Below are positions 1 to 64,000 of a stretch of DNA of 64,000 bases, one piece after another. Positions within the stretch are counted from its first letter, which is position 1, and every line of letters begins with the position of its first letter. The stretch spans positions 248,001 to 312,000 of the forward strand of contig NZ_CP103807.1 in the NCBI RefSeq assembly GCF_029773605.1, given 5' to 3'. The DNA comes from Actinobacillus genomosp. 2 (GTDB taxonomy: Bacteria > Pseudomonadota > Gammaproteobacteria > Enterobacterales > Pasteurellaceae). Made by a program: the position numbers and the translations under genes. The notes under the pieces are model-generated. The model was not told the origin of the DNA. It made no database searches and worked only from the letters and a program-made list of their open reading frames with translations.

Positions 1-816
<816 letters not shown>

Positions 817-984
817 CTAATTGAGAGTTAATGAAAAAAAGAATAATGATATAGTAAAGATATTTTACGCTTTTGTCTTGTAAAAAAATGAGTTAGCTCA
901 CAAAATCTCATAGTTCTTTGATCGAATACGGATAAATGAAACTAAAGTAGTTTAATTATACCTGGATTTTGTAAAAAAGATAAA

Positions 985-1008
985 TGCCTACCAAGTTTAG
1001 GGTAGGGG
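985..1008 (-). terminator. Terminator after rlmC
   Basis: An inverted repeat CCTACC (987-992) / GGTAGG (1001-1006) lies just past the rlmC stop. On the minus strand it is followed by an ATTTATCTTTTTT run, a plausible intrinsic terminator. Confidence 0.55.
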
Positions 1009-1014
1009 AAATAA

Positions 1015-2187
1015 TTATTTTTTCACTAAAAATGTCAGCACTTCATAATGTGATGTATGTGGAAACATATCGAATAATTGCACCTTTTGGAGTGAATAAT
1101 TGCTTAATACTTCAAAATCTTTAGCCATCGTTTGGGCATTACAGCTTGAATAAATGAGATAGGATGAACCTAATTGATTTAAAAATTCTGCAAGCGGTTT
1201 ACCGATACCACGGCGAGGTGGATTCACAATCACAAGATCCGGTGTTACGCCTTTCTCGTTTAGTGCAAATTGTGCCGAGTCAAGCGAAGCGAATGTCACA
1301 TTTTTAAGTCGTAATTGCTCGGCGGATTTTGTTGCGCTAGCGATCGCTGAAGCAGAAATTTCAATACCGGTTAAGTGTACATTCTCATTCTTCTCTTGTA
1401 ACACTTTCGCACAATGTAAACCAAAACCCCCTACACCACAGAAAAGATCCCAAAATTGTTGGATCGGTAAATCTTTTATCCAGTTTTGTGCAGTTGCATA
1501 AAGCTGGCTAGCGACATTCGGATTAGTTTGGAAAAAGCCTTGCGGACGAATAAATAATGGAATGCCGTTAAAATTTTCTTCAATCGTGGTTTTTTCGGTG
1601 AGGAAAATTTCGGTTTCACCTTCTAAAATTGCAGCGTGTTGCGGCTGGATATTTAAACTGACCACAGAATCTTTCGGCAGCTTAGCTAATAAATTTGGCA
1701 ATTCACGTTCAACAAGCGGCCGTTTTTGCTCACTTCTTAGCACAAAACGCAACATAACGGATTGGTTATATTGGCTTTGAGTCAGCAGGATATATTTCAA
1801 CTCGCCTTTCTTTTTTGAGATGTTATAAGGTACAAGCCCGGCTCGGGCAATAAAATCTTTAAGAATCGGGAAAAGTGCTTCAAATTCAGTCGGATAGAGT
1901 GGACAATCACACAGATCGATACCACTTTGCGGATCGGTTTGATCTTTTAAAATGCCTAAAACGGGGCGCTCGACACTACCGGAAACCACCATTTTTGCTT
2001 TATTGCGAAACTGTTTTTGTGAAGATTGAACAGGCGGTAAGATTTCTGTGAATTTTTGCAAAATAAAAGACGAAATTAACCGCATAAGATCTGCTTCTTT
2101 ATCGATAAGCTGCATAGAATACGGTTTTTCTAACCATTGGCATGAAACACAATGTTGCTGTTGAAAATGGGGGCAGTTTAGTATCAT
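1015..2187 (-). CDS. rlmC: 23S rRNA (uracil(747)-C(5))-methyltransferase RlmC
   Basis: This 390-aa enzyme of the RumA/TrmA family puts a methyl group on C5 of U747 of 23S rRNA using S-adenosylmethionine. The N-terminus has the cysteine pattern [12 protein letters not shown] that binds the iron-sulphur cluster in this family. The SAM-binding motif [10 protein letters not shown] sits near residue 245, NPPRRG near residue 325, and the catalytic cysteine lies in YSSCNAQT near residue 350. Length matches the RlmC subgroup, which is shorter than RlmD because it lacks a TRAM domain. The short N-terminus is why RlmC is preferred over RlmD. It is followed by its own terminator. Confidence 0.9.
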
Positions 2188-2225
2188 TTGTACAAAGAAT
2201 AACGGAAAGTGATATAGGTTTGTTA

Positions 2226-2245
2226 GGGCATATCATGTTATGCCC
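2226..2245. terminator. Hairpin between nagZ and rlmC
   Basis: A perfect 7-bp inverted repeat GGGCATA / TATGCCC with a 6-base loop lies just after the nagZ stop. No good U-run follows on the minus strand, so it may be a weak terminator or mRNA-end hairpin. Confidence 0.4.
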
Positions 2246-2259
2246 TAAGTTGATGCTGA

Positions 2260-3297
2260 CTAACAGTGTTGTGCTTTATATTCCAGCCATTCGTTTTGTA
2301 ATGCGATTAAGCGTTGTTGTACTTGCTGATAACGAGGACTAGATTCAAGTTCTCTCCAACTTACCGTTTTACGTTTCATTAAGGAAATATGGCGTTCAGT
2401 TTGCATTTTAGTCGGTTGATATTGTAAACCGTCTAATACTTGAATCACACCTTCCGGCTCATTACAGAGTAGTAATAAATCACAACCTGCGTGAATTGCT
2501 TTCTCCGATCTTTCGACAAAATTGCCCATAAAACCGGCACCTTTCATACCTAAATCATCAGAAAATATCACACCATTAAAATTAAGCTGACTACGTAATA
2601 CTTGTTTTAACCAATATTCCGAACCGCTTGCCGGTTGGCTATCACATTGCGTATAAATCACGTGAGCGGGCATAATCGCAGACAATTTGCCTTTTGAAAT
2701 AAGTTGCTTAAACGGCAAAATATCGTGGTTAAAAATTAATTCTTTCGGACGATCATCAAACGGTGTTTCCAGATGCGAATCAGCTAATACGTGTCCGTGA
2801 CCAGGGAAATGTTTACCGGTCGTCGCCATTCCCATTTCTCTCATGCCATCAATAAAGGCTTCGGCGATCGGCAAAATCATATCCGGATTTTCGCCGAATG
2901 AACGATCGCCAATGGCTTTACATTGATGGCCTAAATCCAAGACTGGTGCAAAACTTAAATCAATATCTAAGGCGAACATTTCTGCCGCCATTAACCAACC
3001 GGTCTGCTGAGCTAAAGCGGTCGATTCTTGCGGATTTTTTGCAAGTGTATGAAACGCTTGCATTGCCGGCAATTTAGTAAAGCCTTCACGGAAACGTTGC
3101 ACTCGGCCACCTTCTTGATCAACAGTAATCAATAACGGTTTTTTTACCCGTTGGCGAATCGATTTTACTAAGGCTTCTAACTGAGCTTTATCGTGAAAAT
3201 TACGGCTAAATAAAATTAAACCGGAGATAAGCGGATGTTCAAGAATTTCCACTTCTTCTTGGCTTAATTCCTTATCTTTAATATCAACAAGTAACAT
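2260..3297 (-). CDS. nagZ: Beta-N-acetylhexosaminidase NagZ (GH3)
   Basis: NagZ removes N-acetylglucosamine from anhydro-muropeptides in the cytoplasm during cell-wall recycling. The 345-aa protein carries the glycoside hydrolase family 3 signature KHFPGHG followed by an Asp/His pair (ADSH), which forms the His-Asp acid/base dyad typical of Nag[12 protein letters not shown] and FSDDLGMKG (the nucleophile Asp) are also clear. There is no signal peptide, consistent with a cytosolic enzyme. It lies downstream of the TerC-like gene, separated by a terminator, so it is probably transcribed on its own. Confidence 0.93.
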
Positions 3298-3313
3298 ATA
3301 TGATCCTAATAAA

Positions 3314-3338
3314 ACGCCCTCAAATGAGGGCGTGTAAA
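3314..3338 (-). terminator. Terminator after the TerC-like gene
   Basis: A GC-rich 8-bp stem ACGCCCTC / GAGGGCGT with a 4-base loop, followed on the minus strand by TTTTATT. It lies between the TerC-like stop and nagZ. Confidence 0.75.
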
Positions 3339-4067
3339 CTATTGTTGGTGTTTCGCTTGGTTTTTACGCATTTTAATATTAAGCAACTCAACGACAACCG
3401 AGAAGCCCATCGCAGTATAAACCGCTGATTTTGGAATATGAATATTAAAGCCTTCACCAACTAATACCACACCGATTAAAATTAAGAATGCTAATGCGAG
3501 ATTTTTGATCGTCGGATTATTATCCACAAAGTCACCAATCGCTTTAGCTGCTAGCATCATAACGCCAACTGCAATAATAATAGCAATAACCATTACTGGA
3601 ATATCATCAGCCATTGCAACCGCAGTAATTACAGAGTCTAGTGAGAAGACCACATCAAAAATCGCAATTTGTACTAAGATCATCAAAAAGCTAGCTTTTT
3701 TGACTGAATCTTCTTTTTCTTCATGTGATTCGGCAGCGATAGATTCTTTTAATTCCATTGCACTTTTCACAATAAGAAAGATACCACCGAGTAATAGAAT
3801 TAAATCACGACCAGAAATTGGTATTCCTGCAATTGAGAAAAGCGGATCAACTAATTTCATCATCCAAGCAAGCGAAAGTAATAACAGGATACGAGTTCCC
3901 ATAGCTAATGCTAAGCCGATAATACGAGCTGATTGGCGTTGATGAATAGGTAAACGTGAAACTAAAATACTGATTACAATAATGTTATCGATACCTAATA
4001 CGATTTCAAGCCCGGTAAGGGTTAAGAGGGCAACCCACGCTTCGGGGCTAGCAATCCAATCAAACAT
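3339..4067 (-). CDS. TerC family integral membrane protein
   Basis: A 242-aa polytopic membrane protein with about seven transmembrane segments. It has the TerC-family pattern [11 protein letters not shown] near the N-terminus and [16 protein letters not shown] in the middle, where acidic residues lie inside predicted membrane helices. TerC proteins in E. coli (Alx, YgdQ, YoaE) are linked to metal export, notably manganese, and to tellurite resistance. The short length without CBS domains resembles YgdQ. No other metal-resistance gene is adjacent, so the substrate cannot be read from context. Confidence 0.85.
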
Positions 4068-4151
4068 AAGATGTCCTTCAAAATGAGAGAAAAATTATAA
4101 GCTCTTGCCTATATTTAAAAGGTGCTAATCATAGCGATACTTGTCTCAAAA

Positions 4152-4832
4152 TTAAAGGGGAGAGCGTAAAAAATTCTGTAAAATTTCGGCAGTAAATTGT
4201 TTACGTAAATAGAAACCTAGCGGTAAAGATTTAACTCGTTCTCCATGCTGATTTATTGCGGTAGTCAATGAACGGCTATTTCTTCCTTTCGGGCGTAATT
4301 GCATTACTTCGCCAAGTGTGGCATTAATCTCATTTAAGCACCCGAAGATAATGTATTCCATTAATTCTTCCCAATCATTTTTAAGCTGTTGTTCCTGCTC
4401 AAATGAGGGAGTCCATAAAATTGGTTGTCCAATATGACGTTCTGCAACTGGGATTTGTCTTTCTCCCTGTACTGGGATCCATAACACTTTTTGTAATTTA
4501 TGACGAACGTGTGAAGTTTGCCAAGTAATACCAGTATTTTGCGTCAGCGGTGCTAAACTGACGAAAGTGGTTTCAAGCGGAAAGCCTTTATGATTGATAG
4601 GAATGGTTTTTAGTTCTATTCCTAAGTGAGCAAAATCTTGTTCTGGTTTACTGCCGGCTTTTGCACCTAAAGCCGTTTCGATTAATTGTCCAGCCCAGCC
4701 TTTATCTCTACGAAGATCAGACGGAACATTAACATTTAATTGTTGTGCGATTTCACCGAGTGTAAAACCTGCAAGCCAGTTAGCTTTTTCGAGCAATTCG
4801 GATTCGGAATGTGAGAAAGTAGACAATTGCAT
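4152..4832 (-). CDS. mutH: DNA mismatch repair endonuclease MutH
   Basis: MutH nicks the unmethylated strand at hemimethylated GATC sites after MutS/MutL recognise a mismatch. The 226-aa length matches the family. The catalytic D-(x)6-E-x-K motif is visible as D66, E73 and K75 in [11 protein letters not shown]. The segment [12 protein letters not shown] and the C-terminal LRPKGRNS are also typical. It implies a Dam-directed repair system in this organism. It lies downstream of lexA, separated by a terminator. Confidence 0.95.
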
Positions 4833-4849
4833 AAGGCGATAAAAGAGAT

Positions 4850-4880
4850 TTAGGAGAATAATGTATATCTATTCTCCTAA
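4850..4880. terminator. Terminator after lexA
   Basis: A perfect 11-bp inverted repeat TTAGGAGAATA / TATTCTCCTAA with a 9-base loop. It lies between the lexA stop and the mutH start. Confidence 0.65.
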
Positions 4881-4892
4881 TATAATTGAGAT

Positions 4893-5525
4893 TTACATCC
4901 AAGCGTTATTACGAATTACACCAACAGCAATGCCTTCAATTTCGATATATTCAATACGAGGGTCAACAATAATAGGTTCTAATTCATCATTTTCAGGATG
5001 AAGATAAATGAGATCGCCTTTTTTCTCTAAACGTTTTACCGTAACTTCATCATCAACACGAGCAACAACAACCTGACCGTTACGAGCAAAATTTGTTTTA
5101 TGTACTGCAAGTAAATCACCGTCTAAAATACCGATTTTTTCCATCGAATTACCATTTACTTTTAGTAGGTAGTCGGCATTTGGATTAAACATTGCACCGT
5201 TTACTGGATAATGGCTTTCAACGTGTTCAATCGCCATAATTGGTGTGCCAGCTGCTACTTTACCAATTAAAGGTAATCCATCATCATTTGCTGCTTCTTC
5301 TTCATTGTCAATTAAAATACGAATGCCTCGAGAAGTACCAGAAAGCATTTCAATATAACCTTTACGTGCTAGTGCTTTTAAATGTTCTTCTGCAGCATTA
5401 GGCGATTTAAAGCCGATTTCACGTGCAATTTCAACTCGTGTAGGAGGCATTCCGGTTGTTTCGATATGATGTTTGACGAAATCAAAAATTTCTTGCTGAC
5501 GAGCAGTTAAGTGTTTACGTGACAT
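4893..5525 (-). CDS. lexA: LexA, SOS repressor
   Basis: LexA represses DNA-damage genes and cleaves itself when RecA is activated. The start chosen gives [11 protein letters not shown] and 210 aa. A longer open frame reaching 5603 would run back through both operators and is rejected. The N-terminal winged helix (residues 1-70) has the recognition segment [12 protein letters not shown]. The self-cleavage bond is A92-G93 in VAAGTP; the catalytic pair is S127 (GNSM) and K164 (VTVKR). A GAGG ribosome site precedes the ATG. Two SOS boxes sit directly upstream, so it is autoregulated. It is divergent from plsB. Confidence 0.96.
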
Positions 5526-5535
5526 TTTTTCCTCG

Positions 5536-5551
5536 CTGTCTTTATATACAG
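5536..5551. promoter_or_regulatory. LexA box 1
   Basis: CTGT-N8-ACAG (CTGTCTTTATATACAG) is an exact match to the enterobacterial SOS box core. It lies about 10 bases before the lexA start codon and overlaps the expected leader. Confidence 0.85.
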
Positions 5552-5556
5552 ATTTT

Positions 5557-5572
5557 TTGTTATTATATACAG
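5557..5572. promoter_or_regulatory. LexA box 2
   Basis: On the minus strand this reads CTGTATATAATAACAA, preceded by TA. One half is consensus and the other has one mismatch (ACAA for ACAG). Its centre is 21 bp from box 1, the tandem two-operator layout known for E. coli lexA. Confidence 0.75.
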
Positions 5573-5684
5573 TAATTTGAAATTTGTAACTAGATAAATT
5601 CATAAATATTCCTTAAATTTATGCTAAACTATAAATTGAGTACACTTAGGTGGCGTAAACCATAACAATTCTAAGGATATAAAA

Positions 5685-8147
5685 ATGTCTAGCCTCTTAA
5701 ATCTTTATCGTAAAGTGTTAAATATCCCACTTTCTTTATTAGTGAAATCTCGTTCTATTCCAACTGATCCTATTAAAGAACTCGGTTTAAATTTAGAGCA
5801 ACCGATTCTTTATGTATTACCCTACACTTCCCAAACAGATTTATTAATTCTTCAAAAAAACTGTTTAGCCCTTAACTTACCTGATCCATTACAAAATAAT
5901 GAAGTGAGCGGTCAATTATTGCCTCGTTACGTCTTTTTAGATGAGGGACGACGTTTCTTTAAATCGAAAGGAGCCAAAAGCGAAACAGAATCCATTTTTT
6001 ATCGTTATTTAGATTTACATCGTACTCTTCAAGATTTAGATGTGCAATTAGTGCCAGCATCTGTGCTTTGGGGAAGATCTCCCGGTAAAGAATCGGAACC
6101 TCATTTACGTTTAATGAGTAATTTCCAACGTATTATTTCGATGATTTGGTTTGGACGGGATAACTTTGTACGTTTTTCTCAAGCACTATCATTACGCTAT
6201 ATGGTAGAAGAACACGGTGCTGATGAGGGGATCGCTCAAAAACTTGCTCGTGTTGCTAAAATGCACTTTGCAAAACAACGCTATTCTGCAATGGGGCCTC
6301 GTTTGCCTGATCGTCAGGCAATGTTTAATAAAATTATTCAATCGCCTGCTATTGTGTTGGCAATTGAGGAAGAAGCCAAATCTAAAAAGATTTCGCTTGA
6401 AAAAGCTCGTCAAGAAGCGGAAAAAATTGTGAATGAAATTGCAGCCGATGTGAGTCATGAAAGTCTACGTGTGGCAGATAGAGTGCTAAGTTGGTTATGG
6501 AATAAGCTCTATCAAGGAATCAATGTACAAAACGGTGATAGAGTGCGTAAATTGGCATTAGAAGGGCATGAAATTGTTTATGTTCCGTGTCACCGCAGCC
6601 ATATGGACTATCTGTTGCTATCTTATTTACTTTATCATCAAGGTTTAGTTCCGCCACATATTGCTGCCGGGATTAATTTAAATTTCTTTCCAGCAGGCCC
6701 GATTTTCCGCAGTTGGGGAGCATTTTTTATTCGCCGGACATTCAAAGGAAACCGTCTATATTCAACGATTTTCCGTGAATATTTAGCGGAGCTTTTTTAC
6801 CGAGGATATTCGGTTGAATATTTTATTGAAGGTGGTCGTTCTCGTACAGGTCGTTTGCTTGAGCCGAAAACTGGTATGATGTCTATGACTTTACAGGCAT
6901 TGCAACGAGGATTAGCTCGCCCAATTAGTATTGTGCCGGTTTATATTGGTTATGAACACGTATTGGAAGTGGATACTTATGCGAAAGAGTTACGTGGTGC
7001 GGAAAAAGAAAAAGAAAATGCTGGTTTAGTATTACGTGTTATTAAAAAATTGAAAAATTTAGGGCAATGTTATGTGAATTTTGCAGAGCCGATTCAAGTG
7101 AATAACTATTTAAATCAGCACTTCCCGGAATGGAAAGATGTACATATGGAAGATAGTCGTCCGAAATGGTTAAATGATGCAGTTGATGCGGTAGCTCATC
7201 AAGTCATGATTAATATTAATAAAGCTGCTGCAATTAATGCGAAAAATCTGATTGGTTCGGTATTGCTTGCTTCCCGACAACGTGCTTTAGCTCGGGAACA
7301 ACTCATTGAACAAGTGGAGAGCTATTTACAGTTATTTAAAAATGTTGCCTATTCGTCCGATGTGATTATTCCGACAGAAAGTGCTAATGAAATGCTTGAA
7401 CACGTACTGACCTTGCCTCGTTCGGGTGTTATTAGTGAGAAAGATAGCTTTGGCGAAATCATTCGCTTGGATCGAGAATCTGCGGTGCTGATGACTTATT
7501 ATCGTAATAATATTCAACATTTGTTTGTATTACCGTCATTGGTGGCAAGCATTATTTTACATCACGAATCAGTTTCTAAAGATCTGATTATCAAAACGGT
7601 AAATCACATTTATCCGTTCTTAAAAGCGGAATTATTCCTACATTTTGGGGAAAATGAAATTCGTGGACAAGTTGAAGCTATTCTTAATGAATTTGCTTCG
7701 CAACGTATTGTGAAATATGAAAGTGATGTGTTACAAATCAACCGTCCGCGTGTTAGAACATTACAGCTACACGCAGCCGGAATACGTGAGATTTTGCAAC
7801 GTTATTACATCAGTTTAAGTATTTTACTGGAGCGCCCAGAAATTAACCGTATTGCTTTAGAGAAAGAAAGTCGTTTGATCGCACAGCGTTTATCTATTTT
7901 ACATGGTATCAATGCACCAGAATTTTTCGATAAAGCATTATTTTCAACGTTTAGCAGTTGTTTGAAAGAACAAGGTTATTTTGATGCAGATGGAAACTGT
8001 ATTCTTGAGAAGGCTAAAGAAGCGGAAGACATTTTAAGAGCATTAATTTCCGTTGAAATTCAGCTAACGATTCAAGGTGCAATGGAAAAAGTCGAAGACA
8101 TTGATACAGCAGAAATAAAAGCGGTAGAAACAGAAAAAACGGAATAG
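5685..8147 (+). CDS. plsB: Glycerol-3-phosphate 1-O-acyltransferase PlsB
   Basis: PlsB is an inner-membrane enzyme that acylates position 1 of sn-glycerol-3-phosphate, the first step of phospholipid synthesis. At 820 aa it has the family length. The acyltransferase block I motif HRSHMD (catalytic His and Asp) is at about residues 303-308, block II GAFFIRR at about 350, and block [12 protein letters not shown] near 385. The ATG follows an AAGGAT ribosome site. It is divergent from lexA, and the pairing of these two genes is also seen in E. coli. An inverted uptake-sequence terminator follows. Confidence 0.97.
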
Positions 8148-8168
8148 ATTTTCTGTGCTTAGATATAT

Positions 8169-8214
8169 AAGCGGTAAGATTTTACAAAATTTTCACAAAA
8201 TCTTACCGCTTTTA
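8169..8214. terminator. Terminator after plsB, built from inverted uptake-type words
   Basis: A 15-bp perfect inverted repeat AAGCGGTAAGATTTT / AAAATCTTACCGCTT with a 13-base loop, followed by TTTATT. It resembles the paired uptake-sequence terminators elsewhere in this window. Confidence 0.8.
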
Positions 8215-8225
8215 TTATATAATTC

Positions 8226-8241
8226 ACGCAAACGTTTGCTT
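8226..8241. promoter_or_regulatory. PurR box upstream of purT
   Basis: ACGCAAACGTTTGCTT matches the PurR operator consensus almost perfectly. It lies just before the ribosome site (GAGGAAG) of purT, so purT is expected to be repressed when purines are abundant. Two further copies lie upstream of purM and the NCS2 permease. Confidence 0.9.
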
Positions 8242-8262
8242 TAACTTTTAGAGGAAGAAAAA

Positions 8263-9444
8263 ATGACCGTAATTGGTACGCCATTAAGACCGAATGCGAC
8301 AAAAGTAATGATGCTTGGCTCAGGTGAGTTAGGTAAAGAAGTTGTAATTGAACTACAACGTCTAGGCGTAGAAGTGATTGCAGTGGATCGCTATGAAAAC
8401 GCACCAGCACAACAGGTAGCTCATCGAGCTTATACAATTTCAATGTTGGATGGTAAGGCGTTACGTGCATTAGTGGAACAAGAAAAGCCAGATTTTATAG
8501 TGCCAGAAGTTGAAGCGATTGCAACGGAGACACTCGTTGAGTTAGAGCAAGAAGGTTACAATGTTGTACCAACAGCAAAAGCAACGCAGTTAACGATGAA
8601 CCGTGAAGGTATTCGCCGTTTAGCAGCAGAAGAACTTGGCTTAAAAACCTCGCCTTATCGTTTTGTCGATAATCTGGAAGATTTTAAACAAGCGATTGTC
8701 GAGATTGGTATTCCGTGTGTGGTTAAACCGATTATGTCATCGTCCGGTCACGGACAATCAGTGATTAAATCCGAAGATCAGATTCAGCAAGCATGGGATT
8801 ATTCACAAGAAGGTGGACGTGCTGGTGGCGGACGAGTGATTGTGGAAGGTTTTATCAAATTTGATTATGAAATCACGCAATTGACCGTGCGTCATGTAAA
8901 CGGCACATCTTTCTTAGCACCAATTGGGCATCGTCAAGAAGATGGTGATTATCGTGAATCTTGGCAGCCGCAAGCGATGTCTGAACTTGCATTAAAACGT
9001 GCACAAGAAACCGCAGAGCGAATTACAACCTCATTAGGCGGACGAGGTATTTTCGGTGTGGAATTGTTTGTGTGTGGAGATGAAATTATCTTTAATGAAG
9101 TTTCTCCTCGTCCACATGATACAGGAATGGTCACAATGGCGTCACAAGAACTTTCACAGTTCGCTTTACACGCTCGTGCGATTTTAGGTTTACCGATTCC
9201 GGAAATTTATCAAATTAGCCCAGCGGCTTCCAAAGCGATTGTCGTAGAAGGTAAATCAAACAATGTAAGCTTCGGCAATATTGATAAAGTGTTAGAAGAA
9301 ATTGGCACCAATATCCGTTTATTCGGTAAAGGCGAAGTAAACGGCCACCGCCGTTTAGGTGTCATCTTAGCCCGTGATGAGAATACCGAAAAAGCCTTAG
9401 CGAAAGCCGAACGTGCTTATGCAAAATTAGCGGTACAGCTTTAA
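8263..9444 (+). CDS. purT: Formate-dependent GAR transformylase PurT
   Basis: PurT makes formylglycinamide ribonucleotide from GAR, formate and ATP in purine synthesis. The 393-aa protein is an ATP-grasp enzyme. The N-terminal Rossmann-like part has [12 protein letters not shown]. The ATP-grasp domain shows [14 protein letters not shown] and, near residue 265, GIFGVELF followed by [12 protein letters not shown], which supplies the metal-binding Glu and Asn. An upstream PurR box supports purine control. Confidence 0.96.
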
Positions 9445-9502
9445 TCCCTTCTGTTGAAAATGTCAGTAATGGAATTACTGGTATTTTACTTAATTCCTTT
9501 GT

Positions 9503-9535
9503 AAAGAGAGATATCAAATTTATCTCTCTTTTTTT
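9503..9535 (+). terminator. Terminator after purT
   Basis: An 11-bp stem AAAGAGAGATA / TATCTCTCTTT with a 7-base loop runs into a T-tract. It separates purT from the bacteriocin locus. The ~100 bases between it and the CRP-S-like site are AT-rich with nothing else recognisable. Confidence 0.85.
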
Positions 9536-9635
9536 GTATATTCTACTTAATTATATTTACTTAATATTTTTTGATTTTAAATGACCCCTTGTAATACATT
9601 AAATTGAATAAAATCCAGAAATATATTTTGATTTT

Positions 9636-9696
9636 TTCGACTTATATCGCAAAAATTCTTTCTAAGAGCATTGTGAAATTTTGAACGTGTTATAGT
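9636..9696 (+). promoter_or_regulatory. CRP-S-like competence promoter of the first bacteriocin cassette
   Basis: TTCGA (9636-9640), six bases, then TCGCA (9647-9651), embedded in TTTTTTCGA-N6-TCGCAAAAATT, has the layout of CRP-S sites (TGCGA-N6-TCGCA). These need both CRP and Sxy and control competence genes in Pasteurellaceae. The left half has T instead of G at its second base. The probable -10 is TATAGT at 9691-9696; its first base is 47.5 bp from the site centre, which puts the site near -60, a class I CRP position. No good -35 is present, as expected for an activated promoter. The same arrangement recurs at 10884. Confidence 0.65.
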
Positions 9697-9733
9697 TTAC
9701 GTAGTGGTAGATTAAAATTTACCACTACGTAAA
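9696..9733 (+). repeat. Perfect 14-bp inverted repeat in the microcin leader
   Basis: TTTACGTAGTGGTA (9696-9709) and TACCACTACGTAAA (9720-9733) are perfect arms around a 10-base loop. They fall at or just after the predicted transcription start and before the AAGGAG ribosome site. The element could be an RNA hairpin that protects the 5' end or an operator. Confidence 0.8.
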
Positions 9734-9761
9734 TATTGAATGATTTTACAAGGAGAATTTT

Positions 9762-9983
9762 ATGAAAGCACTTAATAAAATAGAAATTGTTAATGTAAGT
9801 GGTGGTCACTGGACTGGTACTATTGCGAGTTTTTTGGGAGGTTATATAGGTTCGAAATATCTAGATAAAGTTACCGAAAAAGTAGAAAAAAATTTAAATG
9901 ATTTTGGTCATAAACAAGCAGATTCTTTTAGAAAAGAACCATCTATTATTACCGAAAGATTCTCATTTAATGGTGATCTATAA
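9762..9983 (+). CDS. Double-glycine-leader bacteriocin (class II microcin-like) precursor 1
   Basis: This 73-aa peptide has a typical class II microcin leader, MKALNKIEIVNVSGG, cleaved after Gly-Gly by a C39-peptidase ABC transporter. The predicted mature peptide of 58 aa begins HWTGTIASFLGG, has a glycine/small-residue helix with GxxxG-like spacing, then a charged region, and ends RFSFNGDL. No serine-rich C-tail is present, so it is not of the siderophore-carrying type. AAGGAG lies 7 bases before the ATG. A matching exporter pair lies 1.5 kb downstream and a two-helix membrane protein follows directly as candidate immunity. I do not recognise it as a named microcin. Confidence 0.8.
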   Translation: MKALNKIEIVNVSGGHWTGTIASFLGGYIGSKYLDKVTEKVEKNLNDFGHKQADSFRKEPSIITERFSFNGDL

Positions 9984-10030
9984 TAAACAATAGGCCACTT
10001 TTATAGGTGGCCTATATAAAAGAGGTATAT

Positions 10031-10180
10031 ATGAAATTCATAGTTGCATTTGTTTTTTTTGTATTTTGTTCAAAGATAATTTACCCAATCGTTCCTTTTT
10101 ATATTAATGAATATGTGTTTGATGTTTTATGTTTTTTAGTGTTATTGCTTGTAGATTTTTATTTTGGAAAAAAGAATTAA
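10031..10180 (+). CDS. Small two-helix membrane protein, candidate immunity protein 1
   Basis: A 49-aa protein starting MKFIVAFVFF and ending FYFGKKN, with two hydrophobic segments joined by a short PIVPFYINEY loop. It follows precursor 1 by 47 bases with an AGAGG ribosome site. Position right after the toxin, small size and two membrane helices are typical of microcin immunity proteins. It is clearly related to the protein at 10511: both share a pattern of IYP, then P, N, D and a terminal K-rich tail. Immunity function is inferred. Confidence 0.6.
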   Translation: MKFIVAFVFFVFCSKIIYPIVPFYINEYVFDVLCFLVLLLVDFYFGKKN

Positions 10181-10402
10181 ATTAGAGATAAATGTTATAG
10201 ACTTTCCTCATATCACTGGAGGTAATTTTGCTAAATCTATAGGAAGTTTTATCCTAGGTAATATATCTTCGGAAATTTTTTTGCACCATTTAAAGATAAA
10301 GTAATAGATAGTTATAAGCAACAAAATTCTGATATGGTAGAAAAATTTAAGGAGAATCATGACTCATTAAACAAACGTTTTTCATTTAATGGAGATTTAT
10401 AG
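10176..10402 (+). pseudogene. Decayed second double-glycine bacteriocin gene
   Basis: In frame from 10182 the sequence reads LEINVIDFPHITGG, a double-glycine leader, then NFAKSIGSFILGN, resembling precursor 1. After a run of seven T (10276-10282) the frame must shift by one base to continue FAPFKDKVIDSYK and to end with RFSFNGDL, identical to the C-terminus of precursor 1, stopping at 10400-10402. One extra T would restore the frame. There is also no ATG; the only candidate start is ATT at 10176, overlapping the stop of the upstream gene. The gene is a paralogue of precursor 1 that is dead, switched off by slippage, or mis-sequenced. Confidence 0.7.
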
Positions 10403-10510
10403 CTAATCTTTCAACATCATAAATGAATTTTTAAAAGTTTATAAGTTAAGAATTAAGAATGTATTACTATGACTTTAATATTTTATATTTAAGTAGGGGA
10501 ATGTATATAA

Positions 10511-10669
10511 ATGTTATTTAAAATGTTTTTTATAGGTATTTTTACCTTTCTTTTCCTAAAGTGGTTTATATATCCATATATACCAGTTGATGTAAATAGA
10601 ACTATTTTAGATATATTGTTTGGATGTGTTGTATATATAATATTTTATCTTAAGGATAAAAAAGAATAA
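10511..10669 (+). CDS. Small two-helix membrane protein, candidate immunity protein 2
   Basis: A 52-aa protein, MLFKMFFIGIF...FYLKDKKE, with two hydrophobic helices. It aligns along its length with the protein at 10031 (shared IYP, P, N, D-x-L and terminal FY-x-x-KK features). It follows the decayed second microcin gene, so each toxin has its own partner. A GGGGA ribosome site lies about 10 bases upstream. The open frame is intact although its toxin is not, as expected if immunity is kept to resist sister strains. Confidence 0.55.
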   Translation: MLFKMFFIGIFTFLFLKWFIYPYIPVDVNRTILDILFGCVVYIIFYLKDKKE

Positions 10670-10687
10670 TAAATAGATACATAAAAC

Positions 10688-10816
10688 ATGTTCCGACAAG
10701 AAGCAATAAATTTTCATAATAAAAAATGGAAAAGTACAGCTGTAATTATTTGTTTATTATCTAATTATTCAGAAAATTATACGTTTTTTAGGTGGGTTTT
10801 TATTAATTTATTTTAA
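10688..10816 (+). pseudogene. N-terminal fragment of the microcin membrane fusion protein
   Basis: The first 21 codons (MFRQEAINFHNKKWKSTAVII) repeat the start of the full-length fusion protein at 11529, with only a few silent base changes. The match then ends abruptly and an unrelated 21-codon tail runs to TAA. This is a scar of a duplication or insertion that separated the first bacteriocin cassette from its exporter genes. Confidence 0.8.
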
Positions 10817-10883
10817 GAGATATTATTCTTATCTCTATTTTTCTTTATTCAGCATTTTTATTGAAATATATACTTTCTATTTT

Positions 10884-10944
10884 TTCGATATAGATCGCAA
10901 AAATTTACTTTAAGCATGGTCTTAGATTTTTATAGTGCTATAGT
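10884..10944 (+). promoter_or_regulatory. CRP-S-like competence promoter of the second cassette
   Basis: TTCGA (10884-10888), six bases, TCGCA (10895-10899), again flanked by poly-T and AAAAATT. The -10 TATAGT is at 10939-10944, at exactly the same distance (47.5 bp) from the site centre as in the copy at 9636. The six central bases differ between the copies while both half sites are identical, which argues for selection on protein binding. Confidence 0.65.
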
Positions 10945-10949
10945 CTTCT

Positions 10950-10978
10950 TAGTGATAGGTCTGAAATAGACATCACTA
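10950..10978 (+). repeat. Inverted repeat in the leader of the glycine-rich peptide gene
   Basis: TAGTGAT (10950-10956) pairs with ATCACTA (10972-10978), with GTCT/AGAC extending the stem after a bulge. It occupies the same place as the repeat at 9696, but with a different sequence, so the hairpin itself appears to be what is conserved. Confidence 0.6.
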
Positions 10979-11007
10979 TATTAATTAATATTTAAAAAGG
11001 AGATTTT

Positions 11008-11235
11008 ATGAAAACACTAAGTGTATCAGAAGTAGTTCAGGTATTCGGTGGAAAACAGAGCTTTGTTGGTGGAGGGGGAAAAGGTCGTTGGGGAAGTTAT
11101 GGCCGTATTACAGGTAAATATACATTTAACCTTACTAAAAATATATCAATATCACCATCAATTACAGTGACTAAATTGCCAATGAAGAAACCTAAAGTAA
11201 CAGGAGGTGGTATTGGTATCAATATTCGTTATTAA
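11008..11235 (+). CDS. Glycine-rich double-glycine-leader bacteriocin precursor
   Basis: A 75-aa peptide with leader MKTLSVSEVVQVFGG, then a mature part of 60 aa beginning KQSFVGGGGKGRWGS. It is basic and glycine-rich, with alternating polar/hydrophobic stretches (YTFNLTKNISISPSITVT) that could form beta strands. It ends GGGIGINIRY. AAGGAG precedes the ATG. It has its own CRP-S-like promoter and lies just upstream of the exporter genes. The next gene overlaps its 3' end. It is unlike the helical precursor 1, so it probably has a different target. Confidence 0.75.
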   Translation: MKTLSVSEVVQVFGGKQSFVGGGGKGRWGSYGRITGKYTFNLTKNISISPSITVTKLPMKKPKVTGGGIGINIRY

Positions 11236-11425
11236 TATATTTTATATATTTTTGGTTGTTGGATGCAGTTTTAATAATAATAGAAAAAATATTTCTTATT
11301 TATCCATTCAGGATATAGATTATAATAAATGCTATTATAAATCCACATCTGAAAATTATAGAAAAATATCTACTAATGTAGAAAGAGTAATACGTTATAA
11401 TCGTTGTAAGAGAGAATTGATGTAA
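11213..11425 (+). CDS. Small lipoprotein overlapping the glycine-rich precursor, candidate immunity protein
   Basis: The frame is open from a GTG at 11207, but TTG at 11213 lies at ideal distance from AGGAGG (11202-11207), giving a 70-aa product. It starts with a short hydrophobic signal ending in a lipobox-like LVVGC, followed by an Asn-rich linker and a basic C-terminal part. It overlaps the end of the peptide gene by 23 bases in another frame, so translation is probably coupled. A membrane-anchored lipoprotein next to a bacteriocin gene is a good immunity candidate, but this is inferred. Confidence 0.55.
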   Translation: MVSIFVINIFYIFLVVGCSFNNNRKNISYLSIQDIDYNKCYYKSTSENYRKISTNVERVIRYNRCKRELM

Positions 11426-11528
11426 ATGATGTATTATTCTTATAAGGTTTTTATATTTTTATAGATATAGATGTAAACTTGATTTATATTTATATATTAT
11501 AAATATTTTATCTACTATATTGTTTTAT

Positions 11529-12788
11529 ATGTTCCGTCAAGAAGCAATAAACTTTCATAACAAGAAATGGAAAAGCACAGCTGTAATTATTTCTTCAGTA
11601 CCGAGTTGGTTAGTTTTTTCTATTTCTTTTGTTCTTACTTTATCATTTGTCTTTTTTATTACTTTTACAGATTATACTCGTCGAACAAATATATTTGGTG
11701 AAATTGTTATGCAATCTCATCCAATTATACTTTCAGCTAATAAATCAGGTTATATTTCTGAGAAATATATAGAACCACATCAGAATGTCACAAAGGGACA
11801 GCCTCTATTTAAGATTACTTTAGATCGGATTTCTAAAAGTGGCGATACAAGTTTAAACTCTATTCAGTCTTTACAGAAACAAATTCAATCTATCGATACT
11901 TCTATTGCTTTATTACAAAAAAATGAGGCAGAAACACTATTCAGTCTTAGAAAGCAAATAGATAATCATCAAAAGATTCATAAAGAAAAAAGTCAATATC
12001 TTATTGAAGTAGAGAGAACTTTAAATAAATATATGGATTTAGTAAAAAAATATGAGAAATTATTCAAACAAGGTTATTCGAGTAATGATGAAGTAAATAG
12101 TCAACGAGAAAGATATTTTTCTCAAAAGTCACTTTCTGATGAGATAAAAATGGAGTTGATTCAGCAAGAGTCTGCTATTTTACATTTAGAAAATGAAATT
12201 GAAACGCAAAAAACGAATTTTAGAAATAATATTATTCGTTATGAATTGCAACAGAATGACTTGCGCATACGTTTATTAGAATTTGAATCTATTTCCGAAT
12301 TAATCATTAATGCTCCTATGGATGGAGTCGTTGAATCTATTAATGCAACTATCGGACAGGTTATTAAAGAAGGAGATCCCTTATCACAAATTTCACCTTT
12401 GAATAAAGGTGAATATCAACTGGTTATGTGGGTACCAAATAGTGCTATCTCGTTTATTAAGTTAAATGATGAAATCAATATACGCTATGAAGCTTTTCCA
12501 TTTGAGAAATTCGGGCAATTTAAAGGATATATTCGTTCTATTTCCCATTTACCGGCTTCTCTACAAGAACTTAGTTTTTATAAAAACCTACCATTAGAAA
12601 CAAGCGAGAATATTCCTTTATATAAAATAACAGCAGAATTGCCTGATCAATTAATTACTTATAATGATAAGGATTTACATTTTATGAGTGGAATGAAAGC
12701 GGAAGCTACTTTGTTTTTAGAAAAACGTAAATTATATGAATGGATGCTTTTCCCTTTATATCAACTAACTAAAACAATGGAAGAATAA
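11529..12788 (+). CDS. Bacteriocin secretion membrane fusion protein (HlyD/CvaA-like)
   Basis: A 419-aa periplasmic adaptor that links the ABC exporter to an outer-membrane channel such as TolC. One transmembrane helix lies at about residues 27-48, followed by a biotinyl-lipoyl-like half (ANKSGYISEKYIEPHQNVTKGQPLF), a long coiled coil (about 95-250), the second lipoyl half (INAPMDGVVESI) and a beta-barrel region. ATG at 11529 is preferred over an upstream TTG because the duplicated fragment at 10688 also begins there. Its stop overlaps the start of the ABC gene. Length matches CvaA/MchE. No outer-membrane channel gene is present. Confidence 0.9.
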   Translation: MFRQEAINFHNKKWKSTAVIISSVPSWLVFSISFVLTLSFVFFITFTDYTRRTNIFGEIVMQSHPIILSANKSGYISEKYIEPHQNVTKGQPLFKITLDRISKSGDTSLNSIQSLQKQIQSIDTSIALLQKNEAETLFSLRKQIDNHQKIHKEKSQYLIEVERTLNKYMDLVKKYEKLFKQGYSSNDEVNSQRERYFSQKSLSDEIKMELIQQESAILHLENEIETQKTNFRNNIIRYELQQNDLRIRLLEFESISELIINAPMDGVVESINATIGQVIKEGDPLSQISPLNKGEYQLVMWVPNSAISFIKLNDEINIRYEAFPFEKFGQFKGYIRSISHLPASLQELSFYKNLPLETSENIPLYKITAELPDQLITYNDKDLHFMSGMKAEATLFLEKRKLYEWMLFPLYQLTKTMEE

Positions 12789-14857
12789 TGGAACAGTTGA
12801 ATTTTAATTTTTTCAGAAAAGTACCTATAACGTTACAGACAGAAACTGCTGAATGCGGATTAGCGTGTTTATCTATGATTCTAGGTTATTATAATCGTAG
12901 TAATACTCATTTATTTAATTTGCGTCGTCAGTATGGGGTTTCTTCTCGAGGTGTAAATTTACAAAATCTTATTGATATTTCTCGTCACTTAGGGTTTATA
13001 ACCCGTCCTTTATCACTTGAATTAGAGGAGGTTAATCAACTACGTTTACCCTGTATTTTACATTGGGACTTTAATCATTTTGTCGTGTTAACTAAAGTGA
13101 CTGATAAAAGTTTCATTATCCATGATCCGGCGTTTGGCAGAAAAAAATTAAGTAAAGAGCAATTTTCTAATCATTTTACAGGTATTGCTTTAGAGATTTG
13201 GACAGAAGTTAAATTTGATAGGCAAAAAAATACGAATGAAATTAGCTTCTACGAAACATTAAAGCATATTGTAGGGATAAAAGGAGCATTAATTAAGATT
13301 TTCTCACTTTCAGCGTTGATTGAGTTAATAGGCTTACTTATGCCGATTGGTACTCAGCTAGTTATGGACCATGTTATTCAAGCGAAGGATCAATCCTTAC
13401 TATTAGTCATTTGTATCGGGTTATGCTTATTTACATTTTTTAGTAGTGCCGTCAGTATGTTTAGGGCTTGGATTTCATTGAAAATGAGCTATTTAATTAA
13501 CTTTCAATGGACATCAAGTTTCTTTTCTCATTTATTGAAATTACCTTTAGTCTTTTTTGAAAAAAGGCAAGTAGGAGATATTCACTCTCGTTTTGATTCA
13601 CTTTCTATAATTCAAAAAACACTAACATCAAGTATTGTTGCTACAATTATTGATTCAATAATGGCAATTTGTTTAGTTGTCATGATGATCTTGTATGGTG
13701 GTTGGCTATTTGGGGTCGTATTAGGCTTTTCTGTCGTATATTTGACTTTAAGAATGATTACGTATTGGACATATCGTCAGATCTCAGAAGAAAAAATTAT
13801 TAAAGCTGCAAAATCACATTCACATTTTATGGAAACTTTATATGGCATTACTACGTTAAAGTCGCTTGATTTATTGCAAAAACGGGAAGAGCAGTGGATG
13901 TCTTTAAATGCAGACTCATTTAATACAGGAATTAGAATTACAAAGTTAGATATGCTATTTGGGGGAATTCATACTTTTATTTCAACTTTAGAACAGATCT
14001 CTATTTTATGGATTGGTGCGAATTTAGTTATTGAAAATATAATGACATTAGGTATGTTTGTCGCATTCAATGCTTATAGAGGTTCATTTTCAGCTAGAAT
14101 AGCGAATCTTATCAATATTTTCTTTAGTCTAAAAATCTTATCTTTACATCGTGAACGAGTAGCGGATATCGCATTAAATGAGGTTGAAGAAGAAAGTAAA
14201 AAGCCTTTTGATATTACTGCGAATGATGCATCTATTTCGGTTAAGGATCTTTGTTTTCAGTATGATCAATTTTCCCAGCCAATATTAACAGATATACAGC
14301 TTGATATTAAATCAGGAGAGAGTGTCGCTATTAGTGCGGCATCCGGATTTGGAAAAACGACTTTATTAAAGTTAATGACCGGTTTATTAAAACCAAGTTC
14401 GGGAACGATTTATTTTAATAATGTAGATATTTATCAATTTGGTTTAAGTAATTATCGTAAACAAATTGCTTGTGTTCTACAAGATGATAAATTTTTTTCA
14501 GGATCTATTTTAGACAATATTGTGAGTTTTGAGGAAAACTATGATCGAGAGTTTGCGATTGAGTGTGCAAAGTTAGCAAATATTCATCAGGAAATTATGG
14601 CTATGCCAATGAATTATGAAACCCTCTTGGGCAAATTTGGACAAAATTTATCCGGAGGACAAAAACAACGCTTATTTATTGCCAGAGCTTTATATAAAAG
14701 ACCTAAAATTTTATTTATGGACGAAGCTACTAGTCATTTGGATGAGGAAAATGAGAAAGTGATTAATCAAGCTATTTCAAATCTTAATATTACTCGAGTA
14801 ATTATTGCTCATAGAAAATCAACGCTCGAAAGTACGAATAGAATAATCTATCTATAA
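12788..14857 (+). CDS. Peptidase-containing ABC transporter for microcin export (CvaB-like)
   Basis: A 689-aa bifunctional exporter that cuts off double-glycine leaders and transports the peptide. The N-terminal C39 peptidase domain has its triad at C23 (ETAECGLAC), H97 (DFNHFVV) and D113 (IHDPAFG). Six transmembrane helices follow at about 165-440. The ATPase domain has a Walker A that departs from consensus (AASGFGKT near 516, Ala for the first Gly), signature LSGGQKQR near 620, Walker B ILFMDEATS, and the switch His in IIAHRKS. The ATG shares one base with the upstream stop codon. It should process every double-glycine peptide here. Confidence 0.95.
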   Translation: MEQLNFNFFRKVPITLQTETAECGLACLSMILGYYNRSNTHLFNLRRQYGVSSRGVNLQNLIDISRHLGFITRPLSLELEEVNQLRLPCILHWDFNHFVVLTKVTDKSFIIHDPAFGRKKLSKEQFSNHFTGIALEIWTEVKFDRQKNTNEISFYETLKHIVGIKGALIKIFSLSALIELIGLLMPIGTQLVMDHVIQAKDQSLLLVICIGLCLFTFFSSAVSMFRAWISLKMSYLINFQWTSSFFSHLLKLPLVFFEKRQVGDIHSRFDSLSIIQKTLTSSIVATIIDSIMAICLVVMMILYGGWLFGVVLGFSVVYLTLRMITYWTYRQISEEKIIKAAKSHSHFMETLYGITTLKSLDLLQKREEQWMSLNADSFNTGIRITKLDMLFGGIHTFISTLEQISILWIGANLVIENIMTLGMFVAFNAYRGSFSARIANLINIFFSLKILSLHRERVADIALNEVEEESKKPFDITANDASISVKDLCFQYDQFSQPILTDIQLDIKSGESVAISAASGFGKTTLLKLMTGLLKPSSGTIYFNNVDIYQFGLSNYRKQIACVLQDDKFFSGSILDNIVSFEENYDREFAIECAKLANIHQEIMAMPMNYETLLGKFGQNLSGGQKQRLFIARALYKRPKILFMDEATSHLDEENEKVINQAISNLNITRVIIAHRKSTLESTNRIIYL

Positions 14858-14882
14858 TATTCATTATATAAAGAAAAAGGAG

Positions 14883-15059
14883 GTGTTTATTAGTAAAGAT
14901 GATAAACAAGTTTTAAAACTTATGGTAGGAATAGTATCTCTGATACTATGTATTATTTTTAGAGATACTTTTCGACCATTTTTAATTATGTTGATATGTT
15001 TTAGCATGGTTAAAATTTGGGATTATATTGATAAATTTAAAAAAGGAGATTCTAAATGA
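14883..15059 (+). CDS. Small membrane protein before the last bacteriocin gene
   Basis: A frame of up to 58 codons encoding two hydrophobic segments (LMVGIVSLILCIIF and LIMLICFSMV) and a basic tail; its TGA overlaps the ATG of the next gene (ATGA). It is a likely immunity protein. The start is unusual: GTG at 14883 overlaps the AAAGGAGG ribosome site, while ATT at 14889 (giving SKDDKQ) sits at the ideal distance. No ATG is available in frame. Either a non-canonical start is used or the ATG has been lost. Confidence 0.5.
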   Translation: MFISKDDKQVLKLMVGIVSLILCIIFRDTFRPFLIMLICFSMVKIWDYIDKFKKGDSK

Positions 15060-15259
15060 AAACCTTAGATAATCAGTCTATTCAATTTGTTAGCGGTGGT
15101 ATGGGCTTTGGTTTTATTAAAGCTATTGATTGGCTCGGAAGATATTTTGCTGTTGAAGAGAGTTTTAAAAAACTCCACGATCATATCGAACCATCCAAAG
15201 TTATTAGACCATCAGGAATACCAATAGACAGTAAAACAGGTAAGTATGTAACACATTAA
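15056..15259 (+). CDS. Double-glycine-leader bacteriocin precursor 3
   Basis: A 67-aa peptide with leader MKTLDNQSIQFVSGG and a 52-aa mature part, MGFGFIKAIDWLGRYFAVEE and onward, which is amphipathic at its start and ends GKYVTH. AAAAGGAG lies before the ATG, and the start overlaps the stop of the small membrane protein, so the two are co-translated. It has no promoter of its own and would be transcribed with the exporter genes. The Mu-like element is inserted 30 bp after its stop. Confidence 0.7.
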   Translation: MKTLDNQSIQFVSGGMGFGFIKAIDWLGRYFAVEESFKKLHDHIEPSKVIRPSGIPIDSKTGKYVTH

Positions 15260-15267
15260 TTAGCGAC

Positions 15268-15289
15268 AAGGGTACTAGTTAGCACCCTT
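15268..15289. terminator. Hairpin at the end of the bacteriocin locus, interrupted by the element
   Basis: AAGGGT (15268-15273) pairs with ACCCTT (15284-15289), whose last five bases are the target duplication of the adjacent element. In the ancestral site this hairpin would have lain between the converging bacteriocin operon and dnaE. Confidence 0.5.
15285..15289. repeat. 5-bp target site duplication, left copy
   Basis: CCCTT directly precedes the TG end of the element and is repeated at 20324-20328. Five base pairs is the length made by Mu transposition. Confidence 0.85.
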
Positions 15290-15340
15290 TGCAGTGAACC
15301 ACAAAAACTGCGAAACAAAACCATAAAAAGTACGAAAGAT
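15290..15340 (-). repeat. Mu-like right end (R1, R2 transposase sites)
   Basis: TGCAGTGAACC leads into R1, CACAAAAACTGCGAAA, with CGAAA at 15311-15315. R2, CATAAAAAGTACGAAA, has CGAAA at 15333-15337. The 22-bp spacing is the R1-R2 spacing of phage Mu. Confidence 0.8.
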
Positions 15341-15350
15341 TTTAGATATA

Positions 15351-15392
15351 AAAAAATGCTTTATTCCATCGTTGGATAAAGCATTTTTTATT
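15351..15392. terminator. Strong terminator at the right end of the element
   Basis: A 14-bp stem AAAAAATGCTTTAT / ATAAAGCATTTTTT with an 11-base loop, with A/T runs on both sides, so it can work in both directions. It ends the capsid operon inside the element. Confidence 0.85.
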
Positions 15393-15460
15393 GTAATGTG
15401 AAGAAACTTTCTTTCAATCAGTAGCAATTTTCAATGCAAAAAATTGAAAGGTAAAAGCTA

Positions 15461-16393
15461 TTATTTAATACAATTTTGAATCAAATAACCTGCTGATTTT
15501 CCTACAAGGAAAGGGGTATTGATATCCGTGCAACGAATGATTTTAACTTTACCGCCTTTTTCTTGGTAAGTATCAACAAACAGCCCATCTTTACGGCGTA
15601 CCGTGTAACCGTAAGACGGTTCAAAAACATTTCCTTTTTTACTGTTTTCTTTTTTATCCTTATTGCTTGGGACGTAAGCCAAAACAATACAATTTGACCA
15701 AACTTTTTCTAAATTGCCGTCTTTCTCTTGCGATGCTGCACCGATTTTAACAATATCAACGCCAATCAGTTCAGCAAAAATTTCAGGGGTTAAAATACCT
15801 GTGCGAGTGTATTTGATACGTTCTAAAAGGTTCGTATTTTCTTTTAATACTTTCCAAACATCAGACGCAATTACGCAAACATTCGGTAAACGCCCAATAG
15901 TGGCGGAAATAGCTTCTAAACCTTCATTAATAAATTTCAAAGGGTCTGATTTTGCGTTAGTAAAACGTTGCGTATCGGTAAGTTTAACTACATTTTCAGG
16001 GGCGTAGTTATCCGCATTTTGAGCTATTTCAGCAACAGCAACTTCACGCCCTAAAGCGATTACATTTTGCACCACTGAAAGAGCGTATTTCTTGAGTGGA
16101 TAACTTGCATCATTATCTTCACGATAATCAATAGGGTATTCTACATCGTGTTCTTTCAGTTCAACGTGTAAACTTGTAATATCTTCAGGCATTAAGCGAT
16201 TTGAATCACCGTGTATTTCTCGAACAGTTGAACCCACTCGAAAAGCTAAACGCCCAAACTGTGGGATTTTGCCCGCTTCTTTTTCAATTTCTACAACAGG
16301 CATCAGCACTTCTGAAACTAGCTCATTATTGTGATAACCTTGAGCTAATTCAGTTAAAATAGGGTCTTGAATACGTTTATTTGTTAAACTCAT
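15461..16393 (-). CDS. Phage major capsid protein
   Basis: A 310-aa protein starting MSLTNKRIQDPILTELAQGY, with GSTVREIHGD, HDVEYPIDYRE and a C-terminal half (VIASDVWKVLKE, YTRTGILTPEIFAELIGVDIV, SYGYTVRRKDGLFVDTY) typical of tailed-phage capsid subunits of the HK97-fold class. It follows the protease/scaffold gene by 3 bases, the usual phage order. AAAAGGAG precedes the ATG. It is the last gene before the right end; the tail genes that would follow in a Mu-like phage are missing. Family assignment rests on sequence feel and context, not on a search. Confidence 0.75.
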   Translation of the reverse strand: MSLTNKRIQDPILTELAQGYHNNELVSEVLMPVVEIEKEAGKIPQFGRLAFRVGSTVREIHGDSNRLMPEDITSLHVELKEHDVEYPIDYREDNDASYPLKKYALSVVQNVIALGREVAVAEIAQNADNYAPENVVKLTDTQRFTNAKSDPLKFINEGLEAISATIGRLPNVCVIASDVWKVLKENTNLLERIKYTRTGILTPEIFAELIGVDIVKIGAASQEKDGNLEKVWSNCIVLAYVPSNKDKKENSKKGNVFEPSYGYTVRRKDGLFVDTYQEKGGKVKIIRCTDINTPFLVGKSAGYLIQNCIK

Positions 16394-16396
16394 TTT

Positions 16397-17287
16397 TTAT
16401 TCTCCTTTTTGATTATGAACAACATCAAATGCTTCTGAATAGCTCAATTTATGAACACTTGCATAAGTGCGGATTTCTTGATCTAACTCAATCATTTCAG
16501 GCGGTGTATTTTCAGCATATTTAACAAAATTTTCATTTTGCTTTTCACTTGCTCTTTCTTTCGTTGCAATTTCGCCAAAATAGATGATTTGCGGTTGAGC
16601 ATTGAAAAAATCTTGCATTTTTTGCAATAGGCTTTCATTTTCGCCAAATTCGATAAAGTCGCCTTGATCATAGCGTTCTGCAAAATTTAGAAGCTCTACA
16701 GCGTTCTCTTTTGCTACAGGGGCTAATTTTCCCTTTCTGATAAGTGATTCGGCAAAATGTAGAATTTTTCCTTTTTCATTAATAGCAAGTTGATTTTTTA
16801 AGCGTGCATTTTCTGCTTTTAATTTTTCCAGCTCTGAAAGTTCATTATCAGCATAATCAGAAAAATCAACTACGCCTTGTTCATTTTCTGCAAAAATAGG
16901 ATTTTTCAAGCCTTTCACGGCTGGAGCCATTGCTCCTAAAAAGCCCACGTGTCGTAAATATAACGCCCCTTTTTTTGGGTTATTTTCACTATCTGGCAAA
17001 TAGAAAGACGCAGAAATTTTTTTATAACGCCCATTTTTTACCATTTCTGAAAAAGCAGGATCGACTTGGTGCAATTCAGCTTTTAATACATCGCTTTCTA
17101 AGTGCAAGCCCTTAACCCACGCATAAGCAGGATGATTGTATTCCGGGTGTCCTATCACAACAGGGGCTTCAAATGTATTCACATCATAGGCTTCAACAAC
17201 TTTCTGTAAGTCTTTTACGGTAATGTTTACTTCTGTGCCATGTGTGTCTTTACGTTTCCCCGCTTTAAAAATTTCAATTAACTGCAT
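16397..17287 (-). CDS. Phage prohead protease/scaffold (Mu gpI-like)
   Basis: A 296-aa protein beginning MQLIEIFKAGKRKDTHGTEV. The first half has features of Mu I-type head proteases: VVIGHPEYNHPAYAWVKGL, GRYKKISASFY and LRHVGFLGAMAPAVKGL. The second half (about 150-296) is a charged helical region (LEKLKAENARLKNQLA) expected of a scaffold. The start at 17287 is chosen because it follows AAGGTC and overlaps the end of the mor-like gene by 14 bases; an in-frame ATG ten codons upstream lies deeper inside mor. It would process the capsid encoded next. Confidence 0.75.
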   Translation of the reverse strand: MQLIEIFKAGKRKDTHGTEVNITVKDLQKVVEAYDVNTFEAPVVIGHPEYNHPAYAWVKGLHLESDVLKAELHQVDPAFSEMVKNGRYKKISASFYLPDSENNPKKGALYLRHVGFLGAMAPAVKGLKNPIFAENEQGVVDFSDYADNELSELEKLKAENARLKNQLAINEKGKILHFAESLIRKGKLAPVAKENAVELLNFAERYDQGDFIEFGENESLLQKMQDFFNAQPQIIYFGEIATKERASEKQNENFVKYAENTPPEMIELDQEIRTYASVHKLSYSEAFDVVHNQKGE

Positions 17288-17600
17288 TTTTATGACCTTC
17301 TTTTGATTTTTTAACAATATGGTAAACCCACTGCACTGAAATCCCGTGTTTTTTAGCTAAATAAGCGTGATTTTTGCCATTGAATTCTTTAGCAATTAAG
17401 CGGGCTCTAGCACTTGCTTTATTTGAGCTACCTTTAGGGATATAAATACTACTACCGCCACAATGATGGGAAATTCTTTCCATTAAAAAGGAATACAATT
17501 CATCACTATTTTTTATTGCAAAACGTTCAGCCGCTTCTTGTACTGCACCACCTACCCCATAAATAAATTCTCCCCACACAAATTCAGAATTATCTTGCAT
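17274..17600 (-). CDS. Mor-family transcriptional activator
   Basis: A 108-aa protein related to Mor and C of phage Mu, which switch on middle and late phage promoters. ATG at 17600 follows AAGGAGG. The dimerisation part contains YSFLMERISHHCGGSSIYIPKG; the C-terminal helix-turn-helix is ARLIAKEFNGKNHAYLAKKHGISVQWVYHIVKK in outline. In the element it sits directly before, and overlaps, the head genes. It might activate them, or helper-phage promoters. Three CGTTTAAAT repeats lie 120-160 bp upstream. Confidence 0.8.
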   Translation of the reverse strand: MQDNSEFVWGEFIYGVGGAVQEAAERFAIKNSDELYSFLMERISHHCGGSSIYIPKGSSNKASARARLIAKEFNGKNHAYLAKKHGISVQWVYHIVKKSKEGHKNAVN

Positions 17601-17720
17601 AGTTCCTCCTTGCAATATACGAACACTCTAAATCAGTTTAAAGCAAACTTCTTTTAAAGTGCTTTAAAGAAAAATAAAACGCTCCACAAAGCATTACATA
17701 TAAATTAGAAAAAAGAATAG

Positions 17721-17760
17721 CGTTTAAATACCGTTTAAATGATCGCTAAAACGTTTAAAT
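17721..17760. repeat. Three CGTTTAAAT direct repeats upstream of the mor-like gene
   Basis: CGTTTAAAT occurs at 17721-17729, 17732-17740 and 17752-17760. The steps of 11 and 20 bp are near one and two helical turns, as in regulator or replication iterons. The 17601-17967 gap also contains a palindromic TTTAAAGTGCTTTAAA and a terminator; no coding region is seen in it. Confidence 0.65.
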
Positions 17761-17897
17761 AAATCTAATCAATAAAACCTACCGCTTTTGATTAAATAGT
17801 GCTTAAAATCGCTTTCTGTGCATTTTGTGAAATTGGGGAAAGTGGTAAAGATTTTTCTATTATGTATGTTTTTTCATTTTCTTCTTCGATAAAAAGA

Positions 17898-17926
17898 AAA
17901 AAGCACTAACTTTTTACAGTTAGTGC
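17898..17926 (-). terminator. Terminator after the small unknown genes
   Basis: GCACTAACT / AGTTAGTGC (17903-17911, 17918-17926), followed on the minus strand by TTTTTTCTTTTT. It divides the element into an early-type unit and the mor-head unit. Confidence 0.85.
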
Positions 17927-17967
17927 CTTCTAAAATGATTAAATTTTTCTTATAGCTTAATCTCAAA

Positions 17968-18270
17968 TTATAAACAACGTTCTACTTTTTCTAATCCATC
18001 TATTGCCAAATTTAGGATATCAACGTTATTTTTTAATGATAAGGCAAATTTTATAAGCATTTCCGCTTTTATTTCCTTACATTCACTATCATTAGAAATT
18101 CCAATATCTAACATAGTTTTTGAAATTCCTTCGATAGCTTGCAAAGAATCTAATCTTGCACTATCAAACATTGTGTAATAATCTTTCATTAGTTGCGGAT
18201 TGTTTTCTTTTTGGCTTTCTAGAAAATGGCCTAATGCGGTATTGAGTACAAAATAGATGCTACTACTCAT
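17968..18270 (-). CDS. Unknown small protein of the element (100 aa)
   Basis: A 100-aa, mostly helical, acidic protein, MSSSIYFVLNTALGHFLESQ and onward, with no motif I recognise. The ATG at 18270 overlaps the end of the preceding gene by eight bases (ATGAGTAG), indicating coupled translation. A terminator follows. Such pairs of small helical proteins are common in early regions of phages and phage satellites, but no function can be claimed. Confidence 0.6.
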   Translation of the reverse strand: MSSSIYFVLNTALGHFLESQKENNPQLMKDYYTMFDSARLDSLQAIEGISKTMLDIGISNDSECKEIKAEMLIKFALSLKNNVDILNLAIDGLEKVERCL

Positions 18271-18502
18271 TTGCAACCTCCATTTTAGCCCCCATCAGCT
18301 TTTCTAATTCATTTAGTTTTTTGGTTTGCATCATTAAATAAACGGATGAAATTTCACTAAATGCATAAATATATTGTGATAAATCGCCCTTATTTAGATT
18401 TTCCTTTGATTCCACCCCACAAACAATCATTTCTAATAGTTCGGGAATTAAAGCTACATTAGCATTTAATAAACTCAACTCTTTTAAAGCATCATTAAAC
18501 AT
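18263..18502 (-). CDS. Unknown small protein of the element (79 aa)
   Basis: A 79-aa acidic helical protein starting MFNDALKELSLLNANVALIP and ending KLMGAKMEVANE. A longer in-frame start exists at 18562, but ATG at 18502 follows GGGGG and avoids overlapping the Icd-like gene. It is translationally coupled to the next gene. No family is recognised. Confidence 0.55.
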   Translation of the reverse strand: MFNDALKELSLLNANVALIPELLEMIVCGVESKENLNKGDLSQYIYAFSEISSVYLMMQTKKLNELEKLMGAKMEVANE

Positions 18503-18510
18503 AAATCCCC

Positions 18511-18912
18511 CTATTGAATATGACAAGCGGTTGAAATTCGCCCGTAATTGACCAAAAGACAAAATTTAGGCAAAAGCAGTCGTTTAGCTTGTTCTAAACT
18601 TTTGCATTCAATACGAATTTTTTGACGTGGGAATGTATGGATATTTAGGCTTGTATCGCCTAAATCTTGGCGTGATACGCCTTGAAATAGATAAATCATT
18701 TTCGGTATTTCCGTTGAAAATTTTAAAGAAATTACCGCTTGAAGTTTCGAGGCTTGTGGGCGGTAACGTGTAACGGGCTCGAAAACTGCGATCAACGGAA
18801 CACAGCAAAGGGCGAAACCTTTCCCGCTACACGCCACCATAGAATGACACTCTCGGCTTTCTAGAAGCTCTCGGTGTTCTTGAAATGTGCGTGAGCAACA
18901 AACAAAAAACAC
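18511..18912 (-). CDS. Icd/Ash-like phage protein
   Basis: A 133-codon frame beginning at GTG (18912) and reading VFFVCCSRTFQEHRELLE, then SMVACSGKGFALCCVP, with a C-terminal part containing SLEQAKRLLLPKFCLL. This pattern resembles proteins annotated in Pasteurellaceae and P4/P1-type elements as host cell division inhibitor Icd-like or Ash family. As in the P1 immunity region, it lies right behind a C4-type antisense RNA whose terminator overlaps the start codon. The true start is uncertain, since no ribosome site is visible at the GTG. Function is inferred from layout. Confidence 0.5.
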   Translation of the reverse strand: MFFVCCSRTFQEHRELLESRECHSMVACSGKGFALCCVPLIAVFEPVTRYRPQASKLQAVISLKFSTEIPKMIYLFQGVSRQDLGDTSLNIHTFPRQKIRIECKSLEQAKRLLLPKFCLLVNYGRISTACHIQ

Positions 18913-18985
18913 GCTTTAGGCGTGTTACTGTTCGCCGTTGATAAATCTTCGAGTTTCGAGGCTCGGCAGTCGATTTTGCGACTGC
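18904..18985 (-). ncRNA. C4-type antisense RNA
   Basis: A predicted 82-nt RNA. The -10 TATCAT (18997-18992 on the minus strand) puts the start at about 18985, at the base of a hairpin GCAGTCG-CAAAAT-CGACTGC. The transcript then has a second short repeat region (CTCGAAACTCGAAG) and ends in a terminator ACACGC-CTAAA-GCGTGT followed by T's. Size, 5' hairpin and position directly before an Icd-like gene match the C4 RNAs of phages P1/P7, which base-pair near the ribosome site of the downstream gene and cause premature termination. Assigned from memory of that family; not checked by a covariance model. Confidence 0.55.
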
Positions 18986-18989
18986 AAGA

Positions 18990-20138
18990 AAATGATAGCA
19001 AAGTTGAAAAAAAGAAAATCAAGTAATTTTTTCGTTTTTTATTTTAGGCATTCGCTCTTCAAACTAGCTACAAGACAACGCCCTGACCTATGAAAGCAGT
19101 TTCTGATAAACGTTCGCCCAAAATCTATCGCTAAGCAAGCAGGATAAGGGCAGAAACCGCTTTATCTGATTGAGAAACACAGTTTCTGAAAAAGTTGATT
19201 TTAAGAAACTAGTGAGATGAAAACTAAATCAAGCAAAAAACATTATAACGCGTGAAAAATAAGGAATTTACAGCTTTTAATCTGAAGATTAAAACTAGCA
19301 GGTTTGAAATGATCTAAGTTTATTTTAGCAAGGCTGGATATAAACTGCTATTGATAGCTTTTAGCTATTAAAAAATCAACTATTATCTTTGCATTCTTAA
19401 AAGAAAGTCGCTTTCTTTTAAGTCATCTTAAACGAAAGAGGTTCAAGCTATTCTATCGGCTTTAAGTTCTTTTCAAATGATTTGATAAATTTTTGGTGAA
19501 TTCATGTAACCCATTGATAAATAAGAGCTTTATTGTGAATTCTTTCTGAATTCAAATGATAAGAACTGAATTCCTTTTCAAATCATTTAGAAAGGAACTT
19601 TTTTTAAAGTTTTTACACTCTTTTCATCCTAATAACACCACAAAAAACACCATAACCTATTGATTTTATTATAGTTTAAAAAGTGTAAAAACGAACCCCT
19701 TCTTTTTTACACTTAACGCAAGCAACTATAAAAAAGCCCCAAAACCAAAATTCAGCCATTTTTATGGTTAAAAACAGCCAAAAAACGTAAAAGTTAATTT
19801 GCTATAAACTCTCTAATGAGTGCTATTTTTTTCTTTATTATTCAAAGACTTATGCTAACTTTTACGGGTAAAACTTCACAGCGTCAAAACGTAATACTTA
19901 AAAGGTTGAACTATTACGTTTTGAGCGGTAAAAACCAAATTATTCAGTGAAATCCTTAAACACTCACTGGCGAACGTTTAAAGATTTGTTATTTCCGAGT
20001 TTAACTTGGAAATTCCTTTTAAATCAATATGTTACAAGGGAAACGATTTTCCAAGTTAAAGTAATAACTCGGAAACAACCCACGCAAGAAACCGCCTTTA
20101 AATGCTTACTTAAACGGTAAATTCCATATTTGTTTAAA
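18990..20138. other. Hairpin-rich non-coding region of the element
   Basis: No open frame of note on either strand. Inverted repeats seen, from low to high coordinates: 12-bp perfect CTTAAAAGAAAG (19396-19407) with 19411-19422; about 21 bp with few mismatches, 19464-19484 with 19579-19600; 11 bp GTTTTTACACT (19609-19619) with 19682-19692; 11 bp CGTAAAAGTTA (19786-19796) with 19856-19866; 13 bp TCAAAACGTAATA (19884-19896) with 19912-19924; 12 bp with one mismatch, 19950-19961 with 19976-19987; and a bulged stem of about 20 bp, 19993-20013 with 20047-20075. AGTGTAAAAA also recurs in both orientations at 19609, 19682 and 19704. It could hold operators, a transposition enhancer or structured RNAs. 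Confidence 0.75.
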
Positions 20139-20323
20139 TTTCGCAGTTTTAGCGGTTATTTTTGGCAAATTCCTAAAGTTTTTCGTTTTTCTTAGTTTTT
20201 CTTTTGCCCTTAAAATCACCTTCAAAAAACGCCAAAAAATCCTTATTTTTCAATATGTTGAACAACCTAATTTCACTTAATTCAACCTAATCCCTATTTT
20301 CGTAGTTTTTATGGTCTTTTACA
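20139..20323 (-). repeat. Mu-like left end (L1, L2, L3 transposase sites)
   Basis: Read on the minus strand from the terminus: TGTAAAAGAC, then L1 CATAAAAACTACGAAA with CGAAA at 20302-20298. L2 (AAGAAAAACGAAA, weaker) has CGAAA at 20185-20181. L3 (CTAAAACTGCGAAA) has CGAAA at 20143-20139. One site at the end and two more about 120-160 bp inside is the layout of the Mu left end. Confidence 0.75.
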
Positions 20324-20328
20324 CCCTT
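20324..20328. repeat. 5-bp target site duplication, right copy
   Basis: CCCTT directly follows the CA end of the element and matches 15285-15289. Confidence 0.85.
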
Positions 20329-20379
20329 ACTTGTAGGCCTCTTTTCAAAAAATCTGTAAAGTCCGACCGCTTGTTTTTC

Positions 20380-22827
20380 TTACTCAAATTCCAGTTCTAC
20401 GGCATTTTCGCCAAGTAAGGTTTTGAGTTGGTCGAGCATTTCATCTTTCGGGGTAATTCGCCATTCCACACCGCTTCGCAATAAGGCTCTGCCTTTAGGA
20501 CTTTGGTAGTAGAAATGTAGCGGTAACGTCCCTTCCTTATTCGGTTCAATGATTTCTCGTAATTCTTTTATAAATTGTGGAGTAAGCTGCTCTTGGCTAA
20601 CTGCTAAAGCAAGGCTTTTCGCATAGCGGCTACGAGCTTCGTCTAAAGTAGCGATTTCTCGCACCGACATTTTTAGCCCACCACTAAAATCATCGAATTG
20701 CACCGAACCGGTAGCGATCACAATACGATCTTTCTCTAAAAGATGACCGTAAGTTTCGAGTGCTTCTGAGAATAGTGTCACATCTAATTTACCGGAACGA
20801 TCTTCAATGGTTGCAATCCCAAGACGGCTGCCTCGTTTGGTTACGGCGATACGTGAACCCATAATAATACCAGCAACGGTGACGACTTGCCCACGGCGTG
20901 TTGGTTGTAGTTCATTTAGACGTATCGGAGCATAGTGAGATAACTCTTTTAAGAATCGCCCGATTGGATGACCGCTTAAATATAAACCGAGTGTGGTGCG
21001 TTCGCCTTCTAAAATGGTTTGTTCCGACCATTTCGGCGTATTCGCATAAGCGTTTTGCACTTCTTCCGGCGTTTCAGTTAGCACTCCGAACATATCACTT
21101 TGTCCGAGCGCTTCCATTTTGCTATGTTGGTCAGAAGCTTTTAGTGCGTCTTCTAAATTTTTCATCAATGCAGCACGATGCGGGCCTAATTTATCGAAAG
21201 CACCCGACATAATTAAGCCTTCAAAGGTACGGCGATTGATTTTTTTCAGATCGACACGTGCGGTCAAATCAAATAAATCTTTGAAGATACCGTCTTTTTC
21301 ACGTGCTTCTAAAATCGCTTCAACCGGGCCTTCTCCCACACCTTTAATTGCGCCTAAACCGTACACGATCTCGCCTTTTTCATTAACCGAAAAACGGTGT
21401 TTACCGCTGTTTACATCAGGCGGAACAACGGTTAAGCCCATATTGATACATTCGTCATAGAAGCCAACGATTTTGTCGGTATTATCCATCTCAGAGGTCA
21501 TTACCGCCGCCATAAATTCGGCTGGGTAGTGTGCTTTCAACCACAGTGTTTGGTAAGAAACCAACGCATAAGCGGCAGAGTGAGATTTGTTAAAACCATA
21601 ACCGGCAAATTTTTCCACCAAGTCAAAGATTTTCATCGCAAGATCGCCATCAACACCTTGTTTGATCGCTCCTTTTTCGAAAATTTCACGCTGTGCAGCC
21701 ATTTCCTCCGGTTTTTTCTTACCCATAGCACGGCGTAATAAGTCTGCACCACCTAAGGTATAGCCGGCAAGTACCTGTGCGATTTGCATTACCTGTTCTT
21801 GGTAAACAATAACACCATATGTCGGTTCTAAAATCGGTTTAAGCGATTCGTGCTGATATTGTGCATCAGGGTAAGAAACTTCTTCATGACCATGTTTACG
21901 GTCGATAAAGTTTTGTACCATGCCGGATTCAAGCGGGCCAGGACGGAATAATGCTACTAACGCGATAATATCTTCAAAACAGTCGGGCTTCAGTCGTGAA
22001 ATCAGATCTTTCATTCCTCGTGACTCTAGCTGGAATACCGCCGTTGTTTTCGAAGCGAGTAACAGATCAAACGATTTCTTATCATCCAACGGAATACTTT
22101 CGATACGCACCGGCTCTTTGCCTTCTCGGGCTAAGCGTTGATTGATCATCTCCAATGCCCATTTAATAATGGTGAGCGTCCGTAAGCCTAAAAAGTCAAA
22201 TTTTACTAAACCGGCATATTCCACATCGTTTTTATCGAAGTGAGTCACCGGATGCAGCCCTTCCGAATCGCAATAAAGCGGTGAGAAATCGGTAATAGCG
22301 GTTGGGGCGATTACCACACCACCGGCGTGTTTACCGGCATTTCGGGTTACGCCTTCTAATTTACGTGCCATATCAATCAAGTCTTTCACTTCTTCATCGG
22401 CTTCGTAAAGTTCCGGCAATTTCGGCTCGGCATCAAACGCTTTAGCCAAGGTCATACCCGGATCGGGTGGAATCAGTTTAGAAATACGATCGACAAAATT
22501 ATACGGGTGACCTAGTACACGGCCTACGTCTCGAATTACCGCTTTTGCCGCCATCGTACCGAAGGTAATGATCTGCGAAACCGCTTGACGACCGTAAGTA
22601 TCGGCAACATGTTCAATCACACGATCTCGCCCATCCATACAGAAATCGACATCGAAATCAGGCATTGAAACACGTTCCGGATTTAAGAAACGCTCAAAGA
22701 GTAAGTCGAAGGCAAGCGGGTCTAAATCGGTAATTTTTAACGCATACGCTACTAAAGAACCCGCACCGGAACCACGCCCTGGACCAACCGGAATATCGTT
22801 ATCTTTCGACCACTGAATAAATTCCAT
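20380..22827 (-). CDS. dnaE: DNA polymerase III alpha subunit, C-terminal part (after frameshift)
   Basis: The replicative polymerase, split here into two frames. This 815-aa part starts at [17 protein letters not shown] and contains the polymerase active-site Asp residues in [15 protein letters not shown], the [10 protein letters not shown] loop, the helix-hairpin-helix region ([15 protein letters not shown]) and the OB fold near the C-terminus ([15 protein letters not shown]). The missing base lies at about 22847, where the codons PGYFLIV would join both halves. DnaE is essential, so this is either a sequencing or assembly error or a strain with unusual expression. Convergent with the bacteriocin locus. 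Confidence 0.93.
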
Positions 22828-22832
22828 TACGA

Positions 22833-23855
22833 TCAGGAAGTAGCCAGGAAGCCCATTTGGTTAATTACGTCCAGCTCGACTTGCAAACGTTCATCATAAA
22901 TCGACCGCTTGTTTTTACGTTCTTCCGGATCCGGGAACAGAAATTCCAAACGTTCTTCCAAACCTTCACGTGATTTTTTCACTAAAAAATCTTCGGTGGA
23001 AAGATCGCCGGTTGGGAAATTCGGTAAGAAATATTCGCCTAAACGTACGGTTACATTGCATCGCATTGCAATTTGTAGCGTATTTTCGACCGCTTGCGGT
23101 AAATCGGCAAACAAGGCACACATTTCTTGTTCGCTACGGAAATATTGTTGCGGTGAATATTTTTTCGGGCGTTTCGGATCATCCAGTGTGTAGCTGTCGT
23201 GGATTGCCACACGAATTTCGTGTGCATCAAAATCGTCTTCTTTCAAAAACACTACGTCATTTACCGCCACTAACGGTAATTGGTGTTTTTGTGAAAAAGG
23301 TACTGCTTGCTGAATATAGCGTTCTTCATCCACACGGCCGGTACGACAGAGCGCGAGGTAGTAATGATTCGGGAAATATTGCTGATAAAAGCCGACTAAT
23401 TCGTCTGCTTCCGCTTCATTTTCTTTGAGTAATGCTTTCCCAACATCGCTGTTGCGTCCGCCGGAAAGTACAATAATGCCTTCATTTAACTCGGCAAGCC
23501 ACGCTTTTTCGACTAGCGGAAATTCAACGTAGCCCTGTTGATAAGCTTTTGAAAGTAAAAGAGTAATATTGTGATAACCGGTGTTGTTTTTTGCTAACAA
23601 AGTTAATTCAAAGAAGTCTTCACTATCCGGTTCGGGACGCACGAAAATATCCGCACCGATAATCGGTTTTAAACCGGAACCTAACGCTTCGCCATAAAAT
23701 TTAACCAATCCGCAAAAGTTGCTGAAATCGGTTAATGCCATTGCCACCATATTGTTGGCAACGGCTGTTTTGACTAACGGTTTTACTTTAGCCAAACCGT
23801 TAATCATAGAGAAATCACTATGGACTTTAAGATGAACGAAACGTTGTTGAGTCAT
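22833..23855 (-). CDS. dnaE: DNA polymerase III alpha subunit, N-terminal part (before frameshift)
   Basis: The 340-aa N-terminal part begins [21 protein letters not shown], the PHP domain that normally starts DnaE, and carries on through [12 protein letters not shown] and [13 protein letters not shown]. It ends with the off-frame tail LATS after INQMGF. Restoring one C in the TTCC run (TTCCC) converts the tail to [12 protein letters not shown] and joins it to the next frame, giving about 1,160 aa, the normal length. Both halves look fully conserved, with no other damage. Confidence 0.93.
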
Positions 23856-23889
23856 TACGATATTACGATTGAGATAGAAATAGAAACTT

Positions 23890-24007
23890 AACCTATGTTA
23901 GGTTACACAGCTCAGCTTTTTGAAACTGAAAGATATACGTAGAGAGAGCCACAGAGTGGCTCAGCTGGCTCGAAGAACCTCATAACCACGTACGGCTCGT
24001 GCGTGGT
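23890..24007. repeat. Hairpin cluster between lptG and dnaE
   Basis: Three hairpins in a row: AACCTA-TGT-TAGGTT (23890-23904), GAGCCAC-AGA-GTGGCTC (23946-23962) and ACCACG / CGTGGT (23985-23990, 24002-24007). A related pair (ACCTAG / CTAGGT, then AGCCAC-GTT-GTGGCT) lies between queC and queD at 29425-29477, which suggests a dispersed intergenic element. Confidence 0.5.
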
Positions 24008-24063
24008 AAAAACGGTTAATTTTTTGCAAAATTTTGCAGAAATTTAACCGCTTGTTTTATTTA

Positions 24064-25146
24064 TTAATCACGTTTTTTGGTTAGTAGCCACCAAACGATA
24101 CTTAAGCAAATTAAGCTTGGTATTAATGCACCGATAGCAACCGGTATCCACGAGAAGACAAGCGTCATATTGCCAAAAACAATGTTGGATACGTAGAACA
24201 CAAAGCCTGCAATGATACCGATAAATAATTTAGTTCCCATTGCACTACTACGGAGCGGTCCAAAAACAAACGAGATAGCTAGCAACATCATTACCGCCAT
24301 TGAAATCGGCTGATATACTTTACGCCAAAACGCAATTTGGAAGCGTTTGGAGTCTTGTCCGGTTTCTTTTAAAAAGCCGACATAATCGGATAAACCTGAA
24401 ATAGATAGTGATTCTGGTTTGAGCGATACAATGCCTAATTTACTTGGCGTGATCGTTGTTTGCCATTCTTTTTTATCTTGTCGCGACTGCTGAACACTAT
24501 TTTCTGCTAATGTTGAGGTTCGTACTTGTTGTAATGCCCAATTTCCATTATCAAAAGTCGCATCATTCGCCTGAGTTATTGATTTTAATATTTTGTTTTC
24601 AAAGTGATAAATCGAAATATTATTGAGCTTACGTTCGTTTTCAATATGACGAATATAAATAAAATCATTACCGTCTTTCGCCCAAAAACCTCCTTTCGTT
24701 GCAAGCATTGAGCCACCGCTTTGTGCGATAGAACGCATATTTCGAGCATATTGTTCGGTTTGTGGAATTCCCCATTCGCTAACAAACATCGTTAGGATAA
24801 TGAGTGGAATCGCGGTTTTCATTACGGCTAATCCGATGCGAAAGCGAGAAAAGCCGGAAGATTGCATTACCACCAATTCACTACGGCTAGCAAGATTGCC
24901 TAAGCCTAATAAACCACCGATTAGGACGACAACCGGAATAAATTCTTTAATATCGCTCGGTAACATTAAAAGTGAATAGTAAGTGGCAGTTAAAGCATCA
25001 TAGGAACCTTTACCGACATCTTTAAATTCTTCTACTAACTTAATGATAAATACTAAACCACTCGACATTAACAACACGGCAAACATCATCACAATAATAG
25101 TTTTACCAATATAACGTTCAAGAATATTCATACCAAGTAAATTCAT
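24064..25146 (-). CDS. lptG: LPS export permease LptG
   Basis: LptG pairs with LptF and the ATPase LptB to extract lipopolysaccharide from the inner membrane and pass it to LptC/LptA. The 360-aa protein has three N-terminal and three C-terminal transmembrane helices around a periplasmic beta-jellyroll domain (about 130-265). The segment LASRSELVVMQSSGFS, the coupling-helix region of this family, is clear. It starts directly after the lptF stop. A second possible ATG, five codons in (MNILERYIGKTI), matches the usual start better. Confidence 0.93.
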   Translation of the reverse strand: MNLLGMNILERYIGKTIIVMMFAVLLMSSGLVFIIKLVEEFKDVGKGSYDALTATYYSLLMLPSDIKEFIPVVVLIGGLLGLGNLASRSELVVMQSSGFSRFRIGLAVMKTAIPLIILTMFVSEWGIPQTEQYARNMRSIAQSGGSMLATKGGFWAKDGNDFIYIRHIENERKLNNISIYHFENKILKSITQANDATFDNGNWALQQVRTSTLAENSVQQSRQDKKEWQTTITPSKLGIVSLKPESLSISGLSDYVGFLKETGQDSKRFQIAFWRKVYQPISMAVMMLLAISFVFGPLRSSAMGTKLFIGIIAGFVFYVSNIVFGNMTLVFSWIPVAIGALIPSLICLSIVWWLLTKKRD

Positions 25147-26250
25147 TTACGCCACCGCCTTATGACGACCGAAAGAATAACGAATAGCCGACATCCATTT
25201 TGTATCCCAAAAATTCATCACTAATGCCAATGCTAAAAACGCAATAGAAACTAACGGCATTAATAACGTCGCATCTAACTTACCGGAAGCACCGGAAGAT
25301 TTAAGTGAGCTTTGTAATAAGAAATAAATCAGATACAACAATACCGCCGGAATCACTTTTGCAAAACGACCTTGACGAGGGTTTACACTACTCATTGGTA
25401 CGGCTAATAATGCCATGAGAGGTACGGCAAAAATGAGTGCAAAACGCCATTGTAATTCGGCTTTTGCTTCATTGGATTTATCTGTCATCAACTTATGAAA
25501 ATCTGCTCGTTGCACTAATTTTTCATTTGAGTCTACATCTTGATAGCCAAGGTAGGCTTGGTAATTTTCAAAGTGAGATACTCTAAAATCAGCAACATCC
25601 GCAGTCCCTTCATAACGGGTGCTATTTTCAAGAGTAAGAATTTGATCGCCGTTTGGTAAACCTTGTAATTGACCGGATTCCGCAACTACTACGGAAGGGC
25701 GATTTTTCTTTTGTTGATCCGGTTGGAATACATAAATATCGTTTAATTTATTTTGATCGTTATTAATATTTTCGATAAATAGCACGTAACCACCGGCACT
25801 CATAAATTGTCCGGCAGATAAAGCGGAAAAACGAGGATTGGACTTCGCCTCTGCTAACATTTCGCTTTGTTTATTAATCGCCCAAGGGGTAAGCCAAAAC
25901 ACGTTATAAACTGCCAATGCGGTAGTAAAAATTGATAGGAATAGTGCTACCTTGGTTAATAATCCTTGACCAATACCGCATGCACGCATTACGGTAATTT
26001 CACTTTCAGCATAAAAGCGTCCAAGGGTGAGTAATAAAGCAACAAATAGGGAAAGTGGCAACATGAATTGCGAAAGTGCCGGCATTCCCAATCCTAATAA
26101 ACTTAGCACTAAATCAGTCGGCACTTTTCCGCTGACCGCAGAATTGAGAACGCTAATTAGCTGTTGGCTAAAAAACATCAGTAGCAAAATAAATAAAATG
26201 GCTAACTGACTTTTAAAAATTTCTTTAGTTAGGTATCGACTTAATATCAC
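25147..26250 (-). CDS. lptF: LPS export permease LptF
   Basis: Partner of LptG in the LptB2FG transporter. The GTG at 26250, giving MILSRYLTKEIFKSQLAILF (367 aa), is chosen because it lines up with the E. coli start and follows GAGAAAG; the frame is open nine codons further. Six transmembrane helices flank a periplasmic domain. The cytoplasmic loop YAESEITVMRACGIG is the family motif near residue 90. It forms an operon with lptG and is divergent from pepA, the same arrangement as in E. coli. Confidence 0.93.
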   Translation of the reverse strand: MILSRYLTKEIFKSQLAILFILLLMFFSQQLISVLNSAVSGKVPTDLVLSLLGLGMPALSQFMLPLSLFVALLLTLGRFYAESEITVMRACGIGQGLLTKVALFLSIFTTALAVYNVFWLTPWAINKQSEMLAEAKSNPRFSALSAGQFMSAGGYVLFIENINNDQNKLNDIYVFQPDQQKKNRPSVVVAESGQLQGLPNGDQILTLENSTRYEGTADVADFRVSHFENYQAYLGYQDVDSNEKLVQRADFHKLMTDKSNEAKAELQWRFALIFAVPLMALLAVPMSSVNPRQGRFAKVIPAVLLYLIYFLLQSSLKSSGASGKLDATLLMPLVSIAFLALALVMNFWDTKWMSAIRYSFGRHKAVA

Positions 26251-26679
26251 AATCTTTCTCACATTTTTGTTGAGCAATATCGCTCAAAAAATTCGTTATA
26301 GCGGTCTAATTTGATACAAACTTTGCAAAATAGTTGCAAAAAATAACCGCTGATAAAGTGGTTTATAATACCGTTTTTCAAGGAAAAAATCACGGGACTT
26401 GAGGAGAATTTAGCGAATAAAGCTGAACTTTATAAATTGACGTTTTTATCGTATCAGCGAAATAATCGTAATTTTGTATATTACAGAACGATAAACTAAT
26501 GAATTTGGAGGAATATTTATCTAAAAAGGTAAATTTTTTTAGGTTTGGCTTTATTTCTTGATAAAGTTTGTATTTTTACTATTTTCTACTTGTAATTTTA
26601 GGATTAAATCGGTAGTTTTATTTCATTATGATTAAGTCGGAGTCGGCTTAGATTTAACCTCGAAGCACAGGAGCTAATA
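26251..26679. other. Divergent promoter region between lptF and pepA
   Basis: About 430 bases without a gene. It contains an inverted pair of uptake-type words near 26300-26352, a TTTATCGT / ACGATAAA repeat around 26450-26495, and an imperfect palindrome AAGTCGGAGTCGGCTT near 26634 just ahead of pepA. No confident operator can be named. Confidence 0.5.
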
Positions 26680-28176
26680 ATGGAATTTAGTGTTAAAAAC
26701 GGTAGTGTTGAAAAACAGCGTACAGCGTGTTTAGTTGTCGGTGTCTATGAGCCTCGACGTTTATCGGGGGCGGCGGAGCAACTGGATAAATTAAGTGAAG
26801 GCTATATTAGTGCTTTATTACGCCGTGGTGATTTAGACGGTAAAGCAGGGCAAACCTTGTTATTGCATAATGTACCAAATGTGCCTGCCGATAGAGTTTT
26901 ATTAGTCGGTTGCGGAAAAGAAAGAGAATTGACTGAACGTCAATATAAGCAAATTATTCAAAAAATGGTGCAAACCATTAATGAAACCGGCTCAATGGAA
27001 GCGGTCTGTTTTTTAACCGAATTACATGTTAAAGCTCGTTCAAGTTATTGGAACGTCCGTTTTGCGATTGAAGCGATTCAAGAGAGTTTATATGCCTATA
27101 ATGATTTCAAGAGCATTAAACCGGAAGTACGTCGCGAGTTACGCCGTGTGATTTTCAATGTTGCTAATCGTAAAGATTTATTAGAGGCAGAAAGAGCGTT
27201 GGAACACGGAAAAGCAATCGCAACTGGTGTCGCGTTTGCAAAAAATGTCGCAAATTGTCCACCTAATGTATGTAATCCGGCTTATCTTGCTGAATTAGCG
27301 AAAGGTTTAGCGAGCGAGTATGAAACGATTAAAACCACTGTGATCGATGAAGCGGAAATGGAAAAATTAGGTATGGGCGCTTATTTAGCCGTATCTCGAG
27401 GCTCTCATAATCCGGCATATTTATCTGTTATTGAATATCGTAATCATCCGAATCCGGATGCGAAACCAATCGTTTTAGTAGGTAAGGGACTGACATTTGA
27501 CTCCGGCGGTATTTCAATTAAGCCGTCCGAAGCGATGGATGAAATGAAATACGATATGGGCGGAGCCGCTTCGGTTTACGGTACGATGAAAGCGTTGGCG
27601 GAAATGAAATTACCTCTAAATGTCATCGGTGTGTTAGCCGGTTGTGAAAATATGCCGGACGGTAATGCCTATCGACCGGGCGATATTCTGACAACGATGA
27701 ACGGTTTAACCGTTGAAGTATTGAATACCGATGCGGAAGGCCGATTAGTTTTATGTGATACATTAACTTATGTAGAACGTTTTGAACCGGAATTAGTGAT
27801 TGATGTGGCGACTTTAACCGGCGCTTGTATGATTGCACTTGGTGCTCACAATAGCGGATTAATGTCGACCAGTAATATGCTGGCAAACGATTTATTAAAT
27901 GCAGCGGAACAAGCGGATGATAAAGCATGGCGTTTACCGTTAGGCGAAGAATATCAAGAACAGCTTAAATCAAATTTTGCGGATCTCGCTAATATTGGCG
28001 GACGTTTAGGCGGAGCGATTACCGCGGGTCAATTCTTATCTAACTTCACCAAAAAATATACTTGGGCACATTTAGATATTGCTGGTACAGCTTGGAAATC
28101 CGGTGCGGCAAAAGGCGCAACCGGCAGACCTGTTTCATTATTTAGTCAATTTTTAATTAATAAAGCGAGTAATTAG
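26680..28176 (+). CDS. pepA: Leucyl aminopeptidase PepA
   Basis: A cytosolic M17 metallo-aminopeptidase; in E. coli the hexamer also binds DNA (Xer recombination, carAB control). The 498-aa protein has the catalytic motif [18 protein letters not shown] (metal ligands Lys and Asp) and the signature NTDAEGRL. The N-terminal domain (1-160) is the DNA-binding and interaction part. AGGAG lies before the ATG. The gene stands alone with a strong terminator behind it. Confidence 0.96.
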
Positions 28177-28207
28177 GTTAAGCGGTTAATTTTACTCAAA
28201 AATTTAC

Positions 28208-28241
28208 AAGCCCTCAGGTAGTGATGCCTGAGGGCTTTATT
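28208..28241. terminator. Bidirectional terminator between pepA and queE
   Basis: AAGCCCTCAGG / CCTGAGGGCTT, an 11-bp GC-rich stem with an 8-base loop followed by TTATT. It serves converging pepA and queE. Confidence 0.9.
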
Positions 28242-28251
28242 ATAAACAAAC

Positions 28252-28884
28252 TTATTCAATACCGACCAATTTGTGAGTTTGTAAACTCAATTGCCATTTG
28301 GGTTTATTGGCTCGTTGATTCAAAATACCAAGTTGGGTGATGGTTTCCAATAAATTCATTTTGCCGTCCACTTCGCAAGGAGAAAGGTAGTAATGTTCAG
28401 CGGTAATTTGTGTCTCGATTTGTTCACAAAAACCTTGTACATCGCCTTTATCCATCACGATACGAACTTCGTTGGCAAATGGAATACATTCTCTCAAATA
28501 TTTCTCTTGATACATCAGTTTCGGGCTAGTAGCGATATAATCAATCTGTTTCGGCACGGCTTTTAAGCCGTTTGTTTCAATTGTTAGCCAATAACCTTCT
28601 GCTTTAAACACATCGAGCAATACGCTTAAATTGGCATACATAGTAGGCTCACCACCGGTAATGATAATATTCTTAGCGGAATAAGATTTTACTCGTTCAA
28701 GAATTTTCGCCATGCTCCATTTTTCGTATTCGTTATAGTTGGTATCGCACCACGGGCAAGCCAGATTACATTTGCCTAAACGCACGAAAATACAGGGTAA
28801 GCCAGTATTAAAGCCTTCACCTTGCAGGCTTTCAAAAATTTCGACAATCGGGAAAGCTGTTGTCGTCAAAATAGTATTTGTCAT
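28252..28884 (-). CDS. queE: 7-carboxy-7-deazaguanine synthase QueE
   Basis: A radical SAM enzyme that contracts 6-carboxy-tetrahydropterin to 7-carboxy-7-deazaguanine for queuosine. The cluster motif is CNLACPWCDTNYNE (three cysteines of CX3CX2C), preceded by FESLQGEGFNTG. The SAM-binding GGEPT follows at about residue 78. Length is 210 aa, normal for the family. It is the last gene of queC-queD-queE. Confidence 0.93.
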   Translation of the reverse strand: MTNTILTTTAFPIVEIFESLQGEGFNTGLPCIFVRLGKCNLACPWCDTNYNEYEKWSMAKILERVKSYSAKNIIITGGEPTMYANLSVLLDVFKAEGYWLTIETNGLKAVPKQIDYIATSPKLMYQEKYLRECIPFANEVRIVMDKGDVQGFCEQIETQITAEHYYLSPCEVDGKMNLLETITQLGILNQRANKPKWQLSLQTHKLVGIE

Positions 28885-28975
28885 AATTTTTACAAATCTC
28901 TCCTAACCCCTCTTTACTAAAGAGGGGAATATCGGGGTTAAGATTTATGCTCTATATTTATTTAGATGGGAATGT

Positions 28976-29398
28976 TTAACGAGAATATTCACAATATGAG
29001 GTTGGTGTTTCCCAAAGACGAATTAAACTGACCGGTAAACCGACTTTTTCCAGCTTTTCAAACATATATTTCGCCATTTCTTCCGCTGTCGTACGGCTTG
29101 GAATACCGTAAACTTTAGAGTTTAAATCGATTAACAGTTTGGCAACTTGACTTTCTCTGTCGCTATTTAAATCGTAGATATAGGCATGATCCATCGGGTC
29201 TAAGATTTCACGTTTTACCACCGATTTTAAATCGGAATAATCCATCACCATACCTCGTTTCGCTCCCTCGGCAACTAAGTTACCGCTCACTTCCACCTGA
29301 AGTTTATAAGTATGTCCGTGTAAGTTTTGGCATTTGCCGTCGTGCCCATCGAGCATATGTGCCATATCGAAACTAAATTCTTTTGCAATTTTAAACAT
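28976..29398 (-). CDS. queD: 6-carboxy-5,6,7,8-tetrahydropterin synthase QueD
   Basis: QueD turns dihydroneopterin triphosphate into 6-carboxy-tetrahydropterin. The 140-aa T-fold protein has zinc-binding histidines in DMAHML and LHGHTY and the catalytic Cys in GKCQNLHGH. DYSDLK and LDHAY-like (MDHAYIYDL) motifs also fit. Middle gene of the queuosine operon, about 95 bases after queC and 91 before queE; both gaps contain small hairpins. Confidence 0.93.
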   Translation of the reverse strand: MFKIAKEFSFDMAHMLDGHDGKCQNLHGHTYKLQVEVSGNLVAEGAKRGMVMDYSDLKSVVKREILDPMDHAYIYDLNSDRESQVAKLLIDLNSKVYGIPSRTTAEEMAKYMFEKLEKVGLPVSLIRLWETPTSYCEYSR

Positions 29399-29492
29399 TT
29401 TTTGACCGCTTGTTTTAGGTTATGACCTAGCACGAAACCTCGTACTAGGTTAAAGATAAGTCAGCCACGTTGTGGCTAGAATAAGATAATGT

Positions 29493-30149
29493 TTACTGAT
29501 TATTTTTTTCAGCAAGGTACTCGTTAAGCCCTTTTTCACGTAATACGCAGCTTGGACAAGTGTGACAACCGCCTTCCACACCTAAATAGCAAGTATGGGT
29601 ATGCTGTCTGATATAGTCGAACGCACCGAGTTTATCGGCTAATTCCCATGTCTGTTTTTTAGTCAGGTACATCAGTGGCGTACGAATGTTGAAGTTATAA
29701 TCCATTGCCAGATTTAAGGTGACATTCATTGATTTCACGAACACATCTCGGCAGTCCGGATAGCCGCTAAAGTCGGTTTCACATACACCGGTAAAAATAG
29801 TTTGGATACCTTGTCCTTTGGCATAAATAGCGGTGTAGAGTAAAAACAGTGCATTACGACCGTCAACAAAGGTATTCGGCGTATTGCCTTCTTGCTTAAT
29901 TTCACGTTCTTCCATCATTGCGTTGGATGTGATAGCTTTGATCACGGAAGTATCAATCAGCGTTTGTTTAACGCCGAGATCTTTGGCGATCCAAGCTGCT
30001 TTTTCCAGCTCGATTGCGTGGCGTTGTCCATATTGAAAGGTAACCACTTCAACATTTTCCACATCAAATTCTTGAATGGCTTGGAAAAGGCAAGTGGTGG
30101 AGTCTTGCCCGCCGGAAAAAATCACGACGGCTTTTGGAGTTGAATTCAT
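29493..30149 (-). CDS. queC: 7-cyano-7-deazaguanine synthase QueC
   Basis: QueC makes preQ0 from 7-carboxy-7-deazaguanine, ammonia and ATP. The PP-loop [10 protein letters not shown] is at the N-terminus (residues 11-20) and the zinc-binding cluster CHTCPSC lies near residue 195, preceded by CYLGVEGG. It is the first gene of the operon, and a preQ1-type riboswitch covers its leader, with the ribosome site inside the conserved tail. Confidence 0.94.
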
Positions 30150-30154
30150 TTTGT

Positions 30155-30211
30155 ATCCTTAGTTTTGGTTTCAAAGATAGTCTTTGGCGTGGGAGGTTTT
30201 CGAACCACGAG
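30155..30211 (-). promoter_or_regulatory. PreQ1-type (class I) riboswitch with an extra hairpin
   Basis: On the minus strand a 5-bp stem CGTGG / CCACG (30209-30205, 30192-30188) encloses the loop TTCGAAAACCTC, matching the GGTTC...AC.CC pattern of preQ1-I aptamers. The conserved A-rich tail AAAACTAAGGA (30167-30157) follows, with AAGGA serving as ribosome site of queC. Between stem and tail is an additional 6-bp hairpin CAAAGA-CTA-TCTTTG, absent from the minimal aptamer. The position in front of queuosine synthesis genes fits feedback by preQ1. Confidence 0.75.
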
Positions 30212-30341
30212 AAAGAATAAGCGGTCTGAATTTGCAAGTTTTTTGCAAAAATAGACCGCCTTTAAGACGATATTATAATGATTTTTGTTGGAATCGCTAT
30301 TTTCTTTGCAATTCTTTCTAATTTCTTAATATTTGATTCTT

Positions 30342-30357
30342 CCGCAAACGTTTGCTT
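30342..30357. promoter_or_regulatory. PurR box upstream of purM
   Basis: CCGCAAACGTTTGCTT, 14 identical bases with the purT operator. It lies about 55 bases before purM. Confidence 0.88.
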
Positions 30358-30409
30358 GTGCTATAATCCACCTGTTTTTTGTTATCACTCAGTTTGTCGA
30401 GGTTAAATT

Positions 30410-31447
30410 GTGAGCAATACACAACTCAGTTATAAAGATGCCGGCGTTGATATTCACGCAGGTAATGAATTAGTCGAACGTATTAAAGGCGATGTAAAAC
30501 GTACTCGCCGTCCTGAAGTTATGGGCGGTTTAGGTGGTTTCGGTGCATTATGTGCATTGCCAACTAAATATAAAGAGCCGATTTTAGTGTCAGGTACAGA
30601 TGGTGTTGGTACTAAATTACGTTTAGCGATTGACCTCAACAAACACGACACCATCGGTCAAGATTTAGTCGCAATGTGTGTAAATGATTTAGTGGTACAA
30701 GGTGCAGAACCTTTGTTCTTCTTAGATTATTATGCAACCGGTAAATTAGAAGTTGATGTTGCGGCAGACGTAATTAAAGGTATCGCAGACGGCTGTGAAA
30801 TCTCAGGTTGTGCTTTAGTTGGCGGTGAAACGGCAGAAATGCCGGGTATGTACCACGAGGGTGACTATGATTTAGCCGGTTTCTGTGTCGGCGTGGTAGA
30901 AAAATCTGAGATTATTGACGGTTCTGCTGTAAAAGCCGGAGATACATTAATCGCATTAGGCTCAAGCGGCCCACACTCAAACGGTTATTCATTAATCCGT
31001 AAAGTGATTGAAGTTAGCGGTGCAAATCCGGCCACAGATACTTTAGATGGTAAATTATTAAGCGAGCATTTACTCGCACCAACAAAAATCTATGTGAAAT
31101 CCGTACTTCAATTAATTAAACAGGCCGATGTTCACGCAATCGCTCATTTAACCGGTGGCGGTTTCTGGGAAAATATTCCACGTGTGCTTCCTGCAACCAC
31201 AAAAGCAGTCATTGATGAAAAATCATGGGAATGGCCGGCGGCATTTAAATGGTTACAAGAAAAAGGCAATATCAGCCGTTATGAAATGTATCGTACTTTC
31301 AACTGTGGTGTTGGTATGGTCATCGCTTTACCGGAAAAAGATGTTGAAACTGCATTAGCCGTATTAAAACAAGCAGGCGAAAATGCTTGGGTAATCGGTA
31401 AAATTGAAAACTTAGGTGATGGTTCAGAGCAAGTTGAAATTATCTAG
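30410..31447 (+). CDS. purM: Phosphoribosylformylglycinamidine cyclo-ligase PurM
   Basis: AIR synthetase of purine biosynthesis. 345 aa, starting with GTG at 30410 after GAGG, to read [21 protein letters not shown]. Family motifs: [33 protein letters not shown] and [13 protein letters not shown]. No purN follows directly; a terminator does. Control by PurR is suggested by the upstream box. Confidence 0.96.
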
Positions 31448-31469
31448 TTTACAAAAAAATTAAAAAATC

Positions 31470-31505
31470 AAACCGCTTGTGGCTTAGGCTGTAAGCGGTT
31501 TTTTG
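31470..31505 (+). terminator. Terminator after purM
   Basis: AAACCGCTT / AAGCGGTTT with a 13-base loop and a T-run. An almost identical copy ends the EamA transporter gene at 33976-34010. Confidence 0.85.
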
Positions 31506-31533
31506 CAATCATTTTATCTAGTACATTTATTCT

Positions 31534-32922
31534 CTAGCTTTTATGATTTAACTTATAAGTGTGTAACCAATCAATAAATTCTTTATCGGTTCGGGTTACA
31601 TTTAAGCGTAAGTAGGTAGAAAAATCAGAATGTTGAGAGAATAAATATCCCGGAGCTAATAAAAAAACTTCCTTACTTGCTTCTAGTGCCATCTTCGTTG
31701 TATCTAGATATGTATTAATCCATAAAAATATCCCAATATTGCTTTCTTTTGGGTATTCAATTCCAATCTCTTCTAATTCTTTTTTTAGATACTCATGTTT
31801 TTTAGTTAATTTAATTTTCATTTCCTCAATATGTTTTTTATATTGAGGATGAAGCCAAATTTTATGGATCGCTCTTTCGGTTAATTCTGTACTTGTCATA
31901 TTAGATAGCATTTTTTGTTTGAGTATGGGCTGCAGAAAATTTTGAGGAACGCATAAAAAACCGACTCTCCAATTTGCTCCAAGTATTTTAGATACTCCTG
32001 TAACATAAAAAACGCGTTCTAATTGATCTAAAGAGGCATAGCGTAATGTTTTTCTGGAATCCTCTAAATGGCTGTAAACATCATCCTCTAATAAGTAGGC
32101 ATTATATTTATGTAGTAAACTTAATACTTTGTACATTATGGATGGTGAAATATTATAAGATGTGGGATTATTTAGAATACTATTTGTAATATATAATTTA
32201 GGCTTATACTTTTGAAAGAAACTTTCTAATTGTTCTATATTTGGTCCATTGCTATCTCTCTCTACACTTACCACTTTAATATTTAATTGATGTAGACAGC
32301 CTAATAACCAAAACCAACTAGGATCATCAACAATAACATAATCGCCTTCTCTCACGACTTCTCTTAATACTGTCTGTATAGCCGAAGAAACGCCTGGCAT
32401 TGTAATGACCGTATTTGGGTTTATATTTATACCTATATTATCTAATTGTGTGGAAAATAATTCTCGTAAGGGTTGGTAACCTTGAATATGCCCATATGAA
32501 TAAATAAAATTATGAGCTTCTTTAGCTGATTTTCTGATTGCATTTGAAATAATCTCTGCATCAATGAGCCACTCATCCGGCAATAATCCACTTCCTGAGG
32601 CTTTATTTTTGGGAAGTTCGCTAAATAGATGGCTCATTAGCCAGCCGGTATCATTAACATTATTAATCAAAGTAGGGGCTAAATTTATCTCAGGCAAAGC
32701 ACATTGCTTTTCACAAACAAAAAATCCTGAGCCGCTTACCGATTTGATATATCCCATTGATACTAATAAATCATATCCTTGAGCTACGGAAAATGTAGAT
32801 ATATCTAATTTTTGAGCTAATTGGCGAATCGAAGGAATTTTTTGCCTAGGTAAATAAATATTTCGTTCAATTTTATCTATTACCCATTCACAAACCTCTT
32901 GAACTCTTGTTTTTTTCTTCAT
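31534..32922 (-). CDS. MocR/PdxR-type regulator (GntR helix-turn-helix plus aminotransferase-like domain)
   Basis: A 462-aa protein. Residues 1-75 form a GntR-type winged helix (KIPSIRQLAQKLDISTFSVAQGYDLL). The rest is a fold-type I aminotransferase-like domain with the PLP lysine expected in YVTGVSKILGANWRVGF, and VDDPSWFW and LLEDDVYSHL matching the cofactor pocket. MocR proteins sense amino-acid or vitamin B6-related compounds. It is divergent from an EamA transporter, its probable target. It is most like the YdcR subgroup, but the effector cannot be told from sequence. Confidence 0.88.
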   Translation of the reverse strand: MKKKTRVQEVCEWVIDKIERNIYLPRQKIPSIRQLAQKLDISTFSVAQGYDLLVSMGYIKSVSGSGFFVCEKQCALPEINLAPTLINNVNDTGWLMSHLFSELPKNKASGSGLLPDEWLIDAEIISNAIRKSAKEAHNFIYSYGHIQGYQPLRELFSTQLDNIGININPNTVITMPGVSSAIQTVLREVVREGDYVIVDDPSWFWLLGCLHQLNIKVVSVERDSNGPNIEQLESFFQKYKPKLYITNSILNNPTSYNISPSIMYKVLSLLHKYNAYLLEDDVYSHLEDSRKTLRYASLDQLERVFYVTGVSKILGANWRVGFLCVPQNFLQPILKQKMLSNMTSTELTERAIHKIWLHPQYKKHIEEMKIKLTKKHEYLKKELEEIGIEYPKESNIGIFLWINTYLDTTKMALEASKEVFLLAPGYLFSQHSDFSTYLRLNVTRTDKEFIDWLHTYKLNHKS

Positions 32923-32940
32923 GCGTTAATCCATTTGAAA

Positions 32941-32994
32941 TTGTATAGAAAAATCTCCTATACAGTTATTTTTTATATGTACTGATTGTATAGG
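32941..32994. promoter_or_regulatory. Putative operators of the MocR regulator
   Basis: TTGTATAG (32941-32948) and CTATACAG (32958-32965) form an inverted pair; TTGTATAGG recurs at 32986-32994. Repeated TGTATAG words in the divergent promoter gap are typical of MocR targets. Confidence 0.55.
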
Positions 32995-33104
32995 TCATAA
33001 GTTGATTTTATTCAGTATAGTAAACAAGTATCAACAACATCTTAAAGCAATATAGGAACACACTGTATTACTTAAATCAGAAAATCAAATTATAAGAGGA
33101 TAAA

Positions 33105-33953
33105 ATGAATCGTTATATATTATTTGTATTATTATCAATTTGTTGTTTAGCGTTAGGTGGTATTTTTGTTAAGTTAAGCCAATTCCCGCCAATAACAACA
33201 GGAATGTACAGAGTGTTATTTTCTCTACCTATATTTTTTATGCTATCTAAATATAGTAGTAATGAGTATAAAATGTGCTTGTCAGAAAATATTATTGCTA
33301 TTTTTGCAGGAGCTTTTTTAGCACTAGACCTCATTTTATGGAATATTTCTTTTTCATATACAACGGTAGCAAATGCAAACTTGTTAGCAAATTTAGTTCC
33401 ATTTACAGTTGTGCCTATTTTATATTTTATTTATAAAGAGAAAGTATCAAAAGATTTTTTAATAGGTGGTGGAGTTATTTTGGTCGGTATTTTTGTATTG
33501 ATGAGTGGAAAAATTAATCCGATGCCTGAAAATTTCAAGGGTGATGGACTAGCAATATTAACATCTATATTTTATGGGTTGTTTATTGTTACTGTATATA
33601 AACTTAGAAGTAAAATTTCTACAATTCACTTAATGAGTTATGCCAGTATAGGATGTCTAATTGTACTCTTGCCTGCATCTTTATTATTAGAAGGAATTTA
33701 TATTCCCTATACATTTAGTGATTTTTACCCCTTAATTGGTTTAGCATTATTATCCCAAATTTTAGGGCAGGGGGGGCTGAGCTATTGTTTAGGAAAGATT
33801 AAGGCGAGTTACGCATCGCTGTTAGTATTAACTCAGCCGATTATTTCTGCGATATATGCTTATTTCATTTTTGATGAAAACCTTTCATTAAAAGAGATTG
33901 TTGGTATTTTGGTAGTTCTTATTGGCTTATATATAGCAAATAAGAAAAAGTGA
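33105..33953 (+). CDS. EamA/DMT family transporter
   Basis: A 282-aa inner-membrane protein with about ten transmembrane helices in two EamA repeats. It starts MNRYILFVLLSICCLALGGIFVKLS; the second repeat ends ASLLVLTQPIISAIYAYFIFDE, then the typical LSLKEIVGILVVLIGLYIANKKK. AGAGGA precedes the ATG. Members export metabolites or take up amino acids and vitamins. The divergent MocR regulator suggests an amino-acid or B6-type substrate, which is an inference. Confidence 0.85.
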   Translation: MNRYILFVLLSICCLALGGIFVKLSQFPPITTGMYRVLFSLPIFFMLSKYSSNEYKMCLSENIIAIFAGAFLALDLILWNISFSYTTVANANLLANLVPFTVVPILYFIYKEKVSKDFLIGGGVILVGIFVLMSGKINPMPENFKGDGLAILTSIFYGLFIVTVYKLRSKISTIHLMSYASIGCLIVLLPASLLLEGIYIPYTFSDFYPLIGLALLSQILGQGGLSYCLGKIKASYASLLVLTQPIISAIYAYFIFDENLSLKEIVGILVVLIGLYIANKKK

Positions 33954-33975
33954 TTTGTAAAAAACTAAAGAAATC

Positions 33976-34010
33976 AAACCGCTTGTGGCTTAGGCTATAA
34001 GCGGTTTTTT
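33976..34010 (+). terminator. Terminator after the EamA transporter
   Basis: AAACCGCTT / AAGCGGTTT hairpin with T-run; near-duplicate of the purM terminator, differing by one base in the loop. Confidence 0.85.
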
Positions 34011-34018
34011 GTGAAAAA

Positions 34019-34034
34019 TGTGAAGTTCGTCACA
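34019..34034. promoter_or_regulatory. CRP site of uhpT
   Basis: TGTGA-AGTTCG-TCACA, a perfect CRP-N core. A -10 TATACT lies at 34103-34108. E. coli uhpT also needs CRP together with UhpA; a UhpA site probably lies between the two, but none could be assigned. Confidence 0.8.
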
Positions 34035-34159
34035 AATTTTTATTGATTATATTAAATATAGGAAAAAGTCCTAGATTTTATAGAATTTGTTCTCAGGCTT
34101 TTTATACTAAGAAAGCATAGGATTGCACGCATTAATAATTTATGAGTAATGAGGTTCCT

Positions 34160-35536
34160 ATGCTTGATTTTTTAAAAGAGGTGAGAAAACCGACCCTAGA
34201 CTTACCGGTTGAAGAACGCAGAAAAATGTGGTTTAAGCCGTTTATGCAATCATATCTGGTTGTGTTTGTTGGGTATATGGCAATGTATTTGATTCGTAAG
34301 AATTTTAATGTTGCGCAAAATGACTTAATTGAAACATACGGCTTAACTAAAACCCAATTAGGTATGATTGGATTAGGTTTTTCTATTACGTATGGTATCG
34401 GTAAAACGGTGGTTTCTTATTATGCGGATGGCAAAAATACTAAACAATTTGTGCCGTTTATGCTGATTCTTTCCGCTATTTGTATGCTTGGCTTTAGTAT
34501 GAGCTTAGGTGGCGGTAGTGTTGCATTATTCTTAATGATTTCATTTTATGCCTTAAGCGGTTTCTTCCAAAGTACCGGCGGTTCATCAAGTTATTCTACA
34601 ATTACAAAATGGACCCCAAGTAAAAAACGCGGTACTTACTTAGGCTTTTGGAATTTATCGCATAATGTAGGCGGTGCAGCTGCAGCCGGTGTTGCATTAT
34701 TCGGTGCGAATGTGTTATTTGACGGACACGTTATCGGTATGTTCGTATTCCCTTCCATTATTGCATTAATTGTCGGTTTTGTCGGTTTACGTTATGGTAA
34801 TGACTCTCCAGAAGCCTATGGTTTAGGTAAAGCTGAAGAATTATTCGATGAGCCAGAAAGTGAGGAAGATTTAGCAGCAGAAAAAAATAATCTGACAAAA
34901 TGGCAGATTTTTGTGCAGTTTATTTTGAAAAATAAAGTGATTTGGTTACTTTGCTTTGCGAATATTTTCCTTTACATTGTGCGAATTGGTATCGATCAAT
35001 GGTCACCGGTATACGCATATCAAGAATTAGGTTTTACCAAAGAAGCGGCAACATCCGGTTTTGTGTTGTTTGAAGTTGGAGCGTTAGTCGGCACATTCTT
35101 ATGGGGATACTTGTCGGATCTTGCGAATGGTCGTCGTGGTTTAACAGCGATTGTTGCCTTAGTGCTGATTGTATTTATGCTAGAGTTTTATCAATTTGCC
35201 ACAAACGAATATATGTATCTTTTAGCATTATTTGTGTTAGGCTTCTTAGTGTTTGGTCCTCAGCTTCTTATCGGTGTGGCAGCTGTCGGATTTGTACCGA
35301 AAAAAGCCATTGCTGTGGCGGACGGTGTAAAAGGTACATTTGCTTATCTTATCGGTGATAGCTTTGCTAAATTAGGTTTAGGTATGATTGCGGACGGTAC
35401 GCCAATCTTTGGCTTAACTGGTTGGTCAGGTACATTTGCTGCACTAGATATTTCAGTTATGATCTGTATCGGTTTACTTGCTTTTGTTGCACTTGCGGAA
35501 GAACGTAAAATCCGTAGAAATAAAGCAAAAGCGTAA
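34160..35536 (+). CDS. uhpT: Hexose phosphate transporter UhpT
   Basis: An inner-membrane antiporter that takes up glucose-6-phosphate and related sugar phosphates in exchange for phosphate. The start at 34160 ([21 protein letters not shown], 458 aa) follows GAGG and matches the E. coli protein; the frame is open six codons further. Twelve transmembrane helices of the organophosphate:phosphate antiporter family; [18 protein letters not shown] and [19 protein letters not shown] are signature stretches. It is followed by a terminator and by uhpABC, which senses external sugar phosphate and induces it. Confidence 0.95.
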
Positions 35537-35551
35537 GATATATAAGTCATG

Positions 35552-35579
35552 AAGGCTATCTGAAAAGATAGCCTTTTTT
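35552..35579 (+). terminator. Terminator after uhpT
   Basis: AAGGCTATCT / AGATAGCCTT with a 4-base loop and a T6 run. Confidence 0.9.
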
Positions 35580-35611
35580 GTTTTATAATATGCTTAAAAT
35601 AAGGAGAAAAT

Positions 35612-36211
35612 ATGATTAAAGTTGTTTTGATTGATGATCACGTTATCGTCCGTTCCGGATTTTCACAATTATTATCATTAGAACAAGATATTCAAGTCGT
35701 GGGGGAATTTTCCTCTTCTCAAGAAGCTCGTCTAAAATTACCCGGTATTAAACCGGATGTATGTATTTTGGATATTTCAATGCCGGATGAAAATGGTATG
35801 GAACTCTTAAAAGATATTCCTTCAGCGATTCACTGTATTATGTTAAGTGTGAATGATTCCGCCGTTATTGTCCGTAAAGCATTAGAGTTGGGAGCAAAAG
35901 GCTATCTCAGTAAGCGGTGTAATCCTTCTGAGCTTATACAAGCAGTGAGAACAGTTTATGCCGGTGGCGTATATTTAATGCCGGAATTAACTTCTAAGTT
36001 AGTGTCAAATAAATTCAGTCTAACTGGGAATTTGACTAAGCGAGAATATGAAATTTGTGAGTTATTGATCTTGGGATTGGATACAAAAGAAATTGCAGAA
36101 AAATTATCTTTGAGTGTAAAAACGATTTATGTTCATAGAGATAATGCAATGAGTAAATTAAATGTGAAGAATAATGTAGAACTGGCTAAGTTATTTTATC
36201 AGCAAGGGTAA
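35612..36211 (+). CDS. uhpA: Response regulator UhpA
   Basis: A 199-aa NarL/FixJ-type regulator. The receiver has DDH near the N-terminus, the phosphorylated Asp at about residue 54 (CILDISMPD) and the conserved Lys in LSKRC. The C-terminal LuxR-type helix-turn-helix is LTKREYEICELLILGLDTKEIA onwards. It activates uhpT after phosphorylation by UhpB. AGGAG precedes the ATG. The stop lies 4 bases before the uhpB start. Confidence 0.94.
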   Translation: MIKVVLIDDHVIVRSGFSQLLSLEQDIQVVGEFSSSQEARLKLPGIKPDVCILDISMPDENGMELLKDIPSAIHCIMLSVNDSAVIVRKALELGAKGYLSKRCNPSELIQAVRTVYAGGVYLMPELTSKLVSNKFSLTGNLTKREYEICELLILGLDTKEIAEKLSLSVKTIYVHRDNAMSKLNVKNNVELAKLFYQQG

Positions 36212-36215
36212 GCAG

Positions 36216-37718
36216 ATGATCGCTGTTTTTAGTGGGATTTTCATATTTTTTAGTTATTTATGTTTATGGGTGATTTCCGATTATTTATTAATAGATCCCA
36301 TTTTAGCACTGTTATTCTTGCCATTTGCTTTTAGAGTCGGACTGACTTTACACACAAATATACGTTATTGGTGGGTCGGTTATCTTTCCGAATGGATATT
36401 TTTATACTTTATTTTTAAATCTTACTCAAATATAAGTATTTTTATCCTTTATATTTTAAGCGTGATTTCTATCCCTATCGTTTGGAGTTGTCAGAAAATT
36501 TATGTCGGAAAACAATGGCAGAAGTTTATCGTTCAGGCTTGTTTAACCTTGGTGATTAGCTCATGTAATTTAATTCTTATTGTATTTACACCTTTTCAAT
36601 TTTCTTCCGTTTTTTTAGTCAGTTTGGTTGGTTGCGTCCTTATGTTACCGGCTTGCACGCTTATTTATGATTATGTCTTTAATAAGTCTTGGATTCCGCT
36701 GACCGCGAATCATATTAAAAAACCGATAAGGCTTCGTATGGGATATATCTTTATATATTCTATGCTGTTTATTTTAAATATCATTATTCAATCTTTGATG
36801 CCCGGCGAATTTACTCGTTTTGCGATTTTTTGCTTGGCGATTCCAATCGTTTTACTTGCCTTTCACTATGGGTGGCAAGGGGCTTTACTCGGTACGCTAT
36901 TAAATAGTGTTGCTTTAATTGCAACGACACATAGCTTTTCTTATGTGGAAATTACTGATTTATTATTATTGATACTGATGCAAACCGTTACGGGGATTTT
37001 TCTCGGCTTATCAGTACAATATCAGAAAGAGCTAAATAGTTATCTATCCATCGAGTTAGAGAGAAATAAATTATTAACAAAAAAACTTATCAATACGGAA
37101 GAAGAAATCCGTAAAGATATCTCTAGGGAATTGCATGATGAAATCGGACAAAATATAACCGCGATTAGAATGCAATCAAGTATCCTAAAAAAATTAGAGT
37201 CGTCACCAAATTCACAAAGATGTGCAGATATGATCGAGCATTTATCTTTAAATATTTATGACACGACAAAAAGTATTCTAAATCGTATACGACCTAAATT
37301 ATTAGATGATCTGGATCTTTATCAGGCGATACAAAATCTGTTTATCGAATTAGATATGGATAAACAAAATATAAGCACGTATTTAGTTTTTGAAAATAAG
37401 TTAAAGCACAAGTTAGATCATGTGTTAGAAATTACCATATATAGATTATGCCAAGAAGGTTTGAATAATGCGATGAAGTATTCGCAGGCATCAGAAGTGA
37501 GAATCATTATTTTGATTGATAAAGAGATTAAATTATCTATTCATGATAACGGAATAGGATTTGATCCGACAAGTGTTGTTCACGGATTCGGATTAAAAGG
37601 TATGAAAGAGAGAGCCGAAATTTTAGACGGAAGTTTTAAAGTTGTATCTAAATCAATAACGGAAAATGAAAGTCAATCAGGTACATCTATTTTTATCACT
37701 TTGCCTTTAATCTCATAG
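36216..37718 (+). CDS. uhpB: Sensor histidine kinase UhpB
   Basis: A 500-aa inner-membrane kinase. About eight N-terminal transmembrane helices (1-280, MASE1-like) are followed by a HisKA_3 dimerisation domain with the phosphorylated His in SRELHDEIGQNITAIRMQ, and an ATPase domain with the N box LCQEGLNNAMKYS and G box DNGIGFDP. UhpB receives the signal from UhpC and phosphorylates UhpA. Confidence 0.94.
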   Translation: MIAVFSGIFIFFSYLCLWVISDYLLIDPILALLFLPFAFRVGLTLHTNIRYWWVGYLSEWIFLYFIFKSYSNISIFILYILSVISIPIVWSCQKIYVGKQWQKFIVQACLTLVISSCNLILIVFTPFQFSSVFLVSLVGCVLMLPACTLIYDYVFNKSWIPLTANHIKKPIRLRMGYIFIYSMLFILNIIIQSLMPGEFTRFAIFCLAIPIVLLAFHYGWQGALLGTLLNSVALIATTHSFSYVEITDLLLLILMQTVTGIFLGLSVQYQKELNSYLSIELERNKLLTKKLINTEEEIRKDISRELHDEIGQNITAIRMQSSILKKLESSPNSQRCADMIEHLSLNIYDTTKSILNRIRPKLLDDLDLYQAIQNLFIELDMDKQNISTYLVFENKLKHKLDHVLEITIYRLCQEGLNNAMKYSQASEVRIIILIDKEIKLSIHDNGIGFDPTSVVHGFGLKGMKERAEILDGSFKVVSKSITENESQSGTSIFITLPLIS

Positions 37719-37726
37719 GAAAAAGA

Positions 37727-39007
37727 ATGAAAAGCTTAAAAGATATAGATAATTCGTACCGCTATTGGCGTATTCAGTTAATGATAGCGATGTATATTGG
37801 TTATGCCGGATTTTATTTAACGCGTAAAACATTTAATTATGTAACTCCCTCTTTAATTAATGATTTACAGATAGATAAAAATGATATTGGATTGATTTCA
37901 ACCTTATTTTATTTAACCTACGGTATCTCTAAATTTGTATTTGGAATTGTGTCGGATCGGGCTAATCCTCGCTATTTTATGTCGATCGGCTTAATTATCA
38001 CCGGGATAACAAATATTTTATTTGGATTTAGCAGTTCATTAATTATCCTCACATTATTAGTCATTATAAATGCTTGCTTTCAAGGATGGGGCTGGCCACC
38101 GTGTGCTAAGCTATTAATGATGTGGTATTCTCGTAAAGAAAGAGGCGTTTGGTGGTCTATTTGGAATACCGCGCATAATTTCGGGGGGGCATTAGTTCCG
38201 CTTATTGTCGGGTTCTTAGCTTTACACTATAGCTGGCGAATCGGCTTTTTTACGGTGGGAGCTTTAGGTGTTTTTATCGGTCTTTTTCTGTTTATTCGTT
38301 TAAGAAATACGCCGGAATCAATGGGTTTACCCTCAATCGGCAAGTGGAGAAATGATCAGTTAGAATTAATTCATGAAGAGGAAGAAAAGGCTCTTTCATG
38401 GAAATTGATTTTAGGCCGTTATGTTTTTTGTAATAAATATATTTGGCTTTTAGCATTAAGTTATACATTAGTCTATGTTGTTCGTACCGCCATTAATGAC
38501 TGGGGGAATATCTATCTCACAGAAAAATATCATTATGATTTAATGTCAGCGAACAGCTCAATAACATTATTTGAGATTGGTGGCTTTGTTGGTTCTCTAG
38601 CCGCTGGTTGGGGTTCTGATAAACTGTTTTTAAGTAATCGAAGTCCTATGGCATTAATTTTTTCTGTGGGTATCTTTTTCTCAATTACCGCATTATGGCT
38701 AATGCCAAAAGAAAATTATTTGCTACAGTCAATATTATTCTTTGCAATCGGTTTCTTTGTCTTTGGACCTCAAATGTTGATTGGCATGGCTGCTGCTGAA
38801 TGTTCTCATAAACTTTCTCCCGGGGCAGCAACCGGCTTTGTGGGTTTATTTGCTTATTTAGGTGCGGCATTAGCCGGTTATCCTTTGGCACTAGTCTTAG
38901 AGAATTTCCAATGGAGTGGCTTTTTTACCGTCGTGGTATGCTGTAGTTTAGGCATCTCTTTACTCTTACTTCCGTTTTTAGTGATAAAACGTGATATTCT
39001 TGATTAA
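37727..39007 (+). CDS. uhpC: Sugar phosphate sensor UhpC
   Basis: A 426-aa protein of the same MFS family as UhpT that works mainly as a receptor for external glucose-6-phosphate and passes the signal to UhpB. It has twelve transmembrane helices; GYAGFYLTRKTFNYV and FGPQMLIGMAAAECSHK correspond to the UhpT stretches. It comes directly after uhpB in the same operon, and the order uhpA-uhpB-uhpC is as in E. coli. Here uhpT precedes the regulators instead of following them. Confidence 0.93.
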   Translation: MKSLKDIDNSYRYWRIQLMIAMYIGYAGFYLTRKTFNYVTPSLINDLQIDKNDIGLISTLFYLTYGISKFVFGIVSDRANPRYFMSIGLIITGITNILFGFSSSLIILTLLVIINACFQGWGWPPCAKLLMMWYSRKERGVWWSIWNTAHNFGGALVPLIVGFLALHYSWRIGFFTVGALGVFIGLFLFIRLRNTPESMGLPSIGKWRNDQLELIHEEEEKALSWKLILGRYVFCNKYIWLLALSYTLVYVVRTAINDWGNIYLTEKYHYDLMSANSSITLFEIGGFVGSLAAGWGSDKLFLSNRSPMALIFSVGIFFSITALWLMPKENYLLQSILFFAIGFFVFGPQMLIGMAAAECSHKLSPGAATGFVGLFAYLGAALAGYPLALVLENFQWSGFFTVVVCCSLGISLLLLPFLVIKRDILD

Positions 39008-39024
39008 TTATTAAACATTTATTT

Positions 39025-39306
39025 ATGCGTATTTTTATTCTCATCTATTTTCTTGTGATTAACGCCATTAGCTTCTATCTGATGTATGCTGATAAACAAA
39101 AATCTGTTAATAAAGCGTGGCGGATTCCTGAGTCAAATTTATTTTTCCTCTGTTTTGCTGGTGGATTTATCGGAACGTTTCTCGCAATGAAGTATATTCG
39201 TCATAAAACTAAACATTGGCAATTTCACGCTGCCGTGATTGTTTCCAGTTTATTTTGGGTAATCGGTTTACCGGCGTGTTACTACTTCCTCATTTTTAAT
39301 CATTAG
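39025..39306 (+). CDS. DUF1294 family membrane protein
   Basis: A 93-aa protein with about three transmembrane helices, beginning MRIFILIYFLVINAISFYLMYADKQ. The pattern DKQ...WRIPE...GGFIGTFLAMKYIRHKTKH is typical of DUF1294. Function is unknown. It begins 18 bases after uhpC and may be co-transcribed, but without an obvious ribosome site. No link with sugar phosphate uptake is known. Confidence 0.75.
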   Translation: MRIFILIYFLVINAISFYLMYADKQKSVNKAWRIPESNLFFLCFAGGFIGTFLAMKYIRHKTKHWQFHAAVIVSSLFWVIGLPACYYFLIFNH

Positions 39307-39356
39307 AATTTCTAATCCGAAACCTTAATTTATATCCTAGGAGCGATTAGATGAAA

Positions 39357-39372
39357 TGTGATTTAGATCACA
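39357..39372. promoter_or_regulatory. CRP site of aspA
   Basis: TGTGA-TTTAGA-TCACA, embedded in a longer palindrome AAATGTGA / TCACATTT. It lies about 90 bases upstream of the aspA start. Confidence 0.88.
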
Positions 39373-39447
39373 TTTCTTTTTAGATTAAATCGCTATGATC
39401 TCTCTCGGATTTTAATTTTATTATTTTTTATTTTTTGAGGTGAGTAT

Positions 39448-40875
39448 ATGAGTAACGTACGTGTTGAAGTGGATTTATTAGGCGAAAGAGAAGTGCCTGC
39501 TGATGCTTATTGGGGAATCCACACATTAAGAGCAGTTGAGAATTTTAATATTTCAAACAACACTATTTCCGATGTACCGGAATTTGTTCGTGGTATGGTG
39601 ATGGTTAAAAAAGCGACTGCCTTAGCAAACGGCGAATTAGGTGCAATTCCGAAAAAAATTGCAAAAGCCATTGTAGAGGCTTGTGACGAAATTTTAGTTA
39701 AAGGTCGCTGTATGGATCAGTTCCCATCAGATGTCTATCAAGGTGGGGCGGGTACATCAGTAAATATGAATACCAATGAAGTAGTAGCGAATTTAGCGTT
39801 AGAATTGCTTGGATATAAAAAAGGCGAATATAACGTGATTAATCCAATGGATCATGTGAATGCAAGCCAATCAACCAATGATGCGTATCCAACCGGTTTC
39901 CGTATTGCGGTCTATAACAGTATTTTACATTTAATTAAAAAAGTACATTACTTACAACAAGGTTTTGAAGCTAAAGCGGAAGAATTTAAAGGCATTTTAA
40001 AAATGGGTCGTACCCAATTACAAGATGCCGTACCAATGACAGTTGGTCAAGAATTTAAGGCTTTTGCGGTACTATTGGAAGAAGAAGTGCGTAATCTAAA
40101 ACGTACTGCTGAATTATTATTAGAAGTCAACTTAGGTGCAACGGCAATCGGTACTGGTTTAAATACCCCAGAAGGCTATTCTCAATTAGTAGTTAAACAC
40201 TTAGCAGAAGTAACTGGTTTACCATGCGTATTATCAGAGAACTTAATTGAAGCGACTTCAGACTGTGGTGCTTATGTAATGGTTCACGGTGCGTTAAAAC
40301 GTACAGCGGTTAAACTTTCAAAAGTATGTAACGACTTACGTTTATTGTCATCAGGCCCACGTGCCGGTTTAAATGAAATCAATTTACCAGAATTACAAGC
40401 AGGCTCTTCAATTATGCCGGCGAAAGTAAACCCAGTAGTGCCAGAAGTCGTGAACCAAGTTTGCTTTAAAGTAATTGGTAACGATACGACAGTTACCTTT
40501 GCAGCAGAAGCGGGTCAATTACAATTAAACGTAATGGAACCGGTAATCGGTCAAGCAATGTTTGAATCTATTGATATTCTTGCTAACGCTTGTGTAAATT
40601 TACGTGATAAATGTATTGACGGTATTACTGTTAATAAAGAAATCTGTGAAAACTTCGTGTTTAACTCAATCGGTATCGTGACTTATCTTAATCCGTTTAT
40701 CGGTCACCATAACGGTGATATCGTGGGTAAAATCTGTGCAACAACCGGCAGAGGCGTGCGTGAAGTGGTATTAGAACGCGGTTTACTCACAGAAGCGCAA
40801 TTAGATGATATTCTTTCAGTTGAAAACTTAATGAACCCGACTTATAAAGCGGAGAAATTTACTGAAGAAGAGTAA
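39448..40875 (+). CDS. aspA: Aspartate ammonia-lyase AspA
   Basis: Converts aspartate to fumarate and ammonia, feeding anaerobic fumarate respiration, which is important in Pasteurellaceae. The 475-aa protein has the fumarase/aspartase signature [11 protein letters not shown] with the catalytic Ser in its loop, plus [10 protein letters not shown] and [17 protein letters not shown] precedes the ATG. A perfect CRP site upstream suggests induction in the absence of preferred sugars. Confidence 0.96.
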
Positions 40876-40887
40876 TTAAATAAATAG

Positions 40888-40937
40888 ACAAGCGGTTGAA
40901 TTTGCGAGATTTTCTGTAAATTCAACCGCTTGTTTTT
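40888..40937. terminator. Terminator after aspA made of inverted uptake sequences
   Basis: ACAAGCGGTTGAATTT / AAATTCAACCGCTTGT, a 16-bp perfect inverted repeat followed by TTTTT. Confidence 0.88.
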
Positions 40938-40943
40938 ATCTAA

Positions 40944-40967
40944 ATATTTCAATAATTATTGAAATAT
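40944..40967. promoter_or_regulatory. ArsR-type operator 1
   Basis: A perfect palindrome with arms ATATTTCAAT and ATTGAAATAT around AATT, 27 bases before arsR. The same core reappears before arsC. Confidence 0.75.
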
Positions 40968-40993
40968 AAACATAGAATGTTATAATTTTTACT

Positions 40994-41308
40994 ATGAATA
41001 TCGAACACGCAAGTCAAGTATTTGGTACGCTCAATTCACCGATTAGATTGCAAATTTTTCAGATGCTTGCTGCTCAAGGCAGTAAAGGAATGATTGCTGG
41101 AGAATTGGCTAAACAATTGAGTATCGCACCGAATAACCTTTCTTTTCATCTAAAAACATTGGCTACCGCCGGCTTAATTCATAGCCGGCAAGCGGGTAGA
41201 TTTGTGCATTATTATGCAAATTTAGCACTTATGATGGAGCTGGTGGCTTTTTTAACCACGAATTGTTGTAAAGAAAGCAATGATCCGAATTGCAAATTTT
41301 GTGGGTAA
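40994..41308 (+). CDS. arsR: ArsR-family repressor of the arsenic operon
   Basis: A 104-aa winged-helix metalloregulator; the recognition region is LSIAPNNLSFHLKTLATAGLI. It lacks the ELCVCDL metal site of E. coli ArsR in the DNA-binding helix, but has C-terminal cysteines (TNCCKE and NCKFCG) that could bind arsenite, as in other ArsR subgroups. It heads arsR-arsC-sulP-acr3. Two matching operators, before arsR and before arsC, indicate autoregulation and a second internal control point. Confidence 0.88.
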   Translation: MNIEHASQVFGTLNSPIRLQIFQMLAAQGSKGMIAGELAKQLSIAPNNLSFHLKTLATAGLIHSRQAGRFVHYYANLALMMELVAFLTTNCCKESNDPNCKFCG

Positions 41309-41335
41309 AATACCTACAAAATTTTTTACCTTAAC

Positions 41336-41355
41336 ATTTCAATAGGTATTGAAAT
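41336..41355. promoter_or_regulatory. ArsR-type operator 2
   Basis: Palindrome ATTTCAATA-GG-TATTGAAAT, the same core as operator 1, placed 13 bases before the arsC start and overlapping its leader. Confidence 0.75.
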
Positions 41356-41367
41356 ATTGGAGAAAAT

Positions 41368-41784
41368 ATGGAAAAAGTGACAATTTATCATAATCCCAAA
41401 TGTGGTACATCTCGTAATACATTAGCGTTAATCCGCCACTTAGGCATTGAACCAACGATTATTCACTACCTCGAAACACCTCCCGATGAGGTTACACTAC
41501 GAAACTTAATTTCAGCAATGGGGATTTGTGTGCGAGATCTGATTCGGACGAATGTACCTCCTTATGAAGCATTAAATTTAAGCCGTATGGAATTGAGCGA
41601 TGACGAACTAATTGCTGCGATGCTTGCTGAACCGATTTTAATAAATCGTCCGATTGTTATCACAAGCAAAGGTGTTCGACTTTGTCGTCCGTCTGAAAAA
41701 TTCTTGGAAATATCACCGGTTTCATTGGATAAACCTTTTGTTAAAGAAGATGGTGAAATAATTAATAATTTAGAAACAACTTAG
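41368..41784 (+). CDS. arsC: Arsenate reductase (glutaredoxin type)
   Basis: Reduces arsenate to arsenite using glutaredoxin. The 138-aa protein starts [19 protein letters not shown], with the catalytic Cys at residue 12 in the NPKCGTSRN motif. [17 protein letters not shown] matches the second conserved block, with its anion-binding Arg. Second gene of the arsenic operon; its own ArsR-like operator lies immediately upstream. Confidence 0.93.
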
Positions 41785-41799
41785 AGGTAAGAATTTTTT

Positions 41800-43290
41800 A
41801 TGCAACAAACCTTAAAACAACAATGGTTTTCTAATATTCGAGCTGATTCCCTTTCCGGGCTAGTCGTTGCACTAGCTTTAATTCCTGAAGCGATTGCTTT
41901 TTCCATTATTGCAGGTGTAGATCCGAAAGTCGGTTTATATGCATCATTTTGTATTGCTGTGGTAATCAGCTTTGCCGGTGGACGACCGGCTATGATCTCG
42001 GCAGCTACCGGTGCAATGGCGTTAGTTATGGCATCACTAGTGAAAAGTCACGGTTTAGAATATTTATTGGCTGCCACTATTTTAACTGGGGTGATTCAAA
42101 TTATTGCTGGGTTATTAAAATTAGGTTCATTAATGCGTTTTGTTGCACGAGCAGTAGTAGTTGGCTTTGTAAACGCACTAGCGATTTTAATTTTTCTTGC
42201 CCAATTACCTGAGTTAACCAATGTTACTTGGCATACTTACGTACTGGTTGCGGCGGCATTGGGAATTATCTATCTTTTCCCTTATTTGCCTAAAATCGGC
42301 AAAATATTGCCATCACCTCTCGTTGCGATTGTTGTACTGACTATCGTTAGCTATTTTATGGGGCTAGATGTACGTACTATAGGAGATATGGGGGAATTAC
42401 CGGACAGCCTGCCGGTTTTTTTATTACCGAATATTCCGCTTAATTTAGAAACGTTATTAATCATTTTGCCTTATTCGTTAAGTTTGGCTGCAGTCGGTTT
42501 GCTTGAGTCATTAATGACGGCAACCATTGTTGATGAAATGACCGAAACAGAAAGCGATAAAAATAGAGAATGTAAAGGGCAAGGTATTGCCAATATTGCT
42601 TGTGGTTTTATGGGCGGTATGGCAGGTTGTGCCATGATTGGTCAATCGGTTATCAATGTAAAATCCGGCGGAAGAACACGACTTTCTACCTTTTTAGCCG
42701 GTATTTATTTATTAATTATGGTTGTGTTTTTGGCGGATATTCTAAAAATTATCCCAATGCCAGTATTGGTTGCGGTAATGATTATGGTATCAATCGGTAC
42801 ATTTAACTGGCAATCAATTAGAGATTTAAAAACGCATCCGATAGGCTTTAATGCAGTAATGTTGGTTACGGTATCCGTAGTAGTTTATACCCATAATTTA
42901 GCATTAGGCGTTTTTGCCGGCGTATTACTTGCAGCATTGTTCTTTGCCAATAAAATCGGACGTTATATGCTGATTAAACCATTACCGACAGAGAATGATT
43001 CTGTGCTTGCATACGGAGTTATCGGACAAGTATTTTTTGCCTCGTCTGATGATTTTATTAATAGTTTTACTTATGACAATCCGGCAGTTAAGCAAGTGAG
43101 TATCGATCTCACCCACGCACATTTTTGGGATGTTACGGGAATCGCAGCTTTGGATAAAGTGGTACTTAAATATCGTAAAGTTGGTGTAGAAGTTGAAGTA
43201 TTCGGTTTAAATGAAGCAAGCCAAACGCTTGTTGATAAATTTGGCGTACATGATAAATCCGAAGATGTCGATATTGTATTTAATCATTAA
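41800..43290 (+). CDS. SulP family anion permease in the arsenic operon
   Basis: A 496-aa protein with 10-14 transmembrane helices ([24 protein letters not shown] is the SulP N-terminal signature) and a short C-terminal STAS domain from about residue 400 ([23 protein letters not shown]). SulP proteins move sulphate, bicarbonate or dicarboxylates. It sits 15 bases after arsC and 12 before the ACR3 gene, so it is part of the operon. Its role there is unknown: it may handle an arsenic oxyanion, or replace sulphate or thiol precursors during stress. Confidence 0.88.
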
Positions 43291-43302
43291 TAAGGGAATA
43301 AA

Positions 43303-44304
43303 ATGGGGATCTTTGAGCGTTTTTTAACAATTTGGGTTGCCTTAGCTATTACAGCTGGAGTCGCATTAGGTGTATCATTTCCGCAAGCGGTCGAAAAAGT
43401 AGCATTATTGGAAATCGCGCATATTAATTTGCCGGTAGCGGTATTAATTTGGCTGATGATTTACCCGATGATGATTCAAATTGACTGGTCTGCAATCAAA
43501 GATGTGGGTAAAAAGCCGAAAGGTTTAGCGATGACAATCGTAGTAAATTGGTTAATTAAGCCGTTTACAATGGCATTAGTCGGCTGGCTATTTTTCCGCT
43601 TTTTGTTTGCTTCATGGGTTGAGGCACAAACGGCTCAGGAATATATAGCCGGTATGATTTTACTTGGTGTTGCACCTTGTACCGCAATGGTTTTCGTTTG
43701 GTCTCAATTAGTAAAAGGAGACCCGAACTATACTTTGGTGCAAGTATCGGTGAATGACATTATTATGATTTTCGCTTTTGCACCGATCGCAGGTTTTCTA
43801 TTAGGGGTGAGTGATATTACGATTCCTTGGGAAACATTGTTATATAGCACGTTACTTTATGTGGTACTGCCGTTAATAGCAGGTAGTGTCACTCGCAAAA
43901 TTTTGCTGAAATCCAACCGCTCTATTTCCCAATTTGGTAACAAATTAAAGCCATTTTCGATGATGGGATTGATCTTAACCGTAGTGTTATTATTTGCATT
44001 CCAAGCAGAAACAATCTTAGCCAATCCGCTGATTATTGTTCTGATTGCAATTCCATTATTAGTTCAGACATATGGTATTTTCTTTCTTAGCCATTTACTC
44101 TCGAAATGGTTAAATTTACCGAAAGAAATTTCTGCGCCGGCTTGTTTAATCGGTACCAGTAACTTCTTTGAATTAGCGGTGGCTGTTGCGATTTCATTGT
44201 TTGGTTTACATTCCGGCGCAGCTTTAGCAACGGTCGTTGGTGTGTTGGTTGAAGTGCCGGTTATGCTGTCGTTAGTCTGGTGGATTAATCGTCATAACGC
44301 CTAA
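43303..44304 (+). CDS. Arsenite efflux pump of the ACR3 family
   Basis: A 333-aa inner-membrane protein with ten transmembrane helices. [15 protein letters not shown] is the ACR3 signature, and the essential Cys lies in [16 protein letters not shown]; a second conserved stretch is [19 protein letters not shown]. It expels arsenite made by ArsC. Last gene of the operon. ACR3-type pumps are often labelled arsB, although they are unrelated to E. coli ArsB. Confidence 0.93.
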
Positions 44305-44309
44305 AAGAA

Positions 44310-44353
44310 AAGCGGTCGAGTTTGCAAAATTTCTGCAAATTCGACCGCTTGTT
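44310..44353. terminator. Bidirectional terminator between acr3 and clpB
   Basis: AAGCGGTCGA-x-TTTGCA / TGCAAA-x-TCGACCGCTT, a 17-position stem made of inverted uptake words. Confidence 0.85.
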
Positions 44354-44362
44354 TATGGAAGA

Positions 44363-46936
44363 TTAGCTATTGCTAATGCTTAATTGGTCATTTTGATAGT
44401 CCACCACAACAGGGCTATTCGGTAATAATTTGCCGCTTAAGATCTGTTGTGCAAGTGGATTTTCAAGCTCTTGCTGAATTGCACGTTTAAGCGGTCTTGC
44501 ACCGAATAATGGGTCAAAGCCGGCGTTGCCGATATGGTCTAATGCCGCATCGGTAACTGTTACTACGTAACTGCGTTCCGCAAGGCGAGCGATTAAACGT
44601 TGTAACTGAATACGAGCAATCGCACGGATATGTGCTTGACCAAGTGGGTGGAACACCACAGTTTCATCAATACGGTTGATAAATTCAGGACGGAAATGTT
44701 GTCCTACCACTGACATTACCACTTCTTTCATTCCAGCATAATCTAATTCCGGATTTTCTTGGATTAAATGTGAACCTAAGTTTGAGGTCATAATCACTAC
44801 CGTATTGCGGAAATCGACAGTTCTGCCTTGACCATCAGTTAAACGACCGTCATCCAACACTTGAAGTAAGATATTAAACACGTCCGGATGAGCTTTTTCT
44901 ACCTCATCAAGTAACACAACAGAATATGGACGGCGGCGGACAGCTTCAGTTAAGTAACCGCCTTCTTCGTAACCGACATAGCCCGGAGGTGCGCCGACTA
45001 AACGAGAAACGCTATGTTTTTCCATAAATTCCGACATATCGATACGTACCATCGCATCAGGATCATCGAAGAGGAAATTCGCCAAAGTTTTGCAAAGTTC
45101 GGTTTTACCAACCCCGGTCGGACCAAGGAATAAGAACGAACCAATCGGACGATTCGGATCTGATAATCCGGCACGGCTACGGCGAATTGCATTTGCCACC
45201 GCTTCCACCGCTTCATTTTGCCCGATGACACGACTGTGTAATACTTCTTCCATACGCAACAGTTTTTCTTTCTCGCCTTCCATCATTTTTGAAACCGGAA
45301 TACCGGTCGCTTTTGAAAGTACTTCTGCAATTTCTTCATCGGTGACTTTGGTACGAAGTAGCTGATTTTCACCACCTTCTTCCTCACATTTAACCGCCTC
45401 AGCTAACTGTTTTTCTAATGCCGGAATTTTACCGTATTGTAATTCGGACATTTTCTCGAAGTTACTTTCACGGCGAGCCTGATCCATTTCAATACGGGCA
45501 TTTTCTAACTCAGTTTTGATATGTTGCGTACCAAGTAGAGCAGATTTTTCCGCTTTCCAAACTTCTTCCAATTCAGAATATTCACGCTCACGAGCGGTCA
45601 GTTCTTCATCTAATTTTGCAAGACGTTGGCGACTTGCTTCATCTTCCTCTTTTTGTAACGCTTGGCGTTCCAATTTAAGTTGAATAATACGGCGTTCAAG
45701 TTTATCTAACGGCTCAGGTTTAGAATCGATTTCCATACGTAAACTGGATGCCGCTTCATCAATTAAATCAATCGCTTTATCCGGTAATTGGCGATCACTA
45801 ATATAACGATGTGAAAGTGTTGCTGCCGCTACAATCGCAGGGTCAGTAATTTGTACGTGGTGGTGGATTTCATAACGTTCTTTCAAGCCACGTAAAATTG
45901 CAATGGTATCTTCTACAGTTGGTTCATCCACTAATACTTTTTGGAAACGACGTTCAAGTGCCGCATCTTTTTCGATATATTGGCGATACTCATCTAGCGT
46001 AGTTGCCCCAACGCAATGTAATTCACCACGAGCAAGAGAAGGTTTGAGTAAGTTACCGGCATCCATTGCACCGTCTGTTTTACCCGCACCTACCATAGTG
46101 TGAATTTCATCAATAAATAAGATAACCTGACCTTCTTCTTTGGCTAATTCATTGAGTACCGCTTTTAAACGTTCTTCAAATTCACCACGATATTTTGCAC
46201 CGGCAATTAATGCACCCATATCGAGGGAAAGTACACGTTTATTTTTTAATCCTTCCGGCACTTCACCGTTGACAATACGTTGTGCTAAACCTTCTACAAT
46301 AGCGGTTTTACCAACACCCGGTTCACCGATTAATACTGGGTTGTTTTTTGTACGGCGTTGTAAAACTTGTACCGCACGGCGGATTTCTTCATCACGACCG
46401 ATTACCGGATCTAACTTGCCAGCTTTGGCTCGCTCGGTAAGATCAATCGTATATTTTTGTAATGCTTGTCTGGTTTCTTCTGCGTTTTGATTATTCACGG
46501 TTTCTCCTCCTCGAATTTGGCTGATTGCGTTGTTTACTTTCTCTTTAGTTAAGCCAAATTGTTTTAATAATTTGCCTAAATCGCCGTTATCGTCCAGTGC
46601 GGCAAGCACGAATAACTCCGATGAAATAAAGCTATCGCCGAATTGTTGTGCCAATTTATCAGATTGATTTAACAGGCGAATTAATTGTTGTGACGGTTGG
46701 GTTGTACTGCCGGATACGGTCGGTAAGCGGTTTAAAATTGTCTCTAATTCACTCAAAATACGTTGCGGTTGCACATTGAGTGCGGTAAATAGTGGGGCGA
46801 TAGAACCGTCTTGTTGTTTAACTAATGCATACAGTAAATGTGCCGGTTCAATGTAGTTATTATCTTTTCCGATAGCTAACGATTGTGCTTCTGCGAGGGC
46901 TTCCTGCAGTTTGGTCGTAAATTTTTCGAAATTCAT
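44363..46936 (-). CDS. clpB: Disaggregase ClpB
   Basis: A hexameric AAA+ chaperone that rescues aggregated proteins together with DnaK. The start at 46936 ([18 protein letters not shown]) gives 857 aa, the family length; an open frame 38 codons further covers the heat-shock promoter and is rejected. Walker A motifs are GEPGVGKT (near 205) and GPTGVGKT (near 605); Walker B is [10 protein letters not shown] and [12 protein letters not shown] coiled-coil middle domain lies around 410-520. A sigma-32 type promoter is present upstream. Confidence 0.96.
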
Positions 46937-47001
46937 ATTTTTACTCCTAAATTTCATTAATCTGTATCGAGCAAGATTTATACTTGCTTCAACATTGTAA
47001 T

Positions 47002-47029
47002 AAATGGAGCTAGTCAAGATTATTTCAAG
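47002..47029 (-). promoter_or_regulatory. Heat-shock (sigma-32) promoter of clpB
   Basis: Minus strand CTTGAAA (47029-47023), 13 bases, CTCCATTT (47009-47002). It matches the CTTGAAA / CCCCAT-T consensus with one change and lies 66 bases before the start codon. Confidence 0.8.
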
Positions 47030-47035
47030 TAAAAA

Positions 47036-47051
47036 TGTGAAAAAGATCACA
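47036..47051. promoter_or_regulatory. CRP site between clpB and ompW
   Basis: TGTGA-AAAAGA-TCACA, an exact core. It probably serves ompW. Confidence 0.75.
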
Positions 47052-47096
47052 AAAAATAAATTAGTACCTCGTTGTAGGTATTAAAATGGCGTATAT

Positions 47097-47110
47097 TTGA
47101 TTCTTGTCAA
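47097..47110. promoter_or_regulatory. FNR-like site of ompW
   Basis: TTGAT-TCTT-GTCAA differs from the FNR consensus TTGAT-N4-ATCAA at one base. E. coli ompW is FNR controlled. Confidence 0.6.
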
Positions 47111-47198
47111 TAAAAGTTAGATAGATTGTTTTTAGAATGTTATTAACGTAACGAATTAGTTACTTTTGTATTTTAAGAAAAGCAACAAGAGGTCAAAA

Positions 47199-47846
47199 AT
47201 GAAAAAAACAGTATTAGCAGCAGTATTAGGTAGTGTGTTATTAGCCGGTTCAGCAATGGCGCATCAAGCGGGCGATGTGATTTTCCGTGCCGGTGCGATT
47301 ACAGTAGATGCTAACTCTAGCTCAACGACAAAAACCGCAGTAGATGTAGATTTAAAAGTAAAAAATAATACTCAATTAGGTTTAACCGGTACTTATATGT
47401 TTACGGATAATATCGGTGTAGAACTATTAGCAGCAACACCATTCTCACATAAAATCCATGCAAATGTACCTGCACTTGGTTTAGGTTTAGGTCGTGTAGC
47501 TATTGTTAAACAACTTCCGCCAAGTTTATATGCTCAATATTACTTTGGTGATGCAAATTCAACATTCCGCCCGTATGTTGGTGCAGGTCTAAACTACACT
47601 CGTTTTTATCACGCTAAATCAACACATTCGGCAGTAACCGATCTTAAAGTGAAAAAACACTCTTTTGGTCCAGTAGCGAATGTGGGTGTAGACGTGAAAT
47701 TAACTGATAATATTTATTTTAATGCGGCAGCATGGTATACACGCATTAAAACAACAGCGAATTTCAAAGCGTTAAATTTAGATCACGAAGTGAAATTAAA
47801 ATTAGATCCAGTTGTTTATTTTGCTGGTTTCGGGGTTAGATTCTAG
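47199..47846 (+). CDS. ompW: OmpW family outer membrane protein
   Basis: A 215-aa, eight-stranded beta-barrel protein. The start at 47199 follows AGAGG and gives a clear signal peptide, MKKTVLAAVLGSVLLAGSAMA, cleaved before HQAGDVI; an upstream in-frame start lacks a ribosome site. DNIGVELLAATPFSHKI and PVVYFAGFGVRF, with the terminal Phe, are typical of the family. OmpW forms a narrow hydrophobic channel. CRP- and FNR-like sites suggest control by carbon source and oxygen. Confidence 0.92.
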   Translation: MKKTVLAAVLGSVLLAGSAMAHQAGDVIFRAGAITVDANSSSTTKTAVDVDLKVKNNTQLGLTGTYMFTDNIGVELLAATPFSHKIHANVPALGLGLGRVAIVKQLPPSLYAQYYFGDANSTFRPYVGAGLNYTRFYHAKSTHSAVTDLKVKKHSFGPVANVGVDVKLTDNIYFNAAAWYTRIKTTANFKALNLDHEVKLKLDPVVYFAGFGVRF

Positions 47847-47867
47847 TAGAACGATAATTGGAAACAG

Positions 47868-47896
47868 AAGGGAGCTTTTAAAGCTCCCTTTTTCGT
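47868..47896 (+). terminator. Terminator after ompW
   Basis: AAGGGAGCTT / AAGCTCCCTT with a 3-base loop and T-run. Confidence 0.9.
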
Positions 47897-47926
47897 GGTA
47901 AGAAATGATTCAAAAATAACCGCTTG

Positions 47927-49069
47927 TTAAGCACAAAAATGTAGGATCATTTTGGTGAGTAATTCTCGGGTCGGCTCAATAAATTTCGTTTCTAAAAATT
48001 CATCTGGTTGATGAGCTTGCTCAATGGAGCCAGGACCTAAAACGAGAGTCGGGCAGAGTTGCTGAATAAAAGGTGCTTCGGTGCAATAGTTTACCGCATC
48101 GCATTTTTCGCCTAACAGCTTTTCAACCACTTGTACCACTTGTGCGGAATGTTCACACTCATAACCAGGAATACCGTCGTGCAGGTGATGAATCTCAATC
48201 AGATCACCGTATTGTTCCAACATCGGTCTTAGATTCTCATTGACCATCGCATATAAATCTTCAACCGGCAGATTTGGCAATGGACGCATATCGAATTGCA
48301 ATTCACAACAGGCACAGATACGGTTAATTGCATCACCGCCGTGGATATTGCCGAAGTTCATTGTTGGATATGGCACTTTAAACAGATCATTATGATATTT
48401 TTCACGTAGCTGATTACGCATATTCATTAGATAACCAGTCGCTTGGTGCATTAATTCAATTGCATTAATGCCACGATCCGGATCGCTAGAGTGACCACTT
48501 TTTCCGGTAATTCTCACCGCTTCGCCAACATGTCCTTTATGCGCTCGAATCGGTTTTAAGGAAGTCGGTTCACCAATAATCGCACAATCGGGGCGAATAT
48601 GTGTATTTTGAGCGAAGGTTCTGGCACCAAGCATCGTGGTTTCTTCATCGGCAGTAGCTAAGATACGCAACGGTTTAGTTAATTTACTTAAATCAAGTTG
48701 GCTAAGCACATCGACAATAAAAGCAAAAAAGCCTTTCATATCCGCTGTACCTAAACCGTAGAATTTACCGTCTTGTTCGGTTAACGCAAATGGATTAAAT
48801 GTCCATTTCCCTTCGTCAAATGGCACGGTATCGGTATGACCGGCTAATAATAGACCGCCTTCACCTTCGCCGTAAGTAGCTAATAAATTATATTTATCAC
48901 GGCTACCTTCCACTCGAATAATCTCTGTTTTAAAACCGAAATCGGCAAGCCAAGTTGCTAGTAATTCGATAAGTTGTTTATTAGATTGATCTTCCGCCGC
49001 TTCCAAACTGGAGATAGTTGGAATTGCAATTAAATTGCGGTAACGTTCGATAAATTTTGTGTTTGCCAT
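47927..49069 (-). CDS. argE: Acetylornithine deacetylase ArgE
   Basis: Cleaves N-acetylornithine to ornithine in arginine synthesis. A 380-aa M20 metallopeptidase-type protein: metal-binding [16 protein letters not shown], the second-metal motif [13 protein letters not shown], and the catalytic Glu in [12 protein letters not shown]. The C-terminal [15 protein letters not shown] supplies the last ligand. It lies in a row with a DUF998-like protein and basic amino-acid antiporters on the same strand, which may reflect arginine/ornithine metabolism. Confidence 0.92.
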
Positions 49070-49083
49070 AATATTTTCTCTTT

Positions 49084-49863
49084 TTATTTACGTTTTAACA
49101 TTGCTAGACCGGCGAGGATTTCCCAAATCATAATGGCATAAATGGCAACACGTTCCAGTATTGGCGTTAACATATTCGGCAAAAAGATGGTAATCAAGAC
49201 GCAAAATATACCAATCAGACCGGCTTGGATACTGAAACGGCGTAGCCAAATAAGTTTCGGTTTTACAATATCAATACCAGCCATCAGAATAGCAAGATTA
49301 CCAAATAAATAGGTTAAACTTGCTCCTAAATTTTGCAGACCGCCGGCAGTCATTTTGCCTTGTGATGAAGGTATTAAACTCATACCAATCGTAAAGAAAA
49401 CCGCAAAAATCAGTGCTAATAACCAATATTTACGGCGAGATAGTTGTAGCAGTACAGCAAGATATGCAATGGCAAAACCTAGCCCTTGAAGACTGAATAC
49501 CGCATTCATCACTTGATATAACGGTGAGAACGTATTGGTTTTGCCATCAATTACTGCCCCAAACGGAAGTAATAATTCCAACACCGTATGGCGAGGGTAA
49601 GTAATTAATGATGACTCACTAAATAATGCGGATACAAATTCTGCAAAAATATAGAATACGCCCATAAATGAAAGCAGAGCAGAGAGTAAAATTACGGTAG
49701 AACGTGTGCTACCTCGAATAATCGGGTGCATTAAAAATGGATAAAAGGCAACGCCGAATGACCCGTTACTGAAAAATTTTTGTAGTTGATGAGATACGTC
49801 AACAATTTTATTTGCAAAAAATTTTAGAAAAGCGACCGCTTGCTTAACCAATGTTGTTTTCAT
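49084..49863 (-). CDS. Integral membrane protein, DUF998-like
   Basis: A 259-aa protein with about seven transmembrane helices after a 40-residue N-terminal cytosolic part. Features such as [16 protein letters not shown], then [30 protein letters not shown] in outline, resemble DUF998 proteins. It lies 14 bases from argE and 14 from the upstream antiporter, so it is probably co-transcribed. Function unknown. Confidence 0.6.
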
Positions 49864-49877
49864 ACGAATGCCTAAAA

Positions 49878-51278
49878 TTAATTTGTAAGAAGAGAATAAA
49901 TTGCACCGATAAAGAGCAGGCTAATAAGTAACAATAAACCTTTTTCTAAAGGATTTAAGTTAAGTTTTTCGCCGTTTTGTTTACGTGAATAGAAAAAGAG
50001 CAAAATGCCCGGCACATATAATACCACTGATAACAATAAGTAATCTAACCCTGCGGCATACACAATCCATAAACCATAAATTGATGCCATTGCACCGGTT
50101 AATTTAATATACCAAGCTTCATTTTGTTTTATCGCTACTTTGAGTAAATAAGCCCCGACTAAGAAGTAAGGCACTAAAATCATTGTAGTTGATAGCTGAA
50201 TCAACATACTATAACCTTTGCCGGTAAACAGCACTAAAAGTAAGCTAATTTGAATAGTAATGTTAGTTAACCATAAGCCAGCTATCGGAGTGCCATTGAT
50301 ATTTGTGCGGTTTAATAATTTCGGGAATACTTTGGTTTTTGCCGCTTGGTAAGGGATTTCCGATGAAAACATTGTCCAGCTCATATAAGAAGCCAGTACG
50401 GAAATAATTAAGCAAAGTGTAATAATAATCTTACCGCTTGCCCCAATCATATGTTCCATTAAACCTGCCATAGATGGATTCGGCATTTGTGCGATCACTT
50501 CACGAGGCAAAATACCGAGTGAAAGCACAGTAATCGCAACATATAACACTAATGTAATCAAAATCCCTAAAATGGTTGCTAAGCCGACATCACTTTTCTT
50601 TTTTGCGTGTGCTGAAAGCACCGAAGCCCCTTCAACACCGACAAAGACCCAAAGGGTAATCAACATAGTATTTTTGACTTGCGTTAACGTATTTTTTTCT
50701 AGTGTTGCTCCGCTGAAATCTTGTACAAATTGTTCAGGGGAGAAGAACCAAATGGCCAAGCCGATAAACAAGAAGAGCGGTAAAGTTTTAACAATTGTCG
50801 CAACTAAATTCACAAAGGCGGCTTCTCGGATACCTCGGGCAATCAGATGATGAATTAACCAAACAATTACCGATGCACCTAAAATCGAAGCAACGGTATT
50901 ACCTTGTCCAAAAATGGTATAGTTTTCGCTATCAATGAAAGTCCCCACACCTTCAAAAGCCACGACCAAATAGCCAACGCTGCCGATTGCCGTACAAAGC
51001 CAATACCCCCAAGCAGCTAATCCACCGACTAAATCCCCAAAACCTTCTCGAGCGTAAGTATATACGCCACCCTCCAATTCCGGTTTAATACGAGATAGAA
51101 AAAAGAAAGATAAGCCTAAAAAAATGATACCAATACCGGTAATTAACCAACCGATTAATAATGCTTTCGCACCGGCTACCTCCGCCATATTTTGCGGAAG
51201 GCTAAAAATGCCTGAGCCGATCATCGAGCTAAGCACCAAAGCAGTTAATGAAAAAAGACCGATTTTGCCTTTTGACAT
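49878..51278 (-). CDS. Basic amino acid antiporter, APA family (ArcD-like) 1
   Basis: A 466-aa transporter with about twelve to thirteen transmembrane helices, of the basic amino acid/polyamine antiporter subfamily. SSMIGSGIFSLPQNMA is the substrate-loop signature in helix 1 and GVYTYAREGFGD follows helix 2; VGVEGASVLSAHAKKKSDVG is highly conserved in arginine:ornithine antiporters. It is about 70-75% similar by eye to the next gene. No arcABC genes lie nearby; argE downstream might supply or use ornithine. Substrate not proven. Confidence 0.85.
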   Translation of the reverse strand: MSKGKIGLFSLTALVLSSMIGSGIFSLPQNMAEVAGAKALLIGWLITGIGIIFLGLSFFFLSRIKPELEGGVYTYAREGFGDLVGGLAAWGYWLCTAIGSVGYLVVAFEGVGTFIDSENYTIFGQGNTVASILGASVIVWLIHHLIARGIREAAFVNLVATIVKTLPLFLFIGLAIWFFSPEQFVQDFSGATLEKNTLTQVKNTMLITLWVFVGVEGASVLSAHAKKKSDVGLATILGILITLVLYVAITVLSLGILPREVIAQMPNPSMAGLMEHMIGASGKIIITLCLIISVLASYMSWTMFSSEIPYQAAKTKVFPKLLNRTNINGTPIAGLWLTNITIQISLLLVLFTGKGYSMLIQLSTTMILVPYFLVGAYLLKVAIKQNEAWYIKLTGAMASIYGLWIVYAAGLDYLLLSVVLYVPGILLFFYSRKQNGEKLNLNPLEKGLLLLISLLFIGAIYSLLTN

Positions 51279-51339
51279 AAAATGTCCTTCTTATAATTGT
51301 TATTCACACAAATTGCATAATTTAGCATAAAAATAAAAA

Positions 51340-51368
51340 ATCCCCTAATGTATAAAACACAAGGGGAT
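51340..51368 (-). terminator. Terminator between the two antiporter genes
   Basis: ATCCCCT / AGGGGAT with a 15-base loop and, on the minus strand, a T-run. It makes the two paralogues partly independent. Confidence 0.75.
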
Positions 51369-51376
51369 GATGAATG

Positions 51377-52792
51377 TTAGCTCCAATCAACGTTAGTAAA
51401 ACTATTATAAACCGCCCAAATAAATAAGAGTCCGATTAAGAGTAATAAGATTTTTTCAAATGTTGTTAAATTTAAGGTTTTGCCTTGATGTTGATAGCGT
51501 GAGTAAAGGAATAAAGCAATGCCCGGTACATAGAGGAGTACCGATAATAATAAGTAATCTAACCCTGCCGCATAAACAATCCATAAACCGTAAATCGATG
51601 CGATAAAACCTGTTAGTTTGATATACCACGCTGAATTTCGTTGGAATGACAGTTTCAATAAATATGCACCGATTAGGAAATAAGGCACAAGGATCATTGA
51701 GGTCGAAATCAGCAATAATGCGTTGTAACTTTTACCGGTTAAAAGCACTAAAAATAAACAGAATTGCACCACAAAACCGGTAAGCCAAAGTGAATTAATC
51801 GGCACTTCATTCGCATTGAGCTTATCTAAAATTTTCGGGAACGCGCCATTTTTAGCACCACGATAAGGTACTTCCGCTGAATACATTGTCCAGCTGACAT
51901 AAGAGGCTAATACCGACACAATTAAGCAAAACGTAATTAAAATCTTACCGCTTGAGCCGATCATCGTTTCTAATAAACCTGCCATTGATGGGTTTGACAT
52001 CTCAGCAATGGTTTCACGTGGTAAAATACCGAGAGAAAGCACGGTAATTGCAATATATAAAACCAATGCGATAAGAATCCCAAGTACGGTAGCTAAACCT
52101 ACATCACTTTTCTTTTTAGCGTGAGCGGATAACACAGACGCACCTTCCACACCAGTAAATACCCAAAGGGTAATTAACATCGTGTTTTTTACTTGTTCCG
52201 ACACGCTGTTATTTAATGCCATACCTTGTAAGTCTTGGCTAAAAGTTTCGCCTTTAAAATACCAAATTGCCAAACCGATAAATAATACGAGCGGGAACAC
52301 TTTTACAAACGTTGCAATCAAGTTTACCGTTGCTGCTTCTTTAACACCGCTAGCCACCAAAGCGTGAACTAACCACACGATAATTGAAGCACCGATAAAA
52401 GAAGCCAGCGTATTACCTTGCCCGAAAATAATATTCGATTCAGTATCGGTAAATGAGCCGATTCCCTCAAACGCTACCACTAAATAGCCAACAATCCCGA
52501 TGGTTGCACACAGCCAATAACCCCAAGCGGAGAGAAAGCCGACTAAATCGCCAAAGCCTTCACGTGCATAAGTATAAATACCACCGTCTAAATCTGGACG
52601 CAAACGAGAAATAAAGAAGAAAGAAAGTCCGAGAAAAATAATCCCAATGCCGGTAATGATCCAGCCGAGAATTAACGCTTCACCGCCGGCGACCGCCGCC
52701 ATATTTTGCGGCAGACTGAAAATTCCAGAACCGATCATCGAACTGAGTACCAGAGCGGTTAAGGAAAGTAACCCAATTTTTTTGTTTGACAT
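51377..52792 (-). CDS. Basic amino acid antiporter, APA family (ArcD-like) 2
   Basis: A 471-aa paralogue of the gene at 49878: the N-terminal signature SSMIGSGIFSLPQNMA and GVEGASVLSAHAKKKSDVG are the same, and differences concentrate in the periplasmic loops (for example after SFTDTESNIIFGQ). It is likely a product of tandem duplication. The paralogues may differ in substrate, such as arginine/ornithine against lysine or agmatine. Confidence 0.85.
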   Translation of the reverse strand: MSNKKIGLLSLTALVLSSMIGSGIFSLPQNMAAVAGGEALILGWIITGIGIIFLGLSFFFISRLRPDLDGGIYTYAREGFGDLVGFLSAWGYWLCATIGIVGYLVVAFEGIGSFTDTESNIIFGQGNTLASFIGASIIVWLVHALVASGVKEAATVNLIATFVKVFPLVLFIGLAIWYFKGETFSQDLQGMALNNSVSEQVKNTMLITLWVFTGVEGASVLSAHAKKKSDVGLATVLGILIALVLYIAITVLSLGILPRETIAEMSNPSMAGLLETMIGSSGKILITFCLIVSVLASYVSWTMYSAEVPYRGAKNGAFPKILDKLNANEVPINSLWLTGFVVQFCLFLVLLTGKSYNALLLISTSMILVPYFLIGAYLLKLSFQRNSAWYIKLTGFIASIYGLWIVYAAGLDYLLLSVLLYVPGIALFLYSRYQHQGKTLNLTTFEKILLLLIGLLFIWAVYNSFTNVDWS

Positions 52793-52884
52793 AATTGCCC
52801 TTATTTTGATGTTGTGCTTGATACAAGCGGTTAAATTTTGCAGGTTTTTTGCAAAAAAATTGCCAATTTTGACCGCTTATTCGG

Positions 52885-53154
52885 TTATTTTAAATTTTTA
52901 GCCAGAGTGTTGATATATTCGATTCCGATACCGCAACAGCCGCCGACAATGGTTGCGCCTTGTGCCGTCCATTTTTTTGCCCACGCAAGATAGGCTTCAG
53001 GGTCTAAATCTTTACGCACGTCGTCTAAACCGTCATTAGCGGTTGCATCTTTCGGTTGAGGAGCAAACGCATTTGCATATGCACCGGTTTGGATATGTGT
53101 CGCATTTTTGGCTGTTAGAATAGATTGGGTTATTGCTAGTGCTTGTTCAATCAC
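52885..53154 (-). pseudogene. mmuM: Homocysteine S-methyltransferase, C-terminal part after an amber codon
   Basis: The same reading frame continues after a TAG at 53161-53163: PEVIEQALAITQSIL, then GGCCGIGIEYINTL, whose adjacent cysteines are the second and third zinc ligands of the family. About 90 aa. Translation could only reach it by reading through the stop, or by restarting at GTG 53154. Confidence 0.8.
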
Positions 53155-53160
53155 TTCCGG

Positions 53161-53778
53161 CTAGCAGCAGTTAAATAAAATCGCATCAACGCCTAATTCC
53201 ACCATTTTTTCAATCGCAAGGGCTACTGGTTCACCAGAGCGTAATTGTGGCTCGGGCGTTGGCTCATCATCAGTTAAAGTAAACGAAACCCAAAGCGGAC
53301 GGTTATCTTTTGGTAATAACGGCTTAATCGAAGTCGGTTCGATAATCGCACTTTGTGTTTCACATAACCAAATATCAACATAAGGTGCAAGCCCGTCAAT
53401 AATCGGTTGAGCAATTTCGGCAAAACGATCTGCTTGAATCAAATCAGCACGGTAAGATCCGAACATTGGCGGTAATGAACCGGCAATTTTTGCAGATTTT
53501 CCGCTATTTTTAACCGCTTGTTTGGCAAGACGACCGGCAAGATCTGCAAGCATTTTACCGTCCGCACTAAAACGTTGCTCACCGATATGAAACGGTACAA
53601 CTGCATAGCTGTTGGTTGTAATCACTTCTGCGCCGTTTGCGATAAAATCTTCATGTACTTGTTGCACCGCTGACGGTTTTTCATAAAGCGATAAAGCCGA
53701 CCATTCCGGCTGTTTAAAAGGTGCGTTTAAACGCATTAACTCACGGCTCATACCGCCGTCTAGGATTGTGATAGACAT
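53161..53778 (-). pseudogene. mmuM: Homocysteine S-methyltransferase, N-terminal part ending at an amber codon
   Basis: 205 aa starting MSITILDGGMSRELMRL. It contains the family stretches EVITTNSYAVVPFHI and AGSLPPMFGSYR, and the first zinc-binding Cys in ILFNCC just before TAG. Together with the downstream part the protein would be about 297 aa, the normal size of MmuM-type enzymes, which methylate homocysteine from S-methylmethionine. A C to T change at a Gln codon (CAG) would explain the stop. Alone, this part lacks two of the three zinc ligands and should be inactive. Confidence 0.82.
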
Positions 53779-53908
53779 AATGATGATTCCTGAAAGGTAA
53801 AAAGATAATAATGATAAGCGAAATATTTAAGAGGGAAAATCTCTTTTTGAATTAGAAGATAATTCTTGGTTATGAAGGAATATGTTTAGTAGGGGAGAGG
53901 TTATAAAA

Positions 53909-53942
53909 AAAGCGATCAGAAAGTCAATCTGATCGCTTTTGA
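53909..53942. terminator. Terminator after the autotransporter
   Basis: AAAGCGATCAGA / TCTGATCGCTTT, a 12-bp perfect stem with an 8-base loop flanked by A and T runs. Confidence 0.9.
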
Positions 53943-53963
53943 TTATTTAGTATTTAACGTGGA

Positions 53964-56900
53964 TTACCATTCATAACCGATACCAGCACCGACATTGAAT
54001 GTACCCTGTGTATTGGCACTACCGGATGCTTTGAAAATAACTTTACCATTTTCAGACATACGGCTTACACCCACAGCAACCGAACTTTGTCCATCATAAG
54101 AACCGACAGCAGCAGATGTCATCACTTTACCCGGACGAGTGACTTGAGGTAAGTTTGCTATTGCTGTTACACCCGCAACGCCAGCACGTAATTTTTTATT
54201 CTCTTTTCTTACGTGGCTTTCTAAACGATCTACACGTTTATTGGTTTCTACAATACTCGCTCTATTCGCTGCGATATTTGCTCTATTGGTTGCAATGTTA
54301 GCACTATTGGTTTCAATATTTGCTCTATTGGTCGCAATATTAGCTTTATTTGCAGCAATATTAGCTTTATTGGTTGCAATATTAGCTTTGTTGCTTGCAA
54401 TCTTCGCTCTATTGTTCTCAATGTTTGCTTTGTTTTTCGCAATGTTCGCTTTATTTTTTGCGATATTCGCTTTATTTGTACCAACATTGGCTTTCACCGC
54501 ATCAACGTCAGCTTGGTTTGCTTTAGTTGCGACATCTGCTTTTACAGCATCAACGTCAGTTTGGTTTGCTTTCTTAGCAATTTCAGCATTTTGAGCTTTG
54601 TTTGCTGCATCAACATCAGTTTGGTTTGCTTTAGTTGCGACATCTGCTTTTACTGCATCAACGTCAGCTTGGTTTGCTTTCTTAGCAATTTCTGCATTTT
54701 GAGCATTGTTTGCTGCATCAACATCAGCTTGGTTTGCTTTAGTTGCGACATCTGCTTTTACTGCATCAACGTCAGCTTGGTTTGCTTTCTTAGCAATTTC
54801 TGCATTTTGAGCATTGTTTGCTGCATCAACATCAGCTTGGTTTGCTTTAGTTGCGACATCTGCTTTTACTGCATCAACGTCAGCTTGGTTTGCTTTCTTA
54901 GCAATTTCTGCATTTTGAGCATTGTTTGCTGCATCAACATCAGCTTGATTTGCTTTAGTTGCTACATCCGCTTTAACAGCATCAACGTCAGCTTGGTTTG
55001 CTTTAGTTGCTACATCGGCTTTAACTGCGTCAACGTCAGCTTGGTTGGCTTTGGTTGCTACATCAGCTTTAACTGCGTCAACATCTGCTTGATTTGCTTT
55101 CTTAGCAATTTCAGCATCTTGAACTTTGTTTACAGCGTCAACGTCAGCTTTATTAGCTTTGCTATTTAAGTCGGCTTTATCCGCTTTAGCATCTAAGTCA
55201 GTTTTATCTGCTTTAGCATCTAAGTCAGTTTTATCTGCTTTAGCATCTAAGTCAGTTTTATCTGCTTTCGCATCTAATGCAGTTTTATCCGCTTTAGTAT
55301 CTAATTTAGTTGCTACGTCTGCTTTTACAGCATCAACGTCAGCTTGGCTTGCTTTAGTTGCTACGTCTGCTTTTACAGCATCAACATCAGCTTGATTTGC
55401 TTTAGTTGCTACATCTGCTTTTACGGCATCAACATCAGCTTGGTTTGCTTTAGTTGCTACATCAGCTTTTACTGCATCAACGTCAGCTTGGTCTGCTTTC
55501 TTAGCAATTTCTACATTTTGAGCATGGTTTGCTGCATCAACATCAGCTTGGTTTGCTTTAGTTGCTACATCAGCTTTTACTGCATCAACGTCAGCTTGGC
55601 TTGCTTTAGTTGCTACATCTGCTTTTACAGCATCAACATCAGCTTGATTTGCTTTAGTTGCTACATCTGCTTTTACGGCATCAACATCAGCTTGGTTTGC
55701 TTTAGTTGCTACATCAGCTTTTACAGCATCAACATCAGCTTGATTTGCTTTAGTTGCTACATCTGCTTTTACAGCATCAACATCAGCCTGATTTGCTTTA
55801 GTTGCTACGTCTGCTTTTACGGCATCAACATCAGCTTGGTTTGCTTTAGTTGCCACATCAGCTTTTACAGCATCCACATCAGTCTGATTTGCTTTAGCAT
55901 CTACAGCTGTAGTTAACGCATTTACTGTTGAGTTTAGTGTATCTACAATTGCTTTATCTGCTTTTGTATCAACCTTATTGGCTAGAGTATCAACAACTGT
56001 TTTATCTGCTTTATTATCTAAAGCAGTTTTATCGGCTTTAAGAGCAAGAGCATCGTCAGTTGCTTTTTTGTTTGCTTCAACAGTTGTTTTATCCGCTTTA
56101 TTAGCTAAATCAGATTTTGATGCTTTAGAGTCAATAACAGCATCTTGAGCATCGTTGTAAGCATCAACATCAGCAAGGTTTTCAGCTAACTCATCAACAG
56201 CGGTTTTATCTGCTTTGCCATCAACGGTTTTCGCTAAGGTATCAACAGCGGTTTTATCTGCTTTTTGAGCGATAGCTTCGTCTTGTTTTTCATTATCTTT
56301 CGCTAAACCATCTAAACCGGTATTCACTAAAGTAAGTTGAGTATCGACAAAAGATTTATCTGCTTTATTAGTTAACTCAGTTTTATCTGCTTTGTTATCT
56401 AAAGCAGTTTTATCGGCTTTAAGAGCAAGAGCATCGTCAGTTGCTTTTTTGTTTGCTTCAACAGTTGCTTTGTCTGCTTTAGCTGTTTTTAATGCGTCAA
56501 CTTCAGATTGATCAGCTTTTGCTTCAATCATTGCATCTTGAGCATCATTATAAGCATCCACGTCAGCAAGGTTTTCAGCTAATTCATCAACAGCAGTTTT
56601 ATCCGCTTTGCCATCAACGGTTTTCGTTAAAGTATCTACAGCAGTTTTATCTGCTTTTTGAGCGATAGCTTCGTCTTGTTTTTCATTAGCTTTTGTTAAA
56701 CCTTCTAAACCGGTATTCACTAAAGTAAGTTGAGTATCAACAAAAGATTTATCTGCTTTATTAGCTAACTCAGTTTTATCTGCTTTGTTATCTAAAGCAG
56801 TTTTATCGGCTTTAAGAGCAAGAGCATCGTCAGTTGCTTTTTTGTTTGCTTCAACAGTTGCTTTGTCTGCTTTAAGAGCAAGAGCTGCATCAGTCGCTTT

Positions 56901-57977
56901 TTTATTTGCATCAACAGTTGCTTTGTCTGCTTTAGCTGTTTTTAATGCGTCAACTTCAGATTGATCAGCTTTTGCTTCAATTATTGCATCTTGAGCATCA
57001 TTATAAGCATCCACGTCAGCAAGGTTTTCAGCTAACTCATCAACAGCGGTTTTATCCGCTTTGCCATCAACAGTTTTCGCTAAAGTATCTACAGCAGTTT
57101 TGTCTGCTTTTTGGTCGATAGCTTCATTTTGTTCTTCATTAGCTTTCGTTAAGCCATCTAGACCAGTAGAAACTAAACCTAATTGCGTGTCCACATAGGT
57201 TTTATCCGCTTTGCTATCTAAAGCAGTTTTATCAGCTTTGAGAGCAAGGGCATCTTCAGTCGCTTTTTTGTTTGCTTCAACAGTTGCTTTGTCTGCTTTA
57301 GCTGTTTTTAATGCGTCAACTTCAGATTGATCAGCTTTTGCCTCAATCATTGCATCTTGAGCATCGTTGTAATCGGCTACATCAGCAAGATTTTCAGCTA
57401 GTTCATCGACTTGAGCTTTATCTGCTTTATTAGATTGTAATGCAGTAACGTTAGCGTTAGTTGCATCTAATGCTGTTTGGTCGGCTTTAGTTGCTAATTT
57501 AGTTGCTAGAGCTTTATCTTGTTCAGCATTTTTTCTATTTGTATAACTTTCAGCAGATTGAGCGACTTGTGTTAAAGCATCACTCACTTCTTGTTTATCG
57601 GCTTTATCAGATTGCAATGCAGTCACAGCGGCATTAGTTGTATCTAATGAGGTTTGGTCAGCTTTATTGGCTAATGCGGTATCTACGGTAGATTTATCTG
57701 CTTTATCAGTTTGTAATGCAGTAACATTAGCGTTAGTTGTATCTAAAGCGGTTTGGTCAGCTTTATTGGCTAATGCGGTATCTACGGCAGATTTATCTGC
57801 TTTACTAGTTTGTAATGCAGTAACGTTAGCGTTAGTTGTATCTAATGCAGATTGGTCAGCTTTATTTGCTAATGCAGTATCTACGGCAGATTGATCTGCT
57901 TTACCAGTTTGTAATGCGGTGACATTAGCGTTAGTTGTATCTAATGCAGATTGATCAGCTTTATTGGCAAGTGACAA
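53964..57977 (-). CDS. Trimeric autotransporter adhesin, stalk and anchor part (after frameshift)
   Basis: 1,337 codons. Almost all is a right-handed coiled-coil stalk of short repeats. The N-terminal third has ALDTTNANVTALQTxKADQ units, the middle about 145-residue modules (ADQSEVDALKTAKADKATV, then AVDELAENLADVDAYNDAQD), and the last third many copies of the 16-residue KADVATKANQADVDAV. The C-terminus is a YadA-type anchor (LRAGVAGVTAIANLPQV) ending GAGIGYEW, which forms a trimeric outer-membrane barrel. No globular head is evident. The start at 57977 is only where this frame opens; the real N-terminus is in the next entry. Confidence 0.9.
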   Translation of the reverse strand: MSLANKADQSALDTTNANVTALQTGKADQSAVDTALANKADQSALDTTNANVTALQTSKADKSAVDTALANKADQTALDTTNANVTALQTDKADKSTVDTALANKADQTSLDTTNAAVTALQSDKADKQEVSDALTQVAQSAESYTNRKNAEQDKALATKLATKADQTALDATNANVTALQSNKADKAQVDELAENLADVADYNDAQDAMIEAKADQSEVDALKTAKADKATVEANKKATEDALALKADKTALDSKADKTYVDTQLGLVSTGLDGLTKANEEQNEAIDQKADKTAVDTLAKTVDGKADKTAVDELAENLADVDAYNDAQDAIIEAKADQSEVDALKTAKADKATVDANKKATDAALALKADKATVEANKKATDDALALKADKTALDNKADKTELANKADKSFVDTQLTLVNTGLEGLTKANEKQDEAIAQKADKTAVDTLTKTVDGKADKTAVDELAENLADVDAYNDAQDAMIEAKADQSEVDALKTAKADKATVEANKKATDDALALKADKTALDNKADKTELTNKADKSFVDTQLTLVNTGLDGLAKDNEKQDEAIAQKADKTAVDTLAKTVDGKADKTAVDELAENLADVDAYNDAQDAVIDSKASKSDLANKADKTTVEANKKATDDALALKADKTALDNKADKTVVDTLANKVDTKADKAIVDTLNSTVNALTTAVDAKANQTDVDAVKADVATKANQADVDAVKADVATKANQADVDAVKADVATKANQADVDAVKADVATKANQADVDAVKADVATKANQADVDAVKADVATKASQADVDAVKADVATKANQADVDAANHAQNVEIAKKADQADVDAVKADVATKANQADVDAVKADVATKANQADVDAVKADVATKASQADVDAVKADVATKLDTKADKTALDAKADKTDLDAKADKTDLDAKADKTDLDAKADKADLNSKANKADVDAVNKVQDAEIAKKANQADVDAVKADVATKANQADVDAVKADVATKANQADVDAVKADVATKANQADVDAANNAQNAEIAKKANQADVDAVKADVATKANQADVDAANNAQNAEIAKKANQADVDAVKADVATKANQADVDAANNAQNAEIAKKANQADVDAVKADVATKANQTDVDAANKAQNAEIAKKANQTDVDAVKADVATKANQADVDAVKANVGTNKANIAKNKANIAKNKANIENNRAKIASNKANIATNKANIAANKANIATNRANIETNSANIATNRANIAANRASIVETNKRVDRLESHVRKENKKLRAGVAGVTAIANLPQVTRPGKVMTSAAVGSYDGQSSVAVGVSRMSENGKVIFKASGSANTQGTFNVGAGIGYEW
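54480..55900 (-). repeat. 48-bp tandem repeats coding for the adhesin stalk
   Basis: The 16-codon unit KADVATKANQADVDAV is repeated, with near-identical DNA, in two blocks separated by a KTDLDAKAD run (55150-55300). Within the first block, units alternate with NKAQNAEIAKKANQ-type spacers. Such repeats change copy number by slippage or recombination, altering stalk length. Confidence 0.85.
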
Positions 57978-58351
57978 ATTATATTTACTAAGTTTGTTAG
58001 ATTAGCTGATTGAGCAGCTAAGGCTGCAATAGTATTTGAGAGTGAAACTTGCTCTCTTAATTTAGGAGCTACTGTTTTATCTGCTCTTGCTGAGAAATTA
58101 TTGGCATAAGTAGTTGCATATGATTGAATAAGATTATTCACATCTGTGAAGTCTTGGTTTGTTACAGCGAAAGAAGAAGATGCTCCAGATAAAAGTAAAA
58201 TGGTTGATAATACTTTTGCTTTAGAGGCAATCGTTTGCTTTGATTTCACTTCTGAATTTGTAGATGATTTTACAACCCCACGAGCTAATTCTGATACTGC
58301 TACCCAGCTTTGTGTTGAATGGTTCCAAATCACTTTAAAAATATTATTCAT
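57941..58351 (-). CDS. Trimeric autotransporter adhesin, N-terminal part (before frameshift)
   Basis: 136 codons. MNNIFKVIWNHSTQSWVAVS is the extended signal peptide region found in large type V secreted proteins, followed by a hydrophobic core (VLSTILLLSGASSSFA) and the mature start. After about SANLTN the frame drifts off to a short tail. Adding one A to the AAA run near 57993 changes the tail to KLSKYNLSLANKADQS and joins it to the stalk, giving a protein of about 1,460 aa. Transcribed from a strong sigma-70 type promoter at 58426-58453. Confidence 0.85.
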   Translation of the reverse strand: MNNIFKVIWNHSTQSWVAVSELARGVVKSSTNSEVKSKQTIASKAKVLSTILLLSGASSSFAVTNQDFTDVNNLIQSYATTYANNFSARADKTVAPKLREQVSLSNTIAALAAQSANLTNLVNIICHLPIKLINLH

Positions 58352-58425
58352 AGGATATTCCTTTAGATGGAGAAAAAATATGGATATTTATATGGCTTTA
58401 TAAATTATGCTCAATAAATGAAGGC

Positions 58426-58453
58426 ATTATAAGAAGGGGGAATTAATTGTCAA
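58426..58453 (-). promoter_or_regulatory. Promoter of the adhesin gene
   Basis: On the minus strand TTGACA (58453-58448), 16 bases, TATAAT (58431-58426): both hexamers are perfect consensus. Confidence 0.8.
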
Positions 58454-58729
58454 TTAATGTGGTTTAGGGGGGGTGGTTAAATTTTAGCCAAAGTTTACAA
58501 TTTTCTTACATTATTATCTTGGAAATGTGATGAAGATCAAATTATATGATTCGTTGAAGTATAAAAAAGATACAAAAGAAGATTTATGTATATGAATTTT
58601 TACATTTTATTTTAATAACTGTTAATTATATATAAGAAGTTATTTGTAATAATTTTGAATTATATCAAATATTAGGATTGATGTTTTTTTGAATAAATGG
58701 TTTGACAGGAAAGTAAAAAAGTCTATTAT

Positions 58730-58745
58730 AGCCGTCTAGACGGAA
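58730..58745. promoter_or_regulatory. MetJ operator (two met boxes) of metK
   Basis: AGCCGTCT directly followed by AGACGGAA, tandem 8-mers matching AGACGTCT at 7 and 5 positions. They overlap the expected transcription start. Confidence 0.75.
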
Positions 58746-58858
58746 AAACGGCTAACTAGAATCCAGTACAGGCGGTTTAAATTTGTAAGATTTTTGCAAT
58801 ATTTGACCGCTTGTCTAATATATAACGTTATAAATCAATGAGTTAAAAGGTAATTAGA

Positions 58859-60010
58859 ATGGCGATTAATTTATTTACTTCAGAATCAGTATCAGAAGGA
58901 CATCCGGATAAAATTGCAGACCAAATCTCGGATGCGGTGTTAGATGAAATTTTAAAACAAGACCCGAAAGCACGTGTGGCGTGTGAAACGTATGTAAAAA
59001 CCGGTATGGCGTTAGTCGGCGGTGAAATCACCACTTCTGCATGGGTGGATATCGAAAACTTAACTCGTCAAGTGATTTGCGACATTGGCTATACTCATTC
59101 TGATATGGGCTTTGATGCGCATTCTTGTGCAGTATTAAATGCGATTGGTAAACAATCACCGGATATTAACCAAGGTGTTGACCGTGCCGATCCGTTAGAG
59201 CAAGGCGCAGGCGACCAAGGTATTATGTTCGGTTATGCAACCAATGAAACCGATGTATTAATGCCGGCACCGATTACATACGCTCATCGTTTAATGGAAC
59301 AACAAGCGAAAGTACGTAAATCTGGCAAATTAGATTGGCTGCGTCCGGATGCGAAAAGCCAATTAACTTTTGCTTACGAAAATAATAAAATCGTCGGGAT
59401 TGATGCGGTGGTACTTTCAACTCAACACGCTGAACACGTTTCACAAAAAGATTTAGTGGAAGGTGTGATGGAAGAAATCATCAAGCCGGTATTACCAAGC
59501 GAATGGTTAAGCCAAAACACCAAATACTTTATTAACCCGACTGGTCGTTTCGTGATTGGCGGCCCAATGGGTGACTGTGGTTTAACCGGCCGTAAAATTA
59601 TCGTAGATACTTACGGTGGTGCGGCTCGTCACGGTGGCGGAGCATTCTCTGGTAAAGACCCATCAAAAGTTGACCGTTCGGCAGCATACGCAGCACGTTA
59701 TGTAGCAAAAAATATCGTGGCGGCAGGTTTAGCGGATCGTTGTGAAATCCAACTTTCTTATGCAATCGGCGTAGCGGATCCGACATCAATTATGGTGGAA
59801 ACTTTTGGCACGGGTAAAGTTTCAAATGAAACATTAGTGAAATTAATCTACCAAAACTTTGATTTACGTCCATACGGCTTAATCAAAATGTTAGATTTAA
59901 TCCGTCCGATTTACCGTGAAACAGCAGCTTACGGTCACTTCGGTCGTGAACACTTCCCATGGGAACAAACAGATAAAGCGGAAGCATTACGTGCTGGTGC
60001 AGGTTTATAA
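58859..60010 (+). CDS. metK: S-adenosylmethionine synthetase MetK
   Basis: Makes S-adenosylmethionine from methionine and ATP. The 383-aa protein starts [20 protein letters not shown], with the first signature [11 protein letters not shown] and the second [19 protein letters not shown] in the middle. It supplies the methyl donor used by enzymes such as RlmC and QueE in this window. Control by MetJ is suggested by the operator upstream. It ends at an uptake-sequence terminator. Confidence 0.97.
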
Positions 60011-60037
60011 TTAAGTTAAAATAACTTAGCCATATAG

Positions 60038-60085
60038 AGCGGTTGAATTTACAGAGAAATTTGTCAATTCAACCGCTTGTTTTTT
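60038..60085. terminator. Terminator after metK
   Basis: AGCGGTTGAATT / AATTCAACCGCT with a 16-base loop, followed by TTGTTTTTT; made of inverted uptake words. Confidence 0.85.
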
Positions 60086-60099
60086 AATTAGCTATTATT

Positions 60100-60115
60100 A
60101 CGCAAACGTTTGCCT
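60100..60115. promoter_or_regulatory. PurR box overlapping the permease promoter
   Basis: ACGCAAACGTTTGCCT. It overlaps the -35 (TTGCCT, 60110-60115) of a promoter whose -10 is TATAAT at 60133-60138 with a 17-bp spacer. Confidence 0.88.
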
Positions 60116-60167
60116 AAAAGGACGTAAAAGCGTATAATTCGCCCCAATTTTTTAGTTTGAGGCATTT

Positions 60168-61460
60168 ATGCAAAATTTACGTTATCCTGTTGATTCTAAA
60201 CCGCCTTTTGGTTTAACCCTTTTACTTGCAGCACAACATCTTTTAGCTGCACTTGGTGGAATTATTGCCGTGCCGCTTGTTATCGGAAATGTATTAAAAC
60301 TTCCAACACCGGATACCATTGTACTGGTTAATGCGGCGTTATTGGTTTCAGGGATTGTCACGATTATTCAATGCAGAGGGATTGGTCCTATCGGTTTGCG
60401 TTTACCGAGCGTAATGGGAACCAGTTTTACTTTTGTGGCGGCGGCGCTTGCAATCGGTTTTAGTGAACATGGTGTTGCCGGTATTATGGGGGCATCGTTA
60501 GTCGGTTCATTAGTGATGATTATCGGCAGCTTCTTTATGCCGTATGTACGTAAATTATTCCCACCAGTCGTGACTGGTGTAGTGGTAATGATGATCGGTC
60601 TGAGTTTAATTCCTGTCGCAGTAGACTGGTTCGCAGGCGGTCAAAAAGGTGATCCGCATTATGCAGATCCGGCAAATCTTGCGATGGCGACTTTTGTACT
60701 TGTATTGGTGGTGATCTTGGTACAATGGGGAAAAGGAATTTTCTCTGCAGCAGCGATTGTAATCGGTATGATGGTTGGTTATGTCGTGGCGTTAGCTCTT
60801 GGCTGGATTAATTTTGATGCGGTTAAAAATGCTGAAACTTTTGCCATTCCACAGCCGTTACATTTCGGATTAGCTTTTCCAATTTCAGGTATTATCGGGA
60901 TGTCGATTGCTTATTTAGTGACGATTGTTGAATCAAGCGGTAACTTTTTAGCATTAGGTAATGCAACACAAACTGAAATTACCGGTAAACATTTACGTGG
61001 TGGCGTACTGTGTGACGGTTTAGGTTCTGCGTTTGCAGCAATTATGTCAACGACACCGTTCTCATCATTTGCACAAAATATAGGCGTTATTTCGTTGACC
61101 GGTGTGGCAAGCCGTTATGTGGTGACTGTGATGGGGGTACTGCTAGTTTTAGCCGGTGTATTCCCTTGGTTCGGAGCCTTAATTGTGTCAATTCCGAGTC
61201 CGGTATTAGGCGGTGCGGGTTTAATGATGTTTGCAATGATTATTGCTGCTGGTATCCAAATGTTGGATAAAGTAGAACGTTCAAAACGTAACGGCTTAAT
61301 TATTGCGATTTCAATCGGTTGTGGTTTAGCCGTGACGACGCGTCCTGAATTATTAGATAAATTACCAAGCTTCTTTAAAGAAGTATTTGGTTCGGGGATT
61401 ACGGTCGGTTCCATTTTAGCGTTAGTTTTAAATCTTATTTTACCGGAAGATAAGGAATAA
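60168..61460 (+). CDS. NCS2 family purine (xanthine/urate-type) permease
   Basis: A 430-aa transporter with about fourteen transmembrane helices. Features include LAAQHLLAALGGIIAVPLVIG, QCRGIGPIGLRLPSVMGTSF and the NCS2 substrate-binding region TIVESSGNFLALG. The RLPSVMGTSF segment is found in the xanthine/uric acid branch rather than UraA. A PurR box in its promoter supports a purine substrate. Automatic annotation may call it uraA. The exact purine cannot be told. Confidence 0.85.
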   Translation: MQNLRYPVDSKPPFGLTLLLAAQHLLAALGGIIAVPLVIGNVLKLPTPDTIVLVNAALLVSGIVTIIQCRGIGPIGLRLPSVMGTSFTFVAAALAIGFSEHGVAGIMGASLVGSLVMIIGSFFMPYVRKLFPPVVTGVVVMMIGLSLIPVAVDWFAGGQKGDPHYADPANLAMATFVLVLVVILVQWGKGIFSAAAIVIGMMVGYVVALALGWINFDAVKNAETFAIPQPLHFGLAFPISGIIGMSIAYLVTIVESSGNFLALGNATQTEITGKHLRGGVLCDGLGSAFAAIMSTTPFSSFAQNIGVISLTGVASRYVVTVMGVLLVLAGVFPWFGALIVSIPSPVLGGAGLMMFAMIIAAGIQMLDKVERSKRNGLIIAISIGCGLAVTTRPELLDKLPSFFKEVFGSGITVGSILALVLNLILPEDKE

Positions 61461-61528
61461 ATAATTAGTGCGATTGGCAAAATTTACTTGAAATTGAGTA
61501 GATGAAGCCTTATCTTACGAAAAAACTT

Positions 61529-61560
61529 AACGCCACAGTCTCAAGTGGCGTTTTATTTTA
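61529..61560 (+). terminator. Terminator after the purine permease
   Basis: AACGCCAC / GTGGCGTT with an 8-base loop, then TTATTTTA. Confidence 0.85.
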
Positions 61561-61582
61561 GATTCTCAACAAGGAAACAATT

Positions 61583-61900
61583 ATGACTTTACAAGTTACC
61601 GATGCAACTTTTGAACAAGAAGTTTTAAAATCAGATGTACCTGTATTATTAGACTTTTGGGCACCATGGTGTGGTCCTTGCCGTATGGTCGCACCAATTT
61701 TAGACGAATTATCAGAAGAGTTTGTAGGTCGTGCGAAAATCGCTAAAGTAAATGTGGATGAGAACCAACAAATCCCAGCACAATTCGGTATTCGTTCAAT
61801 CCCAACTTTAATCCTTTTCAAAAATGGTGAAGTGGTTGCAACACAAGTTGGTGCATTACCAAAATCACAATTAAGTGCATTTGTTGAACAAGCACTTTAA
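61583..61900 (+). CDS. trxA: Thioredoxin
   Basis: A 105-aa disulphide reductase of the cytoplasm. The active site is WCGPC with C30 and C33 ([15 protein letters not shown]), the cis-proline is in IRSIPTL, and a Lys follows in FKNGE. AAGGAA precedes the ATG. Single gene with its own terminator. Confidence 0.96.
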
Positions 61901-61918
61901 TCTTTAATTTTCTAAATC

Positions 61919-61946
61919 GGGCGAGTTAATTCTCGCCCTTTTTATT
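61919..61946 (+). terminator. Terminator after trxA
   Basis: GGGCGAG / CTCGCCC with a 6-base loop, followed by TTTTTATTT. Confidence 0.92.
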
Positions 61947-62077
61947 TGCAAAAAAATTGTTAAAAAAGACCGCTATTTGCTATATAAAGCCTAGCAAAAT
62001 CAAGTACAAATAGGTACAATCGACAAGCTACGTTATTTTTAATAGACGTACAGAAATTTTTTATTTTGGAGAAATTT

Positions 62078-63274
62078 ATGTCGTGGAATGAATCAGGCAA
62101 CCAGCAAGATCCGTGGGGTAAACCGGGTCAAAAAAAGCCTGAGCAACAAGGGCAAGGTTCGCAACAAGAACCGAATCAACAGAATAATCGCCAAGAGCCG
62201 CCGGATTTAGAGGAGGCTTTTAGCTCGTTACTAAAAAAAATGGGTGGTGGTAAAAAAGGAAATCAATCGGGAAATTCGCAAAATTTCGGTAAACTCCTAC
62301 CGCTTACTGCCATTTTAGCCGCTATTGTTTGGGGTGCATCCGGATTTTATACCGTTCAAGAGGCGGAAAGAGGGGTTGTAACCCGTTTCGGTAAATTACA
62401 CCAAATCGTAATGCCGGGTTTAAACTGGAAGCCGACTTTTATTGATGAAGTCATTCCGGTGAATATTGAGCGTGTGTCAGAATTAAAAACTGGCGGTTCA
62501 ATGCTGACGCAAGATGAAAATATGGTTCAGGTTGAAATGACGGTTCAATACCGTGTTGAAGATCCGGCTAAATATAAATTTAGCGTACGTGATGCGGACG
62601 ATAGCTTAAAACAAGCGACAGACAGTGCATTACGTTATGTGATCGGTCATATGTCAATGGATGATATTTTAACTACCGGTCGTGCAACGGTACGTGAGAA
62701 AACTTGGCAAACTCTCCGTGATATTATTAAAACCTATGATATGGGGTTATTAGTTACGGATGTAAACTTCCAATCCGCTCGTCCGCCGGAAGAAGTAAAA
62801 GACGCATTTGATGATGCGATCAAAGCACAAGAAGACGAACAGCGTTTAATCCGTGAAGCGGAGGCTTATGCACGTGGTCGTGAACCGATTGCTCGTGGTC
62901 AGGCACAACGTATCGTTGAACAAGCAACAGCTTATAAAGATCAAATCGTGTTAGAAGCAAAAGGTGAAGTAGAACGTTTTTCTAAATTGTTACCGGAATA
63001 TAAAGCCGCACCGAAAGTTATGCGTGAGCGTTTATATATCGAAACCATGGAAAAAGTGATGAAAAACACGCCAAAAGTGATTATGGACGGTAACGGTAAT
63101 AATTTAAACGTATTGCCAATGGATAAACTGTTGGCTAAACCGGCTGTATCTGAACCGGCGAAACAAGCTACGCCGATTGTTATTCAGCAACCGCAAGTGA
63201 TGCAACAGCCTGTTCAAACTTCTGTGCCGAATACACAACAAAATGAAGAGCCGGTACGTAAGGGGAGATTTTAA
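62078..63274 (+). CDS. hflK: HflK, subunit of the FtsH-modulating complex
   Basis: With HflC it forms a large membrane cage around the protease FtsH. The ATG at 62078 follows TTGGAG (398 aa); an upstream TTG is rejected. Order of parts: a Gly/Gln/Pro-rich cytosolic N-terminus (1-70), one transmembrane helix (about 78-95), an SPFH/band-7 domain (VQEAERGVVTRFGKLHQIVMPGL in outline), then a long helical part (EDEQRLIREAEAYARGREP) and a Gln-rich tail. Two bases separate it from hflC. Confidence 0.94.
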   Translation: MSWNESGNQQDPWGKPGQKKPEQQGQGSQQEPNQQNNRQEPPDLEEAFSSLLKKMGGGKKGNQSGNSQNFGKLLPLTAILAAIVWGASGFYTVQEAERGVVTRFGKLHQIVMPGLNWKPTFIDEVIPVNIERVSELKTGGSMLTQDENMVQVEMTVQYRVEDPAKYKFSVRDADDSLKQATDSALRYVIGHMSMDDILTTGRATVREKTWQTLRDIIKTYDMGLLVTDVNFQSARPPEEVKDAFDDAIKAQEDEQRLIREAEAYARGREPIARGQAQRIVEQATAYKDQIVLEAKGEVERFSKLLPEYKAAPKVMRERLYIETMEKVMKNTPKVIMDGNGNNLNVLPMDKLLAKPAVSEPAKQATPIVIQQPQVMQQPVQTSVPNTQQNEEPVRKGRF

Positions 63275-63276
63275 AA

Positions 63277-64000
63277 ATGCGTAAATTCTTATTACCTATT
63301 TTATCTCTCATTGCTTTTGCGGTGATTTCTTGTATTACGATAGTACCAGAAGGTTATCGTGGCATTATGTTACGCTTCAACAAAGTACATCGTGATTCAG
63401 ACCAAAAAGTAGTGGTTTATGCACCAGGCTTACACTTTAAAGCACCATTTATTGATAGCTTAAAAGTATTGGATGCACGTATTCAAATTTTAGATGGTCA
63501 AGAAGATCGCTTTGTGACGGTTGAGAAAAAAGACTTATTGGTTGATTCTTACGTGAAATGGCGTATCAGTGATTTCGGGAAGTTTTATACTGCAACTGGT
63601 GGCGATACACAACGTGCTTCAGATCTTTTAAAACGTAAAGTTGGCGACCGTTTACGTTCTGAAATCGGTTCTCGAACGATTAAAGATATCGTGTCTGGTT
63701 CTCGTGGTGAATTGATGGCAGGTGCACAAAAAGCCGTAAATGACGGCGATGATGGTGCAGAGAAACTTGGTATCGAAGTGGTCGATGTACGTGTAAAACA
63801 GATCAACCTACCGAATGAGGTTTCATCTTCAATTTATCAACGTATGCGTGCGGAACGTGCTGCGGTAGCAAGCGAACACCGTTCGCAAGGTGAAGAAAAA
63901 GCAGAAATTATTCGTGCTGAAGTTGACAAGAAAGTGGTACTTATTGAAGCTCAAGCGAAGAAAACAGCCGAAACTTTACGCGGTGAAGGCGATGCACAAG
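63277..64000 (+). CDS. hflC: HflC, 3' end cut off by the window edge
   Basis: Partner of HflK. 241 codons are present, starting MRKFLLPILSLIAFAVISC, with one N-terminal transmembrane helix and an SPFH domain (IVPEGYRGIMLRFNKVHRDS onward, FVTVEKKDLLVDSYVKWRI). The heptad-like helical region (RAERAAVASEHRSQGEEKAE) begins before the edge. The frame is open at base 64000. AGGGGAG precedes the ATG. Confidence 0.95.
   Translation, partial: MRKFLLPILSLIAFAVISCITIVPEGYRGIMLRFNKVHRDSDQKVVVYAPGLHFKAPFIDSLKVLDARIQILDGQEDRFVTVEKKDLLVDSYVKWRISDFGKFYTATGGDTQRASDLLKRKVGDRLRSEIGSRTIKDIVSGSRGELMAGAQKAVNDGDDGAEKLGIEVVDVRVKQINLPNEVSSSIYQRMRAERAAVASEHRSQGEEKAEIIRAEVDKKVVLIEAQAKKTAETLRGEGDAQ

Follow-up and report, generated by a model that had tools for sequence, protein, structure and literature searches.

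The leader of queC in Actinobacillus genomosp. 2 raises the question of what a self-closed hairpin is doing inside an apparent preQ1-I riboswitch. The locus lies in a 64,000-nucleotide stretch of contig NZ_CP103807.1 (positions 248,001 to 312,000 of the forward strand), which we refer to in full as the window and from whose first letter all window coordinates are counted. The original prediction, made from the letters alone, described a preQ1-I aptamer with an additional 6-bp stem at 30172-30186. It gave no strand, and our analysis places the stem at exactly these coordinates on the minus strand. The parts of the leader, and the genes that follow it, are:

30214-30153, minus strand: preQ1-I riboswitch, class I type I (RF00522), directly 5′ of queC-queD-queE
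30188-30209, minus strand: P1 stem-loop of the preQ1-I aptamer (from the RF00522 alignment and coordinates)
30209-30205, minus strand: 5′ strand of P1, CGUGG
30204-30193, minus strand: 12-nt P1 loop, UUCGAAAACCUC
30192-30188, minus strand: 3′ strand of P1, CCACG
30187, minus strand: single unpaired C between P1 and the hairpin
30186-30172, minus strand: inserted L3 hairpin, CAAAGA/CUA/UCUUUG, 6 bp with loop CUA (two-sided changes in relatives)
30156-30171, minus strand: L3 and pseudoknot tail (RF00522 alignment; tail common to relatives)
30171-30167, minus strand: linker AAACC (position taken directly from the sequence)
30166-30156, minus strand: tail AAAACUAAGGA, comprising the A-rich strand, the C/U equivalent to C31/U32, and the Shine-Dalgarno sequence
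30160-30156, minus strand: Shine-Dalgarno AAGGA within the tail
29493-30149, minus strand: queC, 7-cyano-7-deazaguanine synthase, 218 aa (Pfam QueC, E 3.2e-73; TIGR00364, 257.6 bits, cut-off 150.3)
28976-29398, minus strand: queD, 6-carboxytetrahydropterin synthase, 140 aa (TIGR03367, 107.5 bits, cut-off 89.25)
28252-28884, minus strand: queE, 7-carboxy-7-deazaguanine synthase, 210 aa (TIGR04322, E 1.1e-29, 103.4 bits, below the 200-bit cut-off)

Read on the minus strand (30209-30156, then queC), the leader thus runs CGUGG-UUCGAAAACCUC-CCACG-C-CAAAGA-CUA-UCUUUG-AAACC-AAAACUAAGGA-UACAAA-AUG. Run against the PreQ1 covariance models, as had been proposed with the original prediction, it matched RF00522 across all 45 model positions with 28.8 bits (E 0.008; 6 kb searched against 4,227 Rfam families), but this lies under the family's gathering score of 39 bits, with 17 nt treated as an insertion. 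It is nonetheless the top RF00522 match in the genome, the runner-up scoring 17.4 bits; compact relatives found 5′ of queC score up to 58.1. RF01054, the class II model, had no match in 28000-34000 at E values up to 5, and matches to AaHKsRNA82, MIR6459, MicC, and His_leader near the site fell far under their gathering scores and were taken as chance. The letters from GGUUCG through the end of P1 are the same in nine genomes of the window's genus, and the loop and tail contain letters that are invariant among 16 aligned rows.

The review of Kiliushik et al. defines type I aptamers by UC ahead of the 3′ strand of P1, UU after its 5′ strand, and a tail with a conserved C (PMC11625349). All of these letters are present in the window (U30204 and U30203, U30194 and C30193, C30162), and the aptamer stands in the gene context used for type I assignment, ahead of queC-queD-queE. 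The type I-III consensus is reportedly that of McCown 2014. The ligand-recognition bases of the Carnobacterium antarcticum structure, as given in an excerpt of its description, are U6, U7, U16, C17, A30, and C31 (PMC8752633); by our mapping these correspond to U30204, U30203, U30194, C30193, A30163, and C30162. Structure position 10 is C in C. antarcticum and A in the window, and the review excerpt describes the G34-C10 pair as dispensable for regulation (PMC11625349). L3 is usually plain and A-rich in type I, whereas that of the window holds the hairpin; we found no source that calls a plain L3 defining. The predicted preQ1-I aptamer is supported by its sub-threshold RF00522 match, its gene context, and its type I contact bases. 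By analogy with the type I structure, as excerpted, the window RNA would be expected to bind two stacked preQ1 molecules and to form a pseudoknot in which the tail docks in the P1 loop (PMC8752633).

The AUG of queC begins at 30149, with AAGGA 6 nt upstream. Because the Shine-Dalgarno sequence stands so close to the start codon with no terminator between, translational control is the natural reading, as had been predicted from the position of the ribosome site in the tail; control of queC by the aptamer is supported by its position. Transcription attenuation was dropped, since only six bases, without a U run, separate the aptamer from the AUG. Further upstream, a weak terminator-like site (30271-30255) is no more than shuffles lead one to expect (one found, versus 0.8 expected). 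The gaps between queC and queD and between queD and queE are 94 and 91 nt. By position, queD and queE are probably under riboswitch control as well, and it is on these positional grounds that the predicted control of queCDE is supported; queC and queD are identified by Pfam and NCBIfam models, and the best queE matches are below cut-off. Beyond queE, a stem, GCCCTCAG...CTGAGGGC, followed by a T-rich stretch (window about 28210-28243), lies between a 498-aa open reading frame (26680-28176, plus strand) and queE (minus strand), and is likely a terminator shared by the two. The weak His_leader and MicC alignments fall on this stem.

Taken by itself, the 21-nt insert of the window folds with -4.0 kcal/mol, compared with -0.3 ± 0.8 in dinucleotide shuffles (p 0.008 and 0.006 in two runs). 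The stability of the whole 73-nt leader is unremarkable (z -0.81; 36 of 200 shuffles equal or better), so the weight of the case for the hairpin falls on its relatives. In the minimum-energy fold of the leader, the linker CC forms two base pairs with the Shine-Dalgarno GG, a pairing that is missing from the centroid; the two strands of the hairpin are predicted to form no pairs with the tail.

A hairpin occupies this position in Actinobacillus, H. ducreyi, H. sputorum, Rodentibacter, genus g35, relatives of Oligella and Pelistega, and Neisseriaceae. The gene downstream is queC, queF, or one for a preQ0/preQ1 transporter. The larger subtype that had been predicted is thus supported, in several bacterial groups and more widely than suggested. 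Across 140 Pasteurellaceae genomes, RF00522 returned mostly matches of 44-47 nt; matches of 62-75 nt came from the window's genus (eight genomes), from g35 (six), and from H. sputorum, and all 15 of these genomes have a hairpin at the same place. We built a model, R1, from a 16-row MAFFT alignment (A1) whose structure we chose from that alignment. R1 matched 92 of the 140 Pasteurellaceae genomes and found true long forms (at least 57 nt) in 21 (G000-G008, G069, G070, G072 with a decayed copy, G105-G110, G117, G120, and G126), among them all nine searched genomes of the window's genus. Another two long matches, one in G061 and one elsewhere in G005, were rejected as false, having no aptamer or que gene. 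In the Oligella family, 11 of 268 genomes matched (nine long forms, two compact only); in the Neisseria family, 76 of 83 did, with a place of at least 54 nt in 21, of which 19 also list a compact place. Matches in Bacilli (68 of 398 genomes, 72 places) were all compact, 40-44 nt. The search of the window's class matched 3 of 369 genomes, namely the window's own, G1151 (compact), and G1040 (a 60-nt form before queF), and that of the order of Neisseria 17 of 359, with a long form only in G316, which had come up before. These R1 counts are lower bounds, because the stricter filters applied to large sets lose weak matches. At the 21 long-form Pasteurellaceae places, RF00522 matched 16, all below the gathering score, and left five unreported under stricter filters; searched directly at six long-form loci of other families, it had no match at that threshold.

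Individual loci add to this variety. One long form lies before a preQ0/preQ1 transporter gene identified by NCBIfam (L197), and another before a gene that resembles it (L204); three stand before queF, which NCBIfam identifies for L200 and L221 and resemblance for L211. Oligella ureolytica DSM 18253 has two queC copies (L128, L131), each with its own L3 hairpin of differing length and sequence.

The stems are unrelated in sequence between genera, as are the loops, yet the stems pair. The strands are CAAAGA/UCUUUG in Actinobacillus, CUAGUCAA/UUGACUAG in H. sputorum, AAAAGC/GCUUUU in H. ducreyi, GGUUAU/AUAACC in Pelistega, and CGUUC/GAACG and CGCUC/GAGCG in Oligella. In g35, GAACAA/UUGUUC is found in four of six species and, with one mismatch, in a fifth; the sixth has an 11-bp stem, GGGCAAAUAAA/UUUAUUUGCCC. 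Compensatory change in the stem, proposed as a check of the original prediction, is accordingly found between genera and families but not within Actinobacillus, where the stem barely varies (A. vicugnae is short of one pair) and the loop does. In A1, 95.8% of hairpin cells are paired, with two-sided changes at 6/6 pairs; for the whole structure the figure is 97.7%, versus 38-51% when the structure is slid and a mean of 69.3% in shuffles, none of 500 reaching as high. As many pairs with two-sided changes (eight) occurred in 32 of 500 shuffles, and as many pair types in 2 of 500. A second alignment, A2, comprises 53 matches from 52 loci (51 distinct) aligned to R1, all kept, and leans towards R1 because it was fitted to that model. 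Its hairpin is 91.2% paired, again with two-sided changes at 6/6 pairs, and P1 is 98.4% paired, with such changes at 4/5; the whole structure is 94.6% paired versus 31-47% slid, with the two-sided count reached by 3 of 500 shuffles and the pair-type count by 51 of 500. These A2 counts retain L166 and L167, which we judged false (no aptamer, no que gene), and a short second L180 row that is the tail of the same element. Folded singly, 39 of 47 distinct A2 inserts reached p<0.05, these 47 having been picked by the hairpin-holding model R1; one more was too short, and three rows were unparsed.

A structure-blind pattern, in which some loop and tail letters are fixed with any 12-42 nt between, identified 20 of the 140 Pasteurellaceae genomes (17 true long forms and 3 compact ones with a chance tail) and 13 of the 83 Neisseriaceae genomes. 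The reversed pattern, used as a control, gave 6 and 13 matches in the same sets, so match number alone proves little in Neisseriaceae. There, each of the 14 separate pattern places is also an R1 place, and those whose surroundings were retrieved stand ahead of que genes or the transporter gene. The compact forms L231-L233 of genus g2, with a chance AAAACUA downstream, were dropped, reducing 29 distinct inserts to 28. Of these, 25 reached p<0.05 (500 shuffles each), with a mean z of -3.4; the exceptions are H. ducreyi L235 (0.114), L244 (0.066), and L247, which does not fold. Given relatedness within genera, the 28 inserts are not 28 independent cases.

Both junctions of the hairpin are fixed. 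It starts 0-1 nt past P1 in 25 of the 28 inserts, against 36% of shuffled inserts that fold, and it ends 4-5 nt ahead of AAAACUA in 24 of the 28, against 17%. Even the 108-nt insert of L180 (G367, Oligella family, 1570-1427) is one long hairpin with the usual two junctions, and several Neisseriaceae inserts measure 37-43 nt. The strand behind the hairpin reads AAAYC-AAAAC: AAAACUA is found in 50 of 53 A2 rows and is preceded by AAAUC or AAACC in 29 of the 50, with close variants in most others. Compact switches mostly have an A tract instead (GCAAAAAA before ACUA in 34 of 69 parsed), but those before queC in Neisseriaceae have about the same 9 nt, as UUACC- or AUACC-AAAAC, which argues that the hairpin was added ahead of a complete L3. 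The expectation that pairing of the tail with the loop must accommodate the extra stem did not hold up: no special accommodation is needed, because the hairpin is self-closed and an L3 of full length follows it.

We placed compact and long forms on a QueC gene tree of 117 rows, a quick IQ-TREE run with 43 of its 114 inner branches open. Of 143 rows, it omits L192 and 25 QueC rows for which no switch was recognized upstream. Labels were carried by 115 rows, L210 (47 nt, no hairpin) and L180 being unlabeled; L081 (compact) and L177 (long) were labeled by hand. The distribution takes at least nine changes, versus 29-41 in 100 label shufflings, gain and loss being indistinguishable in this count. 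Taken together with the unrelated stems, the changes on the tree make repeated gain of hairpins the simpler reading.

From these observations, we propose that the leader represses queC translation as a preQ1 riboswitch of class I, type I, and that its hairpin tunes folding of the pseudoknot, a reading to which we assign a probability of roughly 0.8. Plentiful preQ1 would turn down translation of queC and probably that of queD and queE too. Two stacked ligand molecules, as expected for type I, would lie between P1 and the pseudoknot, and docking of the CUAAGGA tail in the P1 loop would hinder ribosome access to AAGGA, as in studied members; we infer ligand binding, its stoichiometry, and repression by analogy with these. 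The hairpin would abut P1, one nucleotide away in the window, and be followed by the full-length L3 (AAAYC-AAAA) along the P1 minor groove; because L3 can still take this course, the ligand pocket should be unchanged. By analogy with P4 of class II, the hairpin may stack on or beside P1, shorten the effective loop, and so tune the rate or stability of pseudoknot folding.

Against this reading stand the sub-threshold Rfam score, the unremarkable stability of the whole leader, the less striking of the covariation measures (32 of 500 shuffles for two-sided pairs in A1, 51 of 500 for pair types in A2), and the fact that most relatives do without the hairpin, the long form being present in 21 of 140 Pasteurellaceae genomes and in none of the 72 Bacilli matches. 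Such patchiness, with its nine or more changes on the QueC tree and its closely related compact forms (including Rodentibacter L085, which groups with long ones), would also be expected if the riboswitch works and the hairpin is a tolerated passenger. The P1/L3 boundary would then accept self-closed DNA palindromes, such as uptake repeats, harmlessly, and pairing would be kept only because unpaired inserts damage the pseudoknot. The hairpin of L199 (G466, Neisseriaceae, 667-741) does hold GCTGCCTGAA, which we take to be part of the uptake dialect AG-simDUS, so that a riboswitch helix there overlaps a DNA uptake word; those of L196 and L202 hold TCAGACGG (spotted by eye), presumably eight letters, in reverse complement, from the uptake word common in Neisseria. 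Uptake sequences were rejected as a general source of hairpins, however: of four full words tested, a match was found in L199 only, leaving 52 of 53 A2 rows without any. Moreover, all nine searched genomes of the window's genus keep the hairpin, with a loop that varies and a stem that is constant but for one lost pair in a single species, and the AAAYC linker recurs across unrelated lineages. We therefore regard a mere passenger as unlikely, though it is the alternative we take most seriously. Just 5′ of the window aptamer, an inverted repeat, GCGGTCT...AGACCGC (30221-30259), resembles what we take to be the Pasteurellaceae uptake core, AAGCGGT, and GACCGC or ACCGC words lie upstream of the aptamer in many relatives.

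It is improbable that the hairpin instead serves as a regulatory element of its own, whether a protein or RNase site or part of an alternative fold competing with the pseudoknot. The largest inserts (108 nt in L180, 37-43 nt in several Neisseriaceae) could house a second function, but the genera have no stem or loop sequence in common, which argues against one conserved protein site, and of the strands in the window only the linker CC pairs, weakly, with the tail. Least probable is a decayed or chance aptamer without function. The Rfam score is sub-threshold, and one long copy elsewhere is clearly decayed; set against this, the type I key bases of the window are intact, the identity from GGUUCG to the end of P1 extends over nine genomes of the genus, and the aptamer sits directly on the queC ribosome site. 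The decayed copy, L162 (G072, 977-1037), has an H. sputorum-like hairpin and an altered tail; the queC match that follows it is partial, with 51 aligned codons and no ATG inside 40 nt. G072 also has a compact preQ1-I copy elsewhere.

How does the preferred form, a riboswitch with a tuning hairpin, compare with described preQ1 riboswitches? With type I members of RF00522 (C. antarcticum, H. influenzae, N. gonorrhoeae), the window leader has in common P1, a 12-nt UU...UC loop, the tail AAAACUAAGGA with its Shine-Dalgarno sequence, and the queC context; it differs by the self-closed L3 hairpin at the P1 boundary and by AAAYC-AAAA where most compact forms found here have an unbroken A tract, although compact Neisseriaceae queC switches have UUACC- or AUACC-AAAA. 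Class I types II and III likewise have an H-type pseudoknot and an A-rich L3, but carry AC, not UC, before the 3′ strand of P1, and the review excerpt describes no such L3 hairpin for them (PMC11625349). Class II (RF01054) has another fold (HLout) and consensus and is confined to Bacillota; it would have in common with the window the preQ1 ligand, a pseudoknot, translational control, and an extra hairpin, P4, without direct ligand readout. P4 is orthogonal to the helical stack, whereas the window hairpin directly follows P1; according to the same excerpt, deletion of P4 has a minor effect on binding, yet P4 is important for kinetics (PMC11625349). The titles and abstract openings listed in searches of the preQ1 riboswitch literature report no L3 hairpin for class I. 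As far as the searched literature shows, the hairpin-bearing L3 is a new form of the known preQ1-I riboswitch.

More tentatively, and with odds we would place somewhat short of even, the P1/L3 boundary may be an evolutionary port into which unrelated self-closed helices, here as small as a 4-bp stem and as large as the 108-nt insert, have repeatedly been plugged. Stacking with P1, they would set the kinetics or the two-ligand cooperativity of the switch, in convergence with P4 of class II; such a port, if real, would have been overlooked because the Rfam model scores hairpin-bearing members below threshold. The long forms expose a gap in annotation, as they score below the RF00522 gathering score or go unreported. 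Minimal ligand-sensing RNAs have a model in the preQ1-I aptamer, and the compact and hairpin-bearing switches found before the same gene, some of them in closely related species, form a natural series in which the effects of a peripheral helix could be tested; such a test would bear on folding and on cooperative two-ligand sensing.
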